From an uncultured Bacteroidota bacterium (GTDB lineage Bacteria > Bacteroidota > Bacteroidia > Flavobacteriales > Flavobacteriaceae), in NCBI GenBank assembly GCA_902590705.1, contig CACIXU010000009.1, positions 1 to 59,876 of the forward strand: 59,876 nt of DNA, written 5' to 3'. Both the position numbers and the translations under genes were made by a program. The notes below the pieces were generated by a model, which was not told the origin of the DNA, did no database searches, and saw nothing but the letters and a program-made list of their open reading frames with translations. Every line of letters starts with the position of its first letter. Positions within the stretch are counted from its first letter, which is position 1. Shown one piece after another: positions 1 to 59,876 of the stretch.

Positions 1-1
1 C

Positions 2-1210
2 AATACACCAACAATCAACCAGCATTTGCCTGTAAAAGACCCTTTGTCAGCCAAACAATTAGAAACATTAGAAAAAAACGCAAAAAAATACGGGATTTCT
101 TATTGGGGATTAGGTCACGAAAAAAATGGAATTGTCCATGTGGTGGGTCCTGAGTACGGTATAACTCTGCCTGGAGCTACGATAGTTTGTGGTGATTCTC
201 ATACTTCAACTCATGGTGCATTTGGAGCCATTGCTTTTGGAATTGGAACTTCTGAAGTGGAAATGGTTTTATCTACTCAATGTATTCTTCAGCCGAAGCC
301 AAAAAAAATGCGAATTAATATTAAAGGTGAATTACAAAAGGGAGTTACTCCAAAAGATGTAGCTTTATTTATCATTTCAAAGCTCACCACTTCTGGTGCA
401 ACAGGCCACTTTGTAGAATATGCTGGCGATGTTTTTTCCAATATGAGTATGGAAGGTAGAATGACGGTTTGTAACCTAAGTATTGAAATGGGTGCGCGAG
501 GAGGCATGATTGCTCCCGATAAAAAAACATTTGATTACATAAGAGGTCGCGAATTTACTCCTAAAGGTAATGAGTGGGATAAAGCAATGAATTATTGGCA
601 AGATTTATACACTGAGGAAGGCGCAATATTTGATAAGGAGTTTTTCTTTGACGGAATTGAAATTGAGCCAATGATCACCTTTGGAACTAATCCTGGAATG
701 GGTATGGGGATTTCATCAGAAATCCCCTCGGCAGAAAATGTTGAGGGCGGAAATGCTACATACCAAAAATCACTGAATTATATGGGGTATAATGAAGGAG
801 AAACAATGATTGGGAAAGAAATTGATTTTGTTTTCTTAGGAAGTTGCACTAACGGAAGGATTGAAGATTTTAGAGCCTTTACTGAAATTGTAAAAGGTAA
901 AAAAAAGGCAGACAATGTTACAGCTTGGCTGGTTCCGGGATCACATAAAGTTGAAAAAGCTATAAAAGAAGAAGGTCTTTTAGACATCCTCAAAGAGTCT
1001 GGTTTTGAATTACGTGAGCCAGGGTGCTCAGCTTGTCTAGCTATGAATGACGATAAAGTCCCAACAGGAAAGTATGCAGTTAGTACATCTAACAGAAATT
1101 TCGAGGGGCGTCAAGGACCGGGTTCCAGAACACTTTTAGCAAGTCCAATAATGGCTGCTGCCGCCGCAGTGACTGGAAGAGTCACAGACCCTAGAACTTT
1201 AATAACTTAA
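2..1210 (+). CDS. leuC: 3-isopropylmalate dehydratase large subunit, 5'-truncated by window edge
   Basis: Large subunit of isopropylmalate isomerase, which interconverts 2- and 3-isopropylmalate in leucine synthesis with LeuD, using a 4Fe-4S cluster in the cytoplasm. The frame is open from base 2 and reads [14 protein letters not shown], a normal internal LeuC sequence, so the true start lies before the window and the TTG at 26 is not a start. The expected cluster cysteines are visible in FLGSCTNGR and in [11 protein letters not shown], together with the [13 protein letters not shown] aconitase motif near the left end. The protein runs to a normal C-terminus, and leuD begins two bases after the stop. 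About 60 N-terminal residues appear to be missing compared with the usual family length (from memory). Confidence 0.97.
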
Positions 1211-1212
1211 AA

Positions 1213-1809
1213 ATGGCTTACGATAAATTTCACATATTAAAAAGTACTGCAGTTCCATTACCTATTGAAAATGTAGATACTGATCAAATTATTCCAGCCA
1301 GATTTTTAAAAGCAACTGAAAGAGTAGGTTTTGGAGATAATCTTTTTAGAGATTGGAGATTTAATAGTGACAATTCCCTTAAAGATGAATTTATTCTCAA
1401 CAACCCTAATTACAATGGAAAGATATTGGTGGGTGGAAAAAACTTTGGTTCAGGCTCCTCCAGAGAGCATGCTGCTTGGGCCATTTATGATTATGGTTTT
1501 CGATGTGTTGTTTCCAGTTTTTTTGCAGATATTTTTAAAAATAATTGTCTAAACATCGGAGTGCTACCCGTAAAGGTAAGTAATATATTTTTGGAAAAAA
1601 TCTTCAGTACGATTAAAGAGAACCCAACTACAACTTTAACTATTGACTTGCCAAAACAAATTATTAGTATTGACGCCACTGATGATTTGGAGCAATTTGA
1701 AATCAATCCTTACAAAAAAGGGAATATGTTAAATGGATATGATGATATTGACTACCTTTTAAAACTTAAAGAGAATATAAAAACCTTTTCCAAACGCACA
1801 CCTCTTTAA
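1213..1809 (+). CDS. leuD: 3-isopropylmalate dehydratase small subunit
   Basis: Small swivel-domain subunit that completes the LeuCD isomerase. The 198-residue protein has the typical N-terminal segment with NVDTDQIIPARFLK and the substrate-loop motif GSGSSREHAAWA around residues 80-90. The ATG lies two bases after the leuC stop, so the two subunits are almost certainly co-translated. Length and motifs are normal for the bacterial small subunit. LeuCD-type enzymes also act on citramalate in the threonine-independent isoleucine route, which matters because of the next gene. Confidence 0.97.
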   Translation: MAYDKFHILKSTAVPLPIENVDTDQIIPARFLKATERVGFGDNLFRDWRFNSDNSLKDEFILNNPNYNGKILVGGKNFGSGSSREHAAWAIYDYGFRCVVSSFFADIFKNNCLNIGVLPVKVSNIFLEKIFSTIKENPTTTLTIDLPKQIISIDATDDLEQFEINPYKKGNMLNGYDDIDYLLKLKENIKTFSKRTPL

Positions 1810-1830
1810 TACAAAATCCCATTATAAGGT

Positions 1831-3348
1831 ATGATCAATAGAACTATCGAAATTATGGATACAACCCTTAGGGATGGGGAACAAACTTCTGGTGTTTCCT
1901 TTTCTATATCTGAAAAGTTAACATTATCCAGATTACTTTTAGGTGAGTTAAATGTAGATAGAATTGAGATTGCATCTGCTCGTGTTTCAGCTGGAGAACT
2001 AAATGCAGTTAAGGAAATTAACCAATGGGCAAAGGGTGAGGGGCTTGATAGAAGGATTGAGGTTTTAGGATTTGTAGACGGGGGGACCTCGATAGAATGG
2101 ATGATTAATACTGGAGCTAAAGTTCAAAATCTATTAACAAAAGGCTCACTAAACCACTTAAAATATCAATTAAAAAAAACACCCGATCAACACTTTAAGG
2201 ATATTGAAAAAAGTGTTCTAACAGCAAAAAAAGAAGGTATTGATACTAATGTTTATCTTGAAGATTGGAGCAATGGAATGCGTAACTCAAAGGATTACGT
2301 AAATCATTATCTATCTTTTGTCACTACACTCCCCATAGATAGAATTTTATTACCAGACACATTGGGGGTGATGACATATTATGAGACATACTCTTTTATA
2401 TCAGAGGTAATAAAAAACTATCCTAAAATTCACTTTGATTTTCATGGACATAATGACTATGACCTAAGTGTTGCTAATGCAATGGAGGCAGTTCGGGCTG
2501 GTTGTCATGGATTACACCTTACTATAAATGGAATGGGTGAAAGAGCTGGAAACACCCCAATGGCCAGCACGGTAGCTTCACTTAAAGATTTCTTACCAGA
2601 TATCAAGATTAATATAAATGAGTCATCTCTCTACAAAGTAAGTAAATTGGTTGCAACTTTTACTGGATTTAGAATTCCTGTAAACAAACCAGTAGTAGGC
2701 CAGAATGTTTTTACCCAAACTGCAGGAATACACGCAGATGGTGATAAAAAAAATAATCTATATTTCAACGACTTACTACCTGAACGATTCGGTAGAACCA
2801 GAGAATATGCTTTAGGAAAAACCTCTGGCAAAGCTAATATTCAAAAAAACCTACAAAAGCTAGGGGTCAGCCTAAATGACGACGAAGTTAGAAAGGTAAC
2901 ACAGAGGATTATTGAATTGGGTGACAAAAAGGAGATTGTTACAACTGAGGATTTACCTTACATTATTTCTGATGTGTTGAATAGTAATTCAGAACAAAAA
3001 GTAGCAGTTAAATCATATGTCCTAACACATTCAAAAGGGCTCCGTCCGACCACCGCTGTATCCTTAGAAATGGAGGGCGAACTATTGGAGGAAAATGCTT
3101 CAGGTGATGGACAATTTGACGCTTTTATGAATGCAATCAAGAAAATTTATTCAAGAAAAAACAAAGAACTACCTATTTTGATAGATTATGCAGTCCGAAT
3201 ACCTCCAGGCAGTAATTCTGACGCATTGTGTGAAACCTTAATCACATGGAAAAACTCAAAAAATGAGTTCATAACACGAGGACTAGACTCTGATCAGACA
3301 GTATCGGCAATAAAAGCTACCGAAAAAATGTTAAATATAATTTCCTAA
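1831..3348 (+). CDS. 2-isopropylmalate synthase / citramalate synthase family protein with C-terminal regulatory domain
   Basis: Claisen-condensing acyl-CoA transferase of the DRE-TIM family, 505 residues. The N-terminal TIM barrel carries MDTTLRDGEQ (residues about 9-18) and the metal-binding DFHGHNDYD motif near residue 204, followed by NGMGERAGN. The last 120 or so residues match the LeuA allosteric dimerisation domain (TAVSLEMEGELL onward). The placement between leuCD and leuB fits either LeuA (acetyl-CoA plus 2-ketoisovalerate) or CimA (acetyl-CoA plus pyruvate to citramalate, feeding isoleucine). Sequence inspection cannot separate these. I leave the symbol empty because Bacteroidota commonly carry a second, shorter LeuA elsewhere. 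Confidence 0.88.
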   Translation: MINRTIEIMDTTLRDGEQTSGVSFSISEKLTLSRLLLGELNVDRIEIASARVSAGELNAVKEINQWAKGEGLDRRIEVLGFVDGGTSIEWMINTGAKVQNLLTKGSLNHLKYQLKKTPDQHFKDIEKSVLTAKKEGIDTNVYLEDWSNGMRNSKDYVNHYLSFVTTLPIDRILLPDTLGVMTYYETYSFISEVIKNYPKIHFDFHGHNDYDLSVANAMEAVRAGCHGLHLTINGMGERAGNTPMASTVASLKDFLPDIKININESSLYKVSKLVATFTGFRIPVNKPVVGQNVFTQTAGIHADGDKKNNLYFNDLLPERFGRTREYALGKTSGKANIQKNLQKLGVSLNDDEVRKVTQRIIELGDKKEIVTTEDLPYIISDVLNSNSEQKVAVKSYVLTHSKGLRPTTAVSLEMEGELLEENASGDGQFDAFMNAIKKIYSRKNKELPILIDYAVRIPPGSNSDALCETLITWKNSKNEFITRGLDSDQTVSAIKATEKMLNIIS

Positions 3349-3361
3349 TAAATTCCCTCTA

Positions 3362-4426
3362 ATGAAATTAAAAATCGCCTTATTAGCAGGTGACGGTATA
3401 GGTCCAGAAGTAACCGATCAAGCCGTTAAAGTATGTAATTCCATTGCGAAAAAGTTCAATCACGAAATTTTATGGATACCTGCACTTACTGGAGCAGTTG
3501 CAATAGAACAAACAGGAGACCCCTACCCAGAAGAAACCCACCAAGTCTGCATTAATTCAGATGCAGTACTTTTTGGAGCAATAGGACACCCAAGGTTTGA
3601 TAACGACCCCTCTGCTTCTGTAAGACCTGAACAAGGGCTTCTTAAAATGAGAAAAAAACTTGGGCTATTCGCTAATATCAGGCCAACATTTACTTTTTCT
3701 TCACTGATTGAAAATTCTCCACTAAAAAAAGATCGTATTGAAGGTACCGATTTAGTTTTTCTAAGAGAATTAACTGGTGGAATTTATTTCGGCGAAAGAG
3801 GAAGAAAAGATAATGGTAATACTGCTTTTGATACTTGTACATATACTAGATCTGAAATTCAACGTCTGGCAAAAAAAGGATTTGAATTAGCCATGAATAG
3901 AAGCAAAAAGTTATGTTGTGTAGATAAAGCAAATGTTTTGGAAAGCTCCCGCTTATGGAGAGAAACTGTTCAAGATATGGAGAAAGATTTTCCTGAAGTG
4001 GAGGTAACTTATGAGTTTGTAGATGCTGTAGCAATGCGACTAGTTCAATGGCCTAGTAGTTATGACGTACTTATTACTGAAAATCTTTTTGGAGATATTC
4101 TGACTGATGAGGCATCTGTAATCTCAGGATCAATGGGACTAATGCCATCAGCCTCTGTTGGAACAGATATTTGTTTATATGAACCTATTCATGGTTCATT
4201 CCCTCAAGCAACTGGAAAAGATATTGCTAATCCATTGGCAACTATTCTTTCCGCAGCCATGATGTTTGAAATGTCATTTAATCTAAAAGAAGAGGGAGCT
4301 TTGATTCGAAAAGTAGTTGATGAATCCCTTGTTGAAGGTATAGTAACCGAAGACCTAGTGAGAGAAGGTGGGAGAAAATATAAAACAAGTGAAATAGGAG
4401 ACCATCTAGCTAATAAAATATTTTAG
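3362..4426 (+). CDS. leuB: 3-isopropylmalate dehydrogenase
   Basis: NAD-dependent oxidative decarboxylase that turns 3-isopropylmalate into 2-ketoisocaproate, the third leucine-specific step. The 354-residue protein shows ALLAGDGIGPEV at the N-terminus, the substrate arginine region RPEQGLLKMRKKLGLFANIRP (quoted in part), ELTGGIYFGERG, VDKANVLESSRLWRE and the cofactor segment EPIHGSFPQATGKDIANP. It lies 13 bases after the synthase gene and closes the leu cluster; an AT-rich gap of about 140 bases follows. Length is normal and no disruption is seen. Confidence 0.97.
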   Translation: MKLKIALLAGDGIGPEVTDQAVKVCNSIAKKFNHEILWIPALTGAVAIEQTGDPYPEETHQVCINSDAVLFGAIGHPRFDNDPSASVRPEQGLLKMRKKLGLFANIRPTFTFSSLIENSPLKKDRIEGTDLVFLRELTGGIYFGERGRKDNGNTAFDTCTYTRSEIQRLAKKGFELAMNRSKKLCCVDKANVLESSRLWRETVQDMEKDFPEVEVTYEFVDAVAMRLVQWPSSYDVLITENLFGDILTDEASVISGSMGLMPSASVGTDICLYEPIHGSFPQATGKDIANPLATILSAAMMFEMSFNLKEEGALIRKVVDESLVEGIVTEDLVREGGRKYKTSEIGDHLANKIF

Positions 4427-4568
4427 ATTATCTTTTCTATCAATTTTAACAAAAATTAAGTTTTAAATTGAATTTTTTACTGAATTATAATCTATTTGAT
4501 TTTTAATTTTTATCATAAAACTCATCAATATTAAAAAATACAATTTTATTCTGTTTATAATTTTTGAA

Positions 4569-5363
4569 TTGAATATTCACATAATATTTGGACAGACCTC
4601 AGTTATGACTTTTAATATTCGCTATGACAACCCTAAAGATAATCATAATTGGTGGGAACATAGAAAGTCATCCGTTATTAAATTATTTGAGTTTTATTCA
4701 CCGGAAGTTATAGGAATCCAGGAGGGTCTTAATAATCAAATAAAATACATTGAAAATAACTTAATCGAATATAATTATATTGGAGTAGGTAGAGATGATG
4801 GCAAAAAAAAAGGAGAATACACTGCAATTTTTTATAAAAAAAAGAAATTGAAGCTGATCTCTTCCAAAACATATTGGTTATCCGAAACCCCAGAAATGGT
4901 TTCTATTGGATGGGATGCCTCGATGGAGCGTATAGTTACATTTGGTGAATTCATAAACTTAAAAACTCAAGAATCGATTTTCATTTTTAACTGTCATTTT
5001 GATCACCGTGGAGAAATATCTCGAGAAAACTCATCCAAACTAATATTAGAACTTATTAAAAATAAAAATATTGAAAATAAAAAAATTATTCTTATGGGTG
5101 ATTTAAATTGTTTACCTAATAGCAAACCTATTGAGACTCTTAAATCAAAACTTAAGGACAGCTACGATATATCGGTTAAAGAACCCTACGGTCCAGCTGG
5201 TACTTCAAATGGTTTTGATTTAGATAGACTAATAAAAAATAGGATAGATTACATTTTTACTAAAAATATTAAAGTAATAGAACATAGAATTATTGATGAT
5301 AGACGAGACAACAATCTATTTGTATCAGATCATCTACCTGTAATGGCGAAAATAATGTATTAA
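4569..5363 (+). CDS. Endonuclease/exonuclease/phosphatase family protein, start uncertain
   Basis: Metal-dependent phosphoesterase fold. Visible motifs are MTFNIRYDNPKDNHNWW, the metal-ligand IQEG, FNCHFDHRGEISRENS, LMGDLNCLPNS and the C-terminal RIDYIF and SDHLPVMAKI with the catalytic Asp-His pair. The substrate is unknown; Bacteroidota paralogues are usually exported. The first conventional start is the TTG at 4569, with an ATG at 4605, but both lie inside or after what looks like a signal peptide. In frame, 4530 (ATT) would give a Lys-Lys, hydrophobic stretch ending IIFGQ just before TSVMTFN, a typical Bacteroidota signal peptide end. It is followed 28 bases later by a GH20-like lipoprotein gene and may be co-transcribed with it. 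Confidence 0.85.
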   Translation: MNIHIIFGQTSVMTFNIRYDNPKDNHNWWEHRKSSVIKLFEFYSPEVIGIQEGLNNQIKYIENNLIEYNYIGVGRDDGKKKGEYTAIFYKKKKLKLISSKTYWLSETPEMVSIGWDASMERIVTFGEFINLKTQESIFIFNCHFDHRGEISRENSSKLILELIKNKNIENKKIILMGDLNCLPNSKPIETLKSKLKDSYDISVKEPYGPAGTSNGFDLDRLIKNRIDYIFTKNIKVIEHRIIDDRRDNNLFVSDHLPVMAKIMY

Positions 5364-5391
5364 TTTAGGCTCAAAAATTAAAATAGTAATT

Positions 5392-7464
5392 ATGAATATT
5401 TTTTTTAAAATCCTATTTTTTGTTGGCACGAATCTATTTTTTTCTTGTAATTTTTTTGTCATAAAAACAGGTGATTTCAAACTTTTACCCACCCCTCAAA
5501 ACTTTCAAATTAATGGGGTTAGTAATTTGCAACCTGATGATATATTATTTTTTTACAACCCCAACAAAAAAAATCTACCTCCAGGAAGTAGTTTTTTAGG
5601 TAATATAAAACGTGCTGAAGTAAAAGAAAATGCTCAATTGATCTTCACAATTGAACCAAGTGTTAAAATCAAAGATGAAGGATATATCTTAAAAATTTTA
5701 AATGAAAAAATTATAATAAATGCAAAAGATAAAGCTGGATTGATTTATGGCTTAGCCTCATTGGAGCAATTAATGGAGGATTCAGAAGATCAAGCCGTCA
5801 ACCTACCGCTTTGTGAGATTAAAGACTATCCCCTTCTCACTTATCGTCCAATTCATTTGGATTTGAAGCATCACCGAGAGACCATAGAATACTATTACGA
5901 TTTGATTGATGAACTGAAAAAATATAAAATTAATGGAATCATTGCCGAAGTTGAAGATAAGATAGAATACAAACGTGAATCATTAATTGGGTCTTCTAAT
6001 GCATTTAGCATTAAAGATTGGCAAAAGCTGAGTGAATATGCTAAAGAAAGAAATATTTCAATCAGTCCCCTCGTTCAAGGTCTTGGACATGCATCGTTTG
6101 TTTTAAAACATGAGCAATATAAAGATTTGCGGGATGACCTGGAGAGTGATTGGGCATTCAATCCACTTGACACAAAAACCTATAAAGTTCAATATAACCT
6201 ATACGAGGACGCATTAGAAGCCCTACCTCATGGAAAGTACCTTCACATTGGAGGTGACGAAGTGAAAACTACTGGAAGAAATAGTGGAAAATCGGCATTA
6301 GAACTACAATTGATGTGGTTAAATAAGGTTTGTGAATTCGCTGAAGAGAAAGGTCGTATACCAATTTTTTGGGATGACATGTTACTAAAACAAGTAGGGC
6401 TATATCGACCAATGTTTCAACCAGAAAGAAGTAAAAAAGAAGTTGATAGTATTTGGAATAAAAATGAATATAAATTAAAGGAGTTTTTACCTCTGCTGCC
6501 AAAAAACTGTATCTACATGCGCTGGAATTATCATACACCTGAAGCTTATGGAAACACCAAAGCAATTGAGTGGTATAGAGATAACGGACTACAAGTGATG
6601 GGGGCGACAGCAGGACAAACAAGATGGGTCCTTATGCCCCAAAGAGAGGGAAATCTTAAACAAATCCGAGATTTCGCAATGTCATCAATTAAAAGTGGCT
6701 TAGAAGGTTTACTATTAACTCTTTGGGACGATGATTCTCCGCATTTTGAGTTATATAAACGAGGTATTATTGGGTTTGCTAATGATACTTGGTCTGGGGG
6801 TAAAATCAGCATAACTGAATTTAAAAAGGCCTATAGACAAAGAGTTTATTCCATTAGAGTTGCAGCACCTGAATTTGCTTTTATTGATCAGCTCGAAACC
6901 CCTGTTGCCGAGTGGAAAAATATCTTATTAAAAGGTAACAAAAGAAATTATCTGATGAAAATGGAAAACCCTTACGAAGAAGGTCTTATAGAGCTTCCTA
7001 AACTTAAAAACCAGGGTTATTGGACTGAAAAATTTAAAGACAGGATTAAACTTGCCGAAAATATGATTTTAAGTTGTGATTCTATCAGTTCAAAAATTAA
7101 ACAAATGCAACGGATGGCATCTAGAAATAAATATTCACTTGAGATATATGAGCGTGTCAATGAATTGGTTGGATTCACTCCAAAGCTACTACTCTTATTG
7201 AGGTTATTTGATCAAGCTCAAAACGAAGAGCAAAGGATTATTGCCTCTGCAAAAATAAGTTTTCTTAAAAAAGAGTTTTTTAAATTGAGGGATAGGTTTG
7301 AAAAGACGTACTCTAAAACCCGTATTATTCACAAACCAAAAGACTATATCCTTGACCAGGATCATCACCATCATTTAGCAAACCAGATGCACAGCTTTGA
7401 TTGGCAGTTTACAGCAGAATTATTAATGTTTGAAAAAATTAGTAATGAACTAAAGCTTTACTGA
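5392..7464 (+). CDS. Glycoside hydrolase family 20-like (beta-N-acetylhexosaminidase-type) lipoprotein
   Basis: Predicted surface or periplasmic glycosidase of 690 residues. The N-terminus is hydrophobic and ends in LFFSC, a lipobox placing the acylated Cys near residue 19. An N-terminal GH20b-like domain (LLPTPQNFQINGV ... AKDKAGLIYGLASLEQL) precedes the TIM barrel. The barrel contains HIGGDEV near residues 285-291, where Asp-Glu is the GH20 catalytic pair for substrate-assisted hydrolysis of N-acetylhexosaminides. TLWDDD and WSGG follow. The last 200 residues are helical with no recognised domain and a His run (DQDHHHHLANQ). The true substrate is not shown by sequence, and no transport genes accompany it. 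Confidence 0.85.
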   Translation: MNIFFKILFFVGTNLFFSCNFFVIKTGDFKLLPTPQNFQINGVSNLQPDDILFFYNPNKKNLPPGSSFLGNIKRAEVKENAQLIFTIEPSVKIKDEGYILKILNEKIIINAKDKAGLIYGLASLEQLMEDSEDQAVNLPLCEIKDYPLLTYRPIHLDLKHHRETIEYYYDLIDELKKYKINGIIAEVEDKIEYKRESLIGSSNAFSIKDWQKLSEYAKERNISISPLVQGLGHASFVLKHEQYKDLRDDLESDWAFNPLDTKTYKVQYNLYEDALEALPHGKYLHIGGDEVKTTGRNSGKSALELQLMWLNKVCEFAEEKGRIPIFWDDMLLKQVGLYRPMFQPERSKKEVDSIWNKNEYKLKEFLPLLPKNCIYMRWNYHTPEAYGNTKAIEWYRDNGLQVMGATAGQTRWVLMPQREGNLKQIRDFAMSSIKSGLEGLLLTLWDDDSPHFELYKRGIIGFANDTWSGGKISITEFKKAYRQRVYSIRVAAPEFAFIDQLETPVAEWKNILLKGNKRNYLMKMENPYEEGLIELPKLKNQGYWTEKFKDRIKLAENMILSCDSISSKIKQMQRMASRNKYSLEIYERVNELVGFTPKLLLLLRLFDQAQNEEQRIIASAKISFLKKEFFKLRDRFEKTYSKTRIIHKPKDYILDQDHHHHLANQMHSFDWQFTAELLMFEKISNELKLY

Positions 7465-7492
7465 CAAAATGAAACAGATAATTCAACAAATA

Positions 7493-9127
7493 TTATAGAA
7501 TATAATCAGAGGAAACAAAGTTCGATTCGTTAGAGTTTAAAAGTGTCTCTAAAATTTCATTATTATAAGCATTATCCTTAGATGCTACAAATGAACGAAT
7601 GGAAAACGAACGTAAGGCATCGAAAACACTCAATGTACTTACAGCGGAATTTTTTCTACCAGTAAATGGGTAAACGTCTGGACCACGCTGACATGCACTA
7701 TTTAAGTTAACCCTACAAACCAAATTAGCCAAAATATCAATCAGTGGACCTATTTTTCTAACATCTCTTCCAAATAGACTTACTTGTTGACCATAATCAG
7801 ATTCAGCCATAGCATCTAAAGGCTCGTTAATGTCTTTGTATGAAATAATTGGAACCACTGGACCAAATTGTTCCTCATGATATAAATTCATAGATTTATC
7901 AATGGGATAAATTACAGCTGGGTAAGTGTAGTTTTCAGTCATTTCGCCTCCTCTTTTGTTCAACACACTTGCTCCTTTTGAAGTTGCATCTTCAATTAAA
8001 TCTTTGATATATTGGGGTTTATTAGGCTCAGGAAGTGGGGTTAAAAAAACATCTTCCTCCCAAGGCATACCATATTTTAAATTGTCAACAGCATTGGAGA
8101 ATTTTTTGTTGAATTCATCAACGATAGACTCATGTACATACAGTACTTTAAGAGCAGTACATCTTTGTCCATTATACGATAGAGTACCAGATATACATTC
8201 TTTGATTGTATGATCTAAATCTGCATCAGGAAGAATAATTCCTGGATTCTTAGCTTCAAGTCCAAGGACTAATCTCAATCTATTTTTGTTTGGGTGTTCA
8301 TCTTGTAATGATACTGCAGAGGAGCTGTGACCTATTAAAGCTAAAACATCAATATAACCTGATTTCATAATGGGTTGTGCTATTTTTCTACCTCTTCCAA
8401 AAAGAATGTTAACAACTCCAGGAGGAAAACTCTGTTGAAAAGCTTCCATTAATGGTGTGATTAAAAGAACTCCATGTTTTGCAGGCTTAAAAATCGCAGT
8501 ATTGCCCATTAATATTGCAGGAATTAAAAGACAGAAAGTTTCATTAAGAGGATAGTTGTAGGGTCCTAAACATAAAACTACGCCTAGAGGACTTCTTCTA
8601 ATATGAGCATGAATACTACCTTCTTTTTCAAATTTAGCACTTTTTTGATCTAACTTTTTGTAAGCATCAATAGTGTCATAAATATATTCAACTGTTCTAT
8701 CAAACTCTTTTTGAGAATCATTAAGTGTTTTACCTATTTCCCACATCAAAAAGTTAACCACTTCATTTCGATGGATTTTCATTTTTTCAACAAAACGTTC
8801 CATACAACTTAATCTTTCCCTAACTCGCATAGTTGGCCATTGACCCTTACCCCTATCAAATGCATTTTTTGCTGACTCAAGGGCCTGGAGCGCAGGTTCT
8901 GATTCCATGTCAGGAACAGTTCCTAATAAGGTTGGAACCATTTCACCGGCATTATTTTTAGTACGTATGGTAGAGTAAACCTCCGTTACAGCACCTGACC
9001 ATTTTTTTAGTTCACCACCAATTAAAAATTTATTGTAATGGGTTAATTTTGGAATGTAATTTTGAGGAACATCACTTAATACAAAACCTGTTTTTGATTT
9101 GGTTTCAGGCTTCAAAACTGAACTCAT
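7493..9127 (-). CDS. gapN: NADP-dependent glyceraldehyde-3-phosphate dehydrogenase (non-phosphorylating, GapN type)
   Basis: Aldehyde dehydrogenase superfamily enzyme of 544 residues. It should oxidise glyceraldehyde 3-phosphate to 3-phosphoglycerate with NADP, bypassing ATP-yielding steps and supplying NADPH. The GapN-like signature [17 protein letters not shown], the cofactor Lys in FKPAKHG, the active-site Glu in GLEAKNPGI and the catalytic Cys in [10 protein letters not shown] are all present. It is preceded by a 128-base gap after ilvC with a good promoter-like element, so it is probably transcribed separately. It converges on the GH20 gene with 28 bases between. Other phosphorylated or short aldehydes cannot be excluded as substrates. 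Confidence 0.85.
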
Positions 9128-9158
9128 ATATAATTTGTTTTGTTAAATATTTCAAGTG

Positions 9159-9166
9159 CAAATTTA
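9159..9166 (-). promoter_or_regulatory. Bacteroidetes -7 element for gapN
   Basis: On the minus strand this reads TAAATTTG, a full match to the Bacteroidetes -7 consensus TAnnTTTG, 31 bases upstream of the gapN ATG. A second identical octamer lies at 9169-9176. No clear -33 TTG is visible at the right spacing, and such AT-rich octamers can occur by chance. Confidence 0.4.
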
Positions 9167-9255
9167 AACAAATTTATTTTCATATAAATTTTAAAAGATG
9201 AGGAAAATAAACTTTAAGCTCGAAAATAAATTACAAAAATTTAATAATTTTATGT

Positions 9256-10731
9256 TCAGATTATTTTTTTCATAGCGGTCATTGACTCTCTTAATTCATA
9301 TCCAATTGTTTCTACTGGATGATAACGAATAATTTCATTAACATCAATCAATTTTCGATTATCAACTCCATTTCCCTCTCCTTCATCAAATGCCTTTCCA
9401 ATAACATTGGTATCAATTGTTTTCATAAAATCTACCAAAAGTGGCTTTGCTGCATGATCAAATAAGTAACAACCGTACTCAGCAGTGTCAGAAATTACAC
9501 GGTTCATTTCAAATAATTTCTTTCTTGCAATAGTATTTGCAATTAATGGTGTCTCATGCAATGATTCGTAGTATGCTGACTCTTCCTTAATTCCAGAGGC
9601 TACCATAGTATCAAAAGCAAGTTCTACACCAGCTCTTACAAACGCAACCATTAATAAACCATGGTCGAAATATTCCTGATCTGAAATATCTTTATCGGTT
9701 ATTTTCGTTTTTTCGAATGCAGTTTCACCGGTTGCGGCTCGCCATTGCAAAAGATTTTTGTCATCATTTGCCCAGTCCTCCATCATAGTCTTAGAAAAGT
9801 GCCCAGACATAATATCATCCATATGTTTTTGAAATAATGGGGTAAGGATCTCTTTTAGATTTTCAGAGAGCTCAAAAGCTTTAATTTTTGAAGGGTTCGA
9901 TAAACGGTCCATCATGTTTGTAATACCACCATGTTTTAATGCTTCAGTAATAGTCTCCCAACCATATTGAACTAATTTCGCAGCATATCCTGGGTCGATA
10001 CCTTGATCAACCATTTTATCAAAACAAAGAATCGAACCTGTTTGAAGTACACCACAAAGTATAGTTTGCTCTCCCATTAAGTCAGACTTTACCTCTGCAA
10101 CAAATGAAGATTCAAGTACCCCAGCGCGGTGACCTCCTGTAGCTACTGCATATGCTTTAGCATATTCAAGACCAATACCTTGAGGGTTGTTTTCGGGGTG
10201 AACGGCAATAAGGGTAGGTACTCCAAAGCCTCTTAAATATTCTTCTCTAACCTCTGAGCCTGGGCACTTTGGTGCAACCATGATTACAGTTAAGTCCTTT
10301 CTAATAGTCATTCCCTCCTCTACAATATTAAACCCGTGAGAGTATGAAAGTGTTGCTCCTTTTTTCATTAAAGGTACAACGGATTCAATTACTGAAGAAT
10401 GATTCTTGTCTGGCGTAAGGTTAATGACTAAATCGGCGGTTGGAACCATCGACTCGTAATTACCAACTTTAAAGTTGTTATCAACAGCATTTCGATAGGA
10501 AGCCCTTTTTTGATCAATAGCTCCTTGACGTAGAGTGTAACAAATTTCTAGACCTGAGTCACGCATGTTTAAGCCCTGATTAAGTCCTTGTGCACCACAT
10601 CCTATAATAACGATTTTTTTGTCTTTTAAAGCAGTAATACCTTTATCAAACTCAGATAAATTCATGAATCGGCATTGACCTAATTGATATAATTTTTCAG
10701 CAAGCGAAATTTGATTAAAATAGTTGGCCAT
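9256..10731 (-). CDS. ilvC: Ketol-acid reductoisomerase, long (class II) form
   Basis: Converts acetolactate or acetohydroxybutyrate to the dihydroxy acids of the valine and isoleucine pathway with NADPH and Mg. At 491 residues it is the long, E. coli-like form with a duplicated C-terminal knotted domain, not the 330-residue class I form. The Rossmann motif is [18 protein letters not shown] starting near residue 43, with TLRQGA and KRAS in the phosphate-binding loop. Metal ligands lie in [15 protein letters not shown] and further Glu/Asp residues in the C-terminal repeats. It is the last gene of the ilvDBNC run, 18 bases after ilvN. Confidence 0.97.
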
Positions 10732-10749
10732 TTTTTTATTATTATTTGA

Positions 10750-11289
10750 TTAATTGTCTTTTTTAAATTTACTTAGGAGTTCTGTTATCTCCATTTTAGA
10801 TTTAGTCACTGATATCCTACCAGAGCGTACAAATTGTAAAAGACCGAATGGAGCTAAATCCTGATGTAATCTGTCGGTTTCATTTCTAAATCCTGTTTTC
10901 TCAATAACAAAGAACTCAGGAGAAACTGTTACAATATTAGCATGACTTTCTTTTATAATATTTTGAATATGTCTTTCCTCAAAAAGAGAACTAGATTTTA
11001 CTTTATAAAGTGCTGTTTCTTGAAAAATAGTTTCCTCATCTGTGTGATAATAGGCTTTAATTACATCAACTTGTTTCTCGATTTGTTGAATCAATTTTTT
11101 TACTCTTTCTTCATCTATATTTACAACAATCACAAATCTAAAAACATCTTTTATTTCAGATTGAGAAGTGGTAAGGCTTTCAATATTAAAATGTCTTTTT
11201 AGAAAAATCGAGGAAATGCGATTTAGTAAACCAACATTATTCTCCGAGTAAATCGATATAGTATATGTCTTTAATTCTTTATCTGCCAT
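10750..11289 (-). CDS. ilvN: Acetolactate synthase small (regulatory) subunit
   Basis: Regulatory subunit of acetohydroxyacid synthase. The N-terminal ACT domain (YTISIYSENNVGLLNRISSI, about residues 9-28) binds valine in characterised homologues and activates the catalytic subunit. The 179-residue length fits the two-domain small subunits, with the second half (GFRNETDRLHQDLAPFGLLQFVRSGRI, quoted in part) forming the C-terminal domain. Its ATG lies two bases after the ilvB stop, consistent with co-translation. The symbol could equally be given as ilvH. Confidence 0.95.
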   Translation of the reverse strand: MADKELKTYTISIYSENNVGLLNRISSIFLKRHFNIESLTTSQSEIKDVFRFVIVVNIDEERVKKLIQQIEKQVDVIKAYYHTDEETIFQETALYKVKSSSLFEERHIQNIIKESHANIVTVSPEFFVIEKTGFRNETDRLHQDLAPFGLLQFVRSGRISVTKSKMEITELLSKFKKDN

Positions 11290-11291
11290 AA

Positions 11292-13025
11292 TTATTTTAA
11301 TCGAATATCAGAAACAGATGCACCAGTGGGTATCATTGGGAACACATTATCCTCTTTTTCAACACAAACTTCTAGGAAATAAGGTTTTTCAGAAGCAATC
11401 ATTTCGGCTACAGCCGCATCCAAATTTTTTCTTTTATCCACACGTTTAGCATCTAAAAAGTAGCCCTTTGCAATGGTAACAAAATCGGGGTTAACCATTT
11501 CAGTTGAGGCGTAACGTTTATCAAAGAATAATTGTTGCCATTGCCTAACCATGCCAAGAAAATCGTTGTTTAATACTACAATTTTAACTGCAGCTTGAGT
11601 TTGGAAAATTGTACCTAATTCTTGGATAGTCATTTGATAACCTCCATCACCGATTACAGCTACAACTTCTCTTTCTGGTGCCCCCATTTTTGCTCCCAAT
11701 GCTGCAGGAAGTGCGAACCCCATAGTACCCAATCCACCAGATGTTACATTACTATTTGAACGAATAAACTCAGCATATCTACAAGCAACCATTTGGTGTT
11801 GACCAACATCAGTAACGATAACTGCATCTCCTTTAGTGTATTTATTTATTGAAACAATAACTTCTCCCATACTTAACCCTTCCTTCTTGGGTCGCAAATC
11901 TTTGTCAATAACCTCTTTAATCTCTATTTTCATTAAGTCATCAAATCTTTGCATCCATTTAGGGTGAGACTTTTTCTCAACCAAAGGAAGGAGCGCTTTT
12001 AAGCTTTCTTTGCAATTGCCTAAAACTGGTAAATCAGCTTTTACATTCTTATCAACTTCTGCAGGATCAATTTCAAAATGAATCACTTTTGCCTGTTTCG
12101 CATAAGTATTTAAATCTCCAGTTACCCGATCGTCGAATCGCATTCCAATGGCAATAAGTAGATCACACTCGTTAGTTAAAATATTAGGACCGTAATTTCC
12201 ATGCATTCCAACCATTCCTACGTTTAGTGGATGAGACGTCGCCAATGCGGAAAGGCCTAAAATAGTCCAGGCTGCAGGAATTCCTGATTTTTCTACAAAA
12301 TCTTTAAACTCTTGTTCAGCCCTACCAAGAATTACCCCTTGACCCCATACAATAAAGGGTTTTTCTGCATTATTAATTAATTCAGCAGCTTGGGTGACTG
12401 CATCAAGGTCTAATTCAGGAACAGGTTTATAACTTCTGACACCCAAACATTTTTTGTAACTAAAGTCAAAGCTATTAAATTGGGCATCTTTAGTAATATC
12501 AATTAAAACTGGTCCTGGCCTTCCAGATTTAGCCACATAAAAAGCTTTTGCAAAAATTTCGGGAATTTCTGAAGCCTTTGTTATTTGATAGTTCCATTTA
12601 GTAACGGGGGTAGATAAACCTATAATATCAGTTTCTTGAAATGCATCAGAACCAAGAAGGTGGGAGGCAACTTGGCCTGTAATACAAACCATTGGTGTAG
12701 AATCAATTTGTGCATCAGCAATACCAGTTACAAGGTTTGTTGCCCCAGGACCAGAGGTTGCTATAGCAACTCCAACTTTACCCGAAGTTCTAGCAAAACC
12801 TTGAGCAGCATGAGCTGCGCCCTGTTCATGTCTAGTTAGCACGTGATTAAGCTGATGTTGAAATTTGTAAAGTTCATCATAAACGGGCATGATGGCACCA
12901 CCGGGGTAGCCATAAATCAAATCTACTCCCTCGGCAAGCAGGCAGCGAATAACCGCTTCTGCACCAGTGATTTTAATAGATTCAGATTCCGCCTCCTGTA
13001 AGGCAATTTGATCTCTTGTCTTCAT
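11292..13025 (-). CDS. ilvB: Acetolactate synthase large (catalytic) subunit
   Basis: Thiamine-diphosphate enzyme that condenses two pyruvates, or pyruvate with 2-ketobutyrate, in the first common step of branched-chain amino acid synthesis. Key features are the cofactor-activating Glu in LTRHEQGAAHAAQGFAR (Glu near residue 67), the FAD-region GNYGPNILTNECDLL, and the ThDP/Mg motif GDGGYQMTIQELGTI followed by NNDFLGMVRQWQQ. The length of 577 residues is normal. It sits between ilvD and ilvN with very short spacers. No ilvA (threonine deaminase) is found in this operon, although many Bacteroidota ilv operons include one (from memory). Confidence 0.97.
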   Translation of the reverse strand: MKTRDQIALQEAESESIKITGAEAVIRCLLAEGVDLIYGYPGGAIMPVYDELYKFQHQLNHVLTRHEQGAAHAAQGFARTSGKVGVAIATSGPGATNLVTGIADAQIDSTPMVCITGQVASHLLGSDAFQETDIIGLSTPVTKWNYQITKASEIPEIFAKAFYVAKSGRPGPVLIDITKDAQFNSFDFSYKKCLGVRSYKPVPELDLDAVTQAAELINNAEKPFIVWGQGVILGRAEQEFKDFVEKSGIPAAWTILGLSALATSHPLNVGMVGMHGNYGPNILTNECDLLIAIGMRFDDRVTGDLNTYAKQAKVIHFEIDPAEVDKNVKADLPVLGNCKESLKALLPLVEKKSHPKWMQRFDDLMKIEIKEVIDKDLRPKKEGLSMGEVIVSINKYTKGDAVIVTDVGQHQMVACRYAEFIRSNSNVTSGGLGTMGFALPAALGAKMGAPEREVVAVIGDGGYQMTIQELGTIFQTQAAVKIVVLNNDFLGMVRQWQQLFFDKRYASTEMVNPDFVTIAKGYFLDAKRVDKRKNLDAAVAEMIASEKPYFLEVCVEKEDNVFPMIPTGASVSDIRLK

Positions 13026-13034
13026 TTTCCTAAA

Positions 13035-14708
13035 CTAGTTATCAGTAACGCAACCCTCCGAGGCAGTCGCTACGCATTTAATATATTTATGTAATACCCC
13101 TCGGGTAAATTTATAAGGGGGTTTAACCCATTTAGATTTTCTACTTTCTAATACTTCATCTGAGACATCAACACTCAAGGTATTTGTTTGAGCATCAATA
13201 GTTATTTTATCACCATCTTCAATTAATCCAATTACTCCACCTTCTTGAGCCTCAGGGACTATATGTCCAACAACAAAGCCATGAGTTCCTCCGGAGAATC
13301 GCCCATCAGTAATTAAGGCAACATTTTTTCCTAATCCTGCTCCCATAATTGCAGCAGTTGGTTTTAACATTTCAGGCATACCAGGCCCTCCTTTAGGGCC
13401 TACGTATCGAATTACAACAACATCTCCTTTTTGGACTTTCCCCTCTCCTATTCCAATATTTGCCTCATATTCACCGTCAAAAACACGTGCTGGCCCAATA
13501 AACTTCAAACCTTCTTTTCCAGTTATTTTTGCAACTGAACCTTGGGCGGCTAAGTTGCCTTTGAGTATTCTGATGTGACCCGTTGGTTTTATAGGATTAT
13601 TTAGTGGTCTAATTATTTCTTGATCTTTTTTTAATCCCTCCAAACTTTCTAAATTTTCTGATAAAGTTTTACCAGTAATTGTAATGCAATCTCCGTGCAA
13701 CATTTTATTCTCCAACATAAACTTAAGGACTGCTGGAATACCTCCCACTGCATGAAGATCTTTCATTAAATACTTTCCACTCGGTTTTAGGTCAGCAAGA
13801 AAGGGAGTCGTGTCACTTATTCTCTGAAAGTCATCTATTGATAAATCAATCTTAGCTGCGTGAGCTATCGCAAGAAAATGGAGTACTGCATTGGTAGACC
13901 CTCCAAGAACTGCAATTAGTCGCAGAGCATTCTCCAATGATTTTTTTGTAACTATATCTAAGGGTTTTAAGTCTTGCTCAATTAATCCACGTAAAGCCTT
14001 ACCCACAGACTTACAATCTTCTATTTTCTCGATACTTACTGCGGGATTAGATGAACTGTAAGGTAATCCCATCCCCAATGCCTCAATTGCAGAGGCCATA
14101 GTATTAGCAGTGTACATTCCACCACATGCCCCAGCACCAGGACAAGCATTTCTTATTACTTTTTTATATTCTTTATCATCAATTTTTCCAGCGACTTTTT
14201 CTCCCCAAGCTTCAAAAGCTGAAACAACATCCAATTCTTTATCACGAATGCAACCAGAGGCGATTGTTCCTCCATAAACTAGGATACTTGGTCGATTTAA
14301 ACGCAACATTGCCATCAAAGCACCTGGCATGTTTTTATCACATCCAACTACAGTTACTAAACCATCATATGACATTGCCTGCACCACAGTTTCTACAGAG
14401 TCCGCAATTACGTCTCTTGAGGGCAAAGAAAATCGCATTCCAGGAGTTCCCATCGAAATGCCATCACTGACACCAATTGTATTAAAGATTAGTCCTAACA
14501 TATCATAGGGAGCAATGCCGTTCTTGACATGAACAGATAGATCATTTAAGTGCATGTTACAAGGATTTCCCTCATAACCTGTACTAGCAATTCCTATCAG
14601 GGGCTTTTGAAAATCCTCATCGGTCATTCCAATTGCATGAAGCATGGCTTGAGCTGCAGGTTGAGTAGGATCTTGAGTTACTCGTCTACTAAATTTATTA
14701 AGATTCAT
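13035..14708 (-). CDS. ilvD: Dihydroxy-acid dehydratase
   Basis: Iron-sulfur dehydratase that forms 2-ketoisovalerate and 2-keto-3-methylvalerate. The cluster ligands appear in [15 protein letters not shown] (Cys near residue 123), in [18 protein letters not shown] and in the Cys of EGNPCNMH. The C-terminal [14 protein letters not shown] and the phosphate loop MGAGLGKN are also present. The 557-residue length matches the shorter IlvD class. It is the first gene of the minus-strand ilv operon. The roughly 210-base divergent gap before it shows no convincing leader peptide or perfect promoter. Confidence 0.97.
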
Positions 14709-14919
14709 TTGGACTAGTTTGGTGCTAAATTAGATTCATAGCATCGAATATGTGATCATACCTACTAATTTTCACTATGTTCAAATTAATTCAATTCCAT
14801 CTAAATTACTGTAAATCAATTAATTATTTAGTATTTATTAATACATTCAAAAGTTAAAAAAACAAACAAATCAATTTGACTTATATTTAGAATGGAATAT
14901 TATCCAAAAATACCAAAGA

Positions 14920-16311
14920 ATGAGAAATGATGTAAGTAAAGTAGTCTCTAATTTATATATAAAGCAAAAAGATTTTTTTGCTTCACAAATCACAAAACCT
15001 AATGCGTATAGAATTCAAAAATTAAAAGCTCTAAGAAAAGAAATAATAACCAGAGAATTAGAGATTCATGAGGCTCTTAATCAAGATATGCGAAAATCTG
15101 CCTTTGAGGCTATGACATCTGAAACTGTTTTGGTTAATAAGGAACTTTCATTGATGATTAAAATGCTTCCGCTCTGGAGTAGGGTTCGTCGAGCAAAAAG
15201 TAGTTTGATTAATTTTCCTTCGAAAGATTACATTAAACCTGAGCCATTTGGAAATACTTTGATGATAAGTCCATGGAATTACCCTTTTCAGCTGGCTATC
15301 ACTCCCCTAATAGGTGCTGTTGCAGCTGGAAATACTGTGGTATTAAAACCTTCAGAATACGCACCTCACACATCAGTTGTTATTAAAAAAATTGTTGCAA
15401 ATGTTTTTGATCCTGGACATGTATCGGTAATGGAAGGCGATTCTTCGGTTGCTACAGAATTACTAAAAAAGCGTTGGGATTTCATAATGTTTACTGGAAG
15501 CACTAGAGTAGGAAAAATTATAGCTAAAGCTGCTGCAGTCCATTTAACTCCAATTACACTCGAATTAGGGGGAAAAAGTCCATGTATTGTAGATGAATCG
15601 GCTCCAATAGGTATTACAGCTAAAAGAATTGTTTGGGGTAAATTTCTAAACTGTGGACAAACTTGTATTGCTCCAGATTATTTATTAGTTAATGAAAAAG
15701 TCAAATCAAATTTAGTTGCCGCTTTAATTAAAGAAATTGAACGAGCTTTTGGGAAAAATCAAAAAAAATCAGATGATTATGGACGCATCGCTCATGTAGA
15801 TCATTTTAAAAATCTTAAATCTGCAATTAAAGACGAAAAAATTATTTATGGAGCAAAAACAGATGAAAAAAGTCTTTTCTTTAGTCCTACATTAGTCGAA
15901 TCCCCCAATAAAGAAAGTATTTTGATGAAAGAGGAAATTTTTGGCCCAATATTGCCAATAATTCCTTATGGTGAAGAAGTAGAAATCCATCATTTCTTAA
16001 AATCACAAGAAAGACCTTTAGCTTTTTATGTTTTTTCAAAGAGAAACAAATTTATCGAACAATTATTCAATCGATATTCTTTTGGTGGTGGAGTTGCAAA
16101 TGACTCAATTATTCAATTTGCGAATGATAACCTACCATTTGGTGGAGTAGGCCAAAGTGGAATGGGAGCTTATCATGGTAAATATAGTTTTAAAAACTTT
16201 TCTCATGAAAAACCATTTATTAAACGTTCTTTTTGGTTTGATATACCAGGAAGGTACGCACCTTATCCAAAGTCATTATCTTTGTTAAAGTTTTTATTAA
16301 AAAATATTTAA
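14920..16311 (+). CDS. Aldehyde dehydrogenase, ALDH3-like family
   Basis: NAD(P)-dependent aldehyde dehydrogenase of 463 residues. The compact N-terminus, the catalytic Cys in FLNCGQTCIAPDYLL, the general-base Glu in LELGGKSPCIVDE, ISPWNYPFQLAITPLIGA and the C-terminal LPFGGVGQSGMGAYHGKYSF (split here for length) are all typical of class 3 fatty or aromatic aldehyde dehydrogenases. The ATG overlaps nothing upstream. The stop overlaps the start of the nitroreductase gene by one base (TAATG), so the two are translationally coupled. The physiological aldehyde is unknown; detoxification of lipid aldehydes is the common guess. Confidence 0.92.
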   Translation: MRNDVSKVVSNLYIKQKDFFASQITKPNAYRIQKLKALRKEIITRELEIHEALNQDMRKSAFEAMTSETVLVNKELSLMIKMLPLWSRVRRAKSSLINFPSKDYIKPEPFGNTLMISPWNYPFQLAITPLIGAVAAGNTVVLKPSEYAPHTSVVIKKIVANVFDPGHVSVMEGDSSVATELLKKRWDFIMFTGSTRVGKIIAKAAAVHLTPITLELGGKSPCIVDESAPIGITAKRIVWGKFLNCGQTCIAPDYLLVNEKVKSNLVAALIKEIERAFGKNQKKSDDYGRIAHVDHFKNLKSAIKDEKIIYGAKTDEKSLFFSPTLVESPNKESILMKEEIFGPILPIIPYGEEVEIHHFLKSQERPLAFYVFSKRNKFIEQLFNRYSFGGGVANDSIIQFANDNLPFGGVGQSGMGAYHGKYSFKNFSHEKPFIKRSFWFDIPGRYAPYPKSLSLLKFLLKNI

Positions 16312-17036
16312 TGCCAGAAAAAAAGGTTAGTGAAGCAATTGGATTCAGAAGATCAGTAAGAGTATTTGATACAGACAAAGAAATTGATTCCCAAATTGTA
16401 AAAAAATGCATTGAACAAGGGGTTTTAGCTCCAAACAGCAGTAATTTACAATTATGGGAATTTTATCATATTACTAGCCATGAGATTATTAAGCAAATTG
16501 CAGTAGCCTGCTTTAACCAACCTGCTGCCAAAACAGCTAAACAGTTTGTAATTCCCGTGGTTAGAAAAGATCTTTGGGAAAGAAGAATTGCTTCAAATGT
16601 CGAATTTATTGAATCCGAATTTGAAAAATCTAAGAAAAAAGACATTGAGAAAACAAAAGGAGCTATTTCATATTACCAAAAAATTCTTCCCAAAATATAC
16701 GGTATGGGTAGTTTAAGGGGCTTAATAAACCATTTCAGCACTTATATAAAAGGGATTAAAAAGGTTGTTTACAGACAAGTAAAGAAATCTGATATGCGAA
16801 TAGTAGTTCATAAAAGCACTGCTTTAGCTGCACAAAATTTTCTAGTAAGTATGGCTGGTTATGGTTATGATACATGTACAATGGAGGGTTTTGATTCATT
16901 AAAAATTAAAAAAATAGTTGGCTTGCCAAGTAGTGCGGAAATAAGTATGGTTATCGGTTGTGGAATTAGAACTAAAAAAGGGATTTACGGACCTCGGTTC
17001 AGAGTCCCACTTGATGAAGTTTATTTTGAAAAGTAA
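16311..17036 (+). CDS. Nitroreductase family flavoprotein
   Basis: FMN-dependent oxidoreductase fold of 241 residues. The N-terminal FRRSVRVFD provides the flavin-phosphate arginines, APNSSNLQLWEF gives the second flavin motif, and the C-terminal VIGCGIRTKKGIYGPRFR is consistent with the family. The middle section (about residues 95-145) is an insertion compared with minimal nitroreductases. It is coupled to the aldehyde dehydrogenase gene through a TAATG overlap, suggesting a joint role in disposal of reactive carbonyls or nitro/quinone compounds, which is inference only. It is the last gene before a convergent junction with dsbD. Confidence 0.85.
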   Translation: MPEKKVSEAIGFRRSVRVFDTDKEIDSQIVKKCIEQGVLAPNSSNLQLWEFYHITSHEIIKQIAVACFNQPAAKTAKQFVIPVVRKDLWERRIASNVEFIESEFEKSKKKDIEKTKGAISYYQKILPKIYGMGSLRGLINHFSTYIKGIKKVVYRQVKKSDMRIVVHKSTALAAQNFLVSMAGYGYDTCTMEGFDSLKIKKIVGLPSSAEISMVIGCGIRTKKGIYGPRFRVPLDEVYFEK

Positions 17037-17157
17037 CCAATCACCAAAGCCGAAACTTAAATAAAGTTAATTTATTATATACACTCACCTAGATAAAAAA
17101 GCCTAACAAATCTTATTTTCCTTCAAATATCTTTTTCTATTGTACTTTTTTTTTAAA

Positions 17158-19125
17158 CTAGGGTAGGGATTTAAACTTCCTTATACCCTCCTCTAACCAA
17201 TCCTTATAAATTTGTGCATTAGTATATTGAACTGAACTATTGAGAAGAGTTCCATTGGACGATAGCAATAGGTAAAAAGGTTGAGATGCTGAACCAAAAT
17301 TAAGACTTTGAAAAGTAGCCCATTTTTCTCCTGTGGTTTTTATGCTCTTGACACGACCATTGGGGTATTTATAATTAAATTGATCAACATCAGGTAATAA
17401 TTCTCGATCATCGACATAAAGAGAGATTATGACATATTCTTTATTTAATAAACTAAATATTTCAGGTTTAGACCAAACATTTTCTTCCATCTTTCTGCAG
17501 TTTACACAAGCCCATCCAGTAAAATCTAATAAAATAGGCTTGTTATTTGCCTCAGCATATGCCCTACCCTCTTCAAAATCTTTAAAACAGTTCAACCCCA
17601 ATGGACATTCAGAATCCGAAGCGTAAACGCTGTAAAATGTAGGGGGAGGAAATCCACTGAGCAAAGCCAATTGTCCTGTTTGATTCTTTCCTAACCCTTG
17701 AATCAAGTAGATTGAAAACAAAAAAACTAAAAAAGCGAAAAAATATTGGATTTTATTTAATTTGAAAACTTTTACTTCATGTGGAAAACGCAACCATCCC
17801 ATCAAGTATGTAAATAATGAAAGAGAGATAATCAACCAAATTGCCAAAAATACTTCTCGCTTTAAGATTCCCCAATGAGCAACCAAATCAGCATTTGAGA
17901 GAAACTTCAATGCCAAAGCTAATTCCAAAAATCCTAAAGTCACTTTTACTTTTGTCATCCATCCACCAGATTTGGGAATAGACTTTAGAAAACTGGGGAA
18001 AAGGGCAAGAAGGCCAAAAGGCATTGCTAAAGCAAAACCGAATCCAGCCATTCCAATGGTCAATTGGGTGGCTCCCCCATCAGCAGTCAAAGATCCTACT
18101 AATAAAGACCCCAAAATGGGACCAGTGCATGAAAAGGATACAATCGCTAATGTCAATGCCATAAAAAACACACCTAAAACACTACCTGAAGAAGAGGCGC
18201 TATCTGAAAAGTTTCCCCAAGAACTAGGTAAGGTGATTTCATAATATCCAAAAAAGGAAAAAGCGAAAAAGACAAATAGAACAAAAAAGATTAAATTCAT
18301 AACGATATTAGTAGAAAGAGTGTTTAGAATTTGTGGATCGATTGCATCCAAAAAGTGAAAAGGTAAACTAGATAATAAATAAATTATAAAAATAAAAAAG
18401 CTGTAAAGCAAAGCCAGCCCGAACCCTTTACCTTTAATTGCACTCTGTTTTAGGAAAAACGACACAGTTAAAGGAATCATAGGAAAAATACAGGGAGTCA
18501 ATAATGCAATTATGCCCCCTATAAAACCCAGTAAAAATAAATTTAACAATGAATTATCAGTCTTTTTTTGTTCCTTTTTATCAATAAAATGTTTATTCTT
18601 TAAATCAATTTTTAGAGCTGAAATTTTTTCTAAACTCCCAGTATCAATTACCTTTTTTTCCCGAATAACTTGTTTTGAGTTATCAAGAACAAAAAGGAAA
18701 GCTTCGTTTCTGAATATACAGAGCTTGTCATCGCAAGCCTGATAATTGATTTCACCCTCAATTGATACCAAATCTGGATTCAGTAGTTTTATTTTTTGCT
18801 CAAATTGGGCTTCAACATCAAACCAAGACAACTCCATTTCAAATATTGGATCAAAGGCTGTTTTGGATTTACCCTCTTTAGTATTCCCGACTAAATTAAA
18901 CTGACCTTCTTCCCCTTTGAAAATAAACTCAGTAGGTAAAGGACCATTATCTGGAAGGTTTTGAGAATAAAGATGCCATTTGGGTTTGATTTTAGCTTTA
19001 AATTTCAATAAATAAGTATCATCAGAAACTTTTTCCAACGCTGTTGTCCAGACTACTTGTTCTGGAGACTGAGACTGAATTAATAATGTCCAAAAAAACA
19101 AAAATAAAAATCCCTTTTTAATCAT
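17158..19125 (-). CDS. dsbD: Protein-disulfide reductase DsbD family (thiol:disulfide interchange protein)
   Basis: Inner-membrane protein that carries electrons from cytosolic thioredoxin to periplasmic thiol partners. It is 655 residues long with a signal peptide (GFLFLFFWTLLIQSQS), an N-terminal DsbD alpha-like domain with two cysteines (YQACDDKLCIF), then about eight membrane helices. The helices contain the redox pair LLTPCIFPMIPL and FSCTGPILGS. The C-terminal thioredoxin-like domain holds CVNCRK near residue 540. All three cysteine pairs needed for the electron relay are present. Its start overlaps the end of tilS by eight bases on the same strand, so it is probably co-transcribed with tilS. 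Confidence 0.93.
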   Translation of the reverse strand: MIKKGFLFLFFWTLLIQSQSPEQVVWTTALEKVSDDTYLLKFKAKIKPKWHLYSQNLPDNGPLPTEFIFKGEEGQFNLVGNTKEGKSKTAFDPIFEMELSWFDVEAQFEQKIKLLNPDLVSIEGEINYQACDDKLCIFRNEAFLFVLDNSKQVIREKKVIDTGSLEKISALKIDLKNKHFIDKKEQKKTDNSLLNLFLLGFIGGIIALLTPCIFPMIPLTVSFFLKQSAIKGKGFGLALLYSFFIFIIYLLSSLPFHFLDAIDPQILNTLSTNIVMNLIFFVLFVFFAFSFFGYYEITLPSSWGNFSDSASSSGSVLGVFFMALTLAIVSFSCTGPILGSLLVGSLTADGGATQLTIGMAGFGFALAMPFGLLALFPSFLKSIPKSGGWMTKVKVTLGFLELALALKFLSNADLVAHWGILKREVFLAIWLIISLSLFTYLMGWLRFPHEVKVFKLNKIQYFFAFLVFLFSIYLIQGLGKNQTGQLALLSGFPPPTFYSVYASDSECPLGLNCFKDFEEGRAYAEANNKPILLDFTGWACVNCRKMEENVWSKPEIFSLLNKEYVIISLYVDDRELLPDVDQFNYKYPNGRVKSIKTTGEKWATFQSLNFGSASQPFYLLLSSNGTLLNSSVQYTNAQIYKDWLEEGIRKFKSLP

Positions 19126-20425
19126 AATTTCTTATAATCCATCTATCTTCTTTATGGTATTCGATAGAATATCTTTCATCGACTCTTTTCCCCACTACCC
19201 AAATAATATCTTCTCCTGAACACAGTAACCACTGCTTTTCTTTGTCAAGTAAGGAGAATTTTTCATCCTTAAAATATTTACTTAACTTTTTTTTGCCATT
19301 AAGTCCTTTAGGATAAAAGTAGTCACTTTCCCTCCATTTTCTTAGGGTTAATGGAAACTTCAATAATTTTATGTTAAAACAGGCGGTGTTTTTATCAGCA
19401 ATTTTGATTTTGTTATTTAAACCTAATTTTAATTTTATTGGGACTTGAATTTTCTTAATATTTTGCTCAATAGTGTAAGTTTTATTAAAATCTTCGCTTT
19501 GCTCAATAAGCAGCAAGTGAGATCGATTTTTAACAAGTCTGTGAGTCTTAGATAACAATTGTTTTCCAGATTGTGCATGCAATAGTTGATTTAAATCTTT
19601 AACATTATCAAATCCATAATTAGCAAATAAAGCATGTAGGAAAAAGTTAATTGGATTTAGTAATTTTAATTCATCCACTGAGATTTTAATTTGATGTTCC
19701 ATTTTAATAAAATACTTGGTCTTAAAATCCTTAATCACATTATCCAAAGCAATTTTCGCTTGTCCCAAATATTCTAGCGTATTACTAAATCGATTATGAA
19801 AATTAGGATCTGTAGCTTTCCAATTTGGAATTACTTTATGTCTTAGCTTATTTCTTAAATAATCTGTTTTTGCGTTTGAAGCATCCTCTCTCCATTTGAC
19901 GTTATTTTCATTAGCATAATTGATTATTTCCATTCTTGTAAAGGGTAAAAGAGGTCGAATAATTTTCCCCCTGATTTGAGGTATTCCAACCAATCCTTTT
20001 AAGCCAGAACCTCGCATTAGGTTAATCATAAATGTCTCTAAGACATCATCAGCGTGATGCGCTAAAAGAATTACTTCATACTCATATTTTATTGATATTT
20101 CATTAAACCAATCATATCTTAGCTTCCTGGCTGCCATTTGAATAGAAGTTTTTTTATTTTCAGCATAAATCAGTGTATCAAATTTTTTAATGTGACATTC
20201 TAGTTTTTTATCTTCAGCTAATTTTTTAATCCAAAGTGCATCGTCCTCGCTTTCTTTGCCCCTTAATTGAAAATTACAATGGGCTATGGAAATATTTAAC
20301 CCATTTTTTAAACAAAGTGATAAAAGAACACAGCTATCTATACCCCCACTTGAAGCTAAAAGAATTTTTTGATTCTTTAAATGAGAAAAATTTTTCAATA
20401 AGTGTGCCTTAAACTTCTGAAACAT
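19118..20425 (-). CDS. tilS: tRNA(Ile)-lysidine synthase
   Basis: ATP-dependent enzyme that converts C34 of the CAU anticodon of tRNA-Ile to lysidine, so that AUA is read as isoleucine. The PP-loop SSGGIDSCVLLSLC is at residues about 25-38, with HCNFQLRGKESEDDALWIKK and the LAHHADDVLETFMINLMRGSG motif (read in two parts) downstream, followed by TilS substrate-binding domains. I place the start at the ATG of MFQKFKAHLLKNF rather than at the in-frame TTG at 20461, because the extra residues lie over a promoter match and families start near MFQKF. The gene is essential in most bacteria. Confidence 0.92.
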   Translation of the reverse strand: MFQKFKAHLLKNFSHLKNQKILLASSGGIDSCVLLSLCLKNGLNISIAHCNFQLRGKESEDDALWIKKLAEDKKLECHIKKFDTLIYAENKKTSIQMAARKLRYDWFNEISIKYEYEVILLAHHADDVLETFMINLMRGSGLKGLVGIPQIRGKIIRPLLPFTRMEIINYANENNVKWREDASNAKTDYLRNKLRHKVIPNWKATDPNFHNRFSNTLEYLGQAKIALDNVIKDFKTKYFIKMEHQIKISVDELKLLNPINFFLHALFANYGFDNVKDLNQLLHAQSGKQLLSKTHRLVKNRSHLLLIEQSEDFNKTYTIEQNIKKIQVPIKLKLGLNNKIKIADKNTACFNIKLLKFPLTLRKWRESDYFYPKGLNGKKKLSKYFKDEKFSLLDKEKQWLLCSGEDIIWVVGKRVDERYSIEYHKEDRWIIRNYD

Positions 20426-20428
20426 AGG

Positions 20429-20458
20429 CAAAATTAAGGATTTTGGAATTGGGGTCAA
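20429..20458 (-). promoter_or_regulatory. Promoter for tilS, implying an almost leaderless mRNA
   Basis: The minus strand reads TTG, 19 bases, then TAATTTTG, a full match to the Bacteroidetes TTG-N17..20-TAnnTTTG consensus. The -7 element ends three bases before the ATG at 20425, so transcription would begin at or within the first codons. Either the message is leaderless or translation begins slightly further downstream. Confidence 0.5.
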
Positions 20459-20489
20459 CAACTAAATAACTACTTCGTCAAAGACTTTT

Positions 20490-20520
20490 TTTGTAAAAAA
20501 AAATAAAATTCGGATATTTG
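20490..20520 (+). promoter_or_regulatory. Promoter of the arginine operon leader
   Basis: TTTG at 20490-20493, a 19-base spacer and GATATTTG at 20513-20520 match the Bacteroidetes consensus in all but the first base of the -7 element. It points toward the arginine operon and would start RNA around 20526, directly at the 25-codon leader. The bases at 20521-20531 (CATTTCAAATG) form a perfect inverted repeat over the expected transcription start, which could be an operator or chance. Confidence 0.55.
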
Positions 20521-20528
20521 CATTTCAA

Positions 20529-20606
20529 ATGACTGATGCAACGACATATTACATTGGACCCTTATTGGCAAATAGCCAGTCTCCGTTACGTCTACGCCGC
20601 CCCTAG
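20529..20606 (+). CDS. Putative arginine leader peptide (25 residues)
   Basis: Short open frame starting ATG ACT GAT and ending with the residues SPLRLRRP and a TAG stop. It holds three arginine codons within four (CGT CTA CGC CGC), which are CGN codons in a genome that appears to prefer AGA. It begins a few bases after a good promoter and lies about 90 bases upstream of the acyltransferase start of the arginine operon. A ribosome stalled for lack of charged tRNA-Arg would sit over the local RNA structures. I do not know this peptide as a described family; the function is inferred from position and composition. Confidence 0.55.
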   Translation: MTDATTYYIGPLLANSQSPLRLRRP

Positions 20607-20653
20607 CGGGTTATTAACTCTACATGAGACCTTGGTGCGCCCAGTCTCCTTTT
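20576..20653 (+). promoter_or_regulatory. Candidate attenuator with mutually exclusive stems upstream of the arginine operon
   Basis: CCAGTCTCC occurs at 20576-20584 (inside the leader peptide, just before its Arg codons) and again at 20641-20649. The intervening GAGACCTTGG at 20626-20635 can pair with either copy (GAGAC:GTCTC, T:A, GG:CC with single-base bulges). The second pairing is followed by TTTT. A further small hairpin CCGC-CCCTA-GCGG spans the leader stop codon. This is the layout of a 1:2 versus 2:3 switch, but the T run is short and the direction of control cannot be read from sequence. Confidence 0.45.
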
Positions 20654-20699
20654 ACAGTTTCGTTTACCTAATTTTTAACTCTAATATTTTTTGTCAATA

Positions 20700-21245
20700 A
20701 TGGAAATAGTTATTGCCAATTCAAAACATATCGTTTACGCCAAATCCATTTGCAGCTGTATTGATGAATCAGCAAAAATGAGAGGCACTGGTATTGCTAG
20801 AAGAACACCAGGATACATAATTAAAAAGATTGAGGCTGGCAATGCAGTAATAGCTATAGAAAACAATGAGTTCGCAGGTTTTTGTTACATAGAAGTCTGG
20901 GGCCATGGTAAGTATGTTGCCCACTCAGGTTTAATAGTCTCACCAAAGCACAGAGGAAAGGGATTAGCAAAAATAATCAAGAAAAACGTATTTGATCTTT
21001 CGAAGCTAAAATTCCCAAAAGCTAAAATTTTCGGAATAACTACCGGAAAGGCCGTTATGCGTATTAATTTTGAACTTGGCTATAAACCTGTCTCATTTTC
21101 GGAGTTAACAGACGATCCAGAATTCTGGATGGGTTGTCAAACGTGTAAAAATTATGATGTGCTGACCAGAACTGATAGAAGTATGTGCTTATGTACAGGA
21201 ATGTTATATGACCCCATTAGTGGGCAAAACAATAAATTGAGTTAA
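20700..21245 (+). CDS. GNAT-family N-acyltransferase of the arginine operon (probable N-acylglutamate synthase)
   Basis: First gene of the arginine operon, 181 residues from the ATG at 20700 (an in-frame TTG nine bases earlier is less likely). The GNAT core appears as VIAIENNEFAGFCYIEVWG, with the acetyl-CoA loop SPKHRGKGLAKIIKKNV. By operon position it should acylate glutamate as the entry step; in Bacteroides the pathway uses succinylated intermediates, so the acyl donor could be acetyl- or succinyl-CoA. Unusually for such a small GNAT, the C-terminus holds a cysteine cluster (GCQTCKNYDV ... MCLCTGMLYDP), suggesting a metal site or redox role. It ends one base before argG. Confidence 0.8.
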   Translation: MEIVIANSKHIVYAKSICSCIDESAKMRGTGIARRTPGYIIKKIEAGNAVIAIENNEFAGFCYIEVWGHGKYVAHSGLIVSPKHRGKGLAKIIKKNVFDLSKLKFPKAKIFGITTGKAVMRINFELGYKPVSFSELTDDPEFWMGCQTCKNYDVLTRTDRSMCLCTGMLYDPISGQNNKLS

Positions 21246-22436
21246 ATGGCAAATAAAAAATTAGTATTAGCTTACAGTGGTGGTTTAGATACTTCTTACT
21301 GTTTAATGAAACTTTCAAAAGAGGGTTATGAAGTCCATGCTGTAAATATTAACACTGGAGGTTTTGATAAGCAGCAGATTGTGGATATGCAAACCAAAGC
21401 TTTTCAAATGGGTGCGCACGCCTACAAATCAATTGATGCTTTATTATCTTTTTATGAGAAGGTTGTTCAATATTTGATTTACGGTAATATACTCAAAAAT
21501 AACACCTATCCTCTCTCAGTAAGTGCGGAAAGAATAGTGCAGGCTATTGAAATAATAAAATACGCCAAAAGTATTGGCGCTAATGCTATTGCTCATGGAA
21601 GTACTGGTGCGGGTAACGATCAGGTAAGATTTGATTTAATTTTTCAGGTAATGGACCCTGAAATTCAAATTATTAGTCCAATAAGAGACCTACAGCTAAC
21701 AAGAGAGGATGAAATTAAATATCTGAAAGAAAATGGTGTTAATTTATCATGGGAAAAAGCTCAATATTCCATTAATCAGGGGTTGTGGGGAACAAGTGTA
21801 GGTGGTAAAGAAACTTTAACCTCTAATAAAAATCTACCTGAATCAGCTTACCCCAGTCAGGTCAATAAAAAAACGACTGAGGAAGTTGTTTTAGAATTTC
21901 AAAAAGGTGAATTAGTTGGAATTAATGGTAAAATAGACTCCCCTGTAAATAATATTTTAAAGCTTCAACAACAAGCCAAAAATTTTGGAATTGGAAGAGA
22001 CACTCATGTAGGAGACACAATTATTGGAATAAAGGGTAGGGTTGGATTTGAAGCTGCTGCCCCGTTGATTATAATTAAAGCTCACCACCTTTTAGAAAAA
22101 CACACTTTAAGTAAATGGCAACAGTTTCAAAAGGAGCAATTGGGTAACTTCTATGGCATGTTACTCCATGAGGGGCAATACCTTGATCCAGTGATGAGGG
22201 ATTTGGAAGCTTTTTTAGCAAACAGCCAAAATACTGTTAACGGGATGGTCTTTGTTACTCTTCAACCTTACAGGTTTGAATTAAAAGGAATCGATTCTCC
22301 AAATGATTTAATGAATGCCTCCTTTGGAAGTTATGGTGAAAAAAATATAGGTTGGACAGCAGATGATGCGAAAGGTTTTATCAAAATAATGTCAAATCAA
22401 AATAAGATTTACCAACATATTAATAAAGAAAAATGA
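21246..22436 (+). CDS. argG: Argininosuccinate synthase
   Basis: Joins citrulline and aspartate with ATP to give argininosuccinate, the penultimate arginine step. The 396-residue protein begins with the PP-loop LAYSGGLDTSYCLMKL (residues 8-18 core) and contains AIAHGSTGAGNDQVRFDLIF (quoted to 20) and the citrulline/aspartate-binding region GLWGTSVGGKETL. It starts directly after the acyltransferase stop and overlaps argC by four bases (ATGA), so the order of translation is tightly coupled. Confidence 0.96.
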   Translation: MANKKLVLAYSGGLDTSYCLMKLSKEGYEVHAVNINTGGFDKQQIVDMQTKAFQMGAHAYKSIDALLSFYEKVVQYLIYGNILKNNTYPLSVSAERIVQAIEIIKYAKSIGANAIAHGSTGAGNDQVRFDLIFQVMDPEIQIISPIRDLQLTREDEIKYLKENGVNLSWEKAQYSINQGLWGTSVGGKETLTSNKNLPESAYPSQVNKKTTEEVVLEFQKGELVGINGKIDSPVNNILKLQQQAKNFGIGRDTHVGDTIIGIKGRVGFEAAAPLIIIKAHHLLEKHTLSKWQQFQKEQLGNFYGMLLHEGQYLDPVMRDLEAFLANSQNTVNGMVFVTLQPYRFELKGIDSPNDLMNASFGSYGEKNIGWTADDAKGFIKIMSNQNKIYQHINKEK

Positions 22437-23392
22437 AAAAAGTAGGTATAATTGGTGGTTCGGGATATACTGGAGGAGAGTTAATCAGGTTAGTGGTTAA
22501 TCATCCAGCACTTGTTCTAGATTTTGTTCACAGTACTTCAAGACCGGGTACTCCGCTTTATGACACACATGTAGATTTATTAGGTAGGTCGGAGTTGAGT
22601 TTTACAGATAACATCAATTCAGAGGTTGATATAATTTTTCTTTGTGTTGGACATGGAAAATCTGTTGGATTTCTGGAGGAACACAAATTTTCCAGCCAAA
22701 CCATCATTATTGATTTGAGCAATGACTTTAGACTTAAAAAAGATGCCCAATTTCAAGACTATGATTTTATTTATGGTTTACCAGAACATCAAAAAAATAA
22801 AATTCAGAGTGCTAAGGCAATTGCCAATCCTGGATGTTTTGCAACCGCAATTCAGTTAGCGCTTCTACCTTTGGCAAAAGAAGGTCTAATCAAAGAGGCT
22901 GTTCATATAAATGCAACTACAGGTAGTACAGGCGCAGGGGTGCGTTTGAGTTCCACTGGGCATTTCAGTTGGAGAAATAATAATGTATCATGGTACAAAC
23001 CCTTTCAACACCAGCATTTAGGGGAAATTAAAGAAACCTTACAGGATCCTAAAATCTTTTTTTTGCCACAGCGAGGTAACTTTACAAGAGGTATTTTTTC
23101 TAGCTGCTATACTCCATTTGAAGAAAGTATTAAGCAAGCGGAAAATTTGTATAGGGATTACTATAATTCACATATCTTCACTCATGTTTCTGCGAAAGAG
23201 ATTGCTTTAAAACAAGTAGTCAACACCAATAATTGTGTATTACATTTGCACAAGCATGAAGATCAATTATTGGTTACTTCAGCTATTGACAATTTGTTGA
23301 AAGGTGCCTCTGGACAAGCAATTCAAAATTTGAACCTAATAATGGGGTGGGAGGAAGATTTAGGACTTCAACTTAAAGCTAGTATATATTAA
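22433..23392 (+). CDS. argC: N-acetyl-gamma-glutamyl-phosphate reductase
   Basis: NADPH-dependent reduction of N-acylglutamyl phosphate to the semialdehyde. The dinucleotide-binding IIGGSGYTGGELIRLV starts at residue 5 and the catalytic Cys lies in IANPGCFATAIQLALLPL near residue 135. The C-terminal TSAIDNLLKGASGQAIQNLN is diagnostic for ArgC. The 319-residue length is slightly shorter than the E. coli enzyme and usual for Bacteroidota. The ATGA overlap with argG indicates coupled translation. Whether the natural substrate is acetylated or succinylated is undecided here. Confidence 0.95.
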   Translation: MKKVGIIGGSGYTGGELIRLVVNHPALVLDFVHSTSRPGTPLYDTHVDLLGRSELSFTDNINSEVDIIFLCVGHGKSVGFLEEHKFSSQTIIIDLSNDFRLKKDAQFQDYDFIYGLPEHQKNKIQSAKAIANPGCFATAIQLALLPLAKEGLIKEAVHINATTGSTGAGVRLSSTGHFSWRNNNVSWYKPFQHQHLGEIKETLQDPKIFFLPQRGNFTRGIFSSCYTPFEESIKQAENLYRDYYNSHIFTHVSAKEIALKQVVNTNNCVLHLHKHEDQLLVTSAIDNLLKGASGQAIQNLNLIMGWEEDLGLQLKASIY

Positions 23393-23411
23393 AAATTAAA
23401 GCGAAGAAAAA

Positions 23412-24206
23412 ATGAAAATAGCTATTATAGGATCAGGTAATTTAGGGCTGAGTATTGCAAAAGGATTAGTCTACAACAATACTTATACTTCTCTTTACCT
23501 GACCAAAAGAGACCTAAGTGCAATCGAAAAATGGGAAGAATATAATAATGTAAAAATAACTAATAATAACCAAGAGGCTGTCAAAAATGCTGATATTGTT
23601 ATTTTTACAGTACAGCCAATTCAGTTCGACGGAATTCTAGAGGAAATTAGAGGTGCTTTGACTGATAAACACGTATTGATTTCTGCTATCACAGGATACA
23701 GCATCAGTAGAATGGAGAAAAAATTAGGTAGTAATTATCCTATTATAAGAAGTATGCCTAATACTGCGATCTCTGTTGGTAAATCAATCACTTGCTTGTG
23801 TTGTAATGTTGCTGGAGAAAAAAGAATTGCTATCGCAGAGGCTATTTTCAACGGTTTAGGTACAACAATTAAAATAGCTGAAAAACAAATGCAAGCAGCT
23901 ACTGTGGTTTGTGCAAGTGGAATCGCCTTTTGGATGCGATTAATAAGAGCTACGACTCAGGGTGGCGTTCAAATGGGTTTTGATGCCGATGAATCTATGA
24001 GAATGTCAATGCATACTGCCCTTGGAGCAGCCAGTTTGTTGATTGAAACAGATTCTCATCCTGAAACTGAAATCGATAAGGTGACAACTCCTCAAGGATG
24101 TACAATCACTGGTTTAAATGAAATGGAACATCAAGGACTGAGCTCATCACTTATCAAAGGACTAATGGCTTCTTTTGAAAAAATCAATGAAATTAAAATT
24201 CAATAA
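23412..24206 (+). CDS. proC: Pyrroline-5-carboxylate reductase
   Basis: Reduces pyrroline-5-carboxylate to proline with NAD(P)H. The 264-residue protein starts with the Rossmann motif AIIGSGNLGLSIAKGLVYN and ends with the conserved TPQGCTITGLNEMEHQG segment, in which TxGGxT-like residues bind substrate. The region RSMPNTAISVGKSITCLC fits the RxMPNxP family motif with Thr-Ala replacing the usual residues. Its place between argC and argD is a recurring Bacteroidota arrangement and may link ornithine-derived proline synthesis to arginine supply. Confidence 0.92.
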   Translation: MKIAIIGSGNLGLSIAKGLVYNNTYTSLYLTKRDLSAIEKWEEYNNVKITNNNQEAVKNADIVIFTVQPIQFDGILEEIRGALTDKHVLISAITGYSISRMEKKLGSNYPIIRSMPNTAISVGKSITCLCCNVAGEKRIAIAEAIFNGLGTTIKIAEKQMQAATVVCASGIAFWMRLIRATTQGGVQMGFDADESMRMSMHTALGAASLLIETDSHPETEIDKVTTPQGCTITGLNEMEHQGLSSSLIKGLMASFEKINEIKIQ

Positions 24207-24217
24207 AGAATTAAGAA

Positions 24218-25339
24218 ATGAAACTATTTGACGTATACCCGCTCTATGAAGTATGTCCAGTACGAGCTAAAGACGTATATGTATATGACGAAGCGGGAAC
24301 GGAATATTTGGATTTGTATGGAGGCCATGCCGTCGTCTCAATAGGGCATAGCCACCCTTACTATGTAAATCGATTGGAAGATCAACTAAATAAAATCGCA
24401 TTCTACTCCAACGCAGTAGTAAATCCATTGCAACAAGAATTAGCGGATGAGATTGGTGATCAATCAGGTTTACACAATTATCAATTATTCTTATGTAGTT
24501 CAGGTGCTGAAGCCAATGAAAATGCTTTAAAGTTAGCATCTTTTCATACGGGAAAAAAAAGAATTATCGCTTTTAAAAATGCCTTTCATGGCAGAACTTC
24601 TGCTGCAGTAGCAGTTACTGATAATCTAAATATCAATGCGCCACTAAACCAACAACAAGAGGTAACTTTCATTCCCTTTAACGATTTGGAAAAATTGGAA
24701 AATGAATTGAAAAAAGGTGATGTCTGTGGAGTGATTTTTGAATCCATTCAAGGGGTTGGTGGATTAGATATTCCTGATGATGATTTTGTTACAGGAATGG
24801 ACACTTTGTGTAAAAAATATAAAAGTTGCTTGATTGCTGACGAGGTTCAATCTGGTTTTTCAAGATCTGGGAATTTTTTCGCTTTTCAGCAAAATAACAT
24901 TAAACCTCATGTGATCACGATGGCAAAAGGAATGGGGAATGGATTTCCCATTGGAGGCGTACTCGTTCACCCCAATTTAAAACCCAAATACGGGATGTTA
25001 GGTACTACTTTTGGTGGTAATCACTTAGCATGTACTGCCTCTTTGGCTGTATTGGAAATTATCAAAAAAGAAAAATTACAAAAACATGCTAAAAACATGG
25101 AAGCTTATTTTCGAACTAAAGCCGAAAAGATTAAGGGTATTAAAATAAAGGGGCGTGGACTTATGCTGGGCTTAGCATTTGATTTTGAAGTCGGTCCATT
25201 AAGAAAAAAATTGATTTATGAAAAAAATATTTTTACAGGTGGGAGTAGTAACAAAAATGTTTTGAGAATTCTTCCTCCATTGACCGTTCAAGAAAAACAT
25301 TTCGATCGGTTTTTTGATGCACTAGAAAATTTATTATGA
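24218..25339 (+). CDS. argD: Acetylornithine/succinylornithine aminotransferase
   Basis: PLP enzyme that transaminates the N-acylglutamate semialdehyde to N-acylornithine. The 373-residue sequence contains YLDLYGGHAVVSIGHSHP, SSGAEANENALKLA, the PLP-binding Asp in LIADEVQSGFSRSGNFF and the Schiff-base Lys in TMAKGMGNGFPIGGV. The C-terminal RILPPLT motif is present. It overlaps argF' by four bases (ATGA). Class III aminotransferases are interchangeable in sequence, but the operon context makes this assignment strong. Confidence 0.95.
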   Translation: MKLFDVYPLYEVCPVRAKDVYVYDEAGTEYLDLYGGHAVVSIGHSHPYYVNRLEDQLNKIAFYSNAVVNPLQQELADEIGDQSGLHNYQLFLCSSGAEANENALKLASFHTGKKRIIAFKNAFHGRTSAAVAVTDNLNINAPLNQQQEVTFIPFNDLEKLENELKKGDVCGVIFESIQGVGGLDIPDDDFVTGMDTLCKKYKSCLIADEVQSGFSRSGNFFAFQQNNIKPHVITMAKGMGNGFPIGGVLVHPNLKPKYGMLGTTFGGNHLACTASLAVLEIIKKEKLQKHAKNMEAYFRTKAEKIKGIKIKGRGLMLGLAFDFEVGPLRKKLIYEKNIFTGGSSNKNVLRILPPLTVQEKHFDRFFDALENLL

Positions 25340-26283
25340 ACCATTTTATAACATTAGCGGACTTACCAAATTTTAACCAAACCCTTGACCTGGCAATGGA
25401 TTTTAAAAAGGATCCCTGTAGACTTAATACTCTAGGAAAAGGAAAGACTTTAGGACTACTTTTTTTTAACCCTAGCTTGAGAACAAGACTGAGTACTCAG
25501 AAAGCAGCGCAAAACTTAGGTCTTAACACCATGGTTATGAATTTTAGCCAAGAATCATGGGCGTTAGAATTTGAGGACGGGACAAAGATGAGTGGGCTTA
25601 GATCTGAACACGTCAGAGAAGCAGCAGCAGTGATATCGCAATATTGTGATATGATTGCCATAAGGGCATTTGCTTCCCTCTCAGATAAAGAAAAAGATGA
25701 AGCTGAAATCGTTTTAAAAAGTTTTACTGAATACGCAAGCGTACCAATAATCAATATGGAAAGTGCAACAGCACACCCATTGCAAGCGGTTGCTGATGCA
25801 ATAACTTTAAAGGAATTTAAAACTCCTCATAAACCCAAAGTAGTATTAACTTGGGCCCCACACCCTAAAGCGCTCCCTCATGCAGTTGGGAATTCTTTTA
25901 CAAAGATGATGGAAAACTTAGATGCCGATTTTATAATTGCTCACCCTCATGGATATGCACTCAATCCATTAATAACCAAGGGAGTGAAATGTATTAACAA
26001 CCAGGAAGAGGCTATGGAAAATGCTGATTTTATTTACACAAAGAACTGGTGTTCATATGAACATTATGGACAAATATTGAGAACTGACGATAAATGGATG
26101 ATTACCCCTGAAAAGATGGAACTCACAAACAACGGGAAATTCATGCACTGTTTACCTATCAGGAGAAACATTGTTGCGGCTGATGAAGTTTTGGATAGTT
26201 CAAATTCTCTAGTTATACAGCAATCACAAAATAGAATTTACAGTGCCCAAGCAGTGCTAAAACAACTTTTAGAAAATGGATAA
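25336..26283 (+). CDS. argF': N-acetylornithine / N-succinylornithine carbamoyltransferase
   Basis: Carbamoylates the N-acylated ornithine rather than free ornithine. The carbamoyl-phosphate loop reads FNPSLRTRLSTQKAAQNLG instead of the STRTR of classical OTCases. The C-terminal signature is MHCLPIRRNIVAADEVLD, as in the Xanthomonas/Bacteroides AOTCase-SOTCase group. The 315-residue length fits. The choice between acetyl and succinyl substrate depends on a few loop residues that I cannot assign with confidence from sequence alone. It overlaps argD by 4 bases and argB by 8. Confidence 0.92.
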   Translation: MNHFITLADLPNFNQTLDLAMDFKKDPCRLNTLGKGKTLGLLFFNPSLRTRLSTQKAAQNLGLNTMVMNFSQESWALEFEDGTKMSGLRSEHVREAAAVISQYCDMIAIRAFASLSDKEKDEAEIVLKSFTEYASVPIINMESATAHPLQAVADAITLKEFKTPHKPKVVLTWAPHPKALPHAVGNSFTKMMENLDADFIIAHPHGYALNPLITKGVKCINNQEEAMENADFIYTKNWCSYEHYGQILRTDDKWMITPEKMELTNNGKFMHCLPIRRNIVAADEVLDSSNSLVIQQSQNRIYSAQAVLKQLLENG

Positions 26284-27058
26284 ACTTTCCGTAGTAAAAA
26301 TCGGTGGAAATGTTATTGAGGATACCAAGCAATTAAATGACTTTTTGACTGCATTGAGCCAAATGCAAGGTGCCAAGATATTGGTGCATGGTGGGGGTAA
26401 AAAAGCTACTGTTATGGCTAAAAAGTTGGGTGTTCCAGTAAAAATTATTGACGGGAGGAGAATAACTGATACTGAAAATTTAGATATTATCACTATGCTT
26501 TATGGTGGAAAGATTAATAAAAATATTGTGGCTCAATTACAGGCTATGGGTTGTAACGCGATTGGACTCTCAGGAGCAGATGGTAATGCAATTAAAGCTG
26601 TAAAAAGGCCAAAGAAGGAAATTGACTTCGGTTTTGTTGGAGATGTTACCGAAATTAACGCGTCCTTATTTAAACTTTTATTGAGATCCCAACACCTTCC
26701 AGTCTGTTGTGCAATAACTCACGATCAAAACGGACAACTACTTAATACAAATGCAGATACCATTGCCGCTAGTCTAGCCAAAGGCTTGTCTAAATTTTTT
26801 GAAGTTTCGCTGTTCTATTGTTTTGAAATGCCAGGGGTTTTAAAAAAAATTGAGGATAAAGAAAGTGTCATTGGTGAAATTACCCCAAAGAGTTACACTG
26901 AATTAAAAAATAATAATGTGATTCATTCTGGCATGATACCCAAAATTGAGAACTGTTTTGAGGCATTAAAAAAAGGTGTGTCCGAAGTGAAAATAGGATC
27001 ACCATTGATGATTTCTGGAGTGTCAAAGTACACAAAACTTATTTTAGATGATTATTAA
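26276..27058 (+). CDS. argB: Acetylglutamate (acylglutamate) kinase
   Basis: Phosphorylates the gamma-carboxylate of N-acylglutamate. The 260-residue amino acid kinase fold shows VVKIGGNVIEDT at the N-terminus and ILVHGGGKKATVMAKKLG as the nucleotide/substrate glycine loop. The LLNTNADTIAASLAKGL motif binds ATP and substrate, and SGMIPKIENCFEALKKGV ends the fold. There is no long N-terminal helix of the type seen in arginine-inhibited hexameric kinases, so feedback inhibition may be absent (inference). The start overlaps argF' by 8 bases and the end overlaps argE by 11. Confidence 0.95.
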   Translation: MDKLSVVKIGGNVIEDTKQLNDFLTALSQMQGAKILVHGGGKKATVMAKKLGVPVKIIDGRRITDTENLDIITMLYGGKINKNIVAQLQAMGCNAIGLSGADGNAIKAVKRPKKEIDFGFVGDVTEINASLFKLLLRSQHLPVCCAITHDQNGQLLNTNADTIAASLAKGLSKFFEVSLFYCFEMPGVLKKIEDKESVIGEITPKSYTELKNNNVIHSGMIPKIENCFEALKKGVSEVKIGSPLMISGVSKYTKLILDDY

Positions 27059-28106
27059 TTTAACAACCGCTGCGATTGATTTATTAAAAGATCTGATAGG
27101 GTTACCATCTTTTTCGAAGCATGAGGATAAAACCGCTAACAGGATTGGGGAATGGTTTAATCACTATGGAATTCCCTATGAAAGGGAGGGAAATAATCTA
27201 TGGGCAAAAAATAAAGCATTTGACCCTCAGAAACCAACCCTTTTACTAAATTCTCATCACGATACAGTAAAGCCTAATGCTGCATATACTAATGATCCTT
27301 TTGAAGCTAAAATATTAGATGGGAAGCTGTATGGACTCGGAAGTAATGATGCTGGTGGTGCATTGGTTTCACTCATGGCTTTATTTACTTATTATTTTGA
27401 TAAAGAAAATCCAAAATATAATTTATTGGTTGTTGCCTCAGCAGAGGAGGAAATTGCAGGTGATAACAGTTTAAGAGGTTTAATTCCAAAACTACCTAAA
27501 ATTGATGTTGCAATTGTGGGAGAACCTACAGAAATGAATTTGGCTGTTGCGGAAAAAGGTTTAATAGTTTTTGACGCGGTCATAAAGGGAACACCAGGCC
27601 ATGCAGCTCATCCAAATGCTGACAATCCAATCATGAAACTCCCTGAAGTATTGAACTGGTTCGAAAATTTTAAACTGCAAAAATACTCTGACTTTTTGGG
27701 AGATGTAAAAGTTACTGTAACACAGGTCAGTGCTGGAAAAGAACATAATGTTATACCAGCGAGTGTTAACTTGGTCGTTGATGTTAGAGTCAATGATAAA
27801 TATAGTAATCAAGAATTGTCAAATATACTAGTCAAAGCTGCACCTTGTCAAATGACGCCCAGATCTTTAAAATTAAATTCTTCTTCAATTGCAATTGATC
27901 ATGAGATAGTTAAGGCAGGAATTAAACTAGGAAGAAAAACTTATGGTTCCCCAACCTTGTCCGACCAGGCAGCATTGGAATGCCCATCTGTAAAAATAGG
28001 CCCAGGACTATCTTCAAGATCACATTCAGCTAATGAATTCATCTTTGTAAATGAGATAGAGGAAGCTATTAAGATCTATATTGAGCTTATAGGTAAAATA
28101 TTATAA
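27048..28106 (+). CDS. argE: M20-family deacylase (acetylornithine/acetylcitrulline deacetylase)
   Basis: Zinc amidohydrolase that should remove the acyl group late in the pathway. Because the carbamoyltransferase acts on acylated ornithine, the expected substrate is N-acylcitrulline rather than acetylornithine. Metal and catalytic motifs are LLNSHHDTVKP, GLGSNDAGGALVS, the catalytic Glu in VVASAEEEIAGDNS, and GPGLSSRSHSANEF near the C-terminus. The 352-residue length is typical. The 11-base overlap with argB shows that the operon is densely packed. Confidence 0.93.
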   Translation: MIINLTTAAIDLLKDLIGLPSFSKHEDKTANRIGEWFNHYGIPYEREGNNLWAKNKAFDPQKPTLLLNSHHDTVKPNAAYTNDPFEAKILDGKLYGLGSNDAGGALVSLMALFTYYFDKENPKYNLLVVASAEEEIAGDNSLRGLIPKLPKIDVAIVGEPTEMNLAVAEKGLIVFDAVIKGTPGHAAHPNADNPIMKLPEVLNWFENFKLQKYSDFLGDVKVTVTQVSAGKEHNVIPASVNLVVDVRVNDKYSNQELSNILVKAAPCQMTPRSLKLNSSSIAIDHEIVKAGIKLGRKTYGSPTLSDQAALECPSVKIGPGLSSRSHSANEFIFVNEIEEAIKIYIELIGKIL

Positions 28107-28136
28107 TTAAATATTAAAAAATAAAAAAACTGATTA

Positions 28137-29435
28137 ATGAAACTTTGGCAAAAAAATACACCGGCTAACGATAAAATTATCGATTTTACTGTGGGTAAAG
28201 ACCGAGATTTTGATCTGTATCTCGCAGCCTATGATTGCCAGGCCTCTATCGCACATACTCAAATGTTGGATAAAATAGGAGTATTGACAGAACAGGAGTC
28301 CCAAGCAATAGTGGAAGTCTTAGAGGAACTTAAATCTAAAGCAGAAAACAGCAAGTTTGTGATTGAGGATTCCTTTGAAGACATGCATTCAAAAATAGAA
28401 TTCACATTAACTGAAAAATTGGGTGATTTAGGTAAAAAAATTCACACAGCAAGATCTAGAAACGATCAAGTTTTAGTGGCAATGCACCTATATTTAAAGG
28501 AGGAGATAGCAGCAATTAAAAAACTGACCTACGACTTATTTAAGCTTTTAATAAAACTTTCTAAACAACACAAAGATAAATTATTACCTGGATACACTCA
28601 CTTCCAAGTGGCTATGCCTTCTTCTTTTGGACTGTGGTTTTCTGCTTATGCTGAAAGTTTAATTGATGATGTAACCCTTTTGAATGCTGCAAGAAAAATA
28701 GTTGATCAAAATCCATTGGGTAGTGCTGCAGGCTTTGGTAGTTCATTCCCTATTGACAGAAAAGCAACTACAGAAAGTCTGAATTTTATGGATCTGAAAT
28801 ACAACGTAATTGCTGCTCAAATGAGTAGAGGTAAGGCAGAAAAGATAACAGCTTTCGCGATAGCATCTTTGTCGGCTAACCTTTCAAAAATGGCAAATGA
28901 CATATGCTTATACATGAGCCAAGAACACAATTTTATTAGTTTTCCAGAAGATTTGACCACAGGGTCCAGCATCATGCCACATAAAAAAAATCCAGATGTT
29001 TTTGAATTAATTAGAGGTAAAAGTAATATACTGCAAGGATTACCAAATCAGTTAATATTGCTAACTTCAAATTTGCCTTCAGGCTATCACAGAGAAATGC
29101 AACTTGCCAAAGGACTTATTATTGAGGGGATAGAAGATATAAAAGCTTGTTTGAATATTTTTAATTTTAGTTTGAAAGAGATACAAATCAGAGAAAAAAT
29201 TCTGGAAGACCCTAAATACAAATATATATTCTGCGTTGATACACTTAACGAATGGGTAAAAGAGGGTATGCCATTTAGAGACGCTTATAAAAAAATGGGG
29301 GAAGCAATTAATAATGGTGATTACCGACCAAAACAAGAATTAGACCACACCCATCTGGGTAGTTTAGGAAATTTAGCTTTAGATGAAATTCAAACTAAAA
29401 TGGAGCAGGCTTTAAAGTCTGGATCAAATGTGTAA
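28137..29435 (+). CDS. argH: Argininosuccinate lyase
   Basis: Cleaves argininosuccinate to arginine and fumarate, the final step. The 432-residue fumarase/aspartase superfamily protein shows TARSRNDQVLVAMHLYLK, the catalytic His region LLPGYTHFQVAMP and the signature GSSIMPHKKNPDVFELIRGK. It closes the arginine operon, starting 30 bases after argE. Its last 12 bases overlap the end of lpdA on the opposite strand, so the two genes converge with no room for an independent terminator between them. Confidence 0.96.
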   Translation: MKLWQKNTPANDKIIDFTVGKDRDFDLYLAAYDCQASIAHTQMLDKIGVLTEQESQAIVEVLEELKSKAENSKFVIEDSFEDMHSKIEFTLTEKLGDLGKKIHTARSRNDQVLVAMHLYLKEEIAAIKKLTYDLFKLLIKLSKQHKDKLLPGYTHFQVAMPSSFGLWFSAYAESLIDDVTLLNAARKIVDQNPLGSAAGFGSSFPIDRKATTESLNFMDLKYNVIAAQMSRGKAEKITAFAIASLSANLSKMANDICLYMSQEHNFISFPEDLTTGSSIMPHKKNPDVFELIRGKSNILQGLPNQLILLTSNLPSGYHREMQLAKGLIIEGIEDIKACLNIFNFSLKEIQIREKILEDPKYKYIFCVDTLNEWVKEGMPFRDAYKKMGEAINNGDYRPKQELDHTHLGSLGNLALDEIQTKMEQALKSGSNV

Positions 29436-30824
29436 AGGTCGATTATCAGAGGCAGCTAATGCAGCTTCTTTGACTGCTTCAGCATAAGTTGGATGGGAGT
29501 GGCTCATACGCGCAATATCCTCTGCGGAAGCCCTGAACTCCATTGCGACAACTGCCTCAGCAATTAAATCGGCTACTCTAGGACCAATCATGTGGACCCC
29601 GAGTACCTCATCGGTTTTAGAATCAGCCAAAATTTTGATAAATCCGTCTGTATCACCACTTGCACGTGATCGACCTAATGCTCGCATTGGAAATTGACCA
29701 CTTTTGTAATCAACTCCACTAATTTTTAGTTCTTCCTCAGTTTTACCAACTGATGCTACCTCTGGCCAAGTATAAATTACGTTAGGAATCAGATTGTAAT
29801 CGATATGAGGCTTTTGTCCGGCGATCATCTCAGCAACCATAACTCCTTCCTCCTCCGCCTTATGGGCCAACATTGCTCCTCTAACAACATCACCAATCGC
29901 ATAAATGTTAGAATTAGATGTTTGTAAATCATTATTGACCTCAATCTGTCCACTTTGAGTTAATTTAACTCCTGCTGCTTCTAAATTGAGTTTATCGGTA
30001 TATGGCTTTCTTCCGACAGATACTAAGCAGTAATCGCCCTCAAAAGAAACTTCCACACCTTTTTTATCAACGGCAGTTACATAAACATTATTACCCTTTC
30101 GCACTACTTTATTTACTTGGTGAGAGAGATAAAATTTTATTTTTTGTTTTTTCATCACTTTTGTCAGCTCTCTTGAGAGTGCACTATCCATTACAGGTGT
30201 TATCCTATCAGCATACTCGATAACTGATACATCAGCACCTAATCGTTTATACACTTGTCCCAATTCAAGCCCAATCACCCCTCCTCCAATAATGATAAGA
30301 TGCTTTGGGATTTCTTTGAGTTCCAGTGCTTCAGTTGAGGTAATGATTCTTTCTTTATCATTTTTAATGAATGATAAACTCGCAGGTTTTGAACCTGTAG
30401 CTATAATTATATACTTAGCTGTTATTTCTTCCTTTTTTTCTCCAGATATAATAATTGTATTTGCGTCTTTAAATGAACCCATACCCTTAAAAACAGTGAT
30501 CTTATTTTTATTCATTAAGAAATCAATACCTTTTGTAGTTTGCTCAACAACCGCAGCTTTTCTACCAATCATTTTTTCTAAATTCACCTTTACCTCTCCA
30601 GGAATTTCAATACCGTGTTCTTCAAAATGACTAATAGCGTCTTCATAGTGATGAGAAGAGTCTAAAAGAGACTTTGAGGGAATACACCCTACATTTAAGC
30701 AAGTTCCTCCAAGAGTATTATATTTTTCAATTAAAGCGGTTTTCATACCCAATTGTGAACAGCGAATAGCGGCAACATAACCTCCAGGTCCTGATCCAAT
30801 CACGGCAACATCAAAAGATTGCAT
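29424..30824 (-). CDS. lpdA: Dihydrolipoyl dehydrogenase
   Basis: FAD enzyme (E3) that reoxidises lipoyl groups of the 2-oxoacid dehydrogenase and glycine cleavage complexes. The 466-residue protein shows the FAD motif VAVIGSGPGGYVAAIRC, the redox disulfide GGTCLNVGCIPSKS (Cys 42 and 47), the NAD-binding IIIGGGVIGLELGQVYKRLG and the C-terminal catalytic HSHPTYAEAVKEA. All active-site features are intact. It is monocistronic as seen here, with a promoter-like element upstream and a convergent overlap with argH. Confidence 0.97.
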   Translation of the reverse strand: MQSFDVAVIGSGPGGYVAAIRCSQLGMKTALIEKYNTLGGTCLNVGCIPSKSLLDSSHHYEDAISHFEEHGIEIPGEVKVNLEKMIGRKAAVVEQTTKGIDFLMNKNKITVFKGMGSFKDANTIIISGEKKEEITAKYIIIATGSKPASLSFIKNDKERIITSTEALELKEIPKHLIIIGGGVIGLELGQVYKRLGADVSVIEYADRITPVMDSALSRELTKVMKKQKIKFYLSHQVNKVVRKGNNVYVTAVDKKGVEVSFEGDYCLVSVGRKPYTDKLNLEAAGVKLTQSGQIEVNNDLQTSNSNIYAIGDVVRGAMLAHKAEEEGVMVAEMIAGQKPHIDYNLIPNVIYTWPEVASVGKTEEELKISGVDYKSGQFPMRALGRSRASGDTDGFIKILADSKTDEVLGVHMIGPRVADLIAEAVVAMEFRASAEDIARMSHSHPTYAEAVKEAALAASDNRPLHI

Positions 30825-30855
30825 ATGTTATTGTTTCAAATATTAATCAATAATA

Positions 30856-30863
30856 CAAAAGTA
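30856..30863 (-). promoter_or_regulatory. -7 promoter element for lpdA
   Basis: The minus strand reads TACTTTTG, a full TAnnTTTG match about 30 bases upstream of the lpdA ATG. No clear -33 partner is seen at the usual spacing. Confidence 0.4.
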
Positions 30864-30906
30864 TGATTTTTGCTTAAATCAGTAATTTATAAAAATAGCC
30901 TAACTT

Positions 30907-32361
30907 GTGGGATTCAAATTATATAGATTGGAAACTCACAAGATTTCGCTTCGCACCGCATTAATTCCAGTGATTTTTTTAATCATATTACTAACATGTA
31001 ATATAACTATTTATGGTGACGATTTATTAATGGGTTCAAATCAAATTATTTTACTGATCGCAGCAGCATTTGCAGGATTTTTAGGATTTCGCAATAAAAT
31101 TAGTTATAGATTAATGTTGCAAAAAATTATAGAAAATTTAGTTTCGGTTAAAACTCCAATACTGATTCTTTTATTTGTCGGAGCACTTGCAGGTACCTGG
31201 TTGATAAGTGGTATTATACCTGCCATGATTTTTTATGGTATTCAGATTGCTAACCCAAGTTTTTTCCTTCCTGCTTGTGTATTAATTTGTACCCTAATTT
31301 CGTTAGCCAAAGGAAGCAGTTGGTCCACATCAGCAACTGTTGGAATAGCTTTAATTGGTATCGGGAGAGCATTGGGGCTGCCTGCTGGTATGATTGCTGG
31401 GGCAGTAATCTCAGGTGCTTATTTTGGTGATAAACTTTCTCCTCTTAGTGATACAACAAATTTGGCCGCGGCTATGGCTGGTAGTGAACTATTTACCCAC
31501 ATTAGGTACATGCTTTATACAACCTTACCTACTATTACAATAACCTTATTGATTTTTGTAATGTTTGGGTTAACTTTTACTTACTCAGGAGAAATAGATA
31601 CCTCGAGTTTAAAAAATGCGATTGCAGAAAAATTCAATATCAATGCTTGGCTTTTTCTAGTTCCAGTGTTGCTTCTAATAATGATTATAAAAAAAACCCC
31701 GCCACTTATTGCTTTATCATTGGGTTCACTATTAGGAGCATTTTTTGCTTTAATTTTTCAGCCAAACCTACTTGTTCAGTTGGCGGGAGGTCAAACACTC
31801 AATTTTAAGGTCGCTTTCCAAAGTATATTAGATGCCATTACCATCGAAACCAATGTAGCTACCTCCGAACAATTATTGAGCGAATTATTTACCTCTGGAG
31901 GAATGCAGGGCATGTTAGGAACTATATGGCTGATAATTTGTGCCATGGTTTTTGGTGGAATTATGGATGCAATAGGAGCATTAGAAACAATAAGTAATGC
32001 TTTTCTAAACTGGGCAAAATCTAAATTTCAACTATTCGCTGGCACTGTTGCCTCTTGCTTGACAGTCAATTTATCAGCTTCAGATCAATACCTCTCTATA
32101 GTTATTCCAGGAAAAATGTTTAACATGGCATATAAAGATAAAAAACTTGCCCCAGAGAACTTAAGTCGAACACTTGAAGACTCTGGCACCGTAACCTCAG
32201 TGCTGATTCCATGGAATACCTGTGGAGCCTATCAATCAAGCGTACTAGGAGTTAATGTAGCCGATTATTTTTTATATGCAATCTTTAACTGGCTTAGTCC
32301 TTTGATGACCCTAATAATTTCTTATTTTAAAATAAAAATTAAGTCATTAATAAAGGTCTGA
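30907..32361 (+). CDS. nhaC: Na+/H+ antiporter, NhaC family
   Basis: Polytopic membrane protein of about 484 residues with roughly eleven or twelve hydrophobic segments. Family-typical stretches include AKGSSWSTSATVGIALIGIG, GDKLSPLSDTTNLAAAMAGS and the C-terminal NLSASDQYLSIVIPGKMF and EDSGTVTSVLIPWNTCGAY. NhaC proteins exchange Na+ for H+, and related members exchange malate for lactate, so the exact substrate is open. The first start is the GTG at 30907; a TTG seven codons later is equally plausible and would give METHKISLRTALIP. It is divergent from lpdA and followed by katG after 134 bases. Confidence 0.88.
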   Translation: MGFKLYRLETHKISLRTALIPVIFLIILLTCNITIYGDDLLMGSNQIILLIAAAFAGFLGFRNKISYRLMLQKIIENLVSVKTPILILLFVGALAGTWLISGIIPAMIFYGIQIANPSFFLPACVLICTLISLAKGSSWSTSATVGIALIGIGRALGLPAGMIAGAVISGAYFGDKLSPLSDTTNLAAAMAGSELFTHIRYMLYTTLPTITITLLIFVMFGLTFTYSGEIDTSSLKNAIAEKFNINAWLFLVPVLLLIMIIKKTPPLIALSLGSLLGAFFALIFQPNLLVQLAGGQTLNFKVAFQSILDAITIETNVATSEQLLSELFTSGGMQGMLGTIWLIICAMVFGGIMDAIGALETISNAFLNWAKSKFQLFAGTVASCLTVNLSASDQYLSIVIPGKMFNMAYKDKKLAPENLSRTLEDSGTVTSVLIPWNTCGAYQSSVLGVNVADYFLYAIFNWLSPLMTLIISYFKIKIKSLIKV

Positions 32362-32445
32362 TACAATTTAATTAGACGATTAGATTTCCTTATACTTAAA
32401 GTGGAAATTATTATAAATAACTATAAGTTTTACAAGAATTAAAAT

Positions 32446-32453
32446 TAAATTTG
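32446..32453 (+). promoter_or_regulatory. -7 promoter element for katG
   Basis: TAAATTTG is a full match to TAnnTTTG, 42 bases upstream of the katG ATG. The -33 partner is not clear, and no OxyR-like dyad is recognised in the 134-base gap. Confidence 0.4.
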
Positions 32454-32480
32454 ATGTGCATAAATTTTGATTATTAATAA

Positions 32481-34712
<2,232 letters not shown>

Positions 34713-34748
34713 TTTGACCTAAGAAATCAATAACTTATTTGAAAATCA

Positions 34749-34790
34749 GAAAACCTCAACCTTTTGTAAAGTTTGAGGTTTTCACTTTTT
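34749..34790 (+). terminator. Rho-independent terminator after katG
   Basis: GAAAACCTCAAC at 34749-34760 pairs with GTTTGAGGTTTTC at 34771-34783 (one bulged T), with a ten-base loop CTTTTGTAAA and a downstream CTTTTT run. It separates katG from the ftsK unit. Confidence 0.85.
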
Positions 34791-34839
34791 ACTGTCAAAT
34801 GACCTAGCATGATTTATCTCAGGTTTACTAATGAATTCG

Positions 34840-34847
34840 TATTTTTG
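34840..34847 (+). promoter_or_regulatory. -7 promoter element for the ftsK operon
   Basis: TATTTTTG is a full TAnnTTTG match 17 bases before the ftsK ATG, giving a short 5' untranslated region of about ten bases. The -33 region is weak. Confidence 0.45.
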
Positions 34848-34864
34848 TATTACAAGTTCAATTA

Positions 34865-37177
34865 ATGGCTAAAAAGCGTTTAAGTTCACAATCATCTGAG
34901 TTCTCAACGGAGCAGAAGAAAAGGAGGAGAGAAATTCTATTTGGAAGCTTTCTTGTGCTAATTGGGTTTTTGTTTTTAGTTTCCTTCTTGTCTTATTTTT
35001 ATAATTGGCAATCCGATCAAAGTACTTTAGAGGCTTTTTTTGATAGAAACGTTCAATCTCAAAATATCCTAAATAAACTTGGGGCCTTAACTGCTCACTT
35101 TTTTATTTATCAGCTTTTTGGTTTTTCTGCCTTTATAATACCATGCTTACTTGGTTATACGGGATTAGTATTGTTTTTTAGTCTAAACAAAAAAAGAATT
35201 TTGCACCAATGGAGCTGGGCACTATGCTATATGACTTGTTTAATGATATTCTTGGGTTTTTATCAGGAAAACAATCCAATTTTAAGTGGATTGGTTGGCT
35301 TTGAAGTGAATGATTTTTTGGTTAGTTATTTGGGTAGGACTGGCCTAATGTCAATTCTAGTCTTTACGATTATTTTTATTTTAGTCGTTCAGTGGGGCTT
35401 AACGCCTGAAAAACTAGTCCATTTTTTTAAATTCTTATTTAAGCAGGAAAAACCCTCCAAAGAAGTTCCAATCGAAAACAGTCTCGATATGGAAATTGAT
35501 ACTTTTGTAAGTGAATCAAAGGAAATAACTGATGAACCTATAAGTGAAATTGATCCAACTCCTGAAATTTATCCATCGAAGAGGAAAGAGGAGTTAGAAA
35601 TGGAAGTTGAGCACGTTCTGGAAGAAGAAAGTGTAGAGGGAAATTTAGCCCAATCTCTTGTAGAAAAACATGGTTTTTTTGATCCTAAATTAGAATTAAG
35701 TAAATACCAATTACCTACTCAAGAACTTTTAAAAGATTATGGTGAAGGCTCTATCACCATTGATCAAGAAGAATTAGAACTAAATAAAAATAAAATTGTA
35801 GACACTCTAAGTAATTATAAAATAGGTATATCAAAAATAAAAGCCACTGTAGGCCCAACAGTTACTCTTTATGAAATTGTTCCCGACGCTGGAATTAGGA
35901 TTTCTAAGATCAAAAATCTCGAGGATGACATTGCATTATCATTATCGGCGCTAGGTATTAGAATTATTGCACCAATTCCTGGAAAAGGAACCATAGGGAT
36001 TGAGGTTCCTAACCAAAAACCTAGTGTTGTATCCATGCGTTCTGTTATTTCTTCTGGTAAATTTCAAAAGGCAGAGATGGAATTACCACTGGCTTTAGGA
36101 AAAACCATTAGCAATGAAACCTTTGTAGTTGATTTGACAAAAATGCCTCACCTATTGATGGCTGGAGCTACAGGGCAAGGAAAGTCAGTAGGATTGAATG
36201 CTGTTTTAACGTCACTACTTTATAAAAAACATCCAGCGGAGATAAAGTTTGTTTTGGTTGATCCTAAGAAAGTAGAACTCAATATTTACAACAAAATAGA
36301 AAGGCATTACTTGGCTAAACTACCCGATACAGATGATGCAATAATTACTGATAATACCAAAGTAATTCATACACTAAACTCACTCTGTATTGAAATGGAT
36401 AATCGATATGAGTTACTAAAAAATGCAAACTGTCGTAATCTGAAGGAATACAATCAAAAATATCGTGAAAGAAAATTAAACCCAAATGATGGTCATACCT
36501 TTTTACCATACATCGTTTTAGTAGTTGATGAATTTGCAGACCTTATTATGACGGCAGGTAAAGAAGTAGAGACACCAATTGCGAGATTAGCTCAATTAGC
36601 TAGAGCAATTGGAATTCATCTTATCATTGCTACACAACGTCCCTCAGTAAATGTCATTACAGGAGTTATTAAAGCTAATTTCCCGGCCAGAATTGCTTTT
36701 CGAGTAACTTCAAAAATCGATTCTAGAACTATAATTGACTCGGGAGGAGCAGATCAATTAATAGGGCGCGGTGACATGCTTTATACCCAAGGAAATGAAT
36801 TAACGAGAATCCAATGTGCATTTGTTGATACGCCTGAAGTACAAAAAATATCTGACTATGTAGGTGCTCAAATGGGGTATTCTAGTGCGTATTTGTTGCC
36901 TGAGTATACAGAAGAAAATTCGAGCAACCTTGATTTAGATCCATCAGAAAGAGACGATCTTTTTAGGGAAGCAGCTGAAGTTATTGTATCAGCGCAACAA
37001 GGATCAGCCTCTCTTTTACAAAGAAAGTTAAAGTTGGGATATAATAGAGCTGGACGAATAATTGACCAAATGGAAGTAGCTGGAATTGTTGGACCTTTTG
37101 AGGGCAGTAAGGCAAGACAGGTCCTGATATCAGATTTAAATACCTTAGATCAGTTTTTAAAAAATCAAGATGTTTAA
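34865..37177 (+). CDS. ftsK: DNA translocase FtsK/SpoIIIE
   Basis: Septal DNA pump that clears chromosomes from the closing septum and activates XerCD recombination at dif. The 770-residue protein has about four or five N-terminal membrane helices (residues 25-180), an acidic linker (about 200-270) and the RecA-like motor. Walker A is GATGQGKSVGLN near residue 435 and Walker B is IVLVVDEFADLIM. The C-terminal winged-helix gamma domain (QGSASLLQRKLKLGYNRAGR) recognises KOPS-like sequences. It starts a five-base-plus spaced operon with the lolA-like and lptF/G-like genes, an association seen in other Bacteroidota. Confidence 0.95.
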   Translation: MAKKRLSSQSSEFSTEQKKRRREILFGSFLVLIGFLFLVSFLSYFYNWQSDQSTLEAFFDRNVQSQNILNKLGALTAHFFIYQLFGFSAFIIPCLLGYTGLVLFFSLNKKRILHQWSWALCYMTCLMIFLGFYQENNPILSGLVGFEVNDFLVSYLGRTGLMSILVFTIIFILVVQWGLTPEKLVHFFKFLFKQEKPSKEVPIENSLDMEIDTFVSESKEITDEPISEIDPTPEIYPSKRKEELEMEVEHVLEEESVEGNLAQSLVEKHGFFDPKLELSKYQLPTQELLKDYGEGSITIDQEELELNKNKIVDTLSNYKIGISKIKATVGPTVTLYEIVPDAGIRISKIKNLEDDIALSLSALGIRIIAPIPGKGTIGIEVPNQKPSVVSMRSVISSGKFQKAEMELPLALGKTISNETFVVDLTKMPHLLMAGATGQGKSVGLNAVLTSLLYKKHPAEIKFVLVDPKKVELNIYNKIERHYLAKLPDTDDAIITDNTKVIHTLNSLCIEMDNRYELLKNANCRNLKEYNQKYRERKLNPNDGHTFLPYIVLVVDEFADLIMTAGKEVETPIARLAQLARAIGIHLIIATQRPSVNVITGVIKANFPARIAFRVTSKIDSRTIIDSGGADQLIGRGDMLYTQGNELTRIQCAFVDTPEVQKISDYVGAQMGYSSAYLLPEYTEENSSNLDLDPSERDDLFREAAEVIVSAQQGSASLLQRKLKLGYNRAGRIIDQMEVAGIVGPFEGSKARQVLISDLNTLDQFLKNQDV

Positions 37178-37186
37178 ATTTATCCT

Positions 37187-37831
37187 ATGAAAATAAAATC
37201 ACTCCTTATAACACTAATATTTTTTCTTTCAACACCCTCTTGGTCTCAGACTTCAATTGAAGCAAAAGATTTATTGGAAAAAGCTTCAAAAAAATTAGAT
37301 AGCTATATTTCCTTTGAACTTGAATTTAGTTATGTTCTAAATAACCGAAGCGAGCAAATTAATGAAGAGAGCAAAGGAAAAGTTTCTGTAAGTGGAGATA
37401 GATACAAATTAAATTTTCTAGATGCAATCCAGCTTTTTGATGGCGAAAATATTTATACAATTGTACCCGAAAATGAGGAAATCACATTAATTAAGCCTAC
37501 AGATGATGATGAGGATTTTATCTTTAACCCCACTAATCTATTAAGTTTTTATAAGGAAGGATATGATTATCAATGGGATATTTCTCAAAAAATTAAAGGA
37601 AAAAACATTCAATTTATTAAATTGATACCAACTGTTGATGATAGTGATATCAAGTCAATTTTAGTTGGAATCGACACTTATGAAAATCATATTTATAGAT
37701 TAATAGAGGTAGGGCTAAATGGAACTATTACCACACTAACAATTAATAGTATGGAAATCAATAAAAAACTTTCATCAGATTTCTTTGTTTTTGACCCATC
37801 AGATTATCCTAACTACTATATCAACGAATAG
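37187..37831 (+). CDS. LolA-like outer-membrane lipoprotein carrier family protein
   Basis: Secreted 214-residue protein with a signal peptide (MKIKSLLITLIFFLSTPSWSQ). A half-barrel-like pattern follows, with YISFELEFSYVLNNR, GKVSVSGDRYKLNF and DGENIYTIVPENEEITL. These correspond to the LolA/LolB-type fold that moves lipoproteins across the periplasm. It lies ten bases after ftsK and three bases before an LptF/G-type permease, suggesting an envelope-biogenesis operon. The sequence is diverged from proteobacterial LolA, so its cargo is unproven. Confidence 0.8.
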   Translation: MKIKSLLITLIFFLSTPSWSQTSIEAKDLLEKASKKLDSYISFELEFSYVLNNRSEQINEESKGKVSVSGDRYKLNFLDAIQLFDGENIYTIVPENEEITLIKPTDDDEDFIFNPTNLLSFYKEGYDYQWDISQKIKGKNIQFIKLIPTVDDSDIKSILVGIDTYENHIYRLIEVGLNGTITTLTINSMEINKKLSSDFFVFDPSDYPNYYINE

Positions 37832-37834
37832 AAT

Positions 37835-39277
37835 TTGAAAATTATTGATCGTTATATTATTAGTCAATACCTCAAACGCTTAGTCAGCATTTTTGGTATT
37901 TGCATGCTTATTTTTATAGTTCAGACTTTTTGGCTTTTTATAGATGATCTGGCTGGAAAGGGTCTAGATTTTGAAACAATTTTTAAGTTTTTAATTTATT
38001 ATTCCCCCAAGCTTATCCCCATAGTTCTACCCTTATCTATATTATTAGCTTCTTTAATGACCTTTGGTGATTTTGCTGAAAACTATGAATTTGCGGCCAT
38101 GAAGTCTACAGGAATTTCATTGATTAGATGCATGTCAGGATTATTAATAGTTCATATCATGATTGGAGTAGGAAGTTATTATTTTTCAAACCACGTAATT
38201 CCATATGGTGAATTAAAATCATATAATCTTAGAAGAAACCTGGCAAAACTAAAACCTGCAATTGCTATACGTGAGGGAATTTTCAACGACTTAGGACAAA
38301 TGAATATCAAAGTTAAGCGAAAATACGGTTTGGAGCAAAGGCTGTTAGAGGATGTTATAATACATGAAAAAACAATTGATCATAAAAACAGAATTGTTAT
38401 CAAAGCTAAAAGAGGAGAGCTAAAAAGTAAAACGACTGATGCCACCCTTCAACTGGTTCTTTATGATGGAAACAGATATGAGGAAATTATTGGAAAAGAC
38501 TATAAAGAAAAACTTCGATTACCTCATGCAAAAGTTCATTTCGAAAAATATGTAATGAATATTGATTTATCCACATTCAATAATATAGACCTCAATGAGG
38601 AAAATTACACTTCAACTTTTCGAATGCAAAAAGTCAATCAACTACATTTAAGTATTGATAGTCTTGAGAGAGATTTTAAAGAACAAAAGAGAGTCTTTAG
38701 CGATAACTTTAAAAAGAAACACTATAAATCTCAAATTAAAAGTGTCAAAATAGAAGATTATAAATCTGATTCGTTAATTACCATTAATCTTCTTAACATA
38801 ATCCAAAAAAATTCGAAATGGCGAAGACGTCAAAGTGTAAATAATGCAATCACTGACGTAAAAAGTATACTAAGAAGTCTCGAAAACAAAAAAAGAACTT
38901 TCTTTATTTATCAAAAGTTAATCAATCTTCATAAAATCACCTTATTCGATAGGTATACAATCATTTTTGCATGTATATTCTTGTTTCTCATTGGTGCCTC
39001 TCTAGGAGCAATTATTAAAAAAGGGGGGTTAGGACTACCGATGGTATTATCGGTCTTGATTTTTTTATCATATCATTATATAGGTATTTTTGGTAAAAAC
39101 GCTGCCGAGGATAATAGCATTACTCCTTACCTAGCAAGCTGGATTTCAACAATTGTAATAGCACCTTTTGCATTCTATCTAGCAAAACGCGCATCATATG
39201 ACGAGGGGTTTGTTAACTTAGACTTTTTAATCATTCCATTAAAACAGGTTTTTAAGAAAGTATTAAGCTCCAAATGA
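37835..39277 (+). CDS. LptF/LptG-family permease (YjgP/YjgQ)
   Basis: Inner-membrane permease subunit for lipopolysaccharide export, 480 residues. Three N-terminal membrane helices (IFGICMLIFIVQTFWLFI and following), a long periplasmic jellyroll-like domain (about residues 130-350) and three C-terminal helices (TIIFACIFLFLIGASLGAII) match LptF/G. The start is the TTG at 37835, giving MKIIDRYIISQYLKRL, the usual N-terminus of this family, so a non-ATG start is well supported. It follows the LolA-like gene by three bases. The periplasmic domain is longer and more charged than in proteobacteria, as in other Bacteroidota. Confidence 0.9.
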   Translation: MKIIDRYIISQYLKRLVSIFGICMLIFIVQTFWLFIDDLAGKGLDFETIFKFLIYYSPKLIPIVLPLSILLASLMTFGDFAENYEFAAMKSTGISLIRCMSGLLIVHIMIGVGSYYFSNHVIPYGELKSYNLRRNLAKLKPAIAIREGIFNDLGQMNIKVKRKYGLEQRLLEDVIIHEKTIDHKNRIVIKAKRGELKSKTTDATLQLVLYDGNRYEEIIGKDYKEKLRLPHAKVHFEKYVMNIDLSTFNNIDLNEENYTSTFRMQKVNQLHLSIDSLERDFKEQKRVFSDNFKKKHYKSQIKSVKIEDYKSDSLITINLLNIIQKNSKWRRRQSVNNAITDVKSILRSLENKKRTFFIYQKLINLHKITLFDRYTIIFACIFLFLIGASLGAIIKKGGLGLPMVLSVLIFLSYHYIGIFGKNAAEDNSITPYLASWISTIVIAPFAFYLAKRASYDEGFVNLDFLIIPLKQVFKKVLSSK

Positions 39278-39287
39278 AATATATCAA

Positions 39288-40418
39288 ATGAAAAAATACT
39301 CACTCAATAAAGTAGAAGAGGCTATTTCATCAATTAAAAAAGGTGAAATAATAATTGTAGTCGATGACGAAAATAGAGAAAATGAGGGTGATTTCATTGC
39401 AGCTGCTGAGGCTATTTCTCCTGAGATGATCAACTTTATGGCTACTCACGGTAGAGGCTTGATTTGCTGCCCTCTAACAGAAAAAAGGTGTAAGAAATTA
39501 AATTTAGACCTCATGGTGAGAACTACATCAGATCCAATGGAAACTGCTTTTACTGTTTCAGTTGATCTAAGGGGAAAAGGAGTTTCAACGGGTATTTCTG
39601 CAGTAGATCGAGCCAAAACAATTAAGGCACTAGTGAATAAAAAAACAAAGGTTAATGACTTTACTAAACCAGGACACGTTTTTCCATTAATTGCAAAAGA
39701 GGGTGGAGTATTAAGAAGAACTGGTCACACAGAAGCAGCAATTGATTTTGCCCGACTAGCAGGTTTTGAGCCTGCGGGAGTAATAGCAGAGATAATGAAT
39801 GAAAATGGTTCAATGGCAAGGTTACCTGAACTTTTTGAAGTAGCGAAAAAATTTAATTTGAAGATTGTATCAATTGAAGACTTAGTAGCATATAGAATGC
39901 AGCACGATAGTCTTATTATTAAAAAAAGTGATTCAGAAATATCTACACTTTTTGGAAAATTTCGGTTGAGGGCTTACCAACAAACAACGAATAGCCAAGT
40001 CCATTTGGCACTTACAAAAGGTAGCTGGACAAAAGATGAGCCAGTATTAACAAGGATTAACTCCTTGAGGATAAGTAATGATATTTTGAGTTTACTTACT
40101 GGTCAAGTAGATAAGGGTATGGAGGATATTTTTTCTTTGATAAATAAAGAAGAAAAAGGAGCCATTATCTTTATTAATCAACAACAGTCTGGAGAAAACT
40201 TATTATCTAGAATTAAAAAATTAAATGCTATGCAGATTAAAGGAGAGATCAATAAAGTTCCTCCTATAATGATGGATAGTAGGGATTTTGGAATTGGAGC
40301 TCAAATTCTTCACGATCTTAAAATTAAAAAGTTAAATATTGTTAGTAATTCATCAAAAAAACCAAGAGTAGGTATAACCGGATATGGACTAGAAATCATT
40401 GGTTATGTGAACTATTAA
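39288..40418 (+). CDS. ribB: 3,4-dihydroxy-2-butanone-4-phosphate synthase fused to a degenerate GTP cyclohydrolase II-like domain
   Basis: Riboflavin precursor enzyme that makes 3,4-dihydroxy-2-butanone 4-phosphate from ribulose 5-phosphate. The N-terminal 205 residues are a complete RibB domain: VVDDENRENEGDFIAAAE, ATHGRGLICCPLT and RRTGHTEAAIDFARLAG. Residues from about 215 to 376 align with GTP cyclohydrolase II, but the zinc-ligand cysteines of that domain (C-x10-C-x-C in active enzymes) are absent: the matching stretch reads RINSLRISNDILSLLTG. The second domain is therefore probably inactive and a separate RibA is expected elsewhere. It ends the ftsK-lptF/G run before tRNA-Ser. Confidence 0.9.
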   Translation: MKKYSLNKVEEAISSIKKGEIIIVVDDENRENEGDFIAAAEAISPEMINFMATHGRGLICCPLTEKRCKKLNLDLMVRTTSDPMETAFTVSVDLRGKGVSTGISAVDRAKTIKALVNKKTKVNDFTKPGHVFPLIAKEGGVLRRTGHTEAAIDFARLAGFEPAGVIAEIMNENGSMARLPELFEVAKKFNLKIVSIEDLVAYRMQHDSLIIKKSDSEISTLFGKFRLRAYQQTTNSQVHLALTKGSWTKDEPVLTRINSLRISNDILSLLTGQVDKGMEDIFSLINKEEKGAIIFINQQQSGENLLSRIKKLNAMQIKGEINKVPPIMMDSRDFGIGAQILHDLKIKKLNIVSNSSKKPRVGITGYGLEIIGYVNY

Positions 40419-40443
40419 TTCTCATCAAAATCAATAAAAATAC

Positions 40444-40451
40444 TATATTTG
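40444..40451 (+). promoter_or_regulatory. -7 promoter element of tRNA-Ser
   Basis: TATATTTG matches TAnnTTTG exactly and ends seven bases before the first base of the mature tRNA, the expected distance for an RNA start at or just before the tRNA. Confidence 0.6.
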
Positions 40452-40458
40452 CGCCCAT

Positions 40459-40543
40459 GGAGAAATGGCAGAGTGGTCGAATGCGGCAGTCTTGAAAACT
40501 GTTGAGGGTCACACCTCCGGGGGTTCGAATCCCTCTTTCTCCG
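40459..40543 (+). tRNA. tRNA-Ser (anticodon UGA)
   Basis: The acceptor strand GGAGAAA at 40459-40465 pairs with TTTCTCC at 40536-40542, followed by discriminator G. The anticodon stem GCAGT/ACTGT encloses the loop CTTGAAA with anticodon TGA. A long variable arm (GAGGGTCACACCTC region) and the T-loop GGGGGTTCGAATCCCTC are class II, as expected for serine. No CCA is encoded. The gene marks the border between housekeeping genes and the catabolic island. Confidence 0.97.
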
Positions 40544-40556
40544 CATAATACCTTAT

Positions 40557-40589
40557 AAACCCCTATTAATACTAGGGGTTTGTTTTTTT
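40557..40589 (+). terminator. Rho-independent terminator after tRNA-Ser
   Basis: AAACCCCTA at 40557-40565 and TAGGGGTTT at 40573-40581 form a perfect nine-base stem with a seven-base loop, followed by GTTTTTTT. Confidence 0.9.
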
Positions 40590-40627
40590 GGGGACGGTAT
40601 TGGACACGGTTTAGCTAAAAGTTAGCT
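40590..40627 (+). repeat. tRNA-adjacent segment, copy A of a diverged repeat
   Basis: The sequence GGGGACGGT followed by TTTAGCTAAAAGTTAGCT continues straight from the tRNA terminator. The 12-mer TAAAAGTTAGCT at 40616-40627 recurs at 46809-46820, and the GTTTGTTT..GGGGWCGGT signature recurs near 42680-42699. AGCTAA-AAG-TTAGCT is also a small inverted repeat. Confidence 0.45.
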
Positions 40628-40745
40628 ATAATATTTAAAGATTGATCATACAATTAAAGGCAGTATGTCGTAAAAAAAGCATTATCTAGTAGCTTTCTAC
40701 CCCCTTTTATAGGTTTTATTATATTATTAATTTAAAACCATAATC

Positions 40746-40967
40746 ATGAAAAAACTAATACTTCCTTTACTTTTTCTTACTTTAATAAATTGCTCTAAAG
40801 ATGATGAGGTAGCATACTGTTATAGATGTGATTCATATGCAAATAATACACTTGGAACAAGTGGAGAAACAGAAGAATTGTGTAAGGGGCAGGGACTTAC
40901 AAGACAGGATATTGATAATTACGTGGATGCTGTCAGAAGTTATGGTGGAAACTGTACAAAAATTTAA
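40746..40967 (+). CDS. Small cysteine-containing lipoprotein, unknown function
   Basis: A 73-residue protein with a clear lipoprotein signal (MKKLILPLLFLTLINC) and lipobox Cys at residue 16. The mature part is acidic and has four further cysteines (YCYRCDSY, ELCKGQG and GGNCTKI), likely paired in disulfides outside the cytoplasm. No function is recognised. It is the first gene after tRNA-Ser and its terminator and has no obvious partner. The start is the only ATG with a signal peptide, so the gene call itself is fairly secure. Confidence 0.75.
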   Translation: MKKLILPLLFLTLINCSKDDEVAYCYRCDSYANNTLGTSGETEELCKGQGLTRQDIDNYVDAVRSYGGNCTKI

Positions 40968-41130
40968 TAGAATATAGAAAACGTGTAGCTTCTGCAATTT
41001 TATTGGCCATTATCATTATTATTACATAAGAAAAAAGGATTTTAAGAAAGAGAAATGGTGGGTAGGTTGGACTGGTGAGGAATGAGTGATTTCCTCTAAA
41101 CAATATTTTAATATATGAGATTATGTTTAA

Positions 41131-42531
41131 TTATTCAATATTAAATTCACCTAAAATTGACCAACCACCCTCCAGGGCATTTAGGTTATTCCAATATCCA
41201 TTAATTACCTCAACTTCATTAGAAAAAAGGATGTATGCGTTTCTAGAGTCCAATTTCCATACTTCTGATTTTTTAATTTGAGAACCAGGTTGAACAATTC
41301 TAACACCAATGTTGTATTTTCCTTTTAAAAAGTCAGCCATGGACTTTTCAACCTTAAAAAACATGTTGTCACCAGGTAAAATATTAGTTGTTTTATAATC
41401 AGTTTCAATTATTTTTAACAGTTCTTTTTCATTACTTAAAATTCCAAACTCAACGTCCCAATCATAATACATTGGGGCAACACCAATATTATTTATTTCA
41501 AGCTCAATTGAAAGTAATTCATTGGTAAAAAGTCTTTCTTTGAATTTACATTTTTCAATCTGGTAATTGTATCCCATTAATTTATGTAGTTTCATAAAAA
41601 CATCGCATAATTCATCACTTTCATTTTCACAAGCATTAATTACTTTCATTGTGGAATAATGTCCTTTTTTAATCATTTTTTCACCTAACCCATTTAGATA
41701 AATTTGATTAAAATCATTTTGAGAAATCTGAGGAGGATATTCACCTCCGATTGGACCTTCAATCCATTTGTTACCGTAAAATATGGCTTCATCAAATTCA
41801 TCACTATGTGAAACTGGCCCAAAATAATCATTATGAAAACCAATACCTCCAGTAGATTTTAATGGCTCTATCCATGGGTAACGACCCATTAATTTTTTAT
41901 TTTGAAAATTATCTTTATAAAATGAAAGGATTTGATTTTTTGTTTCATCGGTAAGGCGAAAATCTTCAGAATAACCATAGCTATGCCATTCCCCCCAATA
42001 TCCTATCACGCCAATTTGAAATGCGTAGATTCTTGGGTCAGAGTCATATCTAAGTGAAAGTGCATTGATTGCTTCTTTAGCCTCGGATAAATATTTTTCA
42101 TTATTGAAATTAGTTATGTATTTCCCATTCTCGTCTCTCAATCTTTCAACACCAATTTGATCATATAGCCAATCTGGGCCACCATCTGAAATCTCATTAT
42201 CTCCATACCAATCAGTATAAAGCCTTAAGATCAGATGCCTGCCAGTACTCCCAGATCTATTAATAACTTCTTCTATATGGTCATAGTTGAAACTATCATT
42301 TGTTGACTCAAAATCTTTCCATTTAATGTATTGAAAACCGACTGAAGCATAATCGTAATCTTTCCACCAACCTGTATTCCATCCTTTCATTGGGTTTTTG
42401 TAAGGACCATTATTTTTAGGATATGTATATTCTACAATTTTTGATGCTGTTTCTAAAGAAGTAGAATCGTCGTTTTTTTTACAATTAGATAGAACTGATA
42501 GAATAGATAAAACTAGAGGAACCCTTCTCAT
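41131..42531 (-). CDS. TIM-barrel-like (DUF4832/GH-like) lipoprotein, unknown substrate
   Basis: A 466-residue exported protein with a lipoprotein signal ending LSNC at about residue 17. The N-terminal part (NPMKGWNTGWWKDYDYASVGF, quoted in part) and the repeated beta-alpha pattern with HLILRLYTDWYG, IYAFQIGVIGYWGEWHSYG and the EW dipeptide resemble glycoside-hydrolase-type TIM barrels of the DUF4832 group. The C-terminal 100 residues form a beta-rich domain (ELEINNIGVAPMYYDWDVEF, quoted to 20). Catalytic residues cannot be assigned with confidence; Glu in GYWGEWH is a candidate. It is divergent from the acyltransferase gene. Confidence 0.7.
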   Translation of the reverse strand: MRRVPLVLSILSVLSNCKKNDDSTSLETASKIVEYTYPKNNGPYKNPMKGWNTGWWKDYDYASVGFQYIKWKDFESTNDSFNYDHIEEVINRSGSTGRHLILRLYTDWYGDNEISDGGPDWLYDQIGVERLRDENGKYITNFNNEKYLSEAKEAINALSLRYDSDPRIYAFQIGVIGYWGEWHSYGYSEDFRLTDETKNQILSFYKDNFQNKKLMGRYPWIEPLKSTGGIGFHNDYFGPVSHSDEFDEAIFYGNKWIEGPIGGEYPPQISQNDFNQIYLNGLGEKMIKKGHYSTMKVINACENESDELCDVFMKLHKLMGYNYQIEKCKFKERLFTNELLSIELEINNIGVAPMYYDWDVEFGILSNEKELLKIIETDYKTTNILPGDNMFFKVEKSMADFLKGKYNIGVRIVQPGSQIKKSEVWKLDSRNAYILFSNEVEVINGYWNNLNALEGGWSILGEFNIE

Positions 42532-42635
42532 CTGATTGATGTCTAATTACAAACAATATAGTAAATTTATTAATTAATATAACCCAATTCCACAAAGTTG
42601 GGACCAATCCAAATTCGTTTTAAACCAGTATCATC

Positions 42636-42733
42636 ATTGACCTAACAAACCTTTTAGTGATGAATTTAAAGGGGGGGGGTGTTTGTTTAGGGGTCGGTTT
42701 TAAGTTCTCAACTCTTCGCTCTAGTAAAAAGTT
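42636..42733 (+). repeat. Hairpin-forming repeat, copy B
   Basis: ATTGACCTAACAAAC at 42636-42650 is identical to 46732-46746. AACAAAC here pairs with GTTTGTT at 42681-42687, making a terminator-like hairpin that encloses a run of nine G at 42671-42679. GGGGTCGGTTTTA and TAGTAAAAAGTTG then follow, resembling copies A and C in order. It lies about 60-150 bases upstream of the NagX-like gene. Confidence 0.5.
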
Positions 42734-42789
42734 GTTTTATATTTATATAAAAACCACAGCCATTTTTTTTGGTAGCTGCAATAAAATAA

Positions 42790-43905
42790 ATGAACAAAAC
42801 AGAAAGGCTAATTACACTTGATGTATTTCGTGGAATTACCATTGCCATAATGATTATGGTAAATCAGCCGGGTAGTTGGAGTTATAAATATAGTCAAATG
42901 CGACATGCGCAATGGAACGGCTGTACCTTGACAGACATGGTTTTTCCTTTTTTTTTGTTCATTGTTGGTGTTGCTTGTTGGTTTGCTTTTCAGAAATACG
43001 GGCAAACACTTTCTGCAGACTTAATCAGTAAAATAATTCGCCGTACTGTAATTATTTTCCTGCTTGGGCTGGCGCTTAATTTTTGTAAACAATGGATTAG
43101 TTCAGGAGAGTTAAACATCTCTATGCTTCGAATTACAGGCGTGTTGCAACGAATTGCGTTTTGCTACGGCATAGGAGCAATTCTTTGCTTAGCATTAAAG
43201 GCCAGGTGGCTTTTAATTTCTTCATTAGGAATTCTGGTTGTTTACTGGATAGTGCTTTTTATGGCTGGAGGTTCACAACCTTATACTGCAGAAAATACGA
43301 TAGTCGGTAAAATTGATATTTTACTTCTGGGTTCAAATCATTTACGTCAGGGGTATCCAGTTGATTCATCAGGACTAATTGCCTCAATCCCCGCAATAGT
43401 AAATGTAATTTGGGGATATTTAATTGGAATGTTTATTTATAAAGTTACTGAACGTAAGAAACAGATATTAATAATGTTCCTCATTGGTGTAACGGCTATT
43501 TTAGTTGGTCAAGTATGGAATTTAGTCTTTCCAATAAATAAAACATTATGGACAAGCTCCTATGTGTTTTACACTAGTGGTTGGGCAATTATCGGATTGG
43601 CATTTCTGATTTGGATAATTGATATCCATAAAAAGTCAAAATATTTCAGACCTTTTTTAGTATTTGGTGTTAATCCATTGTTTGCTTACGTTTTCGCAGA
43701 ACTTTGGGCAAGCATAATATCTGGAGTTATAAAATTTCAGTTTGAGGGAAGTATGTTTTCATTGAAAAGCTGGGTTTTTTCAGAAATTTTTGCTCCCCTG
43801 TTTGGAAATATGAATGGATCACTTACCTATTCAATATTTGTAATGTTCTTTTATTGGTCTATACTATGGCTAATGGATAAATATAAAATTTACATTAAAA
43901 TTTAA
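42790..43905 (+). CDS. NagX/HGSNAT-like membrane acyltransferase (DUF5009-type)
   Basis: Polytopic membrane protein of 371 residues with about ten helices. The N-terminal RLITLDVFRGITIAIMIMVN and the QMRHAQWNGCTLTDMVFPFF segment (His near residue 40) match heparan-alpha-glucosaminide N-acetyltransferase and bacterial NagX proteins. These transfer acetyl groups across the membrane to glucosamine termini or import amino sugars. The C-terminal NPLFAYVFAELWASII is also family-typical. In this island it may modify or help process sugar breakdown products, which is inference. It is transcribed alone on the + strand. Confidence 0.82.
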   Translation: MNKTERLITLDVFRGITIAIMIMVNQPGSWSYKYSQMRHAQWNGCTLTDMVFPFFLFIVGVACWFAFQKYGQTLSADLISKIIRRTVIIFLLGLALNFCKQWISSGELNISMLRITGVLQRIAFCYGIGAILCLALKARWLLISSLGILVVYWIVLFMAGGSQPYTAENTIVGKIDILLLGSNHLRQGYPVDSSGLIASIPAIVNVIWGYLIGMFIYKVTERKKQILIMFLIGVTAILVGQVWNLVFPINKTLWTSSYVFYTSGWAIIGLAFLIWIIDIHKKSKYFRPFLVFGVNPLFAYVFAELWASIISGVIKFQFEGSMFSLKSWVFSEIFAPLFGNMNGSLTYSIFVMFFYWSILWLMDKYKIYIKI

Positions 43906-44219
43906 GTTTGAATATGATTGGACTATTTAAATCTCCATTATTCATATCCATACTTCCGGCTAAGTTTGGTTTTATTATCCAGAAAAAGAGAAAACAATTA
44001 GATCAAACTCCATTGCAAGTTCACGCAATCTAACTTACTTTAAAAATCCATTTCTATTATAGGAACAAAGAGACTTTAAAATTGATATTGATTTAATTTT
44101 CATACACTATGATAAATTATATCGATAAAAATTGTTCTTACTTAATTTAGCGAGTTTAAATATTTCTAAAATAGGCTATTATTACTGCTATTTATTTTAT
44201 CACTCTATAAATTTATACT
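43906..44219. other. 314-base non-coding stretch between convergent genes
   Basis: AT-rich spacer between the NagX-like gene and a minus-strand oxidoreductase. The only open frame of note is 39 codons at 43914-44033 (MIGLFKSPLFISILPAKF ... QVHAI), with no recognised relatives and no clear start signals. No strong hairpin, tRNA or repeat was found. Confidence 0.5.
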
Positions 44220-45221
44220 TTATTTAATTACATCCTCCCACTGACCGCTATTCACAGACCTTTCAAGTGATTCTAGAACAGAGACACCACTCAAAATGCT
44301 GTTATAACTTCTTGGTTCAACACCTGTTTTAAACATTGTCACCATATCTAAATAATTCTTGGGAATTTTCCCTTTATAATCTTTAGTTGCCTTTAATTTC
44401 AAAATTCCATCTTTAGTTTCAATATGTGTTTCCCAACCGTACTTTTGCGTCGAAGAGATAAGTGTAGCTAACATTCCATTTTCATAAATCAAACTTGCAC
44501 TACTATTTTTACCATTATCGTTAATTCTAACTTTTTTAATATCATCGCCAAAAATATACATTAAAGGCTGAATCATGTGTGCCCCATAAAAAAACACCCC
44601 ACCATATTCTGAATCTAATTTTATGGGCCCATATCTTACAACCTGATTAATTTCTCCCATACTTGCCACCTGACGCTTAATATCAAATGTTTCATAACTA
44701 TGGGCAATAGAACTAAAAGAAGTAACTGGAGTTCCTACTTCTTTAGCGAGTGCCAAAAACTTTTTTCCGGCTTCTAATCTATAACAAAAAGGTTTATCTA
44801 TAAATGTTGGAATTCCTCTTTTAATAAATGGTATTGCCGCATTTAGATGAAATTTTCCATGTCTGTGATCAACGATAAGAGCATCAATTTTACCCAACAT
44901 TTCTTTTGGGTGTTTTACCATATTTGGAATTCCTCCTCTTTTCATCGCATCTTTAGCAAACGCCTCTGTTTCTCCCCAAACATACTTAACTTCTACTCCT
45001 GGAAATTTCTTATCTATATTGAATATTTTTCCGAATCCTCTTGTATGTGAGTTTTCTGCACCAATAATTCCAATATGTACTATTCCATCTTTACTTGATG
45101 TTGTTGGCTCGTGGGAAAACTCATGGGGTATTAATAGTGGCATCATAGATAATGCTCCTGTTTTACCCACTTTTTCTACAAAAGAACGTCTTGATATTTT
45201 AGCATCCATCATTTTATGCAT
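44220..45221 (-). CDS. Gfo/Idh/MocA family oxidoreductase with Tat signal
   Basis: Predicted NAD(P)-dependent oxidoreductase of 333 residues, exported by the Tat system. The N-terminus contains SRRSFVEKVGKTGALSMMPL, a twin-arginine motif with a hydrophobic stretch. A Rossmann-like domain (IVHIGIIGAENSHTRGFG) and the family sugar-binding motif IPTFIDKPFCYRLEAGKKFL (Lys in DKPF) follow. The glycine fingerprint is diverged (GIIGAENSHT), so cofactor binding may be altered. It follows the second oxidoreductase gene by three bases, so the two are co-transcribed and probably act together on a sugar or sugar acid in the periplasm. Confidence 0.85.
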   Translation of the reverse strand: MHKMMDAKISRRSFVEKVGKTGALSMMPLLIPHEFSHEPTTSSKDGIVHIGIIGAENSHTRGFGKIFNIDKKFPGVEVKYVWGETEAFAKDAMKRGGIPNMVKHPKEMLGKIDALIVDHRHGKFHLNAAIPFIKRGIPTFIDKPFCYRLEAGKKFLALAKEVGTPVTSFSSIAHSYETFDIKRQVASMGEINQVVRYGPIKLDSEYGGVFFYGAHMIQPLMYIFGDDIKKVRINDNGKNSSASLIYENGMLATLISSTQKYGWETHIETKDGILKLKATKDYKGKIPKNYLDMVTMFKTGVEPRSYNSILSGVSVLESLERSVNSGQWEDVIK

Positions 45222-45224
45222 CTT

Positions 45225-46583
45225 TTATAAATTCATTTCCCATCCTTTTTCGTAGGATCTTTTCCACAGTTTATTAGCCTCTCTATCTTTTATGATATGT
45301 CCATTTTTTGGATTAATATTTAATGATCTTCCAGTACGTTGTGCTATATTTCCAAGCTGCATCAATAAAGTACTTTTATGCCCTGAAACAATATCTGCAT
45401 TTAATTCTTCACCATTTTTAATTGCATTAAACATATTTCTAATGTGCAATACATCTAAATTTTGAGCTGGATTTACCGTGTTCATCGGATCGATATTCAT
45501 TGAACTTTTTACTGATTTAACAATTTTATTTTTTAAATCGAAAATCGTATAATCATTGCCCCCATTCATTAGGATACTCCCTTTTTCACCATAGAACATA
45601 ACACCAACTGAACTCCCTTCTGAATGTTTACCATTACAACTTCTCCCTTCCCAAGTCATGGAAAGATTTTCTGCAAAATCTATATTAATAATTTGCGTGT
45701 CTGGCGTCTCCCAATCGTCATTATATCTAAATCGTCCCCCATTAGAACTAACTTTTGTTGGATAATCGACACCCATCCCCCATCTTAATAGATCAATCAT
45801 ATGAGTTCCATTATTCAGTGCTTCACCTGTTCCCCAATGCCAGTGCCAATGCCAATTGTAATGAATCAAATTGTCTTTATAATTTTTTCTTGGAGCAGGG
45901 CCTTGCCATAAATCCCAATTTAACCAATCTGGAACCGTTGTATTTTTACCAATACCAATAGATTCTCTGTTATTGGCATACCATCCTTTTCCGAAATATA
46001 CATTACCAATTGCCCCATTCTTTAAAGCATTAATCCCTTCAATTACATTAGGCCAAGACCTACGTTGGTTTCCCATTTGAATAACCTTGCCATAACGTTC
46101 TGCAGCTTCTATTAGAATTTCTCCCTCATTTGGGTTGTGACTGCAGGGTTTTTCCACATACACATGTTTCCCTGCTTGCATCGAAAGCAATGAAGCAGGG
46201 GCATGCCAGTGATCTGGGGCCGCAATTACCATAATATCCAAATCCTTATTTTCTAAGGATTTTCTAAAATCTACAAATGATTCAGCTGTAAAACTTTGTT
46301 TATCTTTTAAAGAGACCAAACATTTTGTAATAGCTCTAGTATCTACATCACATACATGAATGACGTCGCAATTATTTTGAATTGCAAAATTTTGAGCCAA
46401 GGCATTACCTCTACTATTTACTCCCATCACGGAAATATTAATTCGATCATTTGCTCCTTTAATTCGACTGTAACTTTTAGCATTAAATATCGGTAATACA
46501 CCACCAAATGCCATTGCAGAGGAAACTGTTGCTGTTTTTTTAATAAAATCCCTTCTGCTATTTAAAAGTCTAGTTTTTTTCAT
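45225..46583 (-). CDS. Gfo/Idh/MocA family oxidoreductase with Tat signal
   Basis: Larger (452-residue) Tat-exported oxidoreductase. The signal holds NSRRDFIKKTATVSSAMAFGG, quoted here to its core, and the Rossmann motif is ISVMGVNSRGNALAQNF. The conserved EKPCSHNPNEGE carries the active-site Lys and is followed by VIQMGNQRRSWPNVIEGI. A His/Trp-rich segment (HYNWHWHWHWGTGEALNNG) lies in the C-terminal domain. Such proteins oxidise sugars or, in the GH109 group, hydrolyse alpha-GalNAc with bound NAD. I cannot decide between these. The island context supports sugar processing outside the cytoplasm. Confidence 0.85.
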   Translation of the reverse strand: MKKTRLLNSRRDFIKKTATVSSAMAFGGVLPIFNAKSYSRIKGANDRINISVMGVNSRGNALAQNFAIQNNCDVIHVCDVDTRAITKCLVSLKDKQSFTAESFVDFRKSLENKDLDIMVIAAPDHWHAPASLLSMQAGKHVYVEKPCSHNPNEGEILIEAAERYGKVIQMGNQRRSWPNVIEGINALKNGAIGNVYFGKGWYANNRESIGIGKNTTVPDWLNWDLWQGPAPRKNYKDNLIHYNWHWHWHWGTGEALNNGTHMIDLLRWGMGVDYPTKVSSNGGRFRYNDDWETPDTQIINIDFAENLSMTWEGRSCNGKHSEGSSVGVMFYGEKGSILMNGGNDYTIFDLKNKIVKSVKSSMNIDPMNTVNPAQNLDVLHIRNMFNAIKNGEELNADIVSGHKSTLLMQLGNIAQRTGRSLNINPKNGHIIKDREANKLWKRSYEKGWEMNL

Positions 46584-46731
46584 TCTAATTTGTTTTTTCT
46601 ATGCCAATCTACAATTAGATGGTCTATATGTTATTATTTAATACTGAGTTTATTAAATATATGAAAATATAAGTAAAGCTATAAAGAGCTTGAAATTAAT
46701 ATAATACAAATCCATTTTAACTACTATAATA

Positions 46732-46820
46732 ATTGACCTAACAAACTTTTTGTAATGCCTTTAAGGGGGTTTGTGGATTTTGAGGAATGGTTTTACTGTT
46801 AGTTTTATTAAAAGTTAGCT
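46732..46820 (+). repeat. Hairpin-forming repeat, copy C
   Basis: Begins with the 15-mer ATTGACCTAACAAAC shared with copy B. ACAAAC pairs with GTTTGT at 46769-46774, and GGAATGGTTTTA and TAAAAGTTAGCT follow; the last is shared with the tRNA-adjacent copy A. It lies just upstream of the esterase pair. Confidence 0.5.
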
Positions 46821-46857
46821 TTTAAATTATTGATTATATTAGAAAAATTTAAATAAA

Positions 46858-47829
46858 ATGATGAAGGAATTATTTGCAATACCAATTACACTATTTACAG
46901 TTTTAATAGTATTATGTCAAGACAACGTATCTCAAAGTTTAATACCCCCGATTCAATATTCTGTTACAACGGAAATTAATTATGCAGGTAATAAAAATAT
47001 GGCGCAAACCCTGGATGTATATATACCTAAGAACAAGAAAAGAAAAAAACTACCAGTCATTGTTAATATTCACGGAGAAAATATTTTGTGGGGGAATGGA
47101 GATAAAATGTGGGGAGGAGACACACCTTTTCTATCATACTTACTTGATGGTAATTACGCCTGTGTGAAAATTAATTATCGTTTAAGTTCAGAATCAAAGT
47201 GGCCCGCCCAATTGTATGATTGCAAAGCTGCCATTAGATGGATTAAAGGAAATTCTGACAGGTTTAGCTTTGATAAAAATAAAATAGCGGTTCAGGGTGA
47301 ACTTGCAGGAGGACATTTGGCTTTAATGCTAGGACTAACAAATAATGAAAAAACTATGGAGGGCAATCTAGGAAACTATTTAAATGAGGACAGTAAAATA
47401 AACTGTATTGTAAGTGGGTTTGCCCCATCTGACTTAAAGGGACTTGGTGGAAAAGAGGTTGAAGCACTTTTGGGTGGGTCAATTGGAAAATTTATAAAAG
47501 AAGCTCAAGAGGCCTCTCCAATAAATTGGATTTCAAATGAAACACAATTACCAATATATTTGTATCAAGGTAATGCTGAAAAAAAAGTACCTATGAACCA
47601 AACTAATTTATTATTTAACCTTTTGAAAGATTCTAAATTTCAAGACATTTATTATCAAAAAATAACTAATGGCAGCAAAAGAAATTTACAAAGAGATTTA
47701 AAAGCAGATAAATTCATTAGTTCAACAATTGAGGATTTCTATAAAAAGTACTTACTAAAACAAGAAAAAGAAATAAAAGTATCGGAATTATCAGTAAAAT
47801 CAGCATTAGAAAGAGGACAAAGAAGGTAA
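46858..47829 (+). CDS. Alpha/beta-hydrolase paralogue lacking the catalytic triad (probable pseudoenzyme)
   Basis: A 323-residue exported protein that is clearly homologous to the next gene product (shared NYAGN..xxQ.LD.YIP and LYDCKAAIRWIK segments). The BD-FAE/feruloyl-esterase-type features are altered: the oxyanion HGGG is HGEN, and the nucleophile elbow GTSAG is GELAG with Leu at residue 149. The acid Asp position reads GNAEKK, and the His region reads NGSKRNLQRD instead of DGPHSVRH. The frame is intact, so it is not a simple decayed gene. It may be a binding or scaffolding protein. It ends two bases before the active paralogue. Confidence 0.8.
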   Translation: MMKELFAIPITLFTVLIVLCQDNVSQSLIPPIQYSVTTEINYAGNKNMAQTLDVYIPKNKKRKKLPVIVNIHGENILWGNGDKMWGGDTPFLSYLLDGNYACVKINYRLSSESKWPAQLYDCKAAIRWIKGNSDRFSFDKNKIAVQGELAGGHLALMLGLTNNEKTMEGNLGNYLNEDSKINCIVSGFAPSDLKGLGGKEVEALLGGSIGKFIKEAQEASPINWISNETQLPIYLYQGNAEKKVPMNQTNLLFNLLKDSKFQDIYYQKITNGSKRNLQRDLKADKFISSTIEDFYKKYLLKQEKEIKVSELSVKSALERGQRR

Positions 47830-47831
47830 TC

Positions 47832-48743
47832 ATGAAAAAAATATTAATAATATTCTTATTCTACCCAGTTCTCTTATTTGGGCAAAAATTAGATTACGCA
47901 GATGAGTTCGCTTATGAAATTCATAAAAATCTTGATTATGCTGGAAATGGCAATATTCGTCAGGCATTAGATATTTATATACCTTACAACCGAATTTCTG
48001 AAGAATTACCCGTGGTTGTTTATATTCATGGAGGTGGCTGGCAAAGAGGAAGTAAAAATTATGCTGGACGTGGGATGCCATACTTGAGGACAGGTCGATA
48101 CATCTTTGCTTCAATTAATTATCGTTTACTAAATGAAGCTAATGTTCTAGAAATGATTTACGATTGCAAAGCTGCCATTCGTTACCTAAAATCTAATGCT
48201 AAAAAATATGGAATTGATAAGAACAAAATCGGTGTTTGGGGTACTTCAGCTGGTGGTCATTTATCGGCAATGATTGGACTAACTTCCTCATCTAATGAGC
48301 TTGAGGGAAATGTGGGAAATTATGAAAAAGAAAATGGCTCAGTAGCTTGTGCTGTAAATGCGTTTGGTCCTTCAAATTTTCTGACCCAATTTAAAAAATT
48401 TGAAGGGACTTTCGAAAAATCTCCAAGATTTAAATCTTTTTTTAATAGTGATATGGAAATTGTAAAAATAACATCTCCAATTAATCATGCTGACGAATCA
48501 TGCATTCCGTTTTTTATATATCATGGGAGAAATGATAAAACAGTATTAATTGATGAGTCAGAAAATTTATATAGTAAACTAAAAGGATCTGGAGCAAAAG
48601 AAATTTACTTTCAAAGAATCACAGATGGTCCACATAGTGTTCGGCATGAGCGCATTACCCAACAAATGCTCAACTTTTTTGACAAATACCTGCACAATGA
48701 CAAAACAGTAATAGTTGATGATAGTGAATTCTCTTTAAACTAA
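47832..48743 (+). CDS. Alpha/beta-hydrolase, carbohydrate esterase type (BD-FAE-like)
   Basis: Exported esterase of 303 residues with a signal peptide (MKKILIIFLFYPVLLFGQ). It has an intact oxyanion loop VVYIHGGGWQRGS, nucleophile elbow GVWGTSAGGHLSAM (Ser139), acid in IYHGRNDKTVLI and catalytic His in TDGPHSVRHER. These are typical of bifunctional acetyl-xylan/feruloyl esterases, though sterol or other esters are possible. It sits between a degenerate paralogue and a GH10 gene. The GH10 start follows four bases after its stop, supporting a shared role in removing ester groups from a xylan-like polymer. Confidence 0.87.
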   Translation: MKKILIIFLFYPVLLFGQKLDYADEFAYEIHKNLDYAGNGNIRQALDIYIPYNRISEELPVVVYIHGGGWQRGSKNYAGRGMPYLRTGRYIFASINYRLLNEANVLEMIYDCKAAIRYLKSNAKKYGIDKNKIGVWGTSAGGHLSAMIGLTSSSNELEGNVGNYEKENGSVACAVNAFGPSNFLTQFKKFEGTFEKSPRFKSFFNSDMEIVKITSPINHADESCIPFFIYHGRNDKTVLIDESENLYSKLKGSGAKEIYFQRITDGPHSVRHERITQQMLNFFDKYLHNDKTVIVDDSEFSLN

Positions 48744-48747
48744 GCTT

Positions 48748-49974
48748 GTGAATAGTTATATAAAATTATTTATTTTATTTTTTTTGGTTGTTAGGTGCTC
48801 CAAAAATTCGGAAATAATCAAAACTGAAAGCGTTCAAAATTTAAATGAAAATAATTCTGAGCAAAATCAAAATTCAAATGGTGATGATTCCGAGCAAAAT
48901 CAAAATCTTAATGAGAACAATAATGAAAATCTAAATAGTTTCAAAAAAATTGTTTCTGATAACTACGACACTAGGAGTTTTAATTTTGGAGCTACACTTA
49001 ATTACCACCAATTCAGTTCAAATGTAGAAGATTTATTTTTAAAAGAATTTAATTATTTAGTTTCTGAAAATTCATTTAAACAATCAATAGTTCACCCAGA
49101 ACCTAATGTTTGGAATTGGTCAAGAGTTGATGCCTTTATAGATTTTATGAATAAAAATAATCTTCAAATGAGAGTCCATGGCCCTATTGGGCCTCAATCA
49201 TCGGCCTGGGCAAAAACGGATTCACGAACAAAAGAGGAACTCATTACAAATTATGAGGAATTTCTGATTGAGCTTTGCAAGAAAATAAATCCTGAAAAAA
49301 ATATAAAATGGATGGATGTCGTTAATGAAACTATAGATAAGGATGCGAATTGGACTGACATTAAGCCAGGAACTGACAAATGGGAAAATCCATGGAAGCA
49401 AATTGGAGATAATAAAGATGGTATTCCTTTGTATATAATAAGGTCTTTTGAAATAGCAAAGCAATACGCATCTAATATTAGTCTAGTTTTTAATCAACAT
49501 GCTGGAATGGAGCCTAAAATGTGGGATAAAGTGAAAGAAACTATTTTATATCTAAAAAACAAGGGATTAAGAGTAGATGGACTTGGCTGGCAGGCTCATT
49601 TAAGAGATAATGTAGTTCTCTCTTTAAATAAAGAAAAGCTCGACTACTTAATGTCATTAATTGATTGGGCACATCAAAACAATTTAGATTTTCATATAAC
49701 CGAGATAGATTACAGAATGGTTGGGGATCCTCCCTCGAATTTAGAATATGAGAGACAAGCTAATGGATATACTAATGTATTAAAGGCTTTAATATCTAAA
49801 AGAAACAATGGAGTTGTCACGTATAATACTTGGGGAATATATGACAAAGACGAACCCTCATCCCACGAATACAAATATATATATGATTCAAATCTGAATC
49901 CTAAAAAAGCTGTTGAATTATTAAAAAATACTTTAAAAAATAAAGATGTAACACTAAAGTTGTATGATAATTAA
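48748..49974 (+). CDS. Glycoside hydrolase family 10 (endo-1,4-beta-xylanase-like) lipoprotein
   Basis: Predicted surface xylanase of 408 residues starting at GTG (MNSYIKLFILFFLVVRC), with the lipobox Cys at residue 17. A low-complexity Asn/Gln/Glu/Ser linker (about residues 31-62, with SEQNQN repeated) spaces the catalytic domain from the membrane. In the GH10 barrel the acid/base Glu lies in WMDVVNETID near residue 193 and the nucleophile in DFHITEIDYRM near residue 319. HPEPNVWNWSRVDAFIDF and AWAKTDS fit the family. Substrate is inferred as a beta-1,4-xylan or mixed-link algal xylan. Confidence 0.88.
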   Translation: MNSYIKLFILFFLVVRCSKNSEIIKTESVQNLNENNSEQNQNSNGDDSEQNQNLNENNNENLNSFKKIVSDNYDTRSFNFGATLNYHQFSSNVEDLFLKEFNYLVSENSFKQSIVHPEPNVWNWSRVDAFIDFMNKNNLQMRVHGPIGPQSSAWAKTDSRTKEELITNYEEFLIELCKKINPEKNIKWMDVVNETIDKDANWTDIKPGTDKWENPWKQIGDNKDGIPLYIIRSFEIAKQYASNISLVFNQHAGMEPKMWDKVKETILYLKNKGLRVDGLGWQAHLRDNVVLSLNKEKLDYLMSLIDWAHQNNLDFHITEIDYRMVGDPPSNLEYERQANGYTNVLKALISKRNNGVVTYNTWGIYDKDEPSSHEYKYIYDSNLNPKKAVELLKNTLKNKDVTLKLYDN

Positions 49975-49996
49975 TGGAAGTTATTTTAATTTGATA

Positions 49997-50959
49997 TCAA
50001 TTAGTTTTTTTATTCCAAGATATCAACCACTTCATATAGTCTGGATTACTGTAAATATGTTCCTTCCATCCTGAATGTCCAAATTCTCCTATATTAAAAA
50101 CAAAATTGGAGTTAATAGAATCTAATTGATCAGCCATTTCTTTAGCAACAGAAAACTTAGAGGTTTTGTCGTTGGTACTGTGATGGAGCCAGGTTGGGAT
50201 ATGAAAAACTTTTTCAGCAAGAGGAACATATGAAAATGGTCCGTGGTGGGGACTTAGTGGCATTATTGCTGCAAATATCTGAGGTAACCCTGCTGCGACA
50301 ATAAATGTTCCTCTACCACCCATACTAAGACCGGTAAGATAAATCCTATTTTCATCAATTTTTAAATTTGATTTAATGTCCATAATCATATCTTGTATTT
50401 TTTTCGGATCCCAATCCCACTCTAACCTGATGGGGGCTACAAGTATAGACGGGTCATCATATGGAATATTGAAAGCATCCAAAGTATTTTGACGACTTAT
50501 CAAGCTTTTTTGTCGAGCTTTTACACCACCATGAAGGAAAATTACAATAGGATATTTTTTTCTTTTTTTAAAGTCTTCAGGTAACTTAACTACATATGAG
50601 TAACCACATTGCCATCTTAGTGAATCATTAACGCAATCTTTAAATTGGTGGTCAGGTTTAACATAATTATCTCCCCAATAAGGCGAATCACTCCAGGGGT
50701 CTAGACCCTCTTTTAACCACCATCTAGATAATTTGTTATTTCTATAATTTAATCTATTACCATAATTAATTAGAGTCAAACTATTTATTTTTAAAAGTCG
50801 TTGTTTTTTAATATCAGGCCATTTTTTTTGACCTTCCGTAATATTCATTCCATGGTTGGCAATGATTTCACAGGGGGGGCATTCTTCCTGAGCATTCAAG
50901 TAGAATATCCCTAATAGAAGAATTGATAATATTTTTGTAATTGAAGAAAGATTGTTCAC
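49997..50959 (-). CDS. CE1-like alpha/beta-hydrolase (carbohydrate esterase / prolyl oligopeptidase fold)
   Basis: Exported esterase of 320 residues with a signal peptide (ILSILLLGIFYLNAQ) and a short Cys pair (EECPPCEI). The hydrolase domain shows IVIFLHGGVKARQ, the nucleophile elbow YLTGLSMGGRGTF (Ser near residue 210), Asp in HSTNDKTSKFSV and His in GEFGHSGWKEHIY, so the triad looks complete. The resemblance is to feruloyl/acetyl-xylan esterases of the CE1 or PHB-depolymerase type. It converges on the GH10 gene with 22 bases between and is divergent from a sulfatase. Confidence 0.83.
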   Translation of the reverse strand: MNNLSSITKILSILLLGIFYLNAQEECPPCEIIANHGMNITEGQKKWPDIKKQRLLKINSLTLINYGNRLNYRNNKLSRWWLKEGLDPWSDSPYWGDNYVKPDHQFKDCVNDSLRWQCGYSYVVKLPEDFKKRKKYPIVIFLHGGVKARQKSLISRQNTLDAFNIPYDDPSILVAPIRLEWDWDPKKIQDMIMDIKSNLKIDENRIYLTGLSMGGRGTFIVAAGLPQIFAAIMPLSPHHGPFSYVPLAEKVFHIPTWLHHSTNDKTSKFSVAKEMADQLDSINSNFVFNIGEFGHSGWKEHIYSNPDYMKWLISWNKKTN

Positions 50960-51048
50960 GGAATTTCTCTATAATAATTAGAATTTAAATTTACAATTTA
51001 GTTTAATTGAAAAAAAAAATAGAAATTTAAGAACATTTTAAAAGTAAA

Positions 51049-52470
51049 ATGAAGCCAATCAATTATTTTATCTATCTTTTTATTATGTCTCTTTTTTCAT
51101 GCACTGAAAATGTAGATGATGAACCTCCTAACATAATTTTAATAATGACTGATGATCAAGGCTGGGGTCAGACGGGCTATTACGATCATCCTGTTTTAAA
51201 AACACCCAACTTAGATGCAATGGCAGAAAACGGGCTTCGTTTTGAGCGCTTTTACGCAGCTGCACCGGTATGCTCACCGACTCGGGCAAGTATATTGACT
51301 GGCAGGACTAATGATCGTACTGGTGTAATGGATCATGGATATGCACTTAGAAAACAAGAAAAGACAATCGCAGTAGCCTTAAAAAAAGCAGGTTATGCAA
51401 CAGGGCACTTTGGGAAATGGCATTTAAATGGACTTCGCGGACCAGGAGTCCCCGTTTTAAAAGATGACAGTCATAGCCCGGGGAAATTTGGTTTTGATCA
51501 TTGGTTGACAGTGACAAATTTTTTTGACATAGATCCCTTAATGAGTGATAACGGTTCTTTCATAGATCTAAAAGGTAACTCCTCTGAAATTATTGTCAAA
51601 AAAGCACTGGAATTTATTAAAGAAAAAACCAGTCAAAATTTACCTTTTTTTGCTGTTATTTGGGATGGCTCTCCTCACGATCCTTTTCTAGCAAGTGAAA
51701 AGGACCGAGATAATTTCAATGATTTAGACAATCAGAGTCAGCACCACTACGGAGAATTAGTTGCTTTTGATAGAAGTTTAGGAGTGTTGAGAAAAACCCT
51801 AAAGGATCTTGGTCTAGAAAACAATACAATATTATGGTATTGCAGTGATAATGGAGGGTTAAGAAATATTTCTCCTCCTAGTGTTGGAGGTTTAAGAGGT
51901 TATAAAACTACAATTTGGGAAGGAGGACTAAGAGTCCCTGCAATAATAGAATGGCCCAAAGTGATCAAACCAAAAGTAACCAACTATCCTGCATCTACAA
52001 TGGATATTTTCCCTACTATTGCTGATATTCTAAATTTACCAGATACAGATTTACTCAAACCAATTGACGGAATTACTCTTAAACCTATTTTTGAAAATGA
52101 TTTAAGCAATAGAGATAAAAGAATCCCTTTTCGATATAAGGACCAGGGAGCCCTTATAGACAATAATTTCAAATTAGTAGTTACTAGTATTGACAAAGAA
52201 AAATTCGAGTTATATGATTTGGAAAAAGACTTTTCTGAAAGTATGGATTTATCAAGTGAAAATCCATTAATTTTTAACCAAATGAAGACTGATTACTTAA
52301 AATGGAGTGAAAGTATTGACTCTAGTCAGGTTGGAATGGACTACCCAGAGGGAAAAGTGTTAAATAATCCTGAACGTCACTTTTGGATGAATGATGATCG
52401 TTATAAACCTTATCTGAAAGAATGGATTAAACGTCCAGAGTACAGAGATCGTATTTTAAGATCCAGATAA
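51049..52470 (+). CDS. Sulfatase, S1 formylglycine family, lipoprotein
   Basis: Sulfate-ester hydrolase of 473 residues with a lipoprotein signal (FIMSLFSC, Cys near residue 18). The maturation motif CSPTRASILTGR starts at Cys75, which must be converted to formylglycine. Metal ligands are in ILIMTDDQGWGQ, and GKWHLNG and DNGG (YCSDNGGLR) complete the active site. The subfamily and sulfate position cannot be read from sequence. Converting Cys to formylglycine needs an anSME or FGE encoded elsewhere, since none is in view. It converges on the BNR-type gene. Confidence 0.93.
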   Translation: MKPINYFIYLFIMSLFSCTENVDDEPPNIILIMTDDQGWGQTGYYDHPVLKTPNLDAMAENGLRFERFYAAAPVCSPTRASILTGRTNDRTGVMDHGYALRKQEKTIAVALKKAGYATGHFGKWHLNGLRGPGVPVLKDDSHSPGKFGFDHWLTVTNFFDIDPLMSDNGSFIDLKGNSSEIIVKKALEFIKEKTSQNLPFFAVIWDGSPHDPFLASEKDRDNFNDLDNQSQHHYGELVAFDRSLGVLRKTLKDLGLENNTILWYCSDNGGLRNISPPSVGGLRGYKTTIWEGGLRVPAIIEWPKVIKPKVTNYPASTMDIFPTIADILNLPDTDLLKPIDGITLKPIFENDLSNRDKRIPFRYKDQGALIDNNFKLVVTSIDKEKFELYDLEKDFSESMDLSSENPLIFNQMKTDYLKWSESIDSSQVGMDYPEGKVLNNPERHFWMNDDRYKPYLKEWIKRPEYRDRILRSR

Positions 52471-52500
52471 TGTAAGTTATAACTTTATAATTTTTAAAAA

Positions 52501-53946
52501 TTAATTATCTAAATAAAGAAAGCACGAGGTTTGTTTTTTTTTACTATTATTCCATCCATAAAAAATAAATGCACTCTTTATTTGATTTCCGAGTCTATCT
52601 TTTATGAATTGAATATTATTAAACTTCCATTCTGAACTGGTATTATTTGGTACAATTTTTTTATAAAAATTCCAATTTAATCCATCCTCAGAAACCCATT
52701 CCTCTATTTGTCCCCCTCCATGTTTATCCAAATAACCACCATTTAATTCATTAATTTTTGTCCAATTTTTTAAACCATTTTGATTCAAAAATTTCTGAGC
52801 ATCATCAAATCGTGTTTTTGTTACTTTATCACCTGTTATAAGATAAGCATGATATTTATTTTCTTTTAGTATGATATCAGCATTATTCCATTGATGATTT
52901 GAACTTCTAATAGGAGATTTGGTCCACTTTTTGTTTAAAAACTTAACAAAGTAATATTGTAATTTGTTTATAGTTTCTTCAGTAATTACATGTAGAAAAG
53001 CAGGATTTCCATTCTTATCTTCTATGATTTGTGGAGGAATACCTGATCCCCTACCCTCTGTATTCCATATTATACAATCTTTATTAGCAGTATGGAGGTC
53101 AATTGGAAGTTTCAAAGATTTTCCAACGAAATTATATGCCTTTTGGGTTTGTACATCAATTTTTAAATAATATAAATTATACTTGTAATCGTTTGTAACT
53201 ATACTATTATATCTTTCATTGAAGTATCTTCCTGGGTTATTTTCTTTATTGTCATCATATGATATAAATGCTATATGCATAAACTTTTTATCATCACTAA
53301 GGATATGGGAATGGTATGAAGACCATTCAAACATTCCATTGATATCTAAATCAGTAGTCGGTATATCAATTGTTGTCCAGCACTTTTCATTATCTTTTTT
53401 TTGAGCGTATCTCCAATTAGTTGTATGACCTCCATTTCTGAAGTATATAATATCTCCAAAGGCAGAAGTTGAAAATGAGGGGTAAGAAACTGGAGTTTCC
53501 AAAAAGGTCCCTTTTTCCCAATCCTTAATTGATTTTCCTATTGATAGTTTATTTTTTGAAATTAGGTGAGTCCCCTGTGAATTATGAGCACCATAAAAAA
53601 CATTTATTTTCATTTTTTTATCTGCCCAAATAATCGGACAATAGTGATGATCTGAAGATGCACTACCTAGATTATAAGAATTTCCAAAAGTTTTAGTTTT
53701 CAAATTAAAACTGGTGATGATAGGCATTGTCTTTGGTTTTTCATCCTCATTAACTTTATTACCATTATAAACTATGTAAATTTCATTTCCCTCTTTTAAA
53801 GCCTGGGGCCTTTGTCTTCTATCATAGAGCATTTTTAAGTTTCCACCCTCTCCAAATGGATAAATTGTATAATTACTAATTAATGTTGATTGGCCGTTTA
53901 ATTGAAAAGCAATTAAAATTATAGCTACTAAAACTTTATTTTTCAT
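52501..53946 (-). CDS. BNR/beta-propeller exported protein (BNR_4-like), possible polysaccharide lyase or hydrolase
   Basis: Exported protein of 481 residues with a signal peptide (VLVAIILIAFQLNGQ). Repeated short beta segments, each with polar turn residues, suggest a seven-bladed propeller as in the BNR_4 group. The conserved stretch SSDHHYCPIIW followed by NVFYGAHNSQGTHL has the His and Tyr arrangement seen in propeller-type ulvan lyases (PL24/PL25), although catalytic identity is not established. FRNGGHTTNWRYAQ and GGGQIEEW are further motifs. Its position among sulfatases and glycosidases supports a role in a sulfated uronic-acid polymer. Confidence 0.65.
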   Translation of the reverse strand: MKNKVLVAIILIAFQLNGQSTLISNYTIYPFGEGGNLKMLYDRRQRPQALKEGNEIYIVYNGNKVNEDEKPKTMPIITSFNLKTKTFGNSYNLGSASSDHHYCPIIWADKKMKINVFYGAHNSQGTHLISKNKLSIGKSIKDWEKGTFLETPVSYPSFSTSAFGDIIYFRNGGHTTNWRYAQKKDNEKCWTTIDIPTTDLDINGMFEWSSYHSHILSDDKKFMHIAFISYDDNKENNPGRYFNERYNSIVTNDYKYNLYYLKIDVQTQKAYNFVGKSLKLPIDLHTANKDCIIWNTEGRGSGIPPQIIEDKNGNPAFLHVITEETINKLQYYFVKFLNKKWTKSPIRSSNHQWNNADIILKENKYHAYLITGDKVTKTRFDDAQKFLNQNGLKNWTKINELNGGYLDKHGGGQIEEWVSEDGLNWNFYKKIVPNNTSSEWKFNNIQFIKDRLGNQIKSAFIFYGWNNSKKKQTSCFLYLDN

Positions 53947-53996
53947 AAGATGATATCAGTCGAGTTTAAATTTGAATATTAAATTATCTAGTAGAA

Positions 53997-55535
53997 TTAC
54001 ATAGAAATTAGGTCCTTTGCAGGTGGATAACTATCTAATTTTTTTAAAAGTTTTTTAATAACAGCCTTATTTTCACTCGCAATATTAACTCTTTCTTTAG
54101 GATCTTTTTTATAGTCATACAATTCGTAAACTATATTTTCTCGATCTTTTAGGTTAGTCCAACGTATCATTCTATACCTTTTATCTCTAATTGCCTCACC
54201 GAGATTACCTTGTCTTATAAATGAATGATATATGTGGTCTTTAACAGGATAATTGGGGTCATTAAGAAGTGGAGTTAAATTTTTTCCATCCAGATTATGA
54301 GTAGGGCTTTTTCTATCAAGATTTGCCAAAGCAGTTAATGTAGGGTAAAGATCAACTGTTTCAACGGTTTGATCACAATAGGTATTTTCTTTTGTAACTC
54401 CTGGTGCTTTGATGATTATTGGGATTCTTGTTGCTTGCTCATAGTTGGTATGTTTGGTCCATATACCATGATCACCCAAATGCCAACCGTGATCACCCCA
54501 TAATACAATAATAGTATTTTCATCAAGTTTGAGTCTTTTAATTTCACTCATAAGTCGCCCCATCTGAGCATCCATATAGCTGATGCTTGCAAAATAGCCA
54601 TGAATTAGATTACGCTTGAGTTTATCACTATATGGCGCATTGCTGCTGGGATCAATTGGTTTAAAATTATTAATCTCACCACCTTTTTTTACAGCAAATT
54701 TTGGAGCACCCTCAGGAGGTAACTCGAACTCGGGCAATGGAATTTCATCTTTGTTGTATAAGTCCCAATATTTTTTTGGTGCGCTAAACGGAAGGTGTGG
54801 TCTAACAAATCCAACAGCCAAGAAAAAGGGTTGATTTTGATTTTCGCTTAGTATTCTTAAACGATTTATTGCCTGTCTTGCAACTCTTCCATCGGCATAG
54901 GCATCATCCAAGACATCTGGTGATTCCCATGCGGCACCCCTTGGAAGGGTTTTAATATCTATTTTTTCTTTAGCATACAAGTTGTAATTCTCGAATAATG
55001 CCTCCTCTCTAGTAAGTTCTCGATTATTACTCTCTGGAACAAGGTACTCTATAACTTTATCATCGTAATGTGGAACACTCCAAGATTCTGTATCATTTGT
55101 ATTTCCGTGCCCCACATGGTAAACTTTTCCAATTGATTCAGTGTGATAGCCATTATTTTTGAAAATTTGAGGTAGCGTTTCCATTGCTGGGTATATTGTT
55201 CTAAAATTTACTCCAAACCTGTATAATCCTGTAGATGTTGATCTTTTTCCCAGCATTAAGTTATATCTAGAGGCAACACAAACAGCCTGATTTGCATAAG
55301 CTAAGTTGAATCGTATTCCTTCTCGTGCGAGTTGATCAATATTTGGACTTTTTGAAAAATTATCTCCATAAATACCTAAATTTGGCTTGAGGTCATCTAC
55401 AAGAATCAAAATTACATTTGGTTTTTGGTGATTTGATTGTATGCCTTGACAAAAAAAAGGCCAAATACCGCAGCATATCAATGATATTACCAGAATTTTT
55501 TGAAAGTACTTAAAGTTAATAAGTGTATAAGCCAT
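53997..55535 (-). CDS. Sulfatase, S1 family (iduronate-2-sulfatase-like)
   Basis: Exported sulfatase. I use the ATG at 55535, which gives MAYTLINFKYFQKILVISLI as a signal peptide, rather than the ATG at 55568. The maturation motif is CVASRYNLMLGKR (Cys86), with Ala where most sulfatases have Pro; Ser-Arg is kept. NVILILVDDLKPNLGIYGD, GKVYHVGHGN and WGDHGWHLGDHGIWTKHTNY (cut to 20) resemble iduronate-2-sulfatases. The start overlaps the end of the GH2 gene by 20 bases, so the two are translationally coupled and are likely to act on one polymer. Confidence 0.9.
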   Translation of the reverse strand: MAYTLINFKYFQKILVISLICCGIWPFFCQGIQSNHQKPNVILILVDDLKPNLGIYGDNFSKSPNIDQLAREGIRFNLAYANQAVCVASRYNLMLGKRSTSTGLYRFGVNFRTIYPAMETLPQIFKNNGYHTESIGKVYHVGHGNTNDTESWSVPHYDDKVIEYLVPESNNRELTREEALFENYNLYAKEKIDIKTLPRGAAWESPDVLDDAYADGRVARQAINRLRILSENQNQPFFLAVGFVRPHLPFSAPKKYWDLYNKDEIPLPEFELPPEGAPKFAVKKGGEINNFKPIDPSSNAPYSDKLKRNLIHGYFASISYMDAQMGRLMSEIKRLKLDENTIIVLWGDHGWHLGDHGIWTKHTNYEQATRIPIIIKAPGVTKENTYCDQTVETVDLYPTLTALANLDRKSPTHNLDGKNLTPLLNDPNYPVKDHIYHSFIRQGNLGEAIRDKRYRMIRWTNLKDRENIVYELYDYKKDPKERVNIASENKAVIKKLLKKLDSYPPAKDLISM

Positions 55536-57789
55536 AATCGAATTGACCATCTTCAGTCGGGTTATCAATTTGAAACGAAATATTATTAATTCCTTTATTT
55601 AAGGTGTTAAGGTAATCACTCAGATTAATGTCATCGTAGTGTCTTTTAGTACGTAAATATTTATCCAGCACCTTTTGACCATTAATATAAATAGTTACAT
55701 CACCGTTACCATAAAACTTTAATGATAAATGCTTTGGGATTGTTTCTAGCCTGAATTCTTTAAATGAAAATGCAGCTTTACCAATTTCTAAAGGTACTGG
55801 AAATTCCTTTAACTTAAATTGTTTAAATTTTTTGGGGTTTAACTCCCAATTAAACGGTAACACTTGATAAGTAATTTTCTTACTTATCTTATTAATCTCA
55901 GAGTCTCTAAATATAAACTCAGCCTTTTGATAGTCATCAAATAATTTATCGTGTATTGTTTTTGTTTCCTCAATAGGCAGTTTAATTACTTTTCTATCAT
56001 AGGTCAAGATCCCGTTTACCTCAATTTCCACGTCTGAGGTTTGAGTATATATTGCTGCAGCTAACCCTCTAGATATCTCGCCATGAAGATTATAAATCAC
56101 ATCATTATAATCTTTTGTGTAGCTTTCTAAAGTTTCTGAAACCCTATAACCCCAATTCTTTTTTGACCGATCCCACATATGATTATTGACGGGAAGACCA
56201 TATCCTCCAAATTCTCCAAGAACAACAGCTCTTCCTTCATTTTGAGACGGAGGCTCCATCCCCGGGCCAGGATATTGATGAAGATCTATGAAATGTCCTA
56301 CTCCTCTGTCTTGCCAGCCACTTATTCCATTAACCAATCTAGTTGGGTCATATTTCATGGTCCATTTGGTTATTTCTCTACTTTGAAACTGCCCCATACC
56401 CTCATTAAAGGGGACCCAAACAACTACACTAGAGAAAAACTTTAAATGATCAATAATATTTTTCCACTCCTCTTTAAAAAGTTTTGCTGTCTCACTTGGT
56501 CTATCCCAATCATATTTATCTCCAGGTCTAACATGCTGATCAGGATGGTGATTATGTAAAAATCCAGATGGCATATCTTGCCATAATAAAAACCCTAATT
56601 TATCAGCCTCATAGTAAAAGATAGCTGGTTCTACTTTTAGGTGTTTTCTAATAGTATTAAAACCCAAATCTTTTAAAACTTTCATGTCGTAAACCATAGC
56701 ATCTCTTGAGGGAGGGGTCAAAAGACCGTCGGGCCACCATCCTTGATCTAAAGTTCCAAAGTGAAAGAGTTCTTGATTATTTAAAAATAGTTTTGTGAAA
56801 CCATTTTTATCTTTACCTAAAGTTATTTTTCTCATCGCAAAGTATGAGTTTATCTTATCCAAGGATACTCCATTTCTAATTACATTTACCTCTACATCAT
56901 ATAAATGAGGGTGATTAGGTGACCATAATTTTGGATTTGGGATTTCAATATTAAGGAGCTGATTTGAATCAAAAATTTGATTTACAATCAGAGACCCACC
57001 TTGAGATATTTTAATTGAAAATTTTTCATTTCCTTCAGAATTTTTAAGACCTAAATCAATTTTAATTTTCATCTGATCTATATCAGAGTTAATATTAATT
57101 TGATTGATGTGAGTTTTTTCAACTGCTTCAAGCCAAACTGTCTGCCAGATTCCTGAAACAGCAGAGTACCAAATACCCCTCGGTCTAAGTGTTTGTTTAC
57201 CTCTAGGCTGAGTGCCAGTATCAGTTGGGTCCCAAACTGAGAGTTCTAATTCTTGTAATTTTTTTTCACCATTTAAAAATTGTGTGATGTTGTATGAGAA
57301 AGGATCATTTCCTCCAATATGAGTCCCTACCTCTTGTCCATTAATATAAAGTGTTGATTTATAATCAACAGCTCCAAAATTTAGAATTACTTCTTTGTCT
57401 TTCCATTCCGAAACATCAAATCTAGTTCTATACCACAATATCTCCACAGGTAGCAGTTCTTTACCAACTCCTGAAAGACTTGATTCAATAGCAAATGGTA
57501 CTAAAATTTTATCTTTGTACTTTATTGGCGTAACTCTTTCTCTTGGCATTCTATGTAAAATGGTGTAATCCCATAAACCATTTAGATTTTTCCAGTTCGA
57601 CCTAACCATTTGTGGACGAGGGTAATCAGACCAAACATTATCGGGTGTGATTTTGGATGCCCACTCTGTTTTAATCTTATCACCAACTGGCGACCATAAC
57701 TCATTTTTATTTGAATTATTTACTATTAAATTTTGAGCAGAAATAAATGATACAGATAAAGCAAATATTGAGAGAATTGATTTTTTCAT
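55516..57789 (-). CDS. Glycoside hydrolase family 2 enzyme (beta-galactosidase/beta-glucuronidase type)
   Basis: Exported exo-glycosidase of 757 residues with a signal peptide (ILSIFALSVSFISAQ). The jellyroll sugar-binding domain (NLNGLWDYTIL, YRTRFDV, LYINGQEVGTHIGGNDPFSY in 20) is followed by an immunoglobulin-like domain and a TIM barrel. The barrel has the acid/base Glu in VWVPFNEGMGQFQ near residue 461 and the nucleophile Glu in VVLGEFGGYG near residue 525. A C-terminal beta domain with a second carbohydrate-binding-like motif (YINGQKVLDKYL) follows. The sugar specificity is not evident. It is divergent from a sulfatase gene across an 85-base gap with operator-like repeats. Confidence 0.9.
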   Translation of the reverse strand: MKKSILSIFALSVSFISAQNLIVNNSNKNELWSPVGDKIKTEWASKITPDNVWSDYPRPQMVRSNWKNLNGLWDYTILHRMPRERVTPIKYKDKILVPFAIESSLSGVGKELLPVEILWYRTRFDVSEWKDKEVILNFGAVDYKSTLYINGQEVGTHIGGNDPFSYNITQFLNGEKKLQELELSVWDPTDTGTQPRGKQTLRPRGIWYSAVSGIWQTVWLEAVEKTHINQININSDIDQMKIKIDLGLKNSEGNEKFSIKISQGGSLIVNQIFDSNQLLNIEIPNPKLWSPNHPHLYDVEVNVIRNGVSLDKINSYFAMRKITLGKDKNGFTKLFLNNQELFHFGTLDQGWWPDGLLTPPSRDAMVYDMKVLKDLGFNTIRKHLKVEPAIFYYEADKLGFLLWQDMPSGFLHNHHPDQHVRPGDKYDWDRPSETAKLFKEEWKNIIDHLKFFSSVVVWVPFNEGMGQFQSREITKWTMKYDPTRLVNGISGWQDRGVGHFIDLHQYPGPGMEPPSQNEGRAVVLGEFGGYGLPVNNHMWDRSKKNWGYRVSETLESYTKDYNDVIYNLHGEISRGLAAAIYTQTSDVEIEVNGILTYDRKVIKLPIEETKTIHDKLFDDYQKAEFIFRDSEINKISKKITYQVLPFNWELNPKKFKQFKLKEFPVPLEIGKAAFSFKEFRLETIPKHLSLKFYGNGDVTIYINGQKVLDKYLRTKRHYDDINLSDYLNTLNKGINNISFQIDNPTEDGQFDYGLYTY

Positions 57790-57830
57790 TGTTTAAATTT
57801 AATTGATCATTTAAATCAATTGTTTAAATT
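57788..57830 (+). promoter_or_regulatory. Operator-like repeats between divergent GH2 and sulfatase genes
   Basis: ATTGTTTAAATT occurs twice, at 57788-57799 and 57819-57830 (31 bases apart, near three helical turns). Between and overlapping them, AATTGAT (57801-57807) and ATCAATT (57815-57821) form a perfect seven-base inverted repeat with a seven-base spacer. The arrangement fits a dimeric regulator controlling both genes, but the region is AT-rich. Confidence 0.4.
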
Positions 57831-57874
57831 ATTGAAATCTATTTATATATTGTAAATCTAAACTAATTTATAAA

Positions 57875-59362
57875 ATGAGATTAATATTTACTTTTTCAAT
57901 TGTTCTATTATTTTGTTCATGTGGGTTGAAATCAAATAATTCATCAAAACAAAAATTACCAAATATTTTAATTTTTGTAGGGGATGATATGAACTGGAAT
58001 GATTGCGAACCCTATGGAAGTAAAGTGGTTAAAACACCAAACATTCAGAAACTAGCCAATGAGGGAATGAGTTTTGACAATATGTTTACCTCCACGGCAA
58101 TGTGTGCTCCTACTCGTCAGCAACTAATGACAGGACTTTATCCGGTTAGAAGTGGTGCTTTTCCAAATCACTCTGTGGTGTATGATGGAGTAAAGAGTTT
58201 TGCTCATCATTTTGGAGAACTTGGTTATGAAGTTGCACTGATTGGTAAAAAACATTATGGTCCTGCTGATTCTTTTCCGATAAATTACATTGGAGGTGTG
58301 CAACATGATACTGGATTTGGCGGCAAGGACATTGATCTTAGTAAAATTAAACCTGTTGTAAATGGCGACAAGCCATTTTTTTTAATAATCGCTCAAAATC
58401 AACCCCATTCACCTTGGAATAAAGGTGATTCAAGTCAGTATAAGCCTGATAACCTGGAAATTCCTGAATATATGGTTGATACACCCCTTACTCGGAAAGA
58501 CCTTAGTAATTATTATGCAGAAATAACCTACATGGATAGTCTTTTAGGGAAAACATTAAATTTTATTGATGAGGCAAATAAGACTAATAATACAATTTCA
58601 ATTTTCACAAGTGAACAAGGTTATTCTTTTCCATTTGGGAAATGGACTTGTTATGATCTAGGCCTAAAAACAGCTTTTATTGCTAAGTGGCCTGGGAACA
58701 TCCAACCTAATACCAGAAATAATGCTACTACCCAATATGTTGATATAGTCCCTACCCTTTTGGAAGCAATTGGTAAAGATCCAAGTAAAATTGATGTTGG
58801 AATATCAGACCAAGTTGGTAATAGTGGTTTTGATGGAAAAAGTTTTTTTAAAGTATTAAAAGGTGAAACAGAAACTCATAGAGAATTTACTTTTGGTGTT
58901 CATACAACAAGGGGAGTAATAAATGGTTCTGAGTCTTATCCAATAAGATCAGTTAGATCAAACCGATATAAGTACATTCAAAATTTAAGTCATGAAGAAC
59001 TATTCTACAATGTTGTTACAGCAAAGGATGAGGGAAGACCAGGGTATTTACTCTATGAATCCTGGCTAGAAAATGCAAAAAATAAAGAGGAATTAAGTTG
59101 GGTTAAACACTATAAAAAGCGTCCTTCCGAGGAATTTTATGATTTGAAAAGTGATCCTTATGAAAAAAATAATCTCGCACAAGATCCTAAATATTTTGAT
59201 ATAAAAGAAAATCTTAAAACTCAGCTAAAATCGTGGATGAGTCAACAAGGTGACTTAGGGGTTGATACTGAAATGAAAGCTGTGACACGTCAACAAAGAA
59301 TTGGAAAGTGGCTTTCATATGAGGAGAAAATTAAATCTAAAGAACAAAAACAAATTAATTAA
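57875..59362 (+). CDS. Sulfatase, S1 formylglycine family, lipoprotein
   Basis: Exported sulfatase of 495 residues with a lipoprotein signal (FSIVLLFCSCG, lipobox Cys 14 or 16). Metal ligands are in LIFVGDDMNWNDCEPYG; the maturation motif CAPTRQQLMTG starts at Cys77; GKKHYG and FTSEQGYSFPFGKWTCYD (quoted to 18) supply the remaining active-site residues. It resembles heparan- or choline-type sulfatases in this region, but I do not assign a subfamily. A partial sulfatase gene follows 13 bases after its stop in the same direction, giving a sulfatase tandem. Confidence 0.92.
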   Translation: MRLIFTFSIVLLFCSCGLKSNNSSKQKLPNILIFVGDDMNWNDCEPYGSKVVKTPNIQKLANEGMSFDNMFTSTAMCAPTRQQLMTGLYPVRSGAFPNHSVVYDGVKSFAHHFGELGYEVALIGKKHYGPADSFPINYIGGVQHDTGFGGKDIDLSKIKPVVNGDKPFFLIIAQNQPHSPWNKGDSSQYKPDNLEIPEYMVDTPLTRKDLSNYYAEITYMDSLLGKTLNFIDEANKTNNTISIFTSEQGYSFPFGKWTCYDLGLKTAFIAKWPGNIQPNTRNNATTQYVDIVPTLLEAIGKDPSKIDVGISDQVGNSGFDGKSFFKVLKGETETHREFTFGVHTTRGVINGSESYPIRSVRSNRYKYIQNLSHEELFYNVVTAKDEGRPGYLLYESWLENAKNKEELSWVKHYKKRPSEEFYDLKSDPYEKNNLAQDPKYFDIKENLKTQLKSWMSQQGDLGVDTEMKAVTRQQRIGKWLSYEEKIKSKEQKQIN

Positions 59363-59375
59363 TCCAATTTTTTTT

Positions 59376-59876
59376 ATGAACCTATCAAAAACATTTCTTT
59401 ATGTCACTTCATTTTGTTTTATAATTAGCGGTTGTAAGACTAATGACAATAAAATTTCAAATGCTAGACTCCCAAATATAATATTAATAATGTCTGATGA
59501 TATGGGCTATTCAGACATCTCTCCTTACGGTGGAGAAATTGATACACCAAACCTGTCTGATCTCGCAAAAAATGGAATAAAATTTACCCAATTTTATAAT
59601 GCTGCTAGATGTTGCCCAACCAGAGCATCATTGTTAACGGGAACATATCCACATGAGGCTGGAATAGGTCATATGACGAATCCCCCTAAAGATCCTAAAG
59701 GTCACAATTATGGTTTTCCTCAATATCAAGGAAAATTAAATAATAATGTAATTACAATTGCTGAGGCATTAGGAGAGGTTGGTTATTCAACTTTAATGAG
59801 TGGTAAGTGGCACTTAAGTTTTTTTGATAAAAGGCAGTGGCCACTTCAAAGAGGATTTGAATATTTTTATGGTTTT
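59376..59876 (+). CDS. Sulfatase, S1 family, 3'-truncated by window edge
   Basis: Open frame of 167 codons from the ATG at 59376 to the window end with no stop. It has a lipoprotein signal (FCFIISGC, Cys20), metal ligands in IILIMSDDMGYSDISPYGG and the maturation motif CCPTRASLLTG with formylglycine Cys79, then SGKWHLS. This is the usual arylsulfatase A-like N-terminal half. It is the fourth sulfatase in this block; the rest of the protein and any further island genes lie beyond the window. Confidence 0.93.
   Translation, partial: MNLSKTFLYVTSFCFIISGCKTNDNKISNARLPNIILIMSDDMGYSDISPYGGEIDTPNLSDLAKNGIKFTQFYNAARCCPTRASLLTGTYPHEAGIGHMTNPPKDPKGHNYGFPQYQGKLNNNVITIAEALGEVGYSTLMSGKWHLSFFDKRQWPLQRGFEYFYGF

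Follow-up and report, generated by a model that had tools for sequence, protein, structure and literature searches.

The window (the whole stretch of DNA that was analysed, 59,876 nucleotides from a bacterium of the Flavobacteriaceae) carries an arginine operon of nine genes, the number given in a preliminary description of this DNA; it runs from a GNAT acyltransferase to argH, with proC among them (Table 1). The acyltransferase was recognized by its Pfam domain only, and its reading frame is open from TTG 20691 as well; several of the gene names in the operon rest on matches below the NCBIfam cut-offs. The gene for pyrroline-5-carboxylate reductase, proC, sits within the arginine operon at 23412-24206. 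In front of the operon, the preliminary description had placed a good promoter directly before a 25-codon Arg-rich frame containing CGT CTA CGC CGC; the frame is present in the sequence, and the predicted promoter is of the Bacteroidetes type. We take the TTTG of this promoter to be its -33 element. Its partner, GATATTTG, differs at one position from TAnnTTTG, which PMC9723704 quotes as the -7 consensus. The leader ATG lies 8 bases 3' of GATATTTG, so the message is probably nearly leaderless, and a simple scan of the plus strand of 20400-20760 gave no sigma-70 type promoter. Two copies of CCAGTCTCC, one within the leader (20576-20584) and one downstream (20641-20649), and the arm GAGACCTTGG (20626-20635) are likewise found where they had been reported; CCTTTT follows.

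Table 1 Features of the arginine leader region and operon in the window.
Feature	Positions	Strand	Basis
Bacteroidetes-type promoter: TTTG (20490-20493), 19 bases, GATATTTG (20513-20520)	20490..20520	+	predicted from sequence
Arg-rich leader frame, 25 codons, MTDATTYYIGPLLANSQSPLRLRRP-stop, tail PLRLRRP-stop	20529..20606	+	sequence and relatives
Arg codon cluster CGT CTA CGC CGC, proposed sensing codons	20589..20600	+	codon bias in relatives
Hairpin 1: last Arg codon in 5' arm, stop at loop, G-rich 3' arm	20597..20611	+	predicted
Hairpin 2, outer stem: 20626-20630 with 20644-20648	20626..20648	+	covariation
Hairpin 2, inner GG-CC and pentaloop UGCGC (20636-20640)	20634-20635 with 20641-20642	+	covariation
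G-poor, pyrimidine-rich stretch to acyltransferase start	20649..20699	+	base composition of 91 loci
GNAT acyltransferase, first structural gene	20700..21245	+	PF00583 (Pfam domain only)
argG, argC, proC, argD, N-acetylornithine-type carbamoyltransferase, argB, argE/dapE-type deacylase, argH	21246..29435	+	

Taken alone, the RNA of the window folded no better than its shuffles (z 0.38; 125 of 200 shuffles were at least as stable). An Rfam search of 18000-23000 at E up to 5 gave five weak matches, none of them within 20490-20700, and 20 loci searched at gathering score gave one tRNA only. As a single sequence the element is not unusual; it stands out beyond chance because it is kept in relatives. 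For this comparison, we used 110 acyltransferase-argG loci gathered through the acyltransferase, 30 from whole genomes (that of the window included) and the top 80 among 478 in named contigs; these are related, not independent, samples. Hairpin 1 and hairpin 2 occur in the same order at 91 of the 110 loci by a strict pattern and at 93 by a looser one, which alone accommodates L065 and L097. Seventeen loci lay outside the first pattern, namely L022 and L024-L029 (with another leader type), L030, L053, L063 (contig end), L071, L077, L079, L082, L089, L095, and L110. Two of the 91 loci are identical stretches, leaving 89 sequences in alignment A1, and L032, L049, L050, and L069, which have other bulge registers, are in neither alignment A2 nor A3. 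A TAnnTTTG box lies at most 20 bases upstream of the leader ATG at 78 of the 91 loci (24 without mismatch, 54 with one), and the distance from box to ATG is 7 or 8 bases at 56 of the 91, these being raw counts.

Conservation across relatives had been suggested as a check in the preliminary description, and it held for both the leader and hairpin 2, which covaries (see below). By a fixed rule (an ATG frame of 10-60 codons within 310 bases upstream, 3 or more of its last 12 being Arg), an Arg-rich leader was found at 89 of the 110 loci, compared with a mean of 4.1 in shuffled sequences and 7 on the reverse strand. An ATG leader frame could be assigned at 81 of the 91 two-hairpin loci; 62 of these frames are 24-29 residues long, and in 79 two or more of the last 8 residues are Arg, the usual endings before the stop being RRP, RRRP, and RRPxGV. 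The leader frame stays open over 22 codons at 89 of 90 loci, compared with 41 and 23 for the other two frames. Its pN/pS in 15 close loci (0.78 vs 0.89 and 1.04) is hardly lower than in those frames, so the middle of the peptide appears nearly free to change. Across 78 leaders, CGC or CGT accounts for 281 of 312 Arg codons (90%), a bias that arises partly because hairpin 1 and the search pattern need the last CGC; the ORFs of the window use these codons for 17 of 110 arginines (15%; 11 ORFs), and AGA (67) is the commonest. A short, putatively translatable frame with clustered cognate codons close to the predicted start, as in leaders of the trp/his type, is thus found here.

Some loci depart from this layout. 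At L012, L015, L016, L018-L021, and L023, two short Arg-rich frames apparently stand in tandem upstream of the GNAT gene, the first nearer the promoter (ending e.g. in RNRRRF) and the second at hairpin 1. Loci of genus g2, which is probably Flavobacterium, have another leader or none: L022 and L024-L029 bear a different Arg-containing leader upstream of the GNAT gene, with a tail like TSPEVRML, and some loci of this genus also show a GGATT-AATCC hairpin farther off.

The last Arg codon and the stop of the leader sit in a hairpin that the preliminary description had not named, our hairpin 1, for which two registers are possible in the window. It has 4-7 pairs at the 91 loci, which were selected by a pattern that includes it, and the stop codon falls in its loop at 63 of the 91 and past the hairpin at the other 28. 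The stop-codon region is also more stably folded in the 37 leaders found more widely in the class (-7.4 kcal/mol vs -5.2 in shuffled sequences and -3.9 in adjacent segments). In hairpin 2, a small bulge on the 5' side separates the outer stem from an inner GG-CC, and the loop is usually a UGNGY pentaloop. When its sequences were sorted by bulge length into sets of 37 and 29 distinct sequences, 97.0% and 95.7% of the cells were paired, percentages that no shuffle reached and that dropped to 24-66% in slid versions; changes on both sides were seen in 7 of 8 pairs and 6 of 8 pairs, respectively. Sorting by best register favours pairing, but a swap control in which every pair was free to choose its register fell short too (4.26 pairs, at most 4.63, compared with 5.87 observed). 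Further pair types in the 37-sequence set were not above shuffles (149 of 500 reach the observed number). The alignments point strongly to covariation in hairpin 2, and because its stem varies freely with pairing kept, we rejected a reading of this site as a DNA operator. RNAalifold run on the whole of alignment A1 did not return hairpin 2, since bulge lengths vary and the alignment is out of register there.

The preliminary description proposed a switch in which the single arm pairs with either CCAGTCTCC copy. The comparison did not support it. In the window alone, both copies give 5 contiguous pairs with the arm; over the window and 14 close relatives, the 3' copy gives a mean of 6.2, and the leader copy pairs like shuffled sequence (4.8 vs 4.6). 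The accompanying problem, that a ribosome stalled on the Arg codons would favour the second stem and so reverse the classical logic, therefore rests on a pairing that is not kept in relatives. What stands of the ribosome-mediated attenuation originally proposed is an Arg-rich leader just 3' of a predicted promoter, conserved together with covarying structure and tied to the arginine operon. Predicted folding of 78 leaders suggests that hairpins 1 and 2 are compatible, not exclusive (mean probability of hairpin 2, 0.44), and neither prediction nor comparison gave the mutually exclusive hairpins of trp/his-type leaders. Three other pairings were tried and rejected. A CGCC-GGUG pairing, the sole helix that RNAalifold returned on A1, was near zero in folding and is disrupted in L017 and L023, whose inner hairpin 2 pair is A-U instead of G-C. 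Pairing of the 3' arm of hairpin 1 with hairpin 2 had a median of 0.003 despite a parked ribosome (mean of the summed value, 0.36). A kissing interaction of the pentaloop with the hairpin 1 region seemed convincing on visual inspection of several families but gained no support from permutation (0.489).

The element is tied to the arginine operon. A two-hairpin model, R1, found matches in 76 of the 120 genomes of the family that were searched (E up to 0.1; 44 were without a match), and the GNAT gene and argG accompanied all 30 of the best R1 loci, in a search that was blind to genes and in which a few of the loci were training sequences. The hairpin 2 model, R2, matches the window at 20624-20650. 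Applied to 13 genomes, 9 of them of the same genus, R2 gave matches with E below 0.001 in 6, one in each and all adjoining the GNAT gene, and seven weaker matches that were not beside it; one strong match per genome, beside the GNAT gene, rules against a general flavobacterial element. Nor is a clear Ile/Leu/Val leader visible by eye at 14 of 30 ilv loci. Beyond the family, the fixed rule found an Arg-rich leader at 8 of 20 loci of the order (shuffled mean 0.58, maximum 3; reverse strand 2) and at 37 of 63 distant loci of the class (shuffled mean 4.45, maximum 9; reverse strand 6), although a few of the latter, L290 and L291 among them, look fortuitous; the class count excludes L176 and L177 (family f1), and L284 repeats L186. 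The distant leaders end in RV, RA, RI, or RR, their common feature being Arg content. At the leaderless loci L156-L158, L161, L163, L164, L171, and L172, AGATAAT/ATTATCT-like repeats lie just upstream of the acyltransferase gene and are perhaps a repressor site.

ArgR, a repressor of arginine genes, is tied to the same operon as the leader but is a DNA-binding protein, and it is rare in the class: PF01316 matched 12 of 197 class genomes, 10 of them over the cut-off, so arginine control in most others needs another explanation. No match was found in the genome of the window, which is 83% complete. In six genomes with a GNAT locus, the ArgR match lies directly upstream of the GNAT gene on the same strand, and in none of the six does a leader lie between the two. 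A like layout was also not seen in the stretch before argR at these six loci. The fixed rule gave frames there in three of the six stretches, but by eye that of L301 overlaps a promoter-like box, that of L302 looks like the end of an upstream gene, and that of L305 is more than 300 bases away; since argR starts closely 3' of a promoter-like box, we read all three as chance. Palindromes resembling TGTATAATTATACA occur just before the argR start in L301-L306 and are perhaps the operator of argR itself. Two leader genomes have marginal PF01316 matches, just over the cut-off in G039 and below it in G570, in frames of 312 and 310 residues, respectively. Neither the leader nor ArgR (the latter as judged from the genomes searched) showed up in families f5 and f31, which means that leader and ArgR do not exhaust the ways of control.

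We consider it likely that the leader region senses arginine in cis through the ribosome and that its output is for the most part something other than classical intrinsic termination. That the leader senses ribosome occupancy is well supported by the predicted anatomy, and the sequence comparison argues for the conservation of the leader, its open frame, its Arg and CGY bias, both hairpins, and the tie to the arginine operon. Translation, stalling, and the direction of control we infer as follows. Transcription would probably start a few bases 5' of the leader ATG, so that a ribosome could load at once on the 25-codon message, whose last codons include CGY arginine codons, a kind uncommon in the genes of the window. 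When charged tRNA-Arg is ample, the ribosome would finish and leave, hairpin 1 would close behind it, and the operon would go down. When arginine is short, the ribosome would wait on the Arg codons and keep hairpin 1 open, which would favour RNA polymerase or the downstream start site, and the operon would go up. Hairpin 2 and the G-poor stretch would carry the output. For the output step, we place Rho-dependent termination in the unstructured stretch first and translational control of the acyltransferase second, with room left for a pentaloop-binding factor and for hairpin 1 acting as a weak intrinsic terminator; at most family loci, the output is probably not intrinsic termination after hairpin 2. 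Over the 91 loci, the last 47 bases contain 5.0% G, compared with 14.6% in 135 control upstream regions, and a T run of at least 5 in 72.5% of cases, compared with 29.6% of controls. The C content is raised only slightly (19.3% vs 16.7%), so that a Rho site in this stretch is no more than a candidate; Rho is encoded in the genome of the window.

Among the alternatives, the one that fares best, though we hold it to be clearly less likely than not, is control at the level of translation, in which the position of the leader ribosome would alter initiation on the acyltransferase message. It agrees with the unstructured, G-poor 5' flank of that gene, mostly 45-61 bases from the hairpin 2 core to the ATG. 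However, when a parked ribosome was imitated by masking in 78 leaders, the predicted access to the start codon was unchanged (0.508 vs 0.504, p 0.38).

Somewhat less probable still is that a protein or other factor binds hairpin 2 through its UNNGY pentaloop, with the leader peptide secondary. In this family, the loop is nearly constant while the stem changes, although the search pattern itself included the loop, and UNNGY hairpins occur at 22 of 53 distant loci compared with 1-4 after shuffling. The pattern was nevertheless derived from the same 53 loci, 9 of which were picked from the 20 order loci, mostly for a visible leader (the 11 without one were left out of the counts), and a C..GY pattern is raised too (10 of 53 vs 0-4); the pentaloop is thus a lead, not proof. 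Such hairpins are present beside ArgR as well, at L217 and L283, and a factor of this kind would leave the Arg codons without explanation. We know of no factor that binds a UNNGY pentaloop.

A classical attenuator of the trp/his type, with exclusive hairpins and an intrinsic terminator before the first gene, is unlikely. The leader peptide has cognate codons, and terminator-like stems (at least 5 pairs followed by 5 T in 8) are above shuffles, at 41 of 91 arginine leaders (shuffled 2-5), or 19 of 91 (0-4) by a stricter rule of at least 6 pairs; in the class, the counts are 17 of 37 and 14 of 37, compared with 1-4 and 0-3. Hairpin 1 is involved in 11 of the 12 terminator matches listed, where it is mostly followed by a diffuse U-rich spacer. 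In family f51, the leaders L208 and L211 have a strong stem and then a T tract, much like a classical terminator, which supports attenuation as a common theme. Against this, a simple scan of 20400-20760 found no terminator-like site in the window, the four bases that follow hairpin 1 have a T fraction of only 0.31-0.48 (0.45-0.70 further on), the alternative pairing of the preliminary description is not conserved, and folding gave no exclusive pair. The preliminary description had put its second stem before TTTT; this stem does exist, yet only 5 of the 91 loci have 5 or more T in a row within 22 bases of its core. An intrinsic terminator with a U tract before the first gene, as in trp/his-type leaders, is therefore not what these loci generally contain. 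The his operon of the same family offers a direct comparison. Of 31 genomes of the family, 26 yielded a HisG, and of the upstream regions L220-L245 (L220 from the genome of the window), all 26 were scored and 16 were read. Like the arginine leader, the his leader is a short frame rich in the product amino acid, near the promoter and upstream of hisG: 25 of 26 have a frame with at least 2 His, that of the window's own genome being MILLNVHTHLLTFAQMR with a 13-pair stem. Unlike it, nearly all his leaders (25 of 26) carry a strong stem with a T tract, which makes for a strong predicted intrinsic terminator, compared with 19 of 91 arginine leaders at 6 or more pairs. Terminator-like stems are thus present at arginine leaders but far weaker and rarer than at his.

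An arrest peptide that senses free arginine rather than codon supply is improbable: the stop directly follows Arg-Pro at 63 of 91 loci, and TnaC also ends in Pro-stop, but this ending is not kept in other families, where Arg content is what is shared, and control in this direction would be unusual where the genes serve biosynthesis. TnaC and SpeFL are arrest peptides for free tryptophan or ornithine that act with Rho. The arginine leader resembles them in combining putative leader translation with the general lack of an intrinsic terminator and differs in that they are arrest peptides, a role of Rho at the arginine leader being a candidate. As to the phylum, a transcriptome study of the flavobacterium F. 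psychrophilum reports that attenuation by leader peptides is strongly indicated in front of operons for amino acids (PMC9723704), and the passages compared here name no arginine leader among its candidates. In B. thetaiotaomicron, an organism of the same class as that of the window, short frames in long 5' UTRs have been likened to attenuating leader peptides (PMC7366714), and the word arginine is absent from the main text of that article. The literature consulted, including PMC9723704, PMC7366714, and PMC8632094 and drawn mostly from outside subscription journals and supplements, describes no arginine leader of this phylum.

In summary, a conserved Arg leader would be a testable explanation for arginine control where ArgR is absent. 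The hairpin at the stop codon, together with the absence of a strong terminator at most loci, points to a non-textbook output step, in contrast to the his operon of the same family, which has ordinary attenuators. Bacteroidia are abundant in the sea and the gut. As a tentative extension, which we put at somewhat below even, class-wide arginine control in Bacteroidia may replace ArgR in this way, the stop-codon hairpin reporting ribosome occupancy and the UNNGY hairpin relaying it without an intrinsic terminator, through Rho or a putative loop-binding factor.
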